From a virus: DNA of 33,141 nucleotides. The notes beneath the pieces were generated by a model that was not told where the DNA came from, ran no database searches, and worked only from the letters and a program-made list of their open reading frames with translations. Within the stretch, counting starts at the first letter, position 1. Each line of letters begins with the position of its first letter. The DNA lies in the IMG/VR virus record IMGVR_UViG_3300024239_000013, positions 1 to 33,141 of that record; one strand, written 5' to 3'. Made by a program: the position numbers and the translations under genes. Positions 1 through 33,141 of this stretch are shown piece by piece.

Positions 1-61
1 TTCCTGATTTAAATTTTACCCCCTTAACTTTACATCCTTCTAATTCTTTTAAATTTTTCAT
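1..61 (-). CDS. Start of a small protein, cut by the window edge
   Basis: Twenty codons are open from an ATG at 61-59 to the window edge. The peptide begins MKNLKELEGCKVKGVKFKSG. The MKNL start resembles other short phage proteins in this window, such as the one at 4912-5133. The leader is A/T-rich with no Shine-Dalgarno sequence, as is usual in Bacteroidota. The product cannot be identified from so little sequence. Confidence 0.5.
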   Translation of the reverse strand, partial: MKNLKELEGCKVKGVKFKSG

Positions 62-159
62 AACTTATATTTTTAATTATATCTAAAGATAAGAACTTTA
101 TTCACATTAGACAACTTTTTTATAACTTTTTCAAGAATTTTTTTTATCTAAACACAGAA

Positions 160-190
160 GAAGTAAGAGAATGTGGTATTCTCTTACTTC
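160..190 (-). terminator. Perfect 13-bp hairpin downstream of the rhomboid gene
   Basis: GAAGTAAGAGAAT at 160-172 pairs perfectly with ATTCTCTTACTTC at 178-190 around a 5-base loop. It lies 3' of the minus-strand gene ending at 326. No T-run follows directly on either strand, so it may be an mRNA-protecting or processing stem rather than an intrinsic terminator. I see nothing else recognisable between 62 and 325. Confidence 0.45.
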
Positions 191-325
191 TATTAGGAAA
201 GAATGATCACATCCCTTCTAAGTACTTCCTATAATAAGTTTAGATGAAGTCAGTTTCAGCAAAGGAATAAGCGTTCCTAGACTTAAAAAAACAATCTCTC
301 TATCTTAAGATCTGAAGTAAATCCG

Positions 326-919
326 CTATATAACAAACCTTCTGATCAATTCGGGTATGTATTTAGGATTTATGTATATAGTTATAATACCAAGCAAAAC
401 CCCTAATAAATGAACACCATGAGCAATTCCGTCTTCTGGTTTATTCATTCCTAGAATTTCCCCTAATATAGTTAATGAGAAAACGGAAATTTTCAAAATC
501 CTTAATAAAATTGGTCCATCTTTTGAAAAGAAAAATCTAGACATTAAGAAAAAACAAGTCCCAGATATACCTACGGAGTATCTTGTATACTCCAACAAAC
601 TAACGGGAAGATATGCACAAGACAATATAAAGGTTATCCAAAATAGTTTATTTATGTCATATTTAGAATTTAATTCAGGAAGGGTAAATATAAATATTAA
701 TATTAAATTGTAAAAAAGATGTTCGAACCCAGCATGAATAAATCCACTTGTCACTGGATTTATTATTATGAACATTTCACCAGCTTCTCCAAATATTGCT
801 AGAAAAACCGCTAATGCTAAAAATGATATAGCAGATAAACCAAATACCTGTAGGGTTAATTTTCCAGAGTTTCTAATTTTATGTAGCATCTTATAAATTT
901 TATGTTGCAAATGTATCAA
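326..919 (-). CDS. Rhomboid-family intramembrane serine protease
   Basis: This 197-residue protein has about six hydrophobic segments and the rhomboid signature in order. HxxxN is at residues 67-71 (second membrane segment), GISG with the candidate nucleophile Ser119 is at 117-120, and an A-H-x-x-H segment in the last helix has candidate catalytic His167. Rhomboids cleave substrates within the membrane. The catalytic dyad looks intact, so activity is plausible. It is the last gene of a minus-strand operon with glycosyltransferase and sugar-modification genes; the gap to the gene before it is 21 bases. The substrate cannot be told from sequence: a host envelope protein or a neighbouring gene product are both possible. 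The family call is fairly firm and the phage role is inference. Confidence 0.8.
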   Translation of the reverse strand: MIHLQHKIYKMLHKIRNSGKLTLQVFGLSAISFLALAVFLAIFGEAGEMFIIINPVTSGFIHAGFEHLFYNLILIFIFTLPELNSKYDINKLFWITFILSCAYLPVSLLEYTRYSVGISGTCFFLMSRFFFSKDGPILLRILKISVFSLTILGEILGMNKPEDGIAHGVHLLGVLLGIITIYINPKYIPELIRRFVI

Positions 920-940
920 TGCACTCCGATATAAAAAAAA

Positions 941-1606
941 TTATTCTAGATTTTTTATCATTTGTCCGATTACTATATTAAATTCACAAATCTTCATAAG
1001 TATTTCTCTTTCTAAATATTTATGTAATTTAAAATTTTTCTCGAGTATCAATGAAAGATAATATTCTCTGGATTCATTGAAGGTGTTCCAGTCCATCTTT
1101 AGAAAAGTATCATACATAACAGATCTTATAGTTCTTATTACCTTATAAGAATCTATGTCATGTGGCCATTTTACCGGTATTTTCGGATTTGGGTGATCAA
1201 CTCTACTGATTTTAAGAAAAAAATCATTTGATATTAAATTAACCCATTCCAAGATACAATCCTCGATAAAATTTTCAATCTCTTTATCACCTTCATAAGT
1301 AAACTTAAAAACCGAGGATGTTCTAAAATCTCTAGAATATTCATATTCAATAAACCTTCCGTCTATTATATCTATAACGTAAGGAAATCCTTCGTCTATA
1401 TAACTTATCGAAAATTCAGGCCAAACTGAATTAATTGAGTCTATAAATTTCCTCATAGGTATATTTGGATTTTCTAGCATTATTTTAAAATGATTATCTT
1501 GAATCTCCTCTATCACGCAAAGTCCCATTCTAAACATTTTTGCATAATTTCCATCTAAAGAAATTAGTTTTTTGTGTGTTTCTAAATCTAAATTAATATG
1601 ATTCAT
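941..1606 (-). CDS. Unknown 221-residue protein of the glycan operon
   Basis: This is a soluble, mixed alpha/beta-looking protein with no signal peptide or membrane segment. Aromatic and acidic residues are frequent, with clusters such as WPEFSISYIDEGFPYVIDI around residues 62-80. I do not recognise a family. Its ATG overlaps the stop of the preceding gene by four bases (ATGA type), which implies translational coupling and a shared transcript. A role linked to the glycosyltransferase upstream is plausible from position only. Confidence 0.75.
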   Translation of the reverse strand: MNHINLDLETHKKLISLDGNYAKMFRMGLCVIEEIQDNHFKIMLENPNIPMRKFIDSINSVWPEFSISYIDEGFPYVIDIIDGRFIEYEYSRDFRTSSVFKFTYEGDKEIENFIEDCILEWVNLISNDFFLKISRVDHPNPKIPVKWPHDIDSYKVIRTIRSVMYDTFLKMDWNTFNESREYYLSLILEKNFKLHKYLEREILMKICEFNIVIGQMIKNLE

Positions 1607-1854
1607 AGTCTTTCTAACATAAAGTCAATAAACCCGATCTTTTGAGATTCTGAATTTATTGGATATTGATATTTTAGTGTTGTTATATTCCCTTCATTGA
1701 TTATAGATACATCAGAATCGATACCTATTCCATCTGACCAATCTAATTTACTTTTTTCTAATATTTCCAATTCTTCCAAAGTTGGATTCTTTATTGAAAA
1801 ATCATTTATTATAAATTCATCTTTTTTATAAATAGAATATATAACTACCCCCAT
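1603..1854 (-). CDS. Unknown 83-residue protein of the glycan operon
   Basis: This small acidic protein starts MGVVIYSIYKKDEFIINDF. It contains WSDGIGIDSDVSIINEGN in the middle and has no membrane segment. It overlaps the glycosyltransferase stop by 10 bases and the next gene by 4, so it is translated from the same message. The family is not recognised. Confidence 0.7.
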   Translation of the reverse strand: MGVVIYSIYKKDEFIINDFSIKNPTLEELEILEKSKLDWSDGIGIDSDVSIINEGNITTLKYQYPINSESQKIGFIDFMLERL

Positions 1855-3614
1855 TTTAAATAACTTTTAATTTCATTTTTCATTTGTTTGTATAACAGGT
1901 CTCCTTCCTCATAAACCTCTATTTTATAAACGTCATCTGATACTGGTACATATGCCCACGATCCAATAGAGTTTAATGTGTGATTTACATAGTAATCTGA
2001 ACCATCATCATTTATTAATCTGATACTTCTCTCTCTTTTTTCATTTGTAAAATTCTGAGAATATAGAACAATTCCAAGATTTTGGTCGTCTGCTGAAATC
2101 TTTTTATATAACTCCGATATGCATCCATTATATTTGGGTGGAAGGTTGCTGTTAGAAGTTTCCGTATTCCATACAGTGTCTTTGAAATCTATATCGATAT
2201 CAACAGCCCCATCCCTTTCCATCAATTCACCAGGAAGAGAATTTCTTCTTAGGTTTTCGTATATGTATTTTTCAGCAATTATAAAATTAAGATTACTGTG
2301 GCGTATTAGTAGATATTTTATATAATCTGATTCGTTCTCTATTTTCTCTATTTTATTTTGGAAATATTCAATGTCACAAAAGAAATAATGAAATGATATA
2401 TTCTTCTCTGGTTCATTTTCATTAAAATAGAAAATACCATTTTTATTTTCCAACAAGCACTGAGTTTCTAGAACGTCCATGTTCTCTAGTGTATGCTTTC
2501 CGAAAATATCGTCACATTCAAGTCTTCTGAAATGTGTATATCCCATCATTTTAGCAAATCTTGTAGCATTAAATAGATTAATTAAAACCGATAGTCCATG
2601 TCTCTGTAAACCTGGATTTATATTATGTGCAACGAACTCACCGCAACTAGTGAAAAAGTCAACTTCTTCAATATTGGTATATTCTTTTTCGAATAGCTGA
2701 TTTCTATTATCATAGATATAAAAATTACATCTTTCTATAATAGTTTTGTCAGCAGGTGTATTAGATATTAGTAGTATATCATTACCTCTTTCTCTTAATC
2801 TGTCTATTAAATCGCTTAATTTGGATTCGATTTTTTGATTCCTGATGAAACAGTCTATTATGACTATTTTTTTCGTTTTTTTCATTTCATAAACTTTATC
2901 CATGATAATCTTTCTTGACAATATATTAATTCTTTCTTTCTCTTCTTCTTTTACTGCAGAAAATACTCCAGATTCTGCTATTCTATAAGCACCGGTATAA
3001 TCTTTGTCACATTTTATTTTACCAAGAAGGGAATATTCAAAATTAATAAACCAATCAAGGTATGGTGTTGATGCCATCCATGGTTTTATTATACCTTTTA
3101 CATTTCTCATCAACCTTCCAAATCCAACAAAATTAAATCTTATCAAATGTCGAGTTTCTAAATCTTCATGGATTGGGAAACCCCTCCACATTCCATCTTC
3201 TGGGATATTTCCATTCTGATCAATTTTTATGTTCCCCGTAGAATGCATAACATAATCGGGATTCTTCTCCAGAAAATCAACTTGTTTTTGAGTTTTATGT
3301 TCATCTGTTAGATAATCATCACCGTCAAGATATGAAATATATTTACCTGATGCTTGATCAAAAAGAAATTTGATATTTTCATACCCTCCTATATTTATAT
3401 TTCTTTCGAATATCTTTATTCTAGGATCGTCTCCATATTTTTTATTTAATATTTCTATAGTCCCATCTTGAGAAAAATCATCACTTATTAATATTTCAAT
3501 TTCAAAATTTACTTTTTGGTTGAGTATTGAATCTACGCATTCCTCAATATATTTAGAAAATTTGTAGGTAGGTACTAGAAAACTTACCGTTATTTCATCA
3601 GAAGAATCTATCAT
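1845..3614 (-). CDS. Family 2 (GT-A) glycosyltransferase with a second C-terminal domain
   Basis: Residues 8-130 form a classic GT2 nucleotide-sugar-binding domain. VSFLVPTYKFSKYIEECVDS at 10-29 is the first strand and helix, SDDFSQDGT at 44-52 the donor-site loop, and LDGDDYL at 96-102 the DxD-type metal motif. From about residue 240 a second domain begins (KKIVIIDCFIRNQKIESKL) that looks like a separate Rossmann-type or glycan-acting domain and runs to residue 589. It probably transfers a sugar to a phage or host surface acceptor in the cytoplasm. It lies 4 bases downstream of the NeuD-like gene and overlaps the next gene. The sugar and acceptor are unknown. The family call is firm for the N-terminal third only. 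Confidence 0.85.
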   Translation of the reverse strand: MIDSSDEITVSFLVPTYKFSKYIEECVDSILNQKVNFEIEILISDDFSQDGTIEILNKKYGDDPRIKIFERNINIGGYENIKFLFDQASGKYISYLDGDDYLTDEHKTQKQVDFLEKNPDYVMHSTGNIKIDQNGNIPEDGMWRGFPIHEDLETRHLIRFNFVGFGRLMRNVKGIIKPWMASTPYLDWFINFEYSLLGKIKCDKDYTGAYRIAESGVFSAVKEEEKERINILSRKIIMDKVYEMKKTKKIVIIDCFIRNQKIESKLSDLIDRLRERGNDILLISNTPADKTIIERCNFYIYDNRNQLFEKEYTNIEEVDFFTSCGEFVAHNINPGLQRHGLSVLINLFNATRFAKMMGYTHFRRLECDDIFGKHTLENMDVLETQCLLENKNGIFYFNENEPEKNISFHYFFCDIEYFQNKIEKIENESDYIKYLLIRHSNLNFIIAEKYIYENLRRNSLPGELMERDGAVDIDIDFKDTVWNTETSNSNLPPKYNGCISELYKKISADDQNLGIVLYSQNFTNEKRERSIRLINDDGSDYYVNHTLNSIGSWAYVPVSDDVYKIEVYEEGDLLYKQMKNEIKSYLKWG

Positions 3615-3618
3615 TATT

Positions 3619-4209
3619 CTATCTTATTTTTTTTGCAGGAATTCCAATATAAGTTCCTGCTGTTTCTATATCTTTAACTACGCCAGCGTTAAGTCCTATC
3701 TTAGATAAACTATGTATAGTAGTCTTTTGTTTTATCGAAGCATTTGTACCTATATACACACAATCATATATTTTGCAATTACCAGAAATGTTTACACCAG
3801 GAGCTGTTGTAAAGTAATTGCCTATTTCACAATCGTGACCTATTGTTGTGTTAAGATTGATATGAGCATGAGATCCTATTTTAATGTTAGTGGTTAATAT
3901 AGATCCTGCACATATAATGCTACCCTCGCCTATTTCAATATCATTTCCTAAAAGCAAAGCTGAAGGATGTATAAATGTGAAATACTTAGTATTTTTTGGT
4001 AGTTTTTGTACTATGTCATATCTATGTCCCGGATCTCCTACTGCAACAAGAGCTTCATACTTTGTAGGATCAAACTTAGAAATGTGGTATATGTGTTCAG
4101 TATTTTCAGAATAATATTCATCATCTACGAAACACTTCATATTATAATCTTTCATGTGAGCTTTAATTTCTCTTGCAAACCCGCCTGCTCCTATTAGTAC
4201 TTTTTCCAT
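3619..4209 (-). CDS. NeuD-like sugar O-/N-acyltransferase (left-handed beta-helix)
   Basis: The protein opens with a dinucleotide-type loop, GAGGFA at residues 7-12. From about residue 88 it continues as imperfect hexapeptide repeats (IEIGEGS, IKIGSHA, TTIGHDCEIGNY, SKIGLNAGVV), ending GTYIGIPAKKIR. His125 in IGHD matches the usual catalytic histidine of the NeuD/PglD group, which acylates amino sugars with acetyl-CoA. At 196 residues it is close to the usual length of 200-215. Its ATG shares one base with the stop of the DegT-like gene, so the two are translated together. This fits successive amination and acylation of one sugar, though the substrate is unknown. Confidence 0.87.
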   Translation of the reverse strand: MEKVLIGAGGFAREIKAHMKDYNMKCFVDDEYYSENTEHIYHISKFDPTKYEALVAVGDPGHRYDIVQKLPKNTKYFTFIHPSALLLGNDIEIGEGSIICAGSILTTNIKIGSHAHINLNTTIGHDCEIGNYFTTAPGVNISGNCKIYDCVYIGTNASIKQKTTIHSLSKIGLNAGVVKDIETAGTYIGIPAKKIR

Positions 4210-4847
4210 TATATATTAGCTTTAGTATAGATTTCAAATTTAGATAGATCTGGATAAGGAAGTTCTAAATCTTCATTATGTTTCTTACTTCCATCCACAT
4301 TATAGAATTGACCCATCAATAACAGGCCTCTTGCAGCCAATTCTGGCATCATATAAAAATTCCAGCCTAGCATATCAAAATGATCGTCATGATAAGAACA
4401 CTCTCTTCTTCCACTATATCTAGCTCTTCTGAACCAAAGATATGCTTCGTAATTATCAGTCAGTATTGCTCCTCCTTTACTTAGTTTAAAATGTTTATAT
4501 GGTCCAGTGAAAGAAACGCACATGTGGGTTCCTGGAATATACATGTCTGTAGTGAATCTTAGTGCAGAATCCCAAACATTTGTCGGATAGAGCTGGTATG
4601 CACCCTTTAGTGTTTTCCCCTCTACTGGAAAGAAATCAACTTTAGCTCCTGCATGTATAATTTCACAAGGGACCGAAGGATATGTTCTTGCTGGAATAGT
4701 TATAGTTTTGCCTGCTACTTTCTCGTACATTAAAGCAAGAAATAGAGCATTACTTTGATTATCAACAGTAACAACATACGGAGCTCCTGTATAGTCGCTA
4801 ATTGATTTTTCGAATTCGTCGGTTATCCTGTAAACACCTGTAGCCAT
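4209..4847 (-). CDS. Short DegT/DnrJ/EryC1/StrS-type PLP aminotransferase-like protein
   Basis: Only the large PLP domain is present: 212 residues against roughly 360-400 for the usual enzyme. VTVDNQSNALFLALM at residues 27-41 matches the cofactor phosphate loop, WDSAL at 92-96 holds the cofactor-ring aspartate (Asp93), and SFTGPYKHFKLSKGGAILT at 112-130 holds the candidate Schiff-base lysine (Lys118) and the GG motif. The usual C-terminal domain is absent and no continuation is visible downstream. The start is well supported because the conserved fold begins soon after it. It may be a minimal phage enzyme or one acting as a multimer. It is the first gene of the operon running down to 326. 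Confidence 0.82.
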   Translation of the reverse strand: MATGVYRITDEFEKSISDYTGAPYVVTVDNQSNALFLALMYEKVAGKTITIPARTYPSVPCEIIHAGAKVDFFPVEGKTLKGAYQLYPTNVWDSALRFTTDMYIPGTHMCVSFTGPYKHFKLSKGGAILTDNYEAYLWFRRARYSGRRECSYHDDHFDMLGWNFYMMPELAARGLLLMGQFYNVDGSKKHNEDLELPYPDLSKFEIYTKANI

Positions 4848-4911
4848 ATAATAAATTTTTTCCTAATTTATTATTTTAGATTCGATTACAGCTTTTATTT
4901 CGAGATAGAGT

Positions 4912-5133
4912 TTATTTATTTATAGCTCCTTTTTGGTTGAACATGTTATAGTTAACGGTAATTTTTTTACCTCTCTCGTCAATTAATATTAAGACGTCCC
5001 CGGTTTCTGTTACTTTATAATCAATTCCCATATATTTAACACTCTGTCCAGGTTTAAGGGATTTGAAATCTTCTACAGAGATCTTTTCACCGTATTTTTT
5101 GATAAATCCTTCAAATAATTCTAGGTTCTTCAT
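4912..5133 (-). CDS. Small phage protein with capsid-targeting-like N-terminus
   Basis: I prefer the internal ATG at 5133, giving 73 residues starting MKNLELFEGFIKKYGEKIS. The frame is open further upstream to 5178, but that extension overlaps the neighbouring gene and reads as hydrophobic filler. The N-terminus fits the pattern (K/N)xFxxFI seen in other proteins here. The rest, SLKPGQSVKYMGIDYKVTET and onward, looks like a small beta-barrel (SH3/KOW-like). The function is unknown. A virion-internal role is inferred from the N-terminus. Confidence 0.65.
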   Translation of the reverse strand: MKNLELFEGFIKKYGEKISVEDFKSLKPGQSVKYMGIDYKVTETGDVLILIDERGKKITVNYNMFNQKGAINK

Positions 5134-5150
5134 AGTTGGTTTAATATTAA

Positions 5151-5378
5151 TTAACAAAATTCTTTTTTTGCTTCCCAAAAATCCTCAGCAGATAGCTTCC
5201 ATCCTTTTTTCTTAGATGCCACGTAAGCCTGTGCATCTTTTAGATTTGGATTGCAGTCATCTTTCTTACATTTTTCAAAGTATGATTTGAGGTCACCGTA
5301 CACTGCTTGACTGATCCCAGTCTTTTCTTGTATTTTGCTTTCGTTAATAAAAGAACTAAATGATTTTATATTTTCCAT
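5151..5378 (-). CDS. Small phage protein with T4-type capsid-targeting-like start
   Basis: This 75-residue protein begins MENIKSFSSFINESKIQ. The F-I-N-E-S stretch resembles the capsid-targeting sequence of T4 internal proteins (MKTYQEFIAEA), which the prohead protease cuts after Glu. The remainder is helical and rich in Lys and Asp and carries Cys residues (EKCKKDDCNPN, KEFC). It precedes the gene at 4912-5133 and probably shares its message. No enzymatic motif is visible. Being an internal head protein is inference. Confidence 0.65.
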   Translation of the reverse strand: MENIKSFSSFINESKIQEKTGISQAVYGDLKSYFEKCKKDDCNPNLKDAQAYVASKKKGWKLSAEDFWEAKKEFC

Positions 5379-5402
5379 AAGGATTCTTTATTTTTTATCT
5401 TT

Positions 5403-5690
5403 CTATATATCCTCATTCATTTCAATTATAAGCTGGAGATCACCGGTTCCTTTTATAATTCTGTGCCAAATCCCCTTTGGAATCTTTATCCTAGTATTTA
5501 TTGGAATTGGTAACTCATTATCCATTTGAAACATCCAATCGGTTTTGTGAACAGGATGTATTGTTCTATTTTCATCGTCCCAGTGCCATTTAAACTCTTC
5601 GTCTCCTGTGGTTTCTCTAAATGTACGAACAACTATCTTATTTGAAGAAGTTGTTAAAACAACTTCTTCAAAAGGAAATTCTTCTACCAT
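5403..5690 (-). CDS. Cupin-like small protein
   Basis: This 95-residue protein looks like one beta-barrel. FKWHWDDEN at residues 34-42 could give one metal-ligand side and PKGIWHRIIKGTGDLQLIIE near the C-terminus the second cupin motif (G-x-W-H-R-I). The order PxGxxH near the C-terminus is typical of small cupins that bind a metal or sugar. The start overlaps the stop of the upstream gene by 7 bases, so the two are co-translated. Substrate and role are unknown. The fold assignment is moderate, by motif only. Confidence 0.6.
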   Translation of the reverse strand: MVEEFPFEEVVLTTSSNKIVVRTFRETTGDEEFKWHWDDENRTIHPVHKTDWMFQMDNELPIPINTRIKIPKGIWHRIIKGTGDLQLIIEMNEDI

Positions 5691-6265
5691 GGTCTGCTTG
5701 ATTTAATACCTAAAAGTTTTCTATATCTTGCTACATTGCAAGCCCACCATCTAGGTTTCCATCTAGGTCCTGGATTATCACATCTCATTCTTTTCTGGAA
5801 AGATCTTGCCTTTTCTGGATCGTCGTTATTCACTCTCATACCGGGTTGGCCGAATCCGACCTTAATAACATTACCCTTATCGTTCTTGGTATAAACTGCA
5901 AATTTTCTAGGACCTCCTGGTGTTCTGAATGGTTTATTTAAATTGACATTCTTTCCTCTATATTCAGCTTCGTCGACATCGCCTTCGTAGAATGGCACAT
6001 CCAAAAGAACTCTTTCCCCTTCATATTCCCCGGTTCTCCCCGCATCAGTGGAGACTAGAAAAAGATCGTCTTCGTTAAGATCTATAATGTTTCTCTCCCA
6101 AAGATCTCTAGCTTCGTTAACGATATCTAGCCATGCTTCAGATTCTATTCTATATACGCTCTCCATCAGAGGTAGTTCCCTGTCTATATGATATCGCAAA
6201 CCTTCACTAATTGATGGTTCTTTTTCTTCATAGTGAAGAGATTCGAAATTCTTGATGTATTTCAT
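5684..6265 (-). CDS. Conserved phage protein, putative virion or prohead component
   Basis: The 193-residue protein starts MKYIKNFESLHYEEKEPS, again resembling a capsid-targeting start. The C-terminal half reads LNKPFRTPGGPRKFAVYTKN (residues ~109-128), then a dense basic and aromatic stretch from about 150 to 180 containing RMRCDNPGPRW and WWAC. I recall this DNPGP...WWAC ending from structural or unclassified proteins of T4-like phages, but the family function is not known to me. It heads the small cluster running down to 4912. Two overlapping TATAAATA-like boxes lie 21-34 bases upstream of the start, consistent with late expression. Confidence 0.7.
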   Translation of the reverse strand: MKYIKNFESLHYEEKEPSISEGLRYHIDRELPLMESVYRIESEAWLDIVNEARDLWERNIIDLNEDDLFLVSTDAGRTGEYEGERVLLDVPFYEGDVDEAEYRGKNVNLNKPFRTPGGPRKFAVYTKNDKGNVIKVGFGQPGMRVNNDDPEKARSFQKRMRCDNPGPRWKPRWWACNVARYRKLLGIKSSRPW

Positions 6266-6285
6266 ATGATTTTTTTAAGTTGTCT

Positions 6286-6299
6286 TATTTATATTTATA
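6286..6299 (-). promoter_or_regulatory. TATAAATA-like box(es), possible late promoter
   Basis: On the minus strand the bases 6299-6286 read as two overlapping TATAAATA boxes, the core of T4-type late promoters. They sit just upstream of the gene at 5684-6265. The gap is very AT-rich, so chance occurrence is possible. The canonical T-tract/TAnnTTTR promoter found after 10.8 kb is absent here. Confidence 0.3.
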
Positions 6300-6349
6300 T
6301 TAAAATATTGAATGGTGTTATTAGTATTTTATATATCAGAATATTCAGG

Positions 6350-6395
6350 GGTTTAATTTTTTCTCCCGTATTTTTGGTTTAATTTTGCTCCTGTA
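6350..6395. repeat. Two-copy direct repeat in the divergent gap before the sigma gene
   Basis: GGTTTAATTTT, a short variable part and CTCC(C/T)GTA occur at 6350-6370 and again at 6376-6395, a 26-base period. The repeat lies in the roughly 300-base gap between the divergent genes starting at 6265 and 6573, where upstream control sites would be expected. No canonical -7 box for the plus-strand sigma gene is obvious. Binding sites for a regulator are a possibility only. Confidence 0.45.
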
Positions 6396-6572
6396 ATTCT
6401 AAATGAAAAACAAGAAAAGAAGCTATATGATTATCATTTCTATCATTTTATTTAAGTTGGTTTCAACCAGGTTAAAGAACCGAACAAAAAGATTGGGTAC
6501 CTGAAACTATAACCAGATTCACCAATATAGATAGGAGTTAATTTATAAAGTTTCAAAAAAAAAGAGATTATA

Positions 6573-7490
6573 ATGGCATTGAATAGAATGAGACAATTTA
6601 AGATTTCGGATAGATTGACACCGAGATCAACCAAATCAGCTTCAGCTTATTTAACAGAGGTTGAAAGAACATATCCACTTACATTGGACGAAGAAGTTGA
6701 ATTTGGAACCAAAGCAATGAACGGCGACATAGAAGCCAGGGATAAACTAGTAAAGGCAAATCTTAGATTCGTATTATCGGTTGCTAAGATGTACACTAAA
6801 AATCCGGAAGATTATCCAGATTTGATATCTGCAGGAAACATCGGTCTTATAGAAGCTGCCAGCAGATTCGATCCGACTAAAGGATTTAAATTTATTTCAT
6901 ATGCGGTTTGGCATATTAGAAAAGAGATACTAGAACATCTTGGAAACAATAGCAGAATCGTTCGGCTTCCACTGACTCAGGTAAACGTCATTAGAAAAAT
7001 GGTAGATGTTACCAATAAGCTTTCGACTGAACTTGGACGCGAACCAACATTCGAAGAGGCTTTAGAAGCACTTAGAAATTCTGATTCTAGACTGAAAGGA
7101 TTAAAAGCTTCAAGCTTCAAGAGTGCGATGGCAGCTGACATCAGACCGGCATCATTTAACGCACCAGTCACAGAGAACTCCAAAGAAACCCTGCTGGATG
7201 TATTCGATTTCGGATCAATTTCACCTACAACAGATCTTTATAATAGGGAAAAGAGAAAGGTGATATTGGATCTTGTAACAGACCTACCACCAACTTACAA
7301 AGAAATTGTTATGAGAAGACATGGTATTCCAGGGTACTCTGAGGAAGAGGAAACCTTTCAGGAAATAGCTAAGAACGTAGGGGTTTCTCTAGAAACTGTG
7401 AGAAGCCGATATGCTAAAGCGATGAGGATCCTTAGAAGAAGAGCAGCTAATAACAGGAAAGAACTTTATGAGGATGTCATATTAAAATAG
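6573..7490 (+). CDS. RNA polymerase sigma-70 family factor (group 1/2-like)
   Basis: This 305-residue sigma factor shows all core regions. MRQFKISDRLTPRSTKSASA near the start resembles the opening of Bacteroidota RpoD. Regions 2.1-2.4 run from about residue 50 to 130, including NLRFVLSVAK, GNIGLIEAASRFDPTKGFKF and SRIVRLP. Region 3 is at ~135-200, and region 4 includes the helix-turn-helix TFQEIAKNVGVSLETVRSRY. In region 2.4 the usual YAVWWIRQSI reads YAVWHIRKEI (residues 110-119), a change in the part that reads the -7/-10 box. It probably redirects host polymerase to phage promoters. It is a single plus-strand gene with an A-rich leader and its own terminator. Met6 is an alternative start. 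Confidence 0.93.
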   Translation: MALNRMRQFKISDRLTPRSTKSASAYLTEVERTYPLTLDEEVEFGTKAMNGDIEARDKLVKANLRFVLSVAKMYTKNPEDYPDLISAGNIGLIEAASRFDPTKGFKFISYAVWHIRKEILEHLGNNSRIVRLPLTQVNVIRKMVDVTNKLSTELGREPTFEEALEALRNSDSRLKGLKASSFKSAMAADIRPASFNAPVTENSKETLLDVFDFGSISPTTDLYNREKRKVILDLVTDLPPTYKEIVMRRHGIPGYSEEEETFQEIAKNVGVSLETVRSRYAKAMRILRRRAANNRKELYEDVILK

Positions 7491-7540
7491 TTGGTTAAAG
7501 TAAAATAATTTTAAAAAAGGATGCACTCTCCTTATTTAAA

Positions 7541-7576
7541 ACGCCAGACTTCTAAATTCATAGTCTGGCGTTTTTT
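7541..7576 (+). terminator. Intrinsic terminator after the sigma gene
   Basis: ACGCCAGACT at 7541-7550 pairs with AGTCTGGCGT at 7562-7571, followed by a run of T on the plus strand. It lies between convergent genes. A-rich sequence on its left side is limited, so it acts mainly on the sigma transcript and may also stop the minus-strand gene ending at 7598. Confidence 0.88.
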
Positions 7577-7597
7577 ATTATTCATAAATCTATTTTT

Positions 7598-8233
7598 TTA
7601 TCTGTGATCTAGACCTCTCAATTTACTTAATCCTTTTAAAACAACCGGATTGATGCTTAATTTTTGAATAATTGCATTTGCCTTCTCTTGATTCTCTCTC
7701 GCATAGTCAATTATTCTGCTAACGTTGTTAGAAACTGTGATCTCTCCAACACCAACAACATCTTCATTAACATTTTTTCTGTCCATCATAATAGATTTTG
7801 CATTAGAGAAATGCTTCTCAATTTCGCTGGTAATATAATAGGGATTAACATCGGAGACACTTACAAAAGTTTCTGAATGAGTCGAAGGAGTAAATCCAGT
7901 CCAATAATCAATATCAATCGAAAGATCATGTGATGCCATATTTTTAAATTTGGAATTAATGTTCTCTATGTAGCAGAAGTCATCTAGATCTCTTATTTTT
8001 CTTTCATCGAATCCTATATCTTTAGCAATATATTTAACCGCATCCCTTATATCGTAACAAATGCATATATGATAAGCTTGAAATTGACAGTCATCATATT
8101 CGTCATTATATTTAACATCGGTTCTGATCACAAGACCCATCATTTGTTTTTTTGTGCTTGATTCGTTTATGCTTCTGATGTATTTCACTGTGGGTGTTAT
8201 TTTATTTTTTAATTTTGTCTGGAATTCATTCAT
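7598..8233 (-). CDS. Unknown 211-residue phage protein
   Basis: This soluble protein has no clear catalytic motif. The N-terminal part contains PTVKYIRSINESS (residues 14-26), which again has an INES stretch like the capsid-targeting-type starts elsewhere, but internal to the protein rather than at its start. A middle segment, YHICICYDIRDAVKYIAKDI, looks like a ferredoxin-like beta-alpha unit. The C-terminus ends in a helical KLSINPVVLKGLSKLRGLDHR. It stands alone, converging on the sigma gene. A TATAAATA-like box lies 12 bases before the start. The function is not recognised. Confidence 0.7.
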   Translation of the reverse strand: MNEFQTKLKNKITPTVKYIRSINESSTKKQMMGLVIRTDVKYNDEYDDCQFQAYHICICYDIRDAVKYIAKDIGFDERKIRDLDDFCYIENINSKFKNMASHDLSIDIDYWTGFTPSTHSETFVSVSDVNPYYITSEIEKHFSNAKSIMMDRKNVNEDVVGVGEITVSNNVSRIIDYARENQEKANAIIQKLSINPVVLKGLSKLRGLDHR

Positions 8234-8244
8234 TCAAATCTATA

Positions 8245-8252
8245 TATTTATA
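8245..8252 (-). promoter_or_regulatory. TATAAATA-like box, possible late promoter
   Basis: The minus strand reads TATAAATA at 8252-8245, 12 bases before the ATG of the gene at 7598-8233. It would give a very short leader. As at 6286-6299, the context is AT-rich and the call is weak. Confidence 0.25.
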
Positions 8253-8709
8253 CAAGTACATTAATTAAAAAAAACTGATCACTGAGAGATGTACGTTTCA
8301 ATTGCATTGTCATCTCTTTGATTCTCTCCTAGATTTTTCTTAGATGTAAAGCGCGGTCGGGCCCCCCTGAAATCCCTCTGCATCCCCGGGGCCGGCCACA
8401 AGAATCTTTTTTAAAAAAGTTTCGAATTTTTTGAAGTGCTAGATGATCTTAGATAAGATGATAAAGTAGTGAAGTGTGTTAATAGTGAGTAATGAACTGA
8501 TGTCTGGCTATATATGATCGTTTGGGATTGTCAGTGATGATGCTCTTAGATAAAAGTGAACGCAACATAAGTTCTTTTAAAAACTGATGTCTACAGATAC
8601 AATATGCTTTATTAATATTCTTTAATTGACATATATGAGTCGTGCTAGATAGGTGCACAGAGATCTTATATTATATTTTTTTCATTATAACACACGTAGA
8701 CAACCCAAA
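8253..8709. other. Non-coding stretch with a GC-rich island
   Basis: No convincing gene is present in these roughly 450 bases. The notable part is 8351-8399, a GC-rich island in AT-rich surroundings. It holds a C-run, CCCCGGGG at about 8384-8391 and GGCCGGCC at about 8390-8397, so it can fold back on itself. To its right is an AT-rich stretch with scattered GATGAT-type and TTTTAAAAA palindromic bits. A regulatory or replication role is possible; nothing firmer can be said. Confidence 0.35.
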
Positions 8710-8710
8710 T

Positions 8711-8749
8711 AAAAACACAGATCTAAACTCCTTATTGAGATCTGTGTTT
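8711..8749 (-). terminator. Intrinsic terminator for the gene at 8848-9240
   Basis: AACACAGATCT at 8714-8724 pairs perfectly with AGATCTGTGTT at 8738-8748. On the minus strand the stem is followed by a T-run from the A-tract at 8711-8715. It lies about 100 bases after the stop codon of the gene at 8848. Confidence 0.85.
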
Positions 8750-8847
8750 AGTAAAATACCAACTTTTAAGTGGGCCTGTGTGAGTACACAGAGAGGTTTG
8801 GATGTCTTGGAAGTCTGAGAGACGGAAAATCTAATCTTATTATCATT

Positions 8848-9240
8848 TTAACCTATAATGGGTTCTTCTATACCCAAGTAGCCTAGCAAGGCAGAGACTA
8901 TGGCAGAGGGTGAATTGTTATAGATGGCAGTGAGCATGGGATCACTTGACTCAGCTCCCTCGTTGTTCATTAGACACACTTCCACGTAGCTGTTGTTGAC
9001 CATGGAAGCTAAGATGGTATAGACACTACCGGAATTCGTTTTAAATCTGATCTCGTTATCTACGTTTTCAAGAGACTGAATAGAAGGGATTTTGTTAAAG
9101 ACTACCCATATGGTGTCCATTACAAGATACCAGTCCTCCCAGATTTCTCTGGACACCCCGATTTGCTTTAGCTCGCTGTCTGTTATATAGTTCTTAGATT
9201 CTGGAATCTCGCTGCTTGTTTTGCTTTTCTTCTTACTCAT
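8848..9240 (-). CDS. Unknown 130-residue protein
   Basis: A lysine-rich start (MSKKKSKTSSEIPESK) is followed by a compact domain with WEDWYLVMDTIWVVFNKIP at about residues 34-52. Strands and a helix near the C-terminus end in SALLGYLGIEEPIIG. It has no signal peptide or catalytic motif that I recognise. It is a single gene bounded by its own terminator at 8711-8749, with the repeat-rich region beginning just upstream of its start. No canonical phage promoter box lies before it. Confidence 0.65.
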   Translation of the reverse strand: MSKKKSKTSSEIPESKNYITDSELKQIGVSREIWEDWYLVMDTIWVVFNKIPSIQSLENVDNEIRFKTNSGSVYTILASMVNNSYVEVCLMNNEGAESSDPMLTAIYNNSPSAIVSALLGYLGIEEPIIG

Positions 9241-9354
9241 ATGCTTTAGAAATTTTATGATGTTATAGATACCTGGAGTGGGTTGTGTTTCGGGTTGCCT
9301 TTGATGACTAGGATATTTTAAAGACCAGGACTGGACTTAGAATGATCTTTAATA

Positions 9355-9374
9355 GAGTAGAGTAGAGTAGAGTA
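9355..9374. repeat. Tandem GAGTA repeat, four copies
   Basis: GAGTA occurs four times in a row, followed by GTAGGG. The tract is short and prone to slippage. It marks the left side of the non-coding repeat region. Confidence 0.85.
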
Positions 9375-9467
9375 GTAGGGTGGGATTGCACTTTGTCTTG
9401 ACTCTGTGTTGTGTCTGTTATTAATTCGGCCGGGTTCTTCATCAGAATTTCCTTATTGACCACCGAA

Positions 9468-9523
9468 GGTTCTTTATAGATGGTTCTTTATAGATGGTTC
9501 TTTATAGATGGTTCTTTATAGAT
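9468..9523. repeat. Tandem 14-base repeat, four exact copies
   Basis: GGTTCTTTATAGAT is repeated exactly four times at 9468, 9482, 9496 and 9510. Exact tandem identity implies recent amplification or a selected array such as iterons. It sits next to the C-rich block that starts at about 9525. Confidence 0.92.
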
Positions 9524-9524
9524 C

Positions 9525-9765
9525 CCCCGGCGCTTAAGCGGTTGGACTCCCGAGGTTATTCCCTGTATACGAGGCCCCCTTAAAAAGACCCGTCTGAGGG
9601 ACCCCTAATATGTCCTTTTTGTCTCCTCCACTAAATATGGGACCCCTGCTTAGCGTATATGTCCCCTACATATACCTCCTATACGAGGGGGCTTCATACC
9701 CCCTATTAGAGGACCCCAATTTTACCCCCCTCCACATATTTGGAGGGCCCCGTTTTTCCGGGGAG
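9525..9765. other. C-rich block with nested hairpins and possible minus-strand quadruplex
   Basis: Runs of four to six C recur every 10-25 bases on the plus strand, so the minus strand has matching G-runs. Hairpins are visible: CCCTCCA at 9728-9734 with TGGAGGG at 9741-9747, CCCCG at 9748-9752 with CGGGG at 9759-9763, and GGGGG at 9687-9691 with CCCCC at 9699-9703. The composition differs sharply from the surrounding sequence. The plus-strand open frame through it is probably accidental. Confidence 0.5.
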
Positions 9766-9812
9766 ATAGAGAAGTATTCAGATCTGTTTTTTATTTTTCG
9801 AAACAGGGTTTA

Positions 9813-9997
9813 CACCTCGGAAAGTATCATATACCCTTACATTGAATCAATGTTATCTTTGTTATCTTAATGTTATCACCTCGGAAACCATCTGTACTCT
9901 AAATGCATAAGCATAGATGCTGAAGCAATGATGACACCTCGGAATGTTTATATAAAGGGGTCGTTACTTAGATGTTGAAGCAATGTTATCACCTCGG
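9813..9997. repeat. Four iterated CACCTCGG boxes
   Basis: CACCTCGGAA is found at 9813, 9877, 9935 and 9990, spaced 64, 58 and 55 bases. The two central spacers before a box carry related text (GATGCTGAAGCAATG, GATGTTGAAGCAATG, then TNATCACC or TGACACC), so the repeat unit is longer than the box. Spacing in the range of five to six helical turns would suit a protein-bound array. Confidence 0.8.
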
Positions 9998-10027
9998 AAC
10001 CCTTTCTTTGACAGCATGCTGCATCAT

Positions 10028-10210
10028 ATATGACATCAGCAACACCGTCGACCGAGGTGTAATCCTTAGACTAGATGCAAAAGTTTCTTTTATTACCTCT
10101 CACAGATTTAGTCTGTTGCTTACAGAAAAATTCCTTAAGGTACATCAGTTATGACATCGTCACCACCGTCGACCTCGTCGACCGAGGTGTAATCTATAGA
10201 CTAGGTGAAA
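10028..10210. repeat. Two-copy element with CACCGTCGAC/CCGAGGTGTA palindrome
   Basis: Two copies begin TATGACATC at about 10029 and 10150 and run through CACCGTCGAC and CCGAGGTGTAAT to TAGACTAG. CACCGTCG at 10043 and CCGAGGTG at 10052 form an imperfect palindrome. In the second copy an extra CTCGTCGA separates the halves, with CCGAGGTG at 10182. The element lies between the iterated boxes and the terminator of the gene at 10338. Confidence 0.8.
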
Positions 10211-10240
10211 GATTCTTTCACTCATCTTTAGCTACTTACA

Positions 10241-10283
10241 CAAAAATCCCACCGAGAGCATTGTGCATCAGGGTGGGGATTTC
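10241..10283 (-). terminator. Terminator for the gene at 10338-10553
   Basis: AAATCCCACC at 10244-10253 pairs with GGTGGGGATTT at 10272-10282, with one bulge. The A-run on its left gives a T-tail on the minus strand. It lies 55 bases after the stop codon. Confidence 0.75.
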
Positions 10284-10337
10284 TGGTTGGATAATAATTT
10301 ATTATCCGGTATGTCAAGATTAAAAAGTCCTTTGTGC

Positions 10338-10553
10338 TTATGGTTCAGTGTCCAGATCTGTTAATACCTCGGGTTCAGGTAAGAAGAACATTATAAGAAA
10401 AGCTGTTGCGAGTAGGGTCACTCCTATAAAGAATAACAACTCGTTTAACGGTTCATCATTAAAAGGAATATATTCCTGAACTACTCCTGCCATTGTTAGG
10501 TAGGCTATAAAAAATAAAAGGATCGTTGCGATTAGGTAAAATAACTTTTTCAT
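10338..10553 (-). CDS. Small two-span membrane protein
   Basis: The 71-residue protein is almost all membrane. The first hydrophobic segment is at residues 4-24 (FYLIATILLFFIAYLTMAG) and the second at about 36-57 (PLNELLFFIGVTLLATAFLI). A short loop, VQEYIPFNDEP, lies between them and there is an acidic tail. Both ends are probably cytoplasmic, with Lys at positions 2-3. Such proteins may be phage-encoded inner-membrane modifiers or holin-like, but no lysis gene is adjacent, so I do not call it a holin. It forms a single-gene unit with a clear terminator; its promoter is not of the canonical type. Confidence 0.7.
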   Translation of the reverse strand: MKKLFYLIATILLFFIAYLTMAGVVQEYIPFNDEPLNELLFFIGVTLLATAFLIMFFLPEPEVLTDLDTEP

Positions 10554-10619
10554 GGTGTTGTGCTGTATTATATTGAGATTTATATTATATATTAAGTATA
10601 TTAAAAAGGTCTATTTTTT

Positions 10620-10850
10620 TTAAATGTCGTTTCCGTTTTCATCGCATAGAACAAATCGACCTTCGATTACTGGAGGGAACTCGGTTGATGGTTCGCCCTC
10701 TGATACGTATTTGAAGTTGGCTTTACCTTTTGATATGATTAAGGTGTTATCAGCAGAAACACTTATAACGATTTTCTTTTCCGAAAGGAGATTGAATAAC
10801 TCTTCGAATTCTTTTGCAATTTTAGATTCTGTCTTTAGTAGCTTTGCCAT
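10620..10850 (-). CDS. Unknown 76-residue protein
   Basis: It begins MAKLLKTESKIAKEFEELFN with a helical N-terminus. This is followed by what looks like a small beta-sheet (KIVISVSADNTLIISKGKANF) and an acidic end. There is no recognisable family. It has its own canonical promoter, 27-65 bases before the start, and a start codon close to that promoter's expected transcript start. Confidence 0.65.
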   Translation of the reverse strand: MAKLLKTESKIAKEFEELFNLLSEKKIVISVSADNTLIISKGKANFKYVSEGEPSTEFPPVIEGRFVLCDENGNDI

Positions 10851-10876
10851 GTCTTTGTTTGATTAGTTTGATGATG

Positions 10877-10928
10877 TAAATGTAAGAAAAATAACCCGGA
10901 TAAAAAAATAATTTAGCCGGGTTATTTT
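10877..10928 (-). promoter_or_regulatory. Promoter for 10620-10850 fused with terminator of 10948-11355
   Basis: On the minus strand the -7 box TACATTTA is at 10884-10877 and the T-tract ending ATC is at about 10911-10900. The 12-base arms AAAATAACCCGG (10888-10899) and CCGGGTTATTTT (10917-10928) form a terminator stem for the gene upstream. Its T-tail runs into the promoter spacer, so terminator and promoter occupy the same DNA. Confidence 0.85.
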
Positions 10929-10947
10929 AACTTCTTTTTTATTCCCC

Positions 10948-11355
10948 TTACCAGGTAACTGGATTAGCTTCAATAAACTCCGGGGTATAAAGGTGTTTTG
11001 AGTTATCGTTATATTTAATTACATCCTCCCACCAGCGGATTCCCATTTCTAATCTAACTATTGCAAATTTTGCAATATCATCACTGTGGACGAAAAAGAA
11101 AATGTCGTTTCTATCTCCTGTATCCGGAATTGGATTTCCCATTTCGTCTAGGTCAGGAAGTGTTTGCACCTCGGTATGGTATTTTATCCTCACCCCCAAT
11201 TCACTCTTAAAGAAAGACTCGAATTCTTCAATTGAACTGTCACCTAATATAACCGCGGGCCAAACGCAAAGTTGTGTGAAGTTGTTGGAGGGTTGAGTTT
11301 CAGTAGATGGTATTACTGGTAAGATTCTTTCGGTTGTTTTTTTAGTTGTTTCCAT
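10948..11355 (-). CDS. Unknown 135-residue phage protein
   Basis: A flexible Thr/Pro-rich start (METTKKTTERILPVIPSTE) is followed by a compact domain. It contains FTQLCVWPAVILGDSSIEEF, an acidic loop DLDEMGNPIPDTGDRND, and DIAKFAIVRLEMGIRWWEDV at about residues 92-111. The paired tryptophans and the general pattern recall a small phage protein of unknown function that I have seen in Bacteroidota phages; this is memory, not a search. It has its own promoter. A CCGAGGTG box lies inside the coding sequence, read Thr-Glu-Val (11167-11174). Confidence 0.7.
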   Translation of the reverse strand: METTKKTTERILPVIPSTETQPSNNFTQLCVWPAVILGDSSIEEFESFFKSELGVRIKYHTEVQTLPDLDEMGNPIPDTGDRNDIFFFVHSDDIAKFAIVRLEMGIRWWEDVIKYNDNSKHLYTPEFIEANPVTW

Positions 11356-11410
11356 TTTGTTTGATTTTTTTTGGTTAGTTAATTATAATGTTATATTTAA
11401 TTTGATGACG

Positions 11411-11446
11411 TAAATGTAAGGAAAATAATCCGGATAAAAAAATAAT
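11411..11446 (-). promoter_or_regulatory. Promoter for 10948-11355
   Basis: The minus strand shows TACATTTA at 11418-11411 preceded by a T-tract ending ATCCGG at about 11440-11430. Here the upstream terminator is separate (11564-11590). A CACCGTCG box lies in the space between, at about 11507. Confidence 0.8.
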
Positions 11447-11563
11447 TAAAGCGTTAATTTTTTTTAATTTTTTTAGTTTTTTTATTTCCATGTAAAATAA
11501 TCCACACACCGTCGTCCCTGGTGGGATCATCATTTTCATTTTTTATGTAAAGGGGAAATTCCA

Positions 11564-11590
11564 TAAAAAAATCCGAGTTACCCCGGATTT
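11564..11590 (-). terminator. Terminator for 11618-11815
   Basis: AAATCCG at about 11569-11575 pairs with CCGGATTT at 11583-11590. The A-tract on the left supplies the T-tail on the minus strand. It lies 28 bases after the stop codon. Confidence 0.8.
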
Positions 11591-11617
11591 CCAATTTTCC
11601 ATTTTCACTAACTAATT

Positions 11618-11815
11618 TTATTTCAAACCAATTCCTTTAAAATTAAAATTCCCTTTTTTGATTTGTTCAACATCGGCTTTGACCGCATCCGCATACCTCG
11701 GGTCTTGGATTTCCTTTTCCTTGCAATCCATGCAAATTATTTGTGTATTGAACATTGACATAATGGTTACACCGTTGGTAGGTTTGCTACATCTTTGACA
11801 GTTTTGTACGTTCAT
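11618..11815 (-). CDS. Zinc-ribbon phage protein
   Basis: This 65-residue protein has two CxxC knuckles, Cys6/Cys9 and Cys28/Cys31, spaced as in a zinc ribbon. The second knuckle is followed by a Lys/Glu/Asp-rich helix, and the protein ends KKGNFNFKGIGLK. Small proteins of this pattern (CQRCxKxT... MCxDCKxKE... GNxNFxGIG) are common in large phages, but their role is not established. It could bind nucleic acid or a host protein. It is a single-gene unit with its own promoter and terminator. A CACCGTTG box lies inside it. Confidence 0.8.
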   Translation of the reverse strand: MNVQNCQRCSKPTNGVTIMSMFNTQIICMDCKEKEIQDPRYADAVKADVEQIKKGNFNFKGIGLK

Positions 11816-11858
11816 GATTTTAAGATTTTGTTTGGTTGGTTGATTAAATTTGATGACG

Positions 11859-11895
11859 TAAATATAAGGAATCTTTTTAAGATAAAAAAATAATT
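11859..11895 (-). promoter_or_regulatory. Promoter for 11618-11815
   Basis: The minus strand has TATATTTA at 11866-11859 with a T-tract ending ATC at about 11890-11880. A structured element (11922-12056) lies immediately upstream of it. Confidence 0.8.
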
Positions 11896-11921
11896 CATGA
11901 ATTATTTTTGAGATTTTTTGT

Positions 11922-12056
11922 CCGAGGTGTACGTGTGTTGCTGTGCATGAGACTTCTTCGCAAGAAGTGCAATTAGAACCTGATGTTTACCAACAGGTTC
12001 CGATCAACTACACCGTCGCTTAGTCGTCCAAGGTGTAGCTGATAAAGCACTAGCAC
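11922..12056. repeat. Structured element: three hairpins with CCGAGGTG and CACCGTCG boxes
   Basis: Successive stems are visible: ACTTCTT/AAGAAGT with a CGC loop at about 11951-11967, GAACCTG/CAGGTTC at about 11978-12001, and ATCAACTACACC/GGTGTAGCTGAT (one mismatch) at about 12003-12043. CCGAGGTG is at 11922. The last stem uses the same arm sequences as the inverted repeat at 14082-14187, but in reversed order. It sits between a terminator and a promoter. Confidence 0.7.
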
Positions 12057-12101
12057 TTCTTAGTTATACTGGTATGATTTTTTTTATCTTAACCTATAGC
12101 C

Positions 12102-12134
12102 AAAAAAAACCCGAAAGATTTAACAATCTTCCGG
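12102..12134 (-). terminator. Terminator downstream of the tRNA-like sequence
   Basis: CCGAAAGATT at about 12111-12120 pairs with AATCTTCCGG at about 12125-12134, with one mismatch. An eight-base A-run on the left gives the T-tail on the minus strand. It ends the transcript carrying the gene at 12392 and the tRNA-like sequence. Confidence 0.8.
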
Positions 12135-12195
12135 ATCTTCAAACTCAACTTAGAAACCTATAGAAATTTAACCTTCGAACCTATAGAAACCTTGT

Positions 12196-12314
12196 GGACA
12201 GAGCAGGACTCGAACCTGCAATAGTACCATACTTGCTTCGGATGCCTCCTACAACAACGGAATCGAACCGTATCTCTCGATGCCTCGAGCGCTTTACCAC
12301 TTCGCCACCTGTCC
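12196..12314 (-). tRNA. Anomalous 119-base tRNA-like sequence, possibly a fused or decayed pair
   Basis: On the minus strand the ends GGACAGG (12314-12308) and TCTGTCC (12202-12196) pair as an acceptor stem and are followed by ACA. A D-arm-like TGGCGAAGTGGTAAAGCGC follows the 5' arm. A good T-arm (GCAGG TTCGAGT CCTGC) precedes the 3' arm. A second T-arm-like ACGG TTCGATT CCGT lies in the middle, and the expected anticodon arm has only a four-base GGCA loop between CTCGA and TCGAG. GAGGCATC occurs twice. It is too long for one tRNA and no anticodon can be assigned. It may be two tRNA genes fused by deletion. Confidence 0.5.
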
Positions 12315-12345
12315 TTATTTTATTTTTTTTATATATTTGTTATGA

Positions 12346-12383
12346 CCCTCGCGGGCGGAGTATCTTAGTAACATAGTATGTTA
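12346..12383. repeat. 36-base recurrent element, copy A
   Basis: CCCTCGCGGG begins the element and ACATAGTATGT, an odd-length palindrome, ends it, with AGTATCTTAGTA between. Copy B at 15531-15570 matches over 36 bases. It lies 8 bases beyond the stop of the gene at 12392-12658, on the side toward the tRNA-like sequence. Confidence 0.85.
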
Positions 12384-12391
12384 TAGATCCC

Positions 12392-12658
12392 TTAATCCCA
12401 CCAATTATGAGCCCCAATGTTTACTTTTTTAAATCCAACCAGAAGTGAAAATAAATCTGAAGGAATGTTAACGGTAATGTATGATTCATTAGCCACCCTT
12501 TTCGTAAACATCACAACTGGATATGTGTTGAGAATCGTTTCAATTCCTTCCTCGTTAAAAGAACTGAGATTGATGTTTTCCAATGCAATTAAATTTGGGA
12601 GGTCTTTGATATTTATATCAACAGCAACAGTAATGTTGGTAACCATTTCTTTGTTCAT
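12392..12658 (-). CDS. Unknown 88-residue protein
   Basis: MNKEMVTNITVAVDINIKDL opens a beta-rich small protein. The middle (FNEEGIETILNTYPVVMFTK) suggests an alternating strand-helix fold. The end, KKVNIGAHNWWD, carries paired Trp. No family is recognised. It is first in a unit followed by the 36-base element and the tRNA-like sequence before the terminator at 12102, so the three may share one transcript. Its promoter is directly upstream. Confidence 0.65.
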   Translation of the reverse strand: MNKEMVTNITVAVDINIKDLPNLIALENINLSSFNEEGIETILNTYPVVMFTKRVANESYITVNIPSDLFSLLVGFKKVNIGAHNWWD

Positions 12659-12695
12659 AACGTTTAGTTTTAGTAATTATTATTTTTTGATGATG

Positions 12696-12735
12696 TAAAT
12701 GTAAGAAAAATAAACGGGATAAAAAAAATAATTAG
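12696..12735 (-). promoter_or_regulatory. Promoter for 12392-12658
   Basis: TACATTTA at 12703-12696 on the minus strand is preceded by a T-tract ending ATCCCG at about 12728-12716. It directly follows the stop of the gene at 12751-12873. No strong stem is visible for that gene's end. Confidence 0.78.
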
Positions 12736-12750
12736 AGGATTATTTAATTT

Positions 12751-12873
12751 TTAATGTTTATTTAATTCCTTTTCGATTTCAATAGACATGCTATCTATAA
12801 ACTTTTTAGTTTTCTGATGTTCTATTGTTTCGTTCAGTCTTAAAAGAGATTCCTTTTCTGTGATTCTATTCAT
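12751..12873 (-). CDS. Very small helical protein (40 residues)
   Basis: The frame reads MNRITEKESLLRLNETIEHQ and ends ...EIEKELNKH. It is highly charged and likely one or two helices. The call rests on its place: it fills the gap between two promoters, its stop lies directly before the next promoter, and it follows a 30-residue membrane peptide gene by 44 bases in the same unit. No function is recognised. Confidence 0.55.
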   Translation of the reverse strand: MNRITEKESLLRLNETIEHQKTKKFIDSMSIEIEKELNKH

Positions 12874-12917
12874 TCTGGAATTGTGTTTATTTGATTCGTG
12901 AATGAATGTAAATATCT

Positions 12918-13010
12918 TTATATCTCAAATCCAACTATTCTTCCAAGTATTAATACTATCGTTACCGCTAGTCCTACTAACACATACAAATATTGTATCT
13001 TTTTTATCAT
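12918..13010 (-). CDS. Single-span membrane micropeptide (30 residues)
   Basis: MIKKIQYLYVLVGLAVTIVL is followed by ILGRIVGFEI. The positive start and an unbroken hydrophobic stretch from about residue 7 to 23 make a one-pass inner-membrane peptide, N-terminus inside. It has its own canonical promoter 41 bases upstream and begins a unit with the 40-residue gene downstream. The role is unknown; a toxin-like or holin-like effect cannot be excluded. Confidence 0.55.
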   Translation of the reverse strand: MIKKIQYLYVLVGLAVTIVLILGRIVGFEI

Positions 13011-13050
13011 TTTAAATTATATTTAGATTCATTAATTTTATTTGATGACG

Positions 13051-13088
13051 TAAATGTAAGAAAAGTAAACCAGATAAAAAAATAATTT
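13051..13088 (-). promoter_or_regulatory. Promoter for 12918-13010
   Basis: TACATTTA at 13058-13051 (minus strand) with a T-tract ending ATCTGG at about 13081-13071. A weak stem AACCA/TGGTT spans the T-tract. The structured repeats at 13126-13256 lie upstream. Confidence 0.8.
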
Positions 13089-13171
13089 GATGGTTATTTT
13101 TGGATTTTAACTTTCTTTTATTTCCGAGGTATTTTACCCTAGATAGCTCTAGAATACTTGAGATTAAAAAA

Positions 13172-13256
13172 AACTAACATGGATACCGACATGCTTCCAC
13201 CGTCGACCGTCGACATCAAAACTAACATGGATACCGACATGTTTCCACCGTCGACC
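13172..13256. repeat. Two-copy 37-base direct repeat ending in CCACCGTCGACC
   Basis: ACTAACATGGATACCGACAT begins each copy (13173 and 13221, period 48) and CCACCGTCGACC ends it. Within each copy CATG...CATG allows a small stem. The second copy runs on into CTCGGTGG, so CCACCG and CGGTGG form a palindrome. It lies between a terminator and a promoter. Confidence 0.85.
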
Positions 13257-13301
13257 TCGGTGGGCTCGATCTGCTTACTCCTTTTGCTTAGCATCTCACA
13301 C

Positions 13302-13328
13302 AAAAAAAGAGCCTCACGCTTGCGAGGC
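13302..13328 (-). terminator. Terminator for 13361-13702
   Basis: GCCTC at 13311-13315 pairs with GAGGC at about 13324-13328, with partial pairing inside. An A-run at 13302-13308 gives the T-tail on the minus strand. Confidence 0.78.
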
Positions 13329-13360
13329 CCCTTTCAAACTAATTGTATAACCAAACTAAA

Positions 13361-13702
13361 CTAAACTTCTATTTCAACTTTCCATTCGTTTTTAATTTCA
13401 ATTCTTAGATTGTACATCATTGTAACGTAAAATGGAAGTACTTTTTGATTTATGTGATCTGCTCTTCCCACCGCGGCAGAAAGGTCATTATCCAAAATCG
13501 ATTTTACGAAACTTCCGGGGTATGTGTCGATACCAACCTTATTTAGCATTATGGAAGTTCCTATGTTTATTATATGCTCATTTGCTTCTTCGTTATGAAG
13601 AAATTCAAATGGGATTAAATTCTTATTTGAGTTTAAGTAGTCTTCTACTTGTTTTCTTACTCCTTGTTCTGCGAGTTGTCTGTCAATTTTTTGTGTTTCC
13701 AT
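13361..13702 (-). CDS. Unknown 113-residue protein
   Basis: A helical, charged start (METQKIDRQLAEQGVRKQVE) is followed by a domain with IPFEFLHNEEANEHIINIGT and LDNDLSAAVGRADHINQKVL. It ends with beta-like RIEIKNEWKVEIEV. No motif points to an enzyme. It is a single-gene unit: its promoter, which shares DNA with the end of the next gene, lies upstream and its hairpin terminator downstream. Confidence 0.65.
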   Translation of the reverse strand: METQKIDRQLAEQGVRKQVEDYLNSNKNLIPFEFLHNEEANEHIINIGTSIMLNKVGIDTYPGSFVKSILDNDLSAAVGRADHINQKVLPFYVTMMYNLRIEIKNEWKVEIEV

Positions 13703-13742
13703 TTTTGTTTAGTTTTAAGTTATTTGAATAATTTTGATGGTG

Positions 13743-13794
13743 TAAATGTAAGGAATATTTTCGAGATAAAAAAATTAACTGGATAAATATTCCT
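13743..13794 (-). promoter_or_regulatory. Promoter for 13361-13702 fused with the end and terminator of 13775-13993
   Basis: The -7 box TACATTTA is at 13750-13743 (minus strand). The stem AGGAATATTT (13751-13760) with AAATATTCCT (13785-13794) has its right arm inside the last codons of the neighbouring gene and its left arm in the promoter spacer. Coding end, terminator and promoter therefore overlap. Confidence 0.78.
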
Positions 13795-13993
13795 GAAATC
13801 TTTCGTTATAATTCGATTTTCCAAACCCCTTGTTATTCTCGTGGCACCATTTTAAGAATGGAACGACTACAGCATATTCTTTAGAGGTTAGATCCTCTTC
13901 GAATAGATATAGAATTTCGTCTGGGTTAAAAGTTCCCTCGATGTTTACTGCTTTACTGATTAAAGTGTAGAGTCTTTGTGAAAGTTGTTTCAT
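13775..13993 (-). CDS. Unknown 72-residue protein
   Basis: I choose the ATG at 13993 (MKQLSQRLYTLISKAVNIEG). The longer frame to 14023 would run back through the -7 box. The protein is alpha-helical in appearance, with EILYLFEEDLTSKEYAVVVP and WCHENNKGFGKSNYNERFQE. No family is recognised. Its final codons form one arm of a terminator stem. It has its own promoter just upstream. Confidence 0.65.
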   Translation of the reverse strand: MKQLSQRLYTLISKAVNIEGTFNPDEILYLFEEDLTSKEYAVVVPFLKWCHENNKGFGKSNYNERFQEYLSS

Positions 13994-14012
13994 TTTAGTT
14001 GATTTTATACCA

Positions 14013-14050
14013 CAAATATACAAAATCTCGTTTAGATAAAAAAAAATAAT
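14013..14050 (-). promoter_or_regulatory. Promoter for 13775-13993
   Basis: The minus strand has an exact TATATTTG at 14020-14013, matching the Bacteroidota -7 consensus TAnnTTTG, and a T-tract ending ATC at about 14046-14035. Confidence 0.82.
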
Positions 14051-14081
14051 TTTATAATTTAAGATTATAATTTATTTTTAT

Positions 14082-14187
14082 CCCGGGGTGTAGCTGATAG
14101 AGATCTCAGAGAAAGAGAATGTGTAATTTCATGTTTTTCTTTAATATAACACTCTGAGCTCTCTATCAACTACACCGTTGCCCGGGG
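14082..14187. repeat. Long inverted repeat, 24-base arms, bounded by CCCGGGG
   Basis: GTGTAGCTGATAGAGATCTC and four further bases (14089-14112) pair at 22 of 24 positions with the arm at 14152-14175 across a 39-base loop. CCCGGGG flanks both sides (14082-14088 and 14181-14187), and CACCGTTG lies at the right arm's end. The arm core (GGTGTAGCTGATA, TATCAACTACACCG) recurs at 12003-12043. It lies between the promoter at 14013 and the terminator at 14211. Confidence 0.85.
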
Positions 14188-14210
14188 TGAAAATGAAGTT
14201 AAGAGAGTGC

Positions 14211-14240
14211 AAAAAAAGGATCCTTCATCTTGAAGGATCC
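14211..14240 (-). terminator. Terminator for 14288-14818
   Basis: GGATCCTTC at 14218-14226 pairs perfectly with GAAGGATCC at 14232-14240. The seven-base A-run on the left supplies the minus-strand T-tail. AGAGTG/CACTCT flank it as a possible outer stem. Confidence 0.9.
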
Positions 14241-14287
14241 CCACTCTTTCTTTATTGTAAAATTCTTCCGTGATTTTATACGTACAT

Positions 14288-14818
14288 TTACTTTGTACTG
14301 TAAAATATCTTTCTATTGTAATCGAACACCACCTTATGTTCGGAAAAGAAATCTGAACCGAGTATGCCTATGATCTCCACCCCGGATCCGTTTTTAATGG
14401 TGTTGATAACATTTGATAGGTTACTTGCCTTTAAACTTATATTAAATTGCTTATCCTTTATCTTTATAGTTCTTATATTAACCACGTCTTTCATAAAGTT
14501 AGAACCTCCGATCCCAACAAAGTCTGTGTCTGAATCCATTGTGACTAGACCAATCTCCTCGGATCTATTATAGTCAATCACGCTCACATTAGCACCGGTG
14601 TCAAGTAACATATACTCTTTTTTACCTCCTATCTCCACCTCAGCAAATAGAAGATTACTGTCATTTGTTGTTAGATAATGGAAAGCTCCGATCGGCTCAC
14701 CGTCGTAAACTACTTGTTGGCTGTTTCTTAAGTCCTCTATCTTCTTGTTCTGATTGAATATAAACACCGATGATGTTAATAACAAAACACCTAATAGAAT
14801 GTAATAAATCGATTTCAT
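14288..14818 (-). CDS. Membrane-anchored retropepsin-like aspartic protease
   Basis: This 176-residue protein has a single N-terminal membrane span at about residues 5-21 followed by a clan AA aspartic protease domain. LLDTGANVSVID (71-82) holds the catalytic Asp73-Thr-Gly motif, GIGGS (102-106) is the flap region and IIGILGSDFF (149-158) is the hydrophobic-hydrophobic-Gly motif. One copy of each is present, so it should act as a dimer like retropepsins. The positive start puts the N-terminus inside and the protease in the periplasm. Its likely target is an envelope or phage protein, unknown. It is transcribed from its own promoter and ends in a strong terminator. The family call is firm; the role is inferred. 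Confidence 0.88.
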   Translation of the reverse strand: MKSIYYILLGVLLLTSSVFIFNQNKKIEDLRNSQQVVYDGEPIGAFHYLTTNDSNLLFAEVEIGGKKEYMLLDTGANVSVIDYNRSEEIGLVTMDSDTDFVGIGGSNFMKDVVNIRTIKIKDKQFNISLKASNLSNVINTIKNGSGVEIIGILGSDFFSEHKVVFDYNRKIFYSTK

Positions 14819-14891
14819 GTTAATTTTTTGTTTTGTTTTTTGTATTTAATTAAATTATTCTAAGGTATCTATCTTCTTTTTACTTTATGTG

Positions 14892-14925
14892 CAAATATAC
14901 TAAAAAATACCAAGGAAAAAAAATT
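14892..14925 (-). promoter_or_regulatory. Promoter for 14288-14818 (variant)
   Basis: The -7 box is an exact TATATTTG at 14899-14892 (minus strand). The -33 side has a T-rich tract but lacks the usual TTTTTTATC. The gene may be regulated differently. The leader before the ATG is about 65 bases, longer than usual here. Confidence 0.65.
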
Positions 14926-14990
14926 CTCTGCATTTGAACTTTATTTAGAGTTCCTACCGTGGATATAATTAATCATCCAAATCTCAATTC

Positions 14991-15026
14991 TGTTTTTCCA
15001 ACTGTTTTTCCAACTGTTTTTCCAAC
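14991..15026. repeat. Tandem 12-base repeat, three copies
   Basis: TGTTTTTCCAAC occurs three times in a row. It lies at the right end of a 760-base gap (14819-15581) that otherwise holds promoter, repeats, terminator and the 36-base element. Confidence 0.9.
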
Positions 15027-15080
15027 TGTCTCTCTTCTGTTTTTTAGTGTCTACACCGTGGGACGAAAAATCACATGACG

Positions 15081-15285
15081 TTTAAACAATTGCTAATTGC
15101 TTAGTGGTCATCACCTAGCAATTGCATCTACCGTGGGATAGAAATCTCTTAGAAACCACCCAGTATTACTTAAACAATTGCTTAGCAAGATGCTAAGCAT
15201 CACACACACCTCGGAATGTGAACCACCAGCATTTAAACAATTGCTTAGTAGACATCACCTAGCAATTGCACCTACCGTGGGATAG
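15081..15285. repeat. Three-copy structured repeat with CACCTCGG/ACCGTGGG boxes
   Basis: Copies at about 15081-15141 and 15232-15285 share TTTAAACAATTGC, a spacer, ATCACCTAGCAATTGCA and CTACCGTGGGATAG. A middle copy at about 15169-15214 starts alike but carries the stem GCTTAGCA/TGCTAAGC and ends in CACCTCGG. CAATTGCT pairs with AGCAATTG within each outer copy. It is not CRISPR-like: the spacers are related and the repeats fold individually. Confidence 0.8.
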
Positions 15286-15389
15286 TTATAAACCTCTTTT
15301 CTGTTGCTACTTTATTGTCAAATCCACCGGACCAATGTTATAAACCTCGGGCTGCCTTTGATTAATAAAATGTCACTCACACACATATT

Positions 15390-15419
15390 AAAAAATCCCG
15401 ATAATAGATTATCGGGATT
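15390..15419 (-). terminator. Terminator for 15582-15743
   Basis: AATCCCGATAAT at 15394-15405 pairs perfectly with ATTATCGGGATT at 15408-15419 with a two-base loop. An A-run on the left gives the minus-strand T-tail. Confidence 0.9.
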
Positions 15420-15530
15420 GAAGTAGAATTATTCAAGCTCTACTAAAACTAAACTAATGATGTAAACAAACTAATAACTATTTTATAACCAAAGATATTT
15501 ATATTACGTATTATTTTTCTTAGCATATCT

Positions 15531-15570
15531 GCCCTCGCGGGCGGAGTATCTTAGTAACATAGTATGTATA
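15531..15570. repeat. 36-base recurrent element, copy B
   Basis: Nearly identical to copy A at 12346 from CCCTCGCGGG through ACATAGTATGT. It lies 12 bases beyond the stop of the small gene at 15582, between that gene and its terminator. Confidence 0.85.
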
Positions 15571-15581
15571 GGGGTGCTTAA

Positions 15582-15743
15582 TTAATTTAAGCAAACCTTA
15601 GCCCTAATATTACGATTTTCAAGTGTTGCAAAAGCTCTCTCTTCCTTTTCTGCTGCTTTTAAATCCATTTCCAATTTGGCTAGCATTGCCATCATTAAAA
15701 GCATTCCTAAATTTTTTTCGTTGTTGTTTAGTGGTGTTTCCAT
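15582..15743 (-). CDS. Small helical protein (53 residues)
   Basis: The frame reads METPLNNNEKNLGMLLMMAM and then LAKLEMDLKAAEKEERAF..., ending KVCLN. A Met/Leu-rich amphipathic helix is followed by a charged helix. The call rests on the canonical promoter 26 bases upstream of the ATG, the A/T-rich leader and a strong terminator downstream. No function is recognised. Confidence 0.65.
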   Translation of the reverse strand: METPLNNNEKNLGMLLMMAMLAKLEMDLKAAEKEERAFATLENRNIRAKVCLN

Positions 15744-15768
15744 TTTTTTTCGTTTTTTAATTATGGTG

Positions 15769-15815
15769 TAAATGTAAGAAAAATAAACCAGATAAAAAAA
15801 TTATTTAGCTGGTTT
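15769..15815 (-). promoter_or_regulatory. Promoter for 15582-15743 fused with the end of 15801-16052
   Basis: TACATTTA at 15776-15769 with a T-tract ending ATCTGG. AAACCAG (15785-15791) pairs with CTGGTTT (15809-15815), which lies in the last codons of the next gene. Terminator, coding end and promoter overlap. Confidence 0.82.
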
Positions 15816-16052
15816 GTTTATATTTTTTAACCACCATTCCTTTAATCTACCTAATTCCCTTTCACCCATATTCATTTCCATAAAATCAACTATTCCCTTA
15901 TATTCTCTCTTCTCCTCCTTATAAAAACCTGGGGTGTCAATGTACTCTTCTCCCATTATTTCTCTAATCGAATATTCAGACATGCTGTCTATCTCTACTA
16001 AGAATCTCTCGAAATTCTTTTTGTTTCTAAATGTGGGTTTTTTATCCTTCAT
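15801..16052 (-). CDS. Unknown 83-residue protein
   Basis: I choose the ATG at 16052 (MKDKKPTFRNKKNFERFLVE). The longer frame reads an Arg/Thr-rich peptide that is the antisense of its neighbour's acidic tail. The start overlaps the preceding gene's stop by 11 bases (ATGAAGGATAA), so the two are translationally coupled. The protein is charged and helical: SEYSIREIMGEEYIDTPGFY, then ELGRLKEWWLKNINKPAK. The function is unknown. Confidence 0.65.
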   Translation of the reverse strand: MKDKKPTFRNKKNFERFLVEIDSMSEYSIREIMGEEYIDTPGFYKEEKREYKGIVDFMEMNMGERELGRLKEWWLKNINKPAK

Positions 16053-16257
16053 GGTCGATGTAAATATTATTCTCCTCGTCATCCTTGTCGTCCTCGTCAT
16101 TCAATTCATACTCGTCTAATAAAGCATCCATGGCATCATTTGCATCATCAGCTGATAGCCAGTTCTTAACAAGATAATCAAGGATAGAAGAGTCCTTGAT
16201 ACCCTCCTCTCTTAACTTTTCTAATTTCTCTATTGGTGTTTTGCGGTCTGTAGCCAT
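16042..16257 (-). CDS. Small acidic protein (71 residues)
   Basis: It begins MATDRKTPIEKLEKLREEGI with helical content, then ILDYLVKNWLSADDANDAMD, and ends in a strongly acidic tail (DEDDKDDEENN). Acidic tails of this sort occur in DNA-mimic proteins, but there is nothing specific to support that here. It has its own promoter and is coupled to the next gene by an 11-base overlap. Confidence 0.65.
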   Translation of the reverse strand: MATDRKTPIEKLEKLREEGIKDSSILDYLVKNWLSADDANDAMDALLDEYELNDEDDKDDEENNIYIDHEG

Positions 16258-16301
16258 TTTGATTTTTTTAATTGAGTTATTGTTATTTTTTTATTATGAA
16301 G

Positions 16302-16339
16302 TAAATGTAAGAAAAATCCACCAGATAAAAAAATAATTT
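16302..16339 (-). promoter_or_regulatory. Promoter for 16042-16257 and 15801-16052
   Basis: TACATTTA at 16309-16302 (minus strand), T-tract ending ATCTGG at about 16332-16322. A weak stem ACCA/TGGT spans the tract. The upstream gene at 16360 stops 21 bases away. Confidence 0.8.
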
Positions 16340-16359
16340 GGTCGAATTTTTTTGCTGAA

Positions 16360-16557
16360 TTAACCCTTCACCCTTACAAAGGTTTCACCGCTGTTCTCTG
16401 AATAAATAACTATTAAATAAAGCCCACCATTTTGTCTTGAAACTAAATTTTTAATTTCTATTATGTTGATTTTACCCACCTCAATTTTCTCTAACCATTC
16501 GTTTAATTTAACCTCCATATCGGCTGCGTAGTCGGCATAAAAAATCTTGGTCTTCAT
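16360..16557 (-). CDS. Cse60-like small protein
   Basis: The 65-residue protein reads MKTKIFYADYAADMEVKLNE, then WLEKIEVGKINIIEIKNLVS and a beta-strand LYLIVIYS. The layout MKxKIF...E..xNxWL...xxIIxIK...xxxxLIIY matches the small Cse60/DUF2758-type family as I remember it. Members occur in Firmicutes and phages with unknown molecular role. It is a single gene, with its promoter fused to the terminator of its neighbour. Confidence 0.65.
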   Translation of the reverse strand: MKTKIFYADYAADMEVKLNEWLEKIEVGKINIIEIKNLVSRQNGGLYLIVIYSENSGETFVRVKG

Positions 16558-16590
16558 ATATTCACTATTTATAATTTTTTATTTATACTT

Positions 16591-16642
16591 CAAATATAAA
16601 AAATCCCAGCCAGATAAAAAAATAATTCGGCTGGGATTTTTT
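16591..16642 (-). promoter_or_regulatory. Promoter for 16360-16557 fused with terminator of 16655-17419
   Basis: TATATTTG at 16598-16591 (minus strand) is an exact -7 box. AAAAAATCCCAGCC (16598-16611) and GGCTGGGATTTTTT (16629-16642) form a perfect 14-base terminator stem whose loop is the promoter T-tract. This is one of the clearest fused modules. Confidence 0.9.
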
Positions 16643-16654
16643 ATGAAATTATTG

Positions 16655-17419
16655 TTACCAATATTTTTCTTTATTGATTTTTTTATACGTTCTTGAATCC
16701 CATATATTTTCTCTGTCCTCTAATACACCGTTGTCTAATAAATCTAGAAGTTGAGCTTTGATTAAATCAGCGTCTCTTCCCAATCTATCCTCAATGCATG
16801 TTGAAATTTTACCGTCATAATTAAGATTTTCTAAAACGGGTTCTTTGAATTCGAAATAGTATTCACCTCGGGATTCATTATACGAGGCATGTGAATAGTT
16901 CAGCAGATCAACCTGTGATAGTACGAAAATATATGATTCGAATGGAGGTGTTCCAATCACAAAGAAATCATCACCGTCGTTGAATGCACGATATTGTATG
17001 TAATTGATTGCTCTGAATATTTCTCCGATTAAGGTTTTTGCCGGACCACTAGATGGGATATTTCCTGACTCAAATTTTCCAATTCTGGTTTTCAAATCTT
17101 CATAAAACTCCTCTTCGAATATTCGAAATCTGTCTGGACCTTTGGGACCTTTGATTTTTTCATACGTCGCTTCATGCTCTAATATGTCTTGAGTGATTAC
17201 TATATGGTCAGACAAATCAACGCTTCCTGCTTCTGGATATGAGCAGACGCTAACCCCGGTTTTCTTTGATATTTTGTCAAGCTTACCACTTTCAAAATAT
17301 CTATCTTCTGAGTTTAGATAAAGAAATCTTTTACAGTCTTCGTGAAGTTCTTTTACAGAATTAAGGGTGTTTACTAAAAATCTTAGTTTCTGAATTTTTG
17401 ATAGTTGTGTAATTTCCAT
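16655..17419 (-). CDS. Unknown 254-residue protein
   Basis: One of the larger genes of the small-gene region. It is soluble with no signal peptide. The N-terminus is helical (MEITQLSKIQKLRFLVNTLN). The middle contains SVDLSDHIVITQDILEHEAT and a Gly/Pro-rich KGPKGPDRFRIFEEEFYED. The end is charged. No catalytic motif is apparent. Both a CACCTCGG box (16864, read Arg-Gly) and two CACCGTNG boxes lie inside the gene. It has its own promoter and its terminator is fused with the next promoter. Confidence 0.75.
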   Translation of the reverse strand: MEITQLSKIQKLRFLVNTLNSVKELHEDCKRFLYLNSEDRYFESGKLDKISKKTGVSVCSYPEAGSVDLSDHIVITQDILEHEATYEKIKGPKGPDRFRIFEEEFYEDLKTRIGKFESGNIPSSGPAKTLIGEIFRAINYIQYRAFNDGDDFFVIGTPPFESYIFVLSQVDLLNYSHASYNESRGEYYFEFKEPVLENLNYDGKISTCIEDRLGRDADLIKAQLLDLLDNGVLEDRENIWDSRTYKKINKEKYW

Positions 17420-17451
17420 TGTAGTTGATTGTTTGTTTGTTAATTATAGTG

Positions 17452-17489
17452 TAAATTTATGAAAACCAAACCAGATAAAAAAATAATTT
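17452..17489 (-). promoter_or_regulatory. Promoter for 16655-17419
   Basis: TAAATTTA at 17459-17452 with a T-tract ending ATCTGG (minus strand). Upstream lies a short structured stretch with CCGAGGTG at 17545 and then the separate terminator at 17597. Confidence 0.75.
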
Positions 17490-17596
17490 AGAGGGTTTAT
17501 TAAAAAAAATATTTTATCGTCTTTATAAAAAATACCACCGGGGTCCGAGGTGTATAGCTTACAGCGATCCCGATTTAAAAAAAAGTATTCTATTAC

Positions 17597-17636
17597 AAAA
17601 AAAACCAGATATATTTTTTTATATCTGGTTTTTTTA
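17597..17636 (-). terminator. Terminator for 17657-17962
   Basis: AAAACCAGATATA pairs with TATATCTGGTTTT around a T-run loop at about 17601-17632. T-tails are present on both strands, so it may act in both directions. It lies 21 bases after the stop codon. Confidence 0.85.
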
Positions 17637-17656
17637 GATTTTCTAGAAACTGTTTC

Positions 17657-17962
17657 CTATTCAATTTCAGCTAAAGCTTTTAGAATTTCGTCTAACGCTT
17701 TTACTGTTGCGTTGTTCGTGTGTCCTCCTATGTGGAATTCTACCCTTTCATTTTCGTCGATTCTTTTATATTCCTTCCAATCATAAACTGTAAATACGTC
17801 TCCTGATTCGGTCTCGGCCTGCCATTCGAAGTTGACTTTATCTTCTCCGTCATTCGCAGAATACTTAGGCTCTCCTAATACCATTCTTAGTTTTTTAACT
17901 GATGTTGTGATTGTGGTTCCATGGAAGCTTGTTCCATTTGCTGATTTAGTTGTTGTTCTCAT
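17657..17962 (-). CDS. Conserved small phage protein, function unknown (101 residues)
   Basis: The sequence contains VKKLRMVLGEPKYSANDGED (residues 22-41), VNFEWQAETESGDVFTVYDW (43-62) and RVEFHIGGHTNNATVKALDE (73-92). The pattern KLxxxLGEP...W..ET..GxVFTVYDWKEY...FHIGG recurs, in my memory, among small phage and plasmid proteins with no known function. The fold is probably a small alpha/beta unit. It forms a single-gene unit with its own promoter and terminator. Confidence 0.75.
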   Translation of the reverse strand: MRTTTKSANGTSFHGTTITTSVKKLRMVLGEPKYSANDGEDKVNFEWQAETESGDVFTVYDWKEYKRIDENERVEFHIGGHTNNATVKALDEILKALAEIE

Positions 17963-17987
17963 TTTTTGTTGATTTTTTTATCTGGTG

Positions 17988-18025
17988 TAAATGTAAGAAA
18001 AATAAACCAGATAAAAAAATTATTT
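17988..18025 (-). promoter_or_regulatory. Promoter for 17657-17962, overlapping the end of 18020-18322
   Basis: TACATTTA at 17995-17988 (minus strand) with a T-tract ending ATCTGG at about 18018-18006. The tract abuts the stop codon of the gene at 18020. AAAAATAA/TTATTTTT gives a weak AT-only stem. Confidence 0.8.
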
Positions 18026-18322
18026 ATTGATTATTTTTACGATCGGAAAGTCGACAAATCCATTATTAACCCATCTAACTGGATTTGAGGTTATTTTATT
18101 TTCTATTAAAAATTCAAGAACACCCTCATTTTCGGAATAGTTCTTAATGATGATTTCATTCTCTTCTAATTCGACTTCTGGTAGATTCACCGTTGCCGTC
18201 ATAACCGGACACCCGTCCTCTGCATCAATTAGTTCTAGAGCTAATCTTCCGTTTCGATACCTCCCACTTTCTATTATCACATTATAATCTGAATACTGTG
18301 TTTTTAATTTGTAGGTTTGCAT
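18020..18322 (-). CDS. Unknown 100-residue beta-rich protein (DUF4313-like?)
   Basis: MQTYKLKTQYSDYNVIIESG begins a beta-rich protein with NGRLALELIDAEDGCPVMTA and TVNLPEVELEENEIIIKNYS. The layout NGxLAxxLxxxxGxPxxxxTVNL resembles the DUF4313 family of Bacteroidota mobile elements; this is a recollection by pattern. It is the third gene of a unit with the two genes upstream (4-base gaps). Confidence 0.65.
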   Translation of the reverse strand: MQTYKLKTQYSDYNVIIESGRYRNGRLALELIDAEDGCPVMTATVNLPEVELEENEIIIKNYSENEGVLEFLIENKITSNPVRWVNNGFVDFPIVKIINK

Positions 18323-18326
18323 AATT

Positions 18327-18626
18327 CTATAGATTGTTTAATTTTTCGATAAATTCATTCTCCAGCTCTTCGTCATCCAAATCATTTCTTCTGTGTAATT
18401 CAAAAGCCCACTTTGCAATTTTTCTAACCTCATCTTCGCTGTACATTCTCTCTTGCTGCAATTTAGCACCGTGGACCATTCCTTTTTGTAATGCTGCAAC
18501 TATCAATTCATGTTGCGGGTTCCCCTCAATAATTTCTGGGTCATACCCGTAAATTTCTCTAAATAACTTTTCTGCTAGCTTATAAGATTCAGAGTCTTCT
18601 TTAAGCATTTCTTTTTTCTCCCCCAT
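18327..18626 (-). CDS. Unknown 99-residue helical protein
   Basis: It is strongly charged and helical: MGEKKEMLKEDSESYKLAEK, then FREIYGYDPEIIEGNPQHEL, a basic middle and an acidic end, LDDEELENEFIEKLNNL. No motif is recognised. It sits 4 bases upstream of the next gene and 3 bases downstream of the previous one, so it is transcribed with both from the promoter at 19095. Confidence 0.65.
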   Translation of the reverse strand: MGEKKEMLKEDSESYKLAEKLFREIYGYDPEIIEGNPQHELIVAALQKGMVHGAKLQQERMYSEDEVRKIAKWAFELHRRNDLDDEELENEFIEKLNNL

Positions 18627-18629
18627 CTT

Positions 18630-19058
18630 TTAGAAGTTTTCGTCATCGTCATATTCCTCATCCTCATCCTCATACTCATCCTCATCCTCATCAGAGTAGA
18701 AAAAACCTTGGGCTCTGCAAGATTTTGGATTTGGTAAACTGTTATATTGCTCGATTACATTTTCCGGGTCTAGATCCTCTACTAATTTAGGATAAATGAC
18801 ACCTTGGGTATCATCACCCACTGGATTTCCTTCAAAAGATAAATCTATACCAGCATCCCTGTTTGACCCTAGTCCGTTTAATTCTGCTAGAAGTTCATAA
18901 AAATCTTTTCCTCCAAATTCTCCGTATCCATCATAATCGTTCTCTGTGAATACTCTTCCGTCTGGGGTAATCATGTGTACTGTGAATGTTTGTTTCCCTG
19001 AATATTTGTTAGCGATAGATCTATCGGTATCGCAAGTATGCCAGCTAAAGAATCCCAT
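18630..19058 (-). CDS. Conserved phage protein with acidic tail (MGFFSW family)
   Basis: It starts MGFFSWHTCDTDRSIANKYS, followed by TFTVHMITPDGRVFTENDYD and GYGEFGGKDFYELLAELNGL. I have seen this MGFFSWxTxDTxRSIxN...GYGxFGGKDYYxLLAxMN layout in several phages, with no function known. The final 20 residues are almost all Asp/Glu/Tyr. The gene starts a three-gene unit. The acidic tail matches a GAT/CTC-type coding repeat in the DNA and may have expanded by slippage. Confidence 0.8.
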   Translation of the reverse strand: MGFFSWHTCDTDRSIANKYSGKQTFTVHMITPDGRVFTENDYDGYGEFGGKDFYELLAELNGLGSNRDAGIDLSFEGNPVGDDTQGVIYPKLVEDLDPENVIEQYNSLPNPKSCRAQGFFYSDEDEDEYEDEDEEYDDDENF

Positions 19059-19094
19059 AATATTTTTTTTTAGATTGTTTAATTAATTATGGTG

Positions 19095-19130
19095 TAAATG
19101 TAAGAAAAATAAACCAGATAAAAAAATAAA
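19095..19130 (-). promoter_or_regulatory. Promoter for the 19058-18020 three-gene unit
   Basis: TACATTTA at 19102-19095 with a T-tract ending ATCTGG at about 19124-19113 (minus strand). A strong hairpin element (19176-19224) lies directly upstream. Confidence 0.82.
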
Positions 19131-19175
19131 ATTGGATCAATTTTTCGTTTATTTATTTTGTGTGGATTGGAGTTC

Positions 19176-19224
19176 GTCTGCACACTAGGCACACTACACC
19201 TCGGACCGAGGTGTAGTGTGCAGA
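19176..19224. repeat. Perfect palindrome of CACCTCGG and CCGAGGTG
   Basis: GCACACTACACCTCGG (19189-19204) and CCGAGGTGTAGTGTGC (19206-19221) are perfect 16-base arms around one base. Beyond the arms, GTCTGCAC on the left can pair with GTGCAGAC on the right across a bulge. It is the most regular example of the paired half-sites. It lies between a terminator and a promoter. Confidence 0.9.
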
Positions 19225-19255
19225 CTACCTGCATAGGAAAACCTAATAACACAAT

Positions 19256-19287
19256 AAAAAAAAAGGACCTCTTTATGAGATCCTTTC
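19256..19287 (-). terminator. Terminator for 19339-19617
   Basis: AAAGGACCTC at about 19262-19271 pairs with GAGATCCTTT at about 19277-19286, with one mismatch. The long A-run on the left gives the minus-strand T-tail. Confidence 0.82.
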
Positions 19288-19338
19288 CAACTTGCTTAGA
19301 GCTTAAAGCTGTATGTGATTATATAATTAAAAGTCTTC

Positions 19339-19617
19339 TTAGATTATTTCCTCCTCTGTTGTATAGAAAGTTCTTGTGGAATTCTCTTTCTTAATCCTCA
19401 CAACGTGGGTTCCTGTTGGACCGATGTCTGAGATTTTTTCTAAAATAACATTAGCTCCCTGTGGCATTAAACTCGGTTTACCTGAAATGTCTTTCTTTCC
19501 GAATACCTTAATTGGAGATTCTAATATTTTGTTGATTTTTTCTCCTAATGATAAATTTTCATTTTTTTTAGGTTTAGGTAAAAATCTACCTGTTCTTGGG
19601 TCTCTTAATACGTTCAT
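19339..19617 (-). CDS. Unknown 92-residue basic protein
   Basis: MNVLRDPRTGRFLPKPKKNE opens a basic, probably disordered start; the RDPxTGRFxPKP pattern is common in small phage and nucleic-acid-associated proteins. The remainder (INKILESPIKVFGKKDISGK, then GTHVVRIKKENSTRTFYTTE) looks like a small beta domain. It is a single-gene unit with its own promoter, ended by the terminator at 19256. Confidence 0.7.
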   Translation of the reverse strand: MNVLRDPRTGRFLPKPKKNENLSLGEKINKILESPIKVFGKKDISGKPSLMPQGANVILEKISDIGPTGTHVVRIKKENSTRTFYTTEEEII

Positions 19618-19653
19618 GATATTTTTGTTTTAGATTGTTAATTAATTACTGTA

Positions 19654-19690
19654 CAAATGTATAAAATCTTTTTTAGATAAAAAAATAATT
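19654..19690 (-). promoter_or_regulatory. Promoter for 19339-19617
   Basis: An exact TACATTTG is at 19661-19654 on the minus strand, with a T-tract ending ATC at about 19685-19676. A weak stem TTAGA/TCTAA spans the tract. Confidence 0.8.
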
Positions 19691-19739
19691 TGTCTAATTT
19701 ATAATTAATTTTTTGATAGTCGATAAAAAATGAATTCGT

Positions 19740-19832
19740 GGATTATATTTTATCTAGATGTGTGAATTATACTTCAGCAGATGCTTCCACCGTTGACGAC
19801 GGTGTATGTATTTGGATACTGTCAGATAATCC
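19740..19832. repeat. Structured element with CACCGT/ACGGTG hairpin
   Basis: CACCGT (19788-19793) and ACGGTG (19799-19804) form an inner stem with a five-base loop, and GGATTAT (19740-19746) with ATAATCC (19826-19832) an outer one. It lies between the promoter at 19654 and the terminator at 19847. Confidence 0.65.
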
Positions 19833-19846
19833 AGATTCTAGAGCAA

Positions 19847-19877
19847 ATAAAAAAACCTCCGGAACTTCCAGAGGTTT
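19847..19877 (-). terminator. Terminator for 19905-20117
   Basis: AAACCTCCGG at about 19853-19862 pairs with CCAGAGGTTT at about 19868-19877, with one mismatch. The A-run on the left makes the minus-strand T-tail. Confidence 0.82.
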
Positions 19878-19904
19878 ATCAAAAAACTTAACAACTACAA
19901 AATA

Positions 19905-20117
19905 TTACGGAACAACAGTAACAAGTTCCTGTGATACAACATAATCATATAACAGGTTCATCTTATATCTAAAATCTCTTTCTTTACCATCACAGTCTTC
20001 TTTAACATATGATTGGTTTAGAAAGGTTTCTATTTCTAAATCGCTTATCTCTGAAATAGCAACATGTGGATAATTTTCGGAAAAGAATCCCTTTACTTCT
20101 TTAATTTGTTCTGTCAT
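19905..20117 (-). CDS. Unknown 70-residue protein
   Basis: MTEQIKEVKGFFSENYPHVA begins an acidic protein with ISEISDLEIETFLNQSYVKE and a helical end, RYKMNLLYDYVVSQELVTVV. No family is recognised. It has its own promoter and terminator and no overlap with neighbours. Confidence 0.6.
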   Translation of the reverse strand: MTEQIKEVKGFFSENYPHVAISEISDLEIETFLNQSYVKEDCDGKERDFRYKMNLLYDYVVSQELVTVVP

Positions 20118-20152
20118 TTTAGTTTGGTATTTTTTTATTATTATTTACTTTG

Positions 20153-20190
20153 CAAATGTAAGAATAAAATTCGAGATAAAAAATAAATTC
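20153..20190 (-). promoter_or_regulatory. Promoter for 19905-20117
   Basis: TACATTTG, an exact -7 match, lies at 20160-20153 (minus strand). The T-tract is slightly shorter (TTTTTATCTCG). Copy C of the 36-base element lies just upstream. Confidence 0.8.
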
Positions 20191-20201
20191 GCGCATATAT
20201 G

Positions 20202-20234
20202 AGTGGTATCTTACTAACATAGTATGTACCGGGG
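20202..20234. repeat. 36-base recurrent element, diverged copy C
   Basis: Shares TATCTTA(C/G)TAACATAGTATGT with copies A and B but has lost the GC-rich start (GCGCATATATGAGTG instead). Unlike the other three it lies beyond the terminator, next to a promoter. Confidence 0.75.
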
Positions 20235-20271
20235 TTTTAGGATTAAGTGCTTAAGTAGATTTTATTAAAAC

Positions 20272-20294
20272 AAAAAAGAGCCTCTTACGAGGCC
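20272..20294 (-). terminator. Terminator for 20364-20597
   Basis: GCCTC (about 20280-20284) pairs with GAGGC around a TTAC loop. The A-run on the left gives the minus-strand T-tail. Confidence 0.82.
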
Positions 20295-20363
20295 CCGACT
20301 CCAATTTTTTTAAGAGTCTAAATTAAACACAACCAAACTTTACCAATTTTATTTTATTTTATT

Positions 20364-20597
20364 TTATTTATTAACCTCATCTACTTCTATAATTGTATCA
20401 ACCTCAACGACAATATAATCAATAGCACCGTTGGATAACATAATTTTCATATCAATCTCCTCAACATCATATCCCATTGATTCGAATGCTATCTTTGAAG
20501 CCTCGTAGGAGTTGGTTGCTCTAGCGTGCATTATTGTTGGGCTGTCCCATTCTTCGGGATTTGTTAGAACTATGCAGTACAATTTTTTAGATTCCAT
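20364..20597 (-). CDS. Unknown 77-residue protein
   Basis: MESKKLYCIVLTNPEEWDSP, then HARATNSYEASKIAFESMGY, suggest a small alpha/beta domain with a beta-strand, loop and helix. The C-terminus is acidic beta. The ATNSYEASKIA pattern resembles small phage proteins of unknown function. It is a single gene whose promoter is fused with the neighbour's end. A TTTTA-type simple repeat follows its stop (about 20347-20369). Confidence 0.65.
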   Translation of the reverse strand: MESKKLYCIVLTNPEEWDSPTIMHARATNSYEASKIAFESMGYDVEEIDMKIMLSNGAIDYIVVEVDTIIEVDEVNK

Positions 20598-20620
20598 CTT
20601 TTCTAGTTTTTTTCTTATTA

Positions 20621-20662
20621 TAAATGTAAGAATAAAATTCCGGATAAAAAAATAATTTACCC
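20621..20662 (-). promoter_or_regulatory. Promoter for 20364-20597 overlapping the end of 20657-21046
   Basis: TACATTTA at 20628-20621 with a T-tract ending ATCCGG (minus strand). TTCCGG can pair weakly with CCCGAA in the last codons of the adjacent gene, so this is a weak fused module. Confidence 0.75.
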
Positions 20663-21046
20663 GAAAATCACATCCTCAAATAGAACGGTTTGTAAAATAC
20701 AATCTGCTGTGATCGCATCATCTTCTTCGTTTTCCATTTCAATTAGTCTTTCTTGAGGTGAATGCTGTACTCTTTCGTGGACATCAGCAAGGGTTATTAC
20801 ACCGTTGTATTCGTCTCCTTCTTCGTCTATAATCTGAAGCTCTCCACCATCTTTAAGTATTCTCATTAAAATATCTTCGTAGCATACAATCTGATTGCTC
20901 TCAGACTTTAAAGCTTCTTTAGCCTTTTTATAATCTGCTGAATCGTAATCTAGAACTATACCGTGGGAGTTTAAATAACTTAACCCGTTACATAATGCTC
21001 TGTAAAAGAATTCTTCTGATTCTAAGTTCGTAAGTTTAATTTCCAT
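20657..21046 (-). CDS. Unknown 129-residue acidic phage protein
   Basis: MEIKLTNLESEEFFYRALCN, then VCYEDILMRILKDGGELQII and GVITLADVHERVQHSPQERL. The end, DDAITADCILQTVLFEDVIFG, forms an amphipathic helix; a D-x-x-D...Q...x-V-I-F-G ending is familiar from small phage proteins of unknown role, by memory only. The gene is transcribed from the promoter at 21077. Confidence 0.7.
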   Translation of the reverse strand: MEIKLTNLESEEFFYRALCNGLSYLNSHGIVLDYDSADYKKAKEALKSESNQIVCYEDILMRILKDGGELQIIDEEGDEYNGVITLADVHERVQHSPQERLIEMENEEDDAITADCILQTVLFEDVIFG

Positions 21047-21076
21047 TGTTGTTTTATGTTGTTATGAATTACACAT

Positions 21077-21138
21077 CAAATGTAAGAAATCATTTCCAGA
21101 TAAAAAAATATTATATAGATATTTTTTTATCTGGAAAT
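21077..21138 (-). promoter_or_regulatory. Promoter for 20657-21046 fused with terminator of 21144-21713
   Basis: TACATTTG is at 21084-21077 (minus strand). Arms ATTTCCAGATAAAAAAATAT (21092-21111) and its exact complement at 21119-21138 make a perfect 20-base hairpin that contains the T-tract. The stem begins 6 bases after the stop of the upstream gene. Confidence 0.88.
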
Positions 21139-21143
21139 ATTAA

Positions 21144-21713
21144 TTAAGTGAATATAACTACACCTTCTTCTTTAGCTAGTTCAAAAGCATTTTTGAAATG
21201 CACATATGTTCCTAAATAAAAATTGAGTGAGGGCTTGGTTAATATACCATCAGCTACCAGACTCTCTAAATACACCTTGAATTTTTCCTCGTTCTGTACC
21301 ATATCGTTATAAAGTTTTCCCGCGATGCTCCAGCTAATTTCACCTTCACAGTCACTAAAATCTATAAGTTCATAACAGGGTGAATTCAAATAGTTTTCGG
21401 GATTCCTCCAAATCACATCTGGTATTACTCCAATCAAAGCTTCGCTTAGGTACCTTCTGAAAGCATTATAGTACCCATAAGAACCTGCACCGAAATGATA
21501 AGTTTTAGTCTCGATTGATTTGTACCAGTCACCTTTTGTTAGGTCAGGAGCTCTGTAGTGAAGATCTTCTCTCGTTTTTTCGAAATGTTCATCAACTTCA
21601 ATAAGAATATTATCCTTATTGTAAGTTCTTAATAGTGCTTTTTCCAGAATCTCAGCTACTCTATCGTCTGGTTTTTTATTAATTTTCGAATATGTTACTA
21701 TATCTAGTCCCAT
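21144..21713 (-). CDS. Unknown 189-residue phage protein
   Basis: It begins MGLDIVTYSKINKKPDDRVA. It contains FGAGSYGYYNAFRRYLSEAL (about residues 74-93), then PCYELIDFSDCEGEISWSIA and GTYVHFKNAFELAKEEGVVI. The MGLDI(x)xYSK opening and the Y..F...F...A(L)...G pattern, then cysteine-bearing D(C/S)EG, resemble a family of phage proteins with no known function. It is soluble and probably a single domain. It has its own promoter and a fused terminator. Confidence 0.75.
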   Translation of the reverse strand: MGLDIVTYSKINKKPDDRVAEILEKALLRTYNKDNILIEVDEHFEKTREDLHYRAPDLTKGDWYKSIETKTYHFGAGSYGYYNAFRRYLSEALIGVIPDVIWRNPENYLNSPCYELIDFSDCEGEISWSIAGKLYNDMVQNEEKFKVYLESLVADGILTKPSLNFYLGTYVHFKNAFELAKEEGVVIFT

Positions 21714-21741
21714 TTTAATTTGTATTTTTTTAATTATGGAG

Positions 21742-21778
21742 TAAATATAAGAAAAATAAACAAGATAAAAAATTATTT
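21742..21778 (-). promoter_or_regulatory. Promoter for 21144-21713
   Basis: TATATTTA at 21749-21742 with a T-tract ending ATCTTG at about 21772-21762 (minus strand). The two-copy repeat at 21801-21969 lies directly upstream. Confidence 0.8.
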
Positions 21779-21800
21779 CCTGGTAAAATATTTATTTTTT

Positions 21801-21969
21801 TGAGGCCCCGATCTTTTATTAATCCAGACCACCTCGGCCCACGGTATGAGGTATCCGACTAGTCGGTAAAGAAAATTCTTTTTTTTAATCCAACAGCTGA
21901 GGTCCCGATCTTTTATTAATCCATACACCTCGGCCCACGGTATGATGTATCCGACTAGTCGGTAAAGAA
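21801..21969. repeat. Two-copy 72-base direct repeat with CACCTCGG and a CCGACTAGTCGG palindrome
   Basis: Copies at 21801-21873 and 21898-21969 share GAGG(C/T)CCCGATCTTTTATT, CACCTCGGCCCACGGTATGA and the perfect palindrome CCGACTAGTCGG. Each copy has the two half-sites CACCTCGG and CCCACGGTAT back to back. A minus-strand frame stays open through both copies and would read a repeated peptide, but this is better explained by duplication. It lies between a promoter and a terminator. Confidence 0.88.
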
Positions 21970-21975
21970 ACCTCA

Positions 21976-22014
21976 TAAAAAAATCTGGGTCTTTTAAGAT
22001 CCGGATTTTTTTTA
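21976..22014 (-). terminator. Terminator for 22053-22475
   Basis: AATCTGG (about 21982-21988) pairs with CCGGATT (22001-22007). The A-run on the left gives the minus-strand T-tail and there is a T-run on the right. Confidence 0.82.
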
Positions 22015-22052
22015 TTATTGTTGTACGGTAAAAATTTTAAATTTGTATTTTT

Positions 22053-22475
22053 CTATAAATCCTGCTCGACAATCTCTGGTGTTAGATCTGTTATTCTATT
22101 TTTACCGCGGATCAATTTCCATTTATTTTCCTTTGTGAATATGTAACCAAATTCTTCTGAATAAGAATTAATAAACCCATTTAAGGAAAAATTTTCTCTA
22201 GGTTGATTAAAAGCATCTCCTCTGTCTCTAGAGTAAGCTACCGTTACAACAGGTGATCTATTATCAAAGGAATGCTCGACTCCTTCACCTGGAGCTAATT
22301 CCTTTCCTAAAACGCTGATGTCACCAAGGGCTATTAAACCCTCAACCTTTTCTCTATTTGTGTAGTTCTCCAATAAAATTCTTCCATTGTATGCAGGGTA
22401 ACCATCCCAATGGCAGTAAATTGAGCGTATAGTTCCGTCCTCTTTTTCTATTCCGATTCTTGATCTTGTTGCCAT
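22053..22475 (-). CDS. Conserved phage protein of the MATRSxIGIE type
   Basis: It begins MATRSRIGIEKEDGTIRSIY and continues CHWDGYPAYNGRILLENYTN, then LIALGDISVLGKELAPGEG. This arrangement (MATRSxIxIExxDGxxxxIYCHxDGY...G..L...Y...LI.LGDIS) is widespread in large phages, where the function is not known to me. The highly conserved YCHWDGYP may be a metal- or ligand-binding site. It has its own promoter, and the terminator at 21976. Confidence 0.82.
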   Translation of the reverse strand: MATRSRIGIEKEDGTIRSIYCHWDGYPAYNGRILLENYTNREKVEGLIALGDISVLGKELAPGEGVEHSFDNRSPVVTVAYSRDRGDAFNQPRENFSLNGFINSYSEEFGYIFTKENKWKLIRGKNRITDLTPEIVEQDL

Positions 22476-22505
22476 GATATTTTTTCCTTTTAAATTATTA
22501 TGGTG

Positions 22506-22540
22506 TAAATTTACAAAAAATAAATCAGATAAAAAAATTA
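22506..22540 (-). promoter_or_regulatory. Promoter for 22053-22475
   Basis: TAAATTTA at 22513-22506 with a T-tract ending ATCTGA (minus strand). It abuts the end of the gene at 22545. Only a weak AAATAAA/TTTATTT stem spans it. Confidence 0.75.
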
Positions 22541-22544
22541 TTTG

Positions 22545-22835
22545 CTACTTTATTTTCACAAATTCAATGTTGTTCGAATTATAGGCAACATCAGCATAGT
22601 ATTTAAAGAATCTTCTCTCCCTGGATAATATCACAGCTAACTGATGATCCGAAGCATCGTGTAGGTTTTTGATGACTCCATCCTCGATTCTCTTCTGCAT
22701 TAAACCCTCATCAACACTTCTGAAGTGACCCTTCTCTACTCTCTCCAACACCTCGGCTAACTCCCGACTTGAATTCATTATATAAGCTAGTTCCTGTAAT
22801 GAATCAATTATCTCTTTGTTGTCTGAATCTTTCAT
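22545..22835 (-). CDS. Unknown 96-residue protein
   Basis: MKDSDNKEIIDSLQELAYIM begins a helical, charged protein: SSRELAEVLERVEKGHFRSV, then HDASDHQLAVILSRERRFFK. It is rich in Glu/Arg. A CCGAGGTG box (22749-22756, read Ala-Glu-Val) lies in it. Its promoter is fused to the terminator of the next gene. The function is not recognised. Confidence 0.65.
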   Translation of the reverse strand: MKDSDNKEIIDSLQELAYIMNSSRELAEVLERVEKGHFRSVDEGLMQKRIEDGVIKNLHDASDHQLAVILSRERRFFKYYADVAYNSNNIEFVKIK

Positions 22836-22852
22836 ATTTTAGATTTTTGGTG

Positions 22853-22919
22853 TAAATTTACAAAAAATAAATCAGATAAAAAAATTATGTGGTGGAAAAT
22901 TTAATCCCACCACATAATT
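22853..22919 (-). promoter_or_regulatory. Promoter for 22545-22835 fused with terminator of 22901-23629
   Basis: TAAATTTA is at 22860-22853 (minus strand). AATTATGTGGTGG (22883-22895) and CCACCACATAATT (22907-22919) form a perfect 13-base stem. The stop codon at 22903-22901 is in its loop and its right arm lies in the final codons (...MWWD). The T-tail after the stem is also the promoter's T-tract. Confidence 0.88.
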
Positions 22920-23629
22920 AATTCAATCCCAAAGTAATTGTTTCCGTGACTAGTCTCTTCGAATCTCACACTGTCGGCTTTGATTCTTTGACCCTTTGGT
23001 ACCCATTGGGTTTTATAAAATTCTTTAACCCTTTCTAAAGTATGTGCATCAATAAAATCAAATTCCATTATAACATATTCGCAACCGTGAACGGTTTTCC
23101 ATTTGTGCATAATGTTTCCTGTGTTGGGATTATTTGGACCATAATCAATTCTCGGTGCTAATGTATCCAATTTCCAAAGTGCTAAATTTACGTCTGGTGC
23201 TTTGAATCCATTCCAGGAGCCACATGCTTTAATGTATCCCTGGAGTCTGTCAATATCCAATGTTAGCATACCCCCAAATTTCAATTCTTTCTGCATCTCG
23301 TAGATTCTCTTACCCAATCCAACCCGATGGTTGGCTGTTAGAGTTCTCATTAAGTTGTAATGTGTTTTCTGTTCCTTCTTAACTTTATCGAACAACTCAT
23401 CTAGTTCTTCCACCTCGGTATTCCGTACATCCTTATAATCGATAGAATGCTGTGGAGCTTTAAACACATCACCGTCAATGTCCTGGTAACAGTGTGGATA
23501 TTGCATTGAAACCAACACGTTCCAAATAACTGAACGTTTCGTTTCAGGATTAAGAGTTTTGAACAATTCTGGGGTTAGCCTTGGGTTTACTGAACCGTTA
23601 ATGATAGGCTTAATTTCTGTTGTTTGCAT
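22901..23629 (-). CDS. Unknown 242-residue protein
   Basis: The protein is soluble. It starts MQTTEIKPIINGSVNPRLTP. Segments include FKTLNPETKRSVIWNVLVSM, an acidic helix TEVEELDELFDKVKKEQKTH and CEYVIMEFDFIDAHTLERVK. The C-terminus (FGIELIMWWD) is built into the terminator stem. No catalytic residue set is apparent. A CACCTCGG box lies inside (23411, read Thr-Glu-Val). Confidence 0.72.
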   Translation of the reverse strand: MQTTEIKPIINGSVNPRLTPELFKTLNPETKRSVIWNVLVSMQYPHCYQDIDGDVFKAPQHSIDYKDVRNTEVEELDELFDKVKKEQKTHYNLMRTLTANHRVGLGKRIYEMQKELKFGGMLTLDIDRLQGYIKACGSWNGFKAPDVNLALWKLDTLAPRIDYGPNNPNTGNIMHKWKTVHGCEYVIMEFDFIDAHTLERVKEFYKTQWVPKGQRIKADSVRFEETSHGNNYFGIELIMWWD

Positions 23630-23650
23630 ATCTGGTTAAATTTTATATTG

Positions 23651-23685
23651 CAAATATACAGAAAATAGTTTGGATAAAAAAATTA
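23651..23685 (-). promoter_or_regulatory. Promoter for 22901-23629
   Basis: An exact TATATTTG is at 23658-23651, with a T-tract ending ATCC (minus strand). A TCGAGGTG box lies upstream, at about 23702. Confidence 0.8.
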
Positions 23686-23821
23686 ACGGTCAGGTTTTTT
23701 TTCACCTCGAGAGATTCTATATTTTATAATATCCTTAATATGTCTATCGTGTTATTTTATATCTTCCAGGTACGAGTATCTAATTTTTTATGCAAAATTA
23801 ATAACACAAATACAATCAATA

Positions 23822-23853
23822 TATTCAGCATAAAAAATATTCAGCATAAAAAA
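23822..23853. repeat. Tandem 16-base repeat, two copies
   Basis: TATTCAGCATAAAAAA occurs twice in a row. The second copy leads straight into the terminator at 23848. The rest of the gap 23690-23820 is AT-rich and shows nothing further apart from a CACCTCGA box. Confidence 0.85.
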
Positions 23854-23874
23854 CCCGGATCTCTCCGGGAATTT
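23848..23874 (-). terminator. Terminator for 23959-25056
   Basis: CCCGG at about 23854-23858 pairs with CCGGG at about 23865-23869. The A-run on the left is the minus-strand T-tail. It lies about 90 bases after the stop, beyond element copy D. Confidence 0.78.
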
Positions 23875-23917
23875 CTCAACTTAATTTCTTTTTTATCTAT
23901 TCTTTCCGCGTGAATTA

Positions 23918-23953
23918 CCCCCGCGGGCATAGTATCTTAGCAACATAGTATGT
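23918..23953. repeat. 36-base recurrent element, copy D
   Basis: CCCCGCGGGC, AGTATCTTAG(C)AACATAGTATGT: matches copies A and B with a few changes. It lies 6 bases beyond the stop of the gene at 23959-25056 and before its terminator, as in copies A and B. Confidence 0.85.
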
Positions 23954-23958
23954 TTTGA

Positions 23959-25056
23959 TTATGCAAATGGACTGGCAACAATGTTTGCCATATCTAAATT
24001 CTTAGTTAGAAGCTTACCTGCTTGAACCTGAATTTTTCTACGGTCGTAATCCGAAATCTCGAACCCATTGTCGTGAGATGCGAAATGTGTTAGTCCGTTA
24101 ACCAGATCCCAAACACTGGTTCCGGTTTTTGCAGTTTTCTTTTGAGCGTTGCTCAACATAAGAGCGTCAATGTTTGCAGCATAGAACCTTTCTCTTGTGG
24201 TGTGAAGTGGTACCCAAGCTTCTAGTTCCTTGTGTTCTGCATCAGATAGGAACTGAAGTGTTTTGTGTGCTGTTTCTAATTCCATTAAAGAGGCACGGGT
24301 TTCTGCTGCTAGCTTAACGTTAGTCTCGAAGGATAGTGGCATAAAGGCTCTTTCAGCAAGGGCATTCAACTGAGCCCAAAAGCTCTCCATGTAAGCTGGT
24401 TCCATTTGTCCTAATGTGAATGTTTCTGAGAAGGCTGTTCCAATCATACCGTTGGCGCAAACCAATCTGTGTACATATGGGCTAACATTAAACCCACCGT
24501 TGGGACTATTCATGAATGAAATACCTCCGAAGTACGACTCGTCAGTCATACCTTTAATCTCCCATTCATTTTTAGGAGAAGCTGCATTGATAACAACTCC
24601 ACCGTCTCTTCCCACTGAAATGTTATTCACCTCCAACCCATACTTATCTATAATGGATGTAGATGTATTGATGAAGGTTTGATTGCTGATGAGACTCTTG
24701 TTGTCTTTTTGTATACTGACAATCTCTCTGGTATCCGGGTTAACTGCTAGGGATAGAGTGGTAGCACCCTTTGCTTGAATAGCAACCTTTAACCTGTTAA
24801 CTAAAGCCTGTCTAGCCTTGTCACCGAATGCAGATGCGAAGGTTTTATCAAAGCCTACGGGAAGACCTACAATTTTGCAAATCCCCCTGAAAGCATCAGA
24901 ATTCATTTTAATGTGTCTTTCGCCTAATTTTAGGATGTCGTTTTTGATAACTTCAACGTCTTTTAGACTCACCTCTTTACGGATTGGTGTTTTTTCTATT
25001 GCCTCTTTACATTTTAAATCGAATAGAGACTGGGAGATAGTTTCGTACCTTGGCAT
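23959..25056 (-). CDS. DUF932-like phage/plasmid protein
   Basis: 365 residues. The N-terminal part is helical. Diagnostic text includes FRGICKIVGLPVGFDKTFAS (about residues 60-79), NTSTSIIDKYGLEVNNISVG and SPYVHRLVCANGMIGTAFSE (about 191-210). The P...R.VCxNGM segment is typical of DUF932/TIGR03299 proteins of phages and plasmids, whose role is unknown. It is soluble and one of the largest genes here. It sits next to the RadA-like ATPase gene but has its own promoter. Confidence 0.78.
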   Translation of the reverse strand: MPRYETISQSLFDLKCKEAIEKTPIRKEVSLKDVEVIKNDILKLGERHIKMNSDAFRGICKIVGLPVGFDKTFASAFGDKARQALVNRLKVAIQAKGATTLSLAVNPDTREIVSIQKDNKSLISNQTFINTSTSIIDKYGLEVNNISVGRDGGVVINAASPKNEWEIKGMTDESYFGGISFMNSPNGGFNVSPYVHRLVCANGMIGTAFSETFTLGQMEPAYMESFWAQLNALAERAFMPLSFETNVKLAAETRASLMELETAHKTLQFLSDAEHKELEAWVPLHTTRERFYAANIDALMLSNAQKKTAKTGTSVWDLVNGLTHFASHDNGFEISDYDRRKIQVQAGKLLTKNLDMANIVASPFA

Positions 25057-25093
25057 ATTGTATTATGTTTTTTTATATTGATTAATAATGATG

Positions 25094-25157
25094 CAAATAT
25101 AAGAAATCTTTTTGAGATAAAAAAATAATATGGGGGTTAATCTTCATCTTCCCCCAT
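25094..25157 (-). promoter_or_regulatory. Promoter for 23959-25056 fused with terminator of 25137-26141
   Basis: TATATTTG, exact, at 25101-25094 (minus strand). ATGGGGG (25130-25136) pairs with CCCCCAT (25151-25157). The right arm is inside the last codons of the ATPase gene (GEDED end), and the T-tail is the promoter T-tract. Confidence 0.85.
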
Positions 25158-26141
25158 GTTTATCGCAAATAGCGCATCAAATGCAGACTCTTCCGAAGAT
25201 AGAATATTTCTCTCCTCCTCTAGTGTATTTCTCGCATCCTCATCGTTACTGAAACGTCTCAAGTCATACTCGACGTCTCCGCTTTTAGAAAGGGAAAAAT
25301 ACATTTTCTTAGCAACTGGTCCTCTTCTGTTTTTAGTGAATATCATATAACTATCCCCGCTATCTGTATCGTAACGAAGTTCGAGCATACCTGTAGTGTT
25401 GTGTTTCAGTTTGTTGGATCCCACGAAAACACCCCCTTTGGTAACCTGTTGAATAGCTATAAATGTCGTGTTTTTACCTTCGTCATTTTTTCCTAGGTTA
25501 TGGTTAATCATCAAGTCAATTAACCATTTCTCGGAAGAAGAAGTGCTCACTCTTAAAGCCTCCTTAATGTCCTCCTGAACCTCAACAAATGAGTCTATTA
25601 AAACCACGTCATATCCTGGGGCAAGAGCTTGTTCTATAACTGTTTTAGGATTGCTTTCGCAGTACTCCCCGGTAAATATCGTGTCAACTTCTCCAAATTT
25701 AGGAAATCTCTGAACGTATCCGTATAGATCAATTCGGGTCATTTCAGCACAAATGAAAAGTACTTTATTTCCTGCTATAGCCAGATCCGATAGAATGTCT
25801 AATGATACTGTGGATTTACCGATCCCTGGATCCCCTATAAGCATAATGTTACAAGCTTTAGGAACCCCACCATCTTTAGTGAATAAAAGGTCTATCGGTT
25901 TCCCTGTTGTCATTGGAACGAATAGATCCGGTGAAAAACTTTGATCCCTCATCTTAACCAACTCGATTGGTTTTTCGATGTAGGTTGGAGCAACAGAATT
26001 TACATTATTTCCAGATTGGATTGGGGGTAATCCCATTTCCTCTCTTTTTCTAGCTGCTGCTCTTCTAACTGCTTCTGCTATTTTAGCCTTAGCCTCTGGT
26101 GTCATTGGTTTTCTCGCTCCTGTTGGTTCTTGGTAAGCCAT
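25137..26141 (-). CDS. RadA/RecA-like P-loop ATPase
   Basis: 334 residues. A basic, helical N-terminus (residues 9-36, Arg/Lys-rich) may bind DNA. The RecA fold follows: Walker A GDPGIGKST at 103-111, ICAEM at 130-134, Walker B-like VVLIDSF at 179-185. FTKNRRGPV at 268-276 resembles the KNRFG motif of RadA/Sms. No zinc finger or Lon-like domain of full RadA is present, so it is a core-only version. It could be the phage recombinase or a replicative loader/branch-migration ATPase; UvsX and DnaB-like enzymes are other options. It has its own promoter. Confidence 0.8.
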   Translation of the reverse strand: MAYQEPTGARKPMTPEAKAKIAEAVRRAAARKREEMGLPPIQSGNNVNSVAPTYIEKPIELVKMRDQSFSPDLFVPMTTGKPIDLLFTKDGGVPKACNIMLIGDPGIGKSTVSLDILSDLAIAGNKVLFICAEMTRIDLYGYVQRFPKFGEVDTIFTGEYCESNPKTVIEQALAPGYDVVLIDSFVEVQEDIKEALRVSTSSSEKWLIDLMINHNLGKNDEGKNTTFIAIQQVTKGGVFVGSNKLKHNTTGMLELRYDTDSGDSYMIFTKNRRGPVAKKMYFSLSKSGDVEYDLRRFSNDEDARNTLEEERNILSSEESAFDALFAINMGEDED

Positions 26142-26192
26142 ACTTAAATTGGTTTTTTGTTGTTAAATTTTTTATTTTATTGATTATGTCGC

Positions 26193-26228
26193 TAATTTAT
26201 GAAAAATAAACCAGATAAAAAAATTATT
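26193..26228 (-). promoter_or_regulatory. Promoter for 25137-26141 (variant -7 box)
   Basis: The minus strand reads TAAATTAG in place of TAnnTTTR at 26200-26193, one mismatch, with the normal T-tract ending ATCTGG. A weak stem AATAAACC/GGGTTAATT spans it. The reduced match may mean weaker or different control. Confidence 0.65.
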
Positions 26229-26691
26229 CGAGGGTTAATTTATTAAATTCTACGTCCCAACAATTGCCCTCGCCGTCCTCCACTGTGCAGTAGTCTTCTC
26301 TAACCTTTAGGACAATTCCAGAAAATTCAAAAATCCAAAGGTCTCCTGGTTCTGGTGGAGCAACCGAAACATATGCACCTATGTAAAAATCTTCCGCCTT
26401 CATTTCATTTTCTGGTTTCTTAGGTTCCGCTAGTTCTTTAGCCTTATTAAGCTCCTCTATTAGCTGAGGTAGCTGTTCTTCTTTAATAACCATTGTTGAA
26501 GAGAATCCCTGTTCAAATTCTGCAACCACCTCTTTTATGCGGTAGTCAACATATTCACCAAAGTCATTATCAAAATCATCCAATACGTCATCATCCAAAT
26601 CATCTTCGTCAAAAACTAATCTAACCACCTTAACCTCATCATTTAGGTATCCTCCAGTAGCTATTAAAATGTGTGTTTCTTTTTGTCCCAT
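26224..26691 (-). CDS. Unknown 155-residue acidic protein
   Basis: MGQKETHILIATGGYLNDEV opens a beta-rich region, then an acidic helix (DEDDLDDDVLDDFDNDFGEY). GAYVSVAPPEPGDLWIFEFS and VLKVREDYCTVEDGEGNCWD make a small beta-barrel at the end. The strong acidity could mimic DNA, but no family supports this. It is divergent from the CHAP gene, with its promoter in the shared gap. Confidence 0.7.
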   Translation of the reverse strand: MGQKETHILIATGGYLNDEVKVVRLVFDEDDLDDDVLDDFDNDFGEYVDYRIKEVVAEFEQGFSSTMVIKEEQLPQLIEELNKAKELAEPKKPENEMKAEDFYIGAYVSVAPPEPGDLWIFEFSGIVLKVREDYCTVEDGEGNCWDVEFNKLTLE

Positions 26692-26737
26692 GATGCTTTT
26701 ATTTTTTTTTAATTAAGTTGTTGTTATTATTATGACG

Positions 26738-26775
26738 TAAATTTACAAAATCCTTTTCAGATAAAAAAATATTAT
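26738..26775 (-). promoter_or_regulatory. Promoter for 26224-26691
   Basis: TAAATTTA at 26745-26738 with a T-tract ending ATCTGA (minus strand). It shares the divergent gap with the plus-strand CHAP gene, which has no matching box of its own; TATATAAT at about 26803 is a possible start-region box for that gene. Confidence 0.75.
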
Positions 26776-26832
26776 GTGATTTATTTTTTATTAAAAAGTT
26801 GATATATAATCCAATATAGATTATTTAATAAA

Positions 26833-27630
26833 ATGGATAAAATAAAATCATTTGACCAGTTTTTAAACGAAGCTCAGTTCAATATAAAAAACCCCGGTGA
26901 GACTGCTGACGCATTAGCAAATATCATTAAGGCTAATAGGAATGTTAAGGAAACCCCAAAGGGTAGTAACGCTGGAACCGAGGTGGCAAAATATCTGAAG
27001 AGTGTGGGTCTTCCCCCAGGTTTACCTTGGTGTGCAGCCTTTGTTTACTACATATTTTCTGAGTTATCTAAAAAACTTAACGTACCTAATCCTTTATCTA
27101 AGACCGGCGGTGTAATGCAGCAATGGGAATCTGCATCAAATGACATTAAGATAACAGCAGATAGAGCTAGAATGGATCACAAACTAATCAGACCAGGTCA
27201 GGTTTTCATTATGAGAAGACCTGGAAGAGGCTTGGGCCACATGGGGATAATAATAAATGTTAACCTTTCTAAAGGAACATTCACCTCTATAGAAGGTAAC
27301 ACCAATGATAAATTATCAGGGGAAGGGGATAGAGTTGGAGTTAATGTTAGAAGAATTGATTCTAAGGATTTAGTTGGATTCATAGACTATTTTAAGAACC
27401 AGAGAGATACTGGATTTGAAAATAAGCTATCCAAAGCAGTTGACGGTAAGGCATCGATGTTACCCCCGGTGGAAGGCGGACCTGAAGATGATGTTGTAGG
27501 AAAGGGTGAATTTGGATCAGCAGGAGATGATGCTATAGATAAAAGCTTCGGAGGAATGCTACTTAGTACTCTTGGAGGAAAGGATCTAACCGTCGGTGAG
27601 GTTAGTAACATGTTAAGCAAATTGAGATAG
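26833..27630 (+). CDS. CHAP-like peptidoglycan hydrolase with capsid-targeting-like start
   Basis: 265 residues. The start MDKIKSFDQFLNEAQ resembles the T4 capsid-targeting sequence, with F-L-N-E a possible prohead-protease site. Residues ~60-190 form a CHAP-type domain: PWCAAFVYY holds Cys67, GLGHMGIII holds His136, and IEGNT (153-157) supplies the third residue. CHAP enzymes cut peptidoglycan amide bonds. The C-terminal ~70 residues are Gly/Asp-rich and probably flexible. It may be packaged in the head or baseplate rather than be a free endolysin. It stands alone on the plus strand between divergent and convergent minus-strand genes, with a strong terminator. A CCGAGGTG box is inside (26978). 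Confidence 0.82.
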   Translation: MDKIKSFDQFLNEAQFNIKNPGETADALANIIKANRNVKETPKGSNAGTEVAKYLKSVGLPPGLPWCAAFVYYIFSELSKKLNVPNPLSKTGGVMQQWESASNDIKITADRARMDHKLIRPGQVFIMRRPGRGLGHMGIIINVNLSKGTFTSIEGNTNDKLSGEGDRVGVNVRRIDSKDLVGFIDYFKNQRDTGFENKLSKAVDGKASMLPPVEGGPEDDVVGKGEFGSAGDDAIDKSFGGMLLSTLGGKDLTVGEVSNMLSKLR

Positions 27631-27660
27631 TCAATAGGAAAGAATAAGATAAGACAATTA

Positions 27661-27698
27661 AAAAAAGGCTGAGAATGAAATTCTCAGCCTTTTTTTTG
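27661..27698 (+). terminator. Bidirectional intrinsic terminator
   Basis: AGGCTGAGAA (27667-27676) pairs with TTCTCAGCCT (27681-27690), with an A-run before and a T-run after. It ends both the CHAP gene and the converging minus-strand unit ending at 27724. Confidence 0.93.
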
Positions 27699-27723
27699 TT
27701 TGCTATATAAGTATAGTTTACCC

Positions 27724-28002
27724 TTACCCTGCATCTTCATAAAGTTCAGGGTAATTCTCCATTATATCTTCTCTTGTATACCCAAATTTTTCTTTGAGCA
27801 TATTAGATAGAGATACTACACCTCCGGAATATTGAAGCAAAGGATAGTCTCTTAAGTAATTGGTTGATTTGGATGCTTCTTCTACATCCAATACTTTGTA
27901 TTCTATAGAGTATTCTTCGAGATAGTCTGTAAATATCTTATCTGCAGATTCGTCTTTTCCAAATACCGTGGGCACTAATATTTTTTTAACTACTAATCGC
28001 AT
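27724..28002 (-). CDS. Unknown 92-residue protein, thioredoxin-fold-like
   Basis: KKILVPTVFGKDESADKIFT (residues 5-24), then EYSIEYKVLDVEEASKSTNY and a YPLLQYSGGVVSLSNMLKEK segment give the alternating strand-helix layout of a glutaredoxin/thioredoxin fold, with a Gly-Gly-Val after a cis-Pro-like loop. No CxxC is present, so it is not a redox enzyme in the usual sense. It overlaps the preceding gene by 10 bases, implying coupling. Confidence 0.6.
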   Translation of the reverse strand: MRLVVKKILVPTVFGKDESADKIFTDYLEEYSIEYKVLDVEEASKSTNYLRDYPLLQYSGGVVSLSNMLKEKFGYTREDIMENYPELYEDAG

Positions 28003-28208
28003 AATCTGATTTCTTTTCCTTTCCTATGAATCTTTTCCAGTAAGGATAGTATAGCATCCTCTAAAATAAAGTTTAAAGATTTCGGTTCCTCTCTTAGACA
28101 TTTTTCTATAAAAAGATCAATGTACTTAGAAGCTATTTTAATGTGGTCTATCGATTTACATGAATCTATAACCGAGCTAACTTTTTTGTATTCAAAATCA
28201 TCTTCCAT
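27993..28208 (-). CDS. Unknown 71-residue helical protein
   Basis: MEDDFEYKKVSSVIDSCKSI, then KYIDLFIEKCLREEPKSLNF and a basic end (EKIHRKGKEIRLCD). It is helical, with three Cys. It overlaps the next gene by 10 bases and lies 22 bases after the stop of the previous one, so it is part of a unit running 28788-27724. There is no recognised family. Confidence 0.6.
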   Translation of the reverse strand: MEDDFEYKKVSSVIDSCKSIDHIKIASKYIDLFIEKCLREEPKSLNFILEDAILSLLEKIHRKGKEIRLCD

Positions 28209-28230
28209 TATAAATTGTTTTTTTTTATTC

Positions 28231-28788
28231 TTATTTAATATTATCTATGTATATAATCTCGTCTTTATCACCTCGGTAACTTTCTATTATAAGTTTCCAT
28301 TTACCTTTAAAGATTTTTTTGAAAACCGATTTACCCACTTCGATAACATCATCTTCTTCCCAAAACCCTCGGGTTAAATCACCAATCTCGTATCCTAACC
28401 ATCTATCTCTCCCATGACGTACATCATTAGATTTATCATTTTCATCATAAGGTCTTTTTAGTTCTAATTTAAAAAATTCCAAGTAAATCTCAGGTATTCC
28501 CTTTAAGAAGGATCCAGAAATGCTATTTTTACCAATTTTTTCTAAATCATCTGTAAAATTAAGATCATAACACTTTAAAGACCCGTAATAGTGATCAACA
28601 CCATACGAAGTCACTCTGAGAGTTACTTCACGATATCCATCCCTTCGATAGCCTATCCAACTAATGGCGTCCCTACCTTCGGAGTTTTTTAAATGAAGAT
28701 CTTTCCCAAAATCGTCATTGATTGGAAATTTCCAGAAATTTAAGTCCGCTTTACTTATGTGATTTTCTATATTAAACTCTTTGTTCAT
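28231..28788 (-). CDS. Unknown 185-residue protein
   Basis: MNKEFNIENHISKADLNFWK begins a charged, Trp-rich protein. ISWIGYRRDGYREVTLRVTS, then VDHYYGSLKCYDLNFTDDLE and RWLGYEIGDLTRGFWEEDDV follow. The mix of basic and aromatic residues suggests a beta-rich binding domain. No catalytic motif is seen. A CCGAGGTG box is inside (28269, read Arg-Gly). It is part of the unit with genes 27993 and 27724, with no canonical promoter before it. Confidence 0.68.
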   Translation of the reverse strand: MNKEFNIENHISKADLNFWKFPINDDFGKDLHLKNSEGRDAISWIGYRRDGYREVTLRVTSYGVDHYYGSLKCYDLNFTDDLEKIGKNSISGSFLKGIPEIYLEFFKLELKRPYDENDKSNDVRHGRDRWLGYEIGDLTRGFWEEDDVIEVGKSVFKKIFKGKWKLIIESYRGDKDEIIYIDNIK

Positions 28789-28799
28789 ATTTAATTGTT

Positions 28800-29648
28800 T
28801 TATAAATTTTCTTCAATCCATTTATTTAAAAATCTCTTTTCTATTAGACCAATAGAATGGATGTCATTATTTTCATTTGACCAATCGTGAGACTCGGATA
28901 CTGCTCGAACTATCAAATCAATAACATCATCTTTACTTTTATAACCTTTAAATTTTTCTAGCATTTCAGCAGTAGTTTTTGATGCTTGTTCATCTAACAG
29001 TCTATCTACTTCTTCTCTGGTATAACTATCTTTTACTTTTTTAATTGTAATAGTGTTGTCTTCCGGATTTACTTTTAATCTTTCAAAATCTAAAGGAGAT
29101 GAATCTCTTAATGATTCATGTAAAGGTTTATTTAAACCTTTTTCATACTCAACCAATACATCAGTAATAATATTACCTTTATTATATTCTTCAACAAATT
29201 TTTGAATAAATTGTTGAGAGGGTTGAGGTAATAATGCTCCATCTAATTTCCATACAGAATTAGGATGTGAATTTTTTCTTGGAAATCTTAAAGAAGTATC
29301 TGTTGTTGCGATGACTTTTTTACAATAATCATCTATGAACTTTAAACCATTATTTTTTAATAATTCAGGTATACCATCTATAATATAATAATCGTCCTCT
29401 TCTATTTTATCATCTGAAATAATATATAAATGTTGGTGTTTAAAGAGTTCTACATTTGGAATGGTGATGGCACATGAATTGTGATTAGATGAGTTATTTA
29501 AAAAAAACCAACCTTCAGTGTATCTTTCAATCTCTATTTTAGATGTCCAAAATAAAGAGGCTGATAAGAGTAATTGATATTCTTTTGTATTTATTACTTT
29601 TTCATTGGTAGGTAACATAACTACTTTTGCTTTTTTAAACGTACTCAT
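28800..29648 (-). CDS. Tandem paralogue 1: MSTFKKAK...ISDDKI family phage protein
   Basis: 282 residues. It starts MSTFKKAKVVMLPTNEK and contains QHLYIISDDKIEEDDYYIID, a Lys/Asp stretch VIATTDTSLRFP, PQPSQQFIQKFVEEYNKGNI (about residues 142-161) and TDVLVEYEKG. DNTITIKKVKDSYTREEVDR lies near the C-terminus, which ends WIEENL. The same order is found in its neighbour at 29700 and in many phages of Bacteroidota that I recall; no function is known. It is longer than its paralogue through extra C-terminal text. Confidence 0.8.
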   Translation of the reverse strand: MSTFKKAKVVMLPTNEKVINTKEYQLLLSASLFWTSKIEIERYTEGWFFLNNSSNHNSCAITIPNVELFKHQHLYIISDDKIEEDDYYIIDGIPELLKNNGLKFIDDYCKKVIATTDTSLRFPRKNSHPNSVWKLDGALLPQPSQQFIQKFVEEYNKGNIITDVLVEYEKGLNKPLHESLRDSSPLDFERLKVNPEDNTITIKKVKDSYTREEVDRLLDEQASKTTAEMLEKFKGYKSKDDVIDLIVRAVSESHDWSNENNDIHSIGLIEKRFLNKWIEENL

Positions 29649-29672
29649 TGTATTTGTTTTTAAAATTATACC

Positions 29673-29692
29673 TAAAGATAAGGAAAAAAAAC
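29673..29692 (-). promoter_or_regulatory. Degenerate promoter for 28800-29648
   Basis: The minus strand has TATCTTTA at 29680-29673 and a T-run at about 29690-29684, but not the full T-tract ending ATC. The 21 bases between this and the ATG are the same as in the paralogue at 30422, so the leader was duplicated with the gene. Confidence 0.45.
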
Positions 29693-29699
29693 TAACATT

Positions 29700-30422
29700 T
29701 TATAGATTTTCTTCAATCCATTTATCTTCTTTTTCTTTAGTAGATTTTATTAAACCGGGATAACCATAATTATCTGATTTATATAATAAAAATGCTTTTC
29801 TACATAAGTCTTCAACTTCTTCTCTTTTCCAACTATCTTTTACTTTTTTAATCGTAATAGTATTGTCTTTTGGATTGATTTTTACTGTATTATTTAAAAC
29901 TTCACATTGTTTTAATCTCGATGCCCAGCTACCTGTTAGTGTAATATTGTCGGAATATTTTGTGCTAAAACCATCTTTTTGTGGGGTAGGATAATTAATA
30001 TACTCAACCATAACATCAGTAATAATATTACCTTTATTATACTCTTCAATAAATTGTTGAATAAATTGTTGAGATGGTTGAGGTATTTCTGTTCTACTTG
30101 TTTGTGATAATTTTTTATCTGTTGTAGCAATAATTTTTTTAAAAGTTTGATTTTCTTTATTTTCTTCTAATACAAAAATTAGTTGTGTTTTTGAATTAAT
30201 TTGTTCTACAATATTTTCTTTATTGTTATAAACCCAATCAAATAATTTTATTTTATCATCTGAAATAATATAAAGATGTTGATATTCTTTATATTCATCA
30301 TTTTTTAATCCATTTAAAATTAGTTTACCTTTTGTTTTTTCAACATCAGAATAAACCATTAAATATTTAGTTTGTTGATTATTAGGTAACATTACCGCTT
30401 TTGCTTTTTTAAACGTACTCAT
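29700..30422 (-). CDS. Tandem paralogue 2: MSTFKKAK...ISDDKI family phage protein
   Basis: I use the ATG at 30422 (MSTFKKAKAVMLPNNQQ), identical in place to its paralogue; the longer frame begins inside the -7 box. 240 residues. It shares QHLYIISDDKI, KKIIATTDKKL, PQPSQQFIQQFIEEYNKGNI, then TDVMVEYINY and KDNTITIKKVKDSWKREEVE, ending WIEENL. Divergence is greatest in the middle. The duplication is ancient enough that DNA identity is limited to blocks. Function unknown. Confidence 0.8.
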   Translation of the reverse strand: MSTFKKAKAVMLPNNQQTKYLMVYSDVEKTKGKLILNGLKNDEYKEYQHLYIISDDKIKLFDWVYNNKENIVEQINSKTQLIFVLEENKENQTFKKIIATTDKKLSQTSRTEIPQPSQQFIQQFIEEYNKGNIITDVMVEYINYPTPQKDGFSTKYSDNITLTGSWASRLKQCEVLNNTVKINPKDNTITIKKVKDSWKREEVEDLCRKAFLLYKSDNYGYPGLIKSTKEKEDKWIEENL

Positions 30423-30448
30423 TGTATTTGTTTTTAAAATTTGCATTA

Positions 30449-30515
30449 CAAATATAAAAAAAAAATCGCAGGATAAAAAAATAATACCGTGAATATTCCC
30501 TTATCCTGCGATTTT
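30449..30515 (-). promoter_or_regulatory. Promoter for 29700-30422 fused with terminator of 30544-30879
   Basis: TATATTTG, exact, at 30456-30449 (minus strand). AAAATCGCAGGATAA (30462-30476) and TTATCCTGCGATTTT (30501-30515) make a perfect 15-base terminator stem whose loop holds the T-tract, followed by a 10-base T-run that leads into the -7 box. This is the clearest fused terminator-promoter in the window. Confidence 0.92.
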
Positions 30516-30543
30516 CCCCTTATTAAAGGAGAATTTGTCAATA

Positions 30544-30879
30544 TTATTTTCTCACTCTGTCTCCCACTGCATCATAGATTTGTAATCTAGATATCGAATC
30601 ACTTTTAACATTTAGACTATCAAGGATTTCTGGGGTTAGCCTACTGTCCGGATTATTATAAAGGTATCTCTTAACCTCGATTGCTAGTGAAGCAGAGCCC
30701 AATTCAGTTGCAACTATCAACGACTCTCTTCTTAGTTCTTTTGAACTTAATTCTTTAACCTCTATACCGTCACTTTCCTTGGTGTCGGAGCAGCTACCTA
30801 ATCCGATTAGTAAAGACAAAATAACAAACCCTAATAAAATTTTATTTCCCATTTTTTTTAAAATTAATTTTTTTTTCAT
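30544..30879 (-). CDS. Phage-encoded lipoprotein
   Basis: 111 residues with a signal peptide: basic start, hydrophobic KILLGFVILSLLIGLGSC, and lipobox LGSC with Cys30 for lipid attachment. SDTKESDG follows the Cys; Bacteroidota surface lipoproteins often carry Ser-Asp and acidic residues here, so surface exposure is possible. The mature part is helical (SKELRRESLIVATELGSASL, then PEILDSLNVKSDSISRLQIY). It could act in superinfection exclusion or lysis control, but this is speculation. Met10 is an alternative start. Confidence 0.78.
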   Translation of the reverse strand: MKKKLILKKMGNKILLGFVILSLLIGLGSCSDTKESDGIEVKELSSKELRRESLIVATELGSASLAIEVKRYLYNNPDSRLTPEILDSLNVKSDSISRLQIYDAVGDRVRK

Positions 30880-30921
30880 TCTTTTGAATTCAGCTTACAA
30901 ATTTTCTCAATCAGTTCTCTG

Positions 30922-31245
30922 TTATCGATTCTCAATTGAGCGATTTTTTTTATTTAGATTCCTTATCACAGATTCTTTCTCTTTTATCACAGCTTCTTTT
31001 TCCTTCCACTTAGCACTCTCTTTAATCTGACGATTGACTTCATTTTGAATGGTAAGTGGTCTCTTCTTTTCATACCTCTCTATGAACTTTTTCATCTTAA
31101 GAATCTCGTTGTTGAGATAATCTATCTCTGATTGCAACTTACCGTTCTCAATTTCTAACGATTTGCATCTAGTTTCCAAAGCAGCAAAGATCTCATCTTT
31201 ACCGTATTTTCTTCTTAGTTTTAGTAAAACCTCATCGTCACTCAT
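30922..31245 (-). CDS. Coiled-coil protein (107 residues)
   Basis: MSDDEVLLKLRRKYGKDEIF, then a long heptad-like region from about residue 28 to 100 (LETRCKSLEIENGKLQSEID, NNEILKMKKFIERYEKKRPL, KWKEKEAVIKEKESVIRNLN). It is highly charged and likely a single rod. It overlaps the stop of the preceding gene by four bases (ATGA), so it is coupled to the genes at 31242 and 31498. The function is unknown; a spacer or scaffold role would fit the fold only. Confidence 0.72.
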   Translation of the reverse strand: MSDDEVLLKLRRKYGKDEIFAALETRCKSLEIENGKLQSEIDYLNNEILKMKKFIERYEKKRPLTIQNEVNRQIKESAKWKEKEAVIKEKESVIRNLNKKNRSIENR

Positions 31246-31511
31246 AACACCTCGGCTTCTTTTAACTGTTCGTAGACATTGAGCACCTTGTGGTGGTCAG
31301 AGTTTTCTATTTCGTTGATAAGAGTTTCTATCACCGAGGATCCTAGATCATTTTCAACGTCCTCCTTCCTACGGTGTTTACCCTGAATTATGAATGATAG
31401 AGTGGTTAAAGCATCACAGTCCGAAGATGCTATGAATTCACATATCTTCTTTCTCATTCTGTGACCTTCGACCATCTTGGTCTGGTTGAGATAAAGACTA
31501 TTTACTCCCAT
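31242..31511 (-). CDS. Unknown 89-residue protein
   Basis: MGVNSLYLNQTKMVEGHRMR, then KKICEFIASSDCDALTTLSF and KHRRKEDVENDLGSSVIETL. It is helical. It ends ...QLKEAEVL, where CCGAGGTG (31249) overlaps the stop. It overlaps both neighbours (14 bases and 4 bases), the middle gene of a coupled trio. An alternative start at Met13 or Met19 would remove the overlap with the upstream gene. No family recognised. Confidence 0.6.
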   Translation of the reverse strand: MGVNSLYLNQTKMVEGHRMRKKICEFIASSDCDALTTLSFIIQGKHRRKEDVENDLGSSVIETLINEIENSDHHKVLNVYEQLKEAEVL

Positions 31512-31734
31512 TGATCAGCAGTAAATAAACTATAATTACTAAAACTGATCCCATCCAGCTTTTTAGAGAAGGTTCCACGTCGAATCCGATTAGCATTAAT
31601 CCAGCTACCAGAAGCATTGGCAACCCTACAAAAAAAAGCAACGAAAACATAGCCAGAAAAATTAAAGCTGATGTTCCCATAGATTGGAGATCCCCCCTTG
31701 ATAGTTTTCTAAAAAATTCTCTTACTCTTTCCAT
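31498..31734 (-). CDS. Small membrane protein (78 residues)
   Basis: MERVREFFRKLSRGDLQSMG is an amphipathic, basic start. Hydrophobic segments follow at about residues 22-50 (ALIFLAMFSLLFFVGLPMLL and on) and 60-75 (WMGSVLVIIVYLLLI). Two or three spans are possible. It starts the coupled trio 31734-30922. Being membrane-bound and beside a coiled-coil gene and a lipoprotein gene it might belong to an envelope function, but there is no lysis motif. Promoter not canonical. Confidence 0.68.
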   Translation of the reverse strand: MERVREFFRKLSRGDLQSMGTSALIFLAMFSLLFFVGLPMLLVAGLMLIGFDVEPSLKSWMGSVLVIIVYLLLINGSK

Positions 31735-31805
31735 ATTAATGTACCTGATTTATTTTTTTTTATTTTTATTATCTATTATATAATTTTTCTTTCCGTTTTT
31801 CTTTT

Positions 31806-32054
31806 TTAGATTTCCCACGGTTGTTTATCGCCGATACCTCTTTGCCACTTAATCTCGTTGTTAACCAAGATCCCGACAATTTCACCGTTGGTGGTAGGTT
31901 TAAGTGCAATGCTTTTAACATAACTACCTGGTTTCTTAACTTTATCGTAGATAAACCTTTTCCCATTTTCGTAAACCACAGTGACCTCATAGCCTCCTGG
32001 TTGTAGACTCAGTTCATTTGTTCTGTAATCATCAGATACCCTTAGATCGCTCAT
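31806..32054 (-). CDS. Unknown 82-residue beta-rich phage protein
   Basis: MSDLRVSDDYRTNELSLQPG, then YEVTVVYENGKRFIYDKVKK, PGSYVKSIALKPTTNGEIVG and a beta end. The VxVxYxNGxxFIYDKVKxPxxYxK layout resembles small phage proteins that I recall without a function. A second frame of the same length on the same strand (31769-31990) reads low-complexity text and is discounted. A CACCGTTG box is inside (31884). Confidence 0.7.
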   Translation of the reverse strand: MSDLRVSDDYRTNELSLQPGGYEVTVVYENGKRFIYDKVKKPGSYVKSIALKPTTNGEIVGILVNNEIKWQRGIGDKQPWEI

Positions 32055-32095
32055 AATGAATTATTTTTTTTATTAAATTTTTTTTTATTTTGAGT

Positions 32096-32434
32096 TTATG
32101 TAGAAAATATATCCAGATCCGGGTTAGGTATAAGTCTCCAGCTTTTCTCTACCCCAGGTCCTCTTGCTAGACTAACCGTAATAGCCTCTTCCTTTAGCTT
32201 ATTCAAAGCTTCTATATAATCCCCTTTTTTATATAGTTCTTGTATCCCCTTTGCAGTAGTCCCGTTGATGTCTGCCATATAAACAACAGCGTGTCTGGTT
32301 CTATTTGCATTTGCTCTTAGCACCATCATGGAGAGTTCCTTTTCATCAAACTTGGGTTCTCCAGTTTCCACATTATATGGTGCAACTCTAAAAGACTCTA
32401 AACCATATGCGTCTGCTATTCCGTAAACTTTCAT
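32096..32434 (-). CDS. Unknown 112-residue phage protein (MKVYGIADxYGLESF type)
   Basis: MKVYGIADAYGLESFRVAPY starts the protein. It continues DEKELSMMVLRANANRTRHA, VVYMADINGTTAKGIQELYK and a C-terminal KSWRLIPNPDLDIFST. The layout MKxYGIAD(x)YGLESF...MxxRANANRxRHAxxY is one I recall among uncharacterised phage proteins. The fold is probably alpha/beta. It is the gene immediately downstream of the canonical promoter at 32461. Confidence 0.75.
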   Translation of the reverse strand: MKVYGIADAYGLESFRVAPYNVETGEPKFDEKELSMMVLRANANRTRHAVVYMADINGTTAKGIQELYKKGDYIEALNKLKEEAITVSLARGPGVEKSWRLIPNPDLDIFST

Positions 32435-32460
32435 AAAATTTCTTTTTGGTTTTAATGACG

Positions 32461-32500
32461 TAAATGTAAGAATAAAGATCGAGATAAAAAAATTATTTTA
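32461..32500 (-). promoter_or_regulatory. Promoter for 32096-32434
   Basis: TACATTTA at 32468-32461 with a T-tract ending ATCTCG at about 32491-32480 (minus strand). It is the last canonical module in the window. Confidence 0.82.
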
Positions 32501-32507
32501 CAATATA

Positions 32508-32549
32508 AAAAAAAAGGAGGAACTCAAGTAATGAATCCACTCCTATTTA
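32508..32549 (-). terminator. Probable terminator for 32581-32880
   Basis: AGGAG (32515-32519) pairs with CTCCT (32540-32544), with possible extra pairing inside, and a nine-base A-run on the left gives the minus-strand T-tail. The stem is short. Confidence 0.5.
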
Positions 32550-32580
32550 GAAATTGGGCATATAATTTTTTTTATACCCT

Positions 32581-32880
32581 CTATATATTCTCATTCCTAT
32601 ACTTTTTTTGTAACGAAAGTAAATATTCCCAGGTTAATTTCCTGCTGCCATCAACTGAATTAACTGCATCATATTCATCCTTAGTTGGGTCTTTTATCTC
32701 TCCAAATTTCCAGCTTATGATAAGGTCCAATATAATGCTGGATTTAGTAATGCTTATGTGAAGTTGTCTATTCGACCGATTTATCCTTCTAACCTCTTCT
32801 CCTCCTAGCCTATCAGTTTCCTTTCTGATGATCCATTGCTTCTTAAGCCTCCTCGCCTTCTTCTTTATCCAGTTTATCAT
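32581..32880 (-). CDS. Unknown basic protein (about 99 residues)
   Basis: I prefer the start at 32880 (MINWIKKKARRLKKQWIIRK). The frame is open to 32916, with an alternative Met-Pro-Met start. The N-terminal third is strongly basic and the middle beta-like (QLHISITKSSIILDLIISWK), ending EYLLSLQKKYRNENI. Even with the short start it overlaps the preceding gene by 38 bases. It might bind nucleic acid; nothing more specific is visible. Confidence 0.6.
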   Translation of the reverse strand: MINWIKKKARRLKKQWIIRKETDRLGGEEVRRINRSNRQLHISITKSSIILDLIISWKFGEIKDPTKDEYDAVNSVDGSRKLTWEYLLSLQKKYRNENI

Positions 32881-33049
32881 TGGCATTGTAGAATTTGATT
32901 CTGGATTCAATATCACCGGGGTTTATGCGAATCCCTATAGATTCCAGGTTCTTTACAACCTTGTCGGAATCCACTTCACCGTTGTTTTCTTCTGCAAATC
33001 TTTTTATCTCTTTATAGATAAGATCAGATTTGAATTCGTGTGATTTCAT
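32843..33049 (-). CDS. Unknown 68-residue acidic protein
   Basis: MKSHEFKSDLIYKEIKRFAE, then EVDSDKVVKNLESIGIRINP and an acidic end (NDKLDKEEGEEA). A helical domain with a turn like that in small winged-helix proteins is possible. It overlaps the next gene, with which it is probably translated. It has a CACCGTTG box inside, at about 32979. Confidence 0.6.
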   Translation of the reverse strand: MKSHEFKSDLIYKEIKRFAEENNGEVDSDKVVKNLESIGIRINPGDIESRIKFYNANDKLDKEEGEEA

Positions 33050-33094
33050 ATTAGATTTTTAATAATAATTATATTATGATTTTTTTTAATCTGC

Positions 33095-33141
33095 TTAACC
33101 ATTATCCGAAGATTCCTGTTTGGCTAAAAGACTTATGCAAT
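33095..33141 (-). CDS. Possible end of a further gene, cut by the window edge
   Basis: One minus-strand frame is open from the window edge to a TAA at 33097-33095, giving the peptide CISLLAKQESSDNG. A second frame is also open for about 12 codons, so which one is real cannot be settled here. An AT-rich gap of about 45 bases lies between it and the next gene. Confidence 0.25.
   Translation of the reverse strand, partial: CISLLAKQESSDNG

Follow-up and report, generated by a model that had tools for sequence, protein, structure and literature searches.

Does the CHAP-domain protein encoded at 26833-27630 serve this phage as an endolysin, or does it travel in the phage head and reach the host at the start of infection? 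The window, a stretch of 33,141 nucleotides, comprises bases 1-33141 of a 319,334-base metagenomic IMG/VR record, and the genome is that of a 319-kb T4-like jumbo phage. We consider it probable that the protein belongs to the virion, as a peptidoglycan hydrolase carried in the head and delivered at infection. The locus has the following features:

26833..27630, plus strand: gene for a CHAP-domain peptidoglycan hydrolase of 265 aa (ORF and translation, Pfam, PHROG, homologues)
26833..26871, plus strand: predicted capsid-targeting propeptide, residues 1-13 (MDKIKSFDQFLNE), from the T4 register and the invariance of F7 and E13
27019..27300, plus strand: CHAP catalytic domain, residues 63-156 (Pfam, invariant columns, weak fold matches)
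26801..26808, plus strand: GATATATA, promoter-like motif upstream of the CHAP gene, a motif enriched near virion and tagged genes

The product is predicted to be a peptidoglycan hydrolase on the grounds of its CHAP domain, and its cleaving activity is likewise a prediction. The Pfam match (E=1.6e-8) reaches 35.4 bits against a family cut-off of 26, and this score together with the invariant Cys67 and His136 assigns the protein to the CHAP family; Glu154 and Asn156 are also invariant in the domain alignment. The CHAP lysins PlyPy and LysIME-EF1 and the phi812 hub likewise have a CHAP domain in which Cys and His occur together with Glu/Asn; the protein described here differs in its N-terminal tag and in having no recognised cell-wall-binding domain or lysis cassette. 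All Foldseek matches have E>0.001, and the high-probability ones include the CHAP/NlpC enzymes 5udm, 6ist and 4xcm, but unrelated relaxase and Tudor matches are mixed into the list, hence the CHAP fold is weakly confirmed. A PDB sequence search with the protein gave no match. In the ORF list of the window, the gene is a single plus-strand gene amid minus-strand genes.

The first-pass annotation had compared the start of this protein, MDKIKSFDQFLNEAQ, with the capsid-targeting sequence of T4, and the likeness holds in exact register. Without gaps, MDKIKSFDQFLNE|AQ aligns on MKTYQEFIAE|A of the T4 internal proteins, of which IPII and IPIII both begin with MKTYQEFIAEA in the T4 record. Thus F7..F10-L11-x-E13|A14 of the CHAP protein falls on Y4..F7-I8-x-E10|A11. 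In T4, targeting depends chiefly on residues 4 and 7 and processing on residues 8 and 10, and gp21 cleaves after L/I-x-E (PMC9026906). The equivalents in the CHAP protein are F7, F10, L11 and E13, and a protease cut is predicted after Glu13, between 26871 and 26872. The tag itself is a short helix, at low confidence, that lies outside the CHAP fold. Similar starts had also been claimed for three small proteins of the window, and these differ in quality:

5151..5378, minus strand: 75-aa protein whose tag, MENIKSFSSFINE|S, is a perfect match; GGATATATA motif upstream of the gene; top profile score of the genome
4912..5133, minus strand: 73-aa protein with the targeting half alone (MKNLELFEGFIKK), K replacing the cleavage Glu (ORF list, profile)
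5684..6265, minus strand: 193-aa protein with a weak tag (MKYIKNFESLHYEE; ORF list, profile)

The likeness is complete for the first of these, which starts with MENIKSFSSFINES, is confined to the targeting half in the second and is weak in the third, whose likely homologues in two relatives (L022 and L024) begin with MKNRIKSFSEY and MKNRIKSFSQY.

An N-terminal tag of this kind exceeds chance in the genome. Among 421 ORFs (called stretch by stretch, each beginning with ATG and having 60 codons or more, with overlapping calls dropped), 38 carry [IL]xx[FY]xxF within the first 20 residues, compared with 1.1% of internal blocks and with a mean of 5.3 and a maximum of 10 in shuffles. The stricter FxxF[ILV]xE is found in 21 ORFs (shuffle mean 1.0, maximum 5). 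A profile whose training set excluded the CHAP protein places it 6th among all ORFs, and none of 3,866 internal windows reaches its score. In total, about 45-50 ORFs bear the tag, roughly one in nine. Eleven of them form one paralogous array and are therefore not independent; leaving the array aside, a looser pattern yields 39 tagged ORFs, a few of them doubtful. In the relatives G001 and G002 (120 kb), 21 of 147 ORFs start with [IL]xx[FY]xxF, against 1.8% internally, while a 50-kb stretch of one crAss-like phage, phi14:2, has neither this tag nor that of phage PAU described below.

Conservation of the CHAP protein points in the same direction. Homologous CHAP loci were found at 22 places in viral contigs (L004-L025), with a tag-like start in all where it was read. 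An alignment of 13 CHAP proteins that bear the tag shows F7 and E13 without variation, position 11 as I, L or V in nearly all, and variable residues between. One group (L020-L025) has a ten-residue tag, MKSFREILNE|A, the same length as that of T4, and in one of them, L023, the tag is followed by CHAP, PG-binding and Phage_lysozyme2 domains. In another relative (L079), tagged genes for a CHAP protein and an SLT transglycosylase adjoin each other and belong to a row of three tagged genes. The CHAP protein of a Microcystis phage was considered as an instance of the tag in another kind of phage and rejected: its N-terminus, MDRARSAMERFEAEG, is without the motif, though the alignment begins at residue 1.

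A capsid-targeting sequence that is cut would call for a protease, and the gp21-like enzyme expected by the first-pass annotation is present. It is an S77 prohead protease (PF03420, E=3.5e-9; PHROG 207, head maturation protease, E=8e-39), and its gene adjoins that of a gp23-like major capsid protein (MCP). With this gene in the genome, the objection that the phage might lack a prohead protease falls away. All five records (219-349 kb, this one included) with a tagged CHAP protein, a tagged SLT protein or both also encode the protease; the PHROG 207 search gave no protease match in G003-G006, G008-G010 and G012, which are fragments in which the control was likewise matchless. The protease region comprises:

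genome 276072-278060 (L035:14073-16061): S77 protease ORF of 662 aa, the C-terminal part being long and repetitive (YxEYLAENLDKxIxYS)
genome 278129-280711 (L035:16130-18712): adjoining gene for an 860-aa protein with internal tag-like segments VISFSNFSKLNED and DVITSFSSFSDRIYGINED

From its repetitive C-terminus, protease and core scaffold may be a single polypeptide. The 860-aa protein could be cut into pieces. Putative cleavage sites are enriched behind the tag: [LIVF]xE occurs at residues 9-22 in 28 of 39 tagged and 78 of 368 untagged proteins (p=3e-10), and [LIVFM]NE at residues 9-30 in 18 of 39 and 12 of 368, respectively (p=3e-13). The site FLNE|A of the CHAP protein agrees with SLNE|S of the MCP, both sites being predicted from sequence, and the predicted MCP site HSLNE|SAG is identical in this phage, G001 and G002. 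Several tagged proteins have no good cleavage site.

The tag, or a looser form of it, is found on scaffold-region genes beside the MCP gene and stands in front of unrelated cargo (CHAP, SLT, adenylate kinase, ATP-grasp and an array of eleven LRR-like genes). The scaffold region includes coiled-coil proteins, encoded at genome 270-272 kb. The relevant genes, together with other wall hydrolases of the genome, are:

genome 38668-48374 (L036:5669-15375): eleven tandem paralogues with starts such as MKRI.NYKTFINES and weak LRR-like matches
genome 48970-49476: Phage_lysozyme2 gene, start MNKILTLSALIAPVIYE|AQ, unclear as a tag, in the same cluster
genome 51328-52131 (L036:18329-19132): tagged SLT transglycosylase matching PHROG 342, 'internal virion protein with endolysin domain'
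genome 82818-83567 (L038:9819-10568): tagged SLT transglycosylase (SLT domain)
genome 171110-172567 (L042:18111-19568): RimK-like ATP-grasp enzyme, tag FLNEAK
genome 185832-186452 (L043:12833-13453): adenylate kinase, tag FLNERE
genome 193487-194317: untagged Amidase_2, candidate endolysin

The array is possibly an expanding set of head proteins. The untagged amidase may be the real endolysin of the phage; no M23 peptidase was found in the genome. The promoter-like motif was considered as a means to separate virion genes from lysis genes and rejected, since the untagged amidase also has GATATATA upstream; its presence there says just that the genes behind it are probably late. Of the tagged genes, 16 of 38 have [TG]GATATA within 70 bases upstream; for untagged genes in the virion-structural region the figure is 17 of 76, and for the rest 12 of 286, with optimistic p-values because the motif was picked from scans of those same genes. 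We regard GATATATA as a candidate for the late-promoter element in phages of this group.

Relatives of the MCP are found in Lak phages of Prevotella, the Tenacibaculum phages PTm1 and pT24, Flavobacterium and Chryseobacterium phages and phage PAU, and judged by the hosts of these relatives the host probably belongs to the Bacteroidetes. For the host of PAU, recorded as Sphingomonas, an assignment to Sphingobacterium, which is a genus of the Bacteroidetes, has been proposed (PMC3738902). Like our phage, Sphingomonas phage PAU (NC_019521; L060, L064-L067), an isolated relative, has an N-terminal tag particular to its lineage. Many genes in the neighbourhood of the head genes bear it, some of them with LNE|A/S sites. 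The tag sequence is different (MKTLxxLYE with KLNEA/S, in 18 of 279 ORFs), the [IL]xx[FY]xxF form is absent, and the annotated endolysin of PAU, gp217, is untagged. Four of the five PAU proteins annotated as 'internal capsid protein' carry the PAU tag, while among the other ORFs the count is 14 of 274 (p=6e-5); these annotations are depositor notes whose basis is not stated in the record. The fifth, gp70, is without the tag, which suggests that the depositors did not go by the tag alone. The PAU MCP shortens from 585 to 520 aa on maturation, according to N-terminal sequencing (PMC5646251), and this maturation point lies within one residue of LME64|N65.

How might a tagged hydrolase work? Sequence comparison supports packaging and cleavage of the tagged CHAP protein, and we infer the course from binding, cleavage and packaging to ejection and place of action as follows. 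Residues 1-13 would act as a T4-like capsid-targeting sequence, with the I4/F7/F10 face binding the prohead core. Cleavage by the S77 protease behind Glu13 would release the enzyme as residues 14-265, and in this form it would remain in the head alongside the DNA. At infection it would exit through the tail and cut cell-wall peptide bonds, with one or two of the tagged SLT transglycosylases acting alongside. In this way it would help to breach the wall as infection begins, and would not serve solely to burst the cell when infection is over. T4 internal proteins enter the host cytoplasm with the DNA. A wall hydrolase would be useless there, and hence exit into the periplasm must be assumed. For T7 gp16, release into the periplasm has been proposed, with cutting of peptidoglycan in that compartment (PMC8954989), and for a wall hydrolase the periplasm would be the sensible site of action. 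A further weak point is that the tagged adenylate kinase and ATP-grasp enzyme have obvious intracellular roles, so that the function of the tag might be a different one.

Endolysins frequently have CHAP domains, all PHROG matches of the protein are to endolysin families, and a late-type motif precedes its gene. All of this would suit a conventional endolysin whose task is lysis when the infection ends and whose N-terminal likeness is incidental. We regard this as very unlikely in view of the tag statistics and the invariant tag positions, the separate untagged amidase and the more distant CHAP homologues, which do not align over the tag region. Moreover, no lysis gene was recognised beside the CHAP gene, among its neighbours in the ORF list and in a Pfam scan of two of them. 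Alternatively, the enzyme could be a virion lysin of the tail or baseplate whose tag directs tail assembly. The phi812 hub carries a CHAP cleaver, the L020-L025 homologues are long, and L023, the one scanned, includes Phage_lysozyme2, a tail-lysozyme domain. Yet the tag matches the site of the head protease, occurs also on scaffold-region genes beside the MCP gene and on the eleven-gene array far from the tail genes, and has no high-scoring instance at 213-262 kb, where long tail-like genes lie. A role in the tail is accordingly quite improbable.

The tag may also be seen as a general docking or sorting signal that recruits proteins to the scaffold or assembly site, with the tagged proteins not kept in the mature head. 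Such a role would accommodate the tagged adenylate kinase and ATP-grasp enzymes and the tags that have no clear cleavage site. Nevertheless, it is unlikely, since packaging of proteins by this very motif has a precedent in T4 (PMC9026906) and the PAU annotations speak of internal capsid proteins.

The reading as a head-borne hydrolase delivered at infection has to be compared with two known systems. With T4 IPI, IPII and IPIII, which are restriction inhibitors (PMC12373910), the phage shares an N-terminal motif of 10-13 residues, [FY]xx[FY][IL]xE|[AS], unrelated cargo under one tag, a gp21-type protease and a gp23-type capsid. The differences are that the cargo here is a peptidoglycan hydrolase, that three extra residues precede the motif, and that there are about 45-50 tagged ORFs, whose packaging is predicted, compared with a few in T4. 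The second system is T7 gp16, a 1318-aa core and channel protein of a short-tailed phage. As is proposed for the CHAP protein, it is a head-carried peptidoglycan hydrolase ejected at infection, and the tagged SLT protein at 51328 matches PHROG 342. To our knowledge, T7 gp16 has no targeting propeptide. Its type is defined by a transglycosylase on an internal core protein of >1000 aa, whereas the CHAP protein has 265 aa and no SLT domain; here, small, separate enzymes occur in a T4-like phage. Head delivery had been called unusual for an endolysin, which is true, but T7 gp16 is a precedent for a head-borne, ejected hydrolase, and the genome has its separate untagged amidase. T4-type targeting is known; what would be new is its use on peptidoglycan hydrolases, and a literature search of partial coverage gave no report of tagged head-borne peptidoglycan hydrolases in T4-like phages.

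For the wider reading, the chances seem evenly balanced: one T4-like tag in Bacteroidetes-type jumbo phages would load some 45-50 head proteins that are delivered at the start of infection, among them wall-cutting enzymes (CHAP, SLT and perhaps lysozyme2), the kinase, the ATP-grasp enzyme and the eleven-member array. A tag on about one ORF in nine is of greater interest than the single CHAP gene. If this holds true, the T4 targeting system would carry cell-wall enzymes, and an 'endolysin' label that relies solely on a CHAP domain may be mistaken in phages of this kind. From sequence alone, the tag would then reveal which of the hundreds of uncharacterised proteins in giant Bacteroidetes phages accompany the DNA into the cell.
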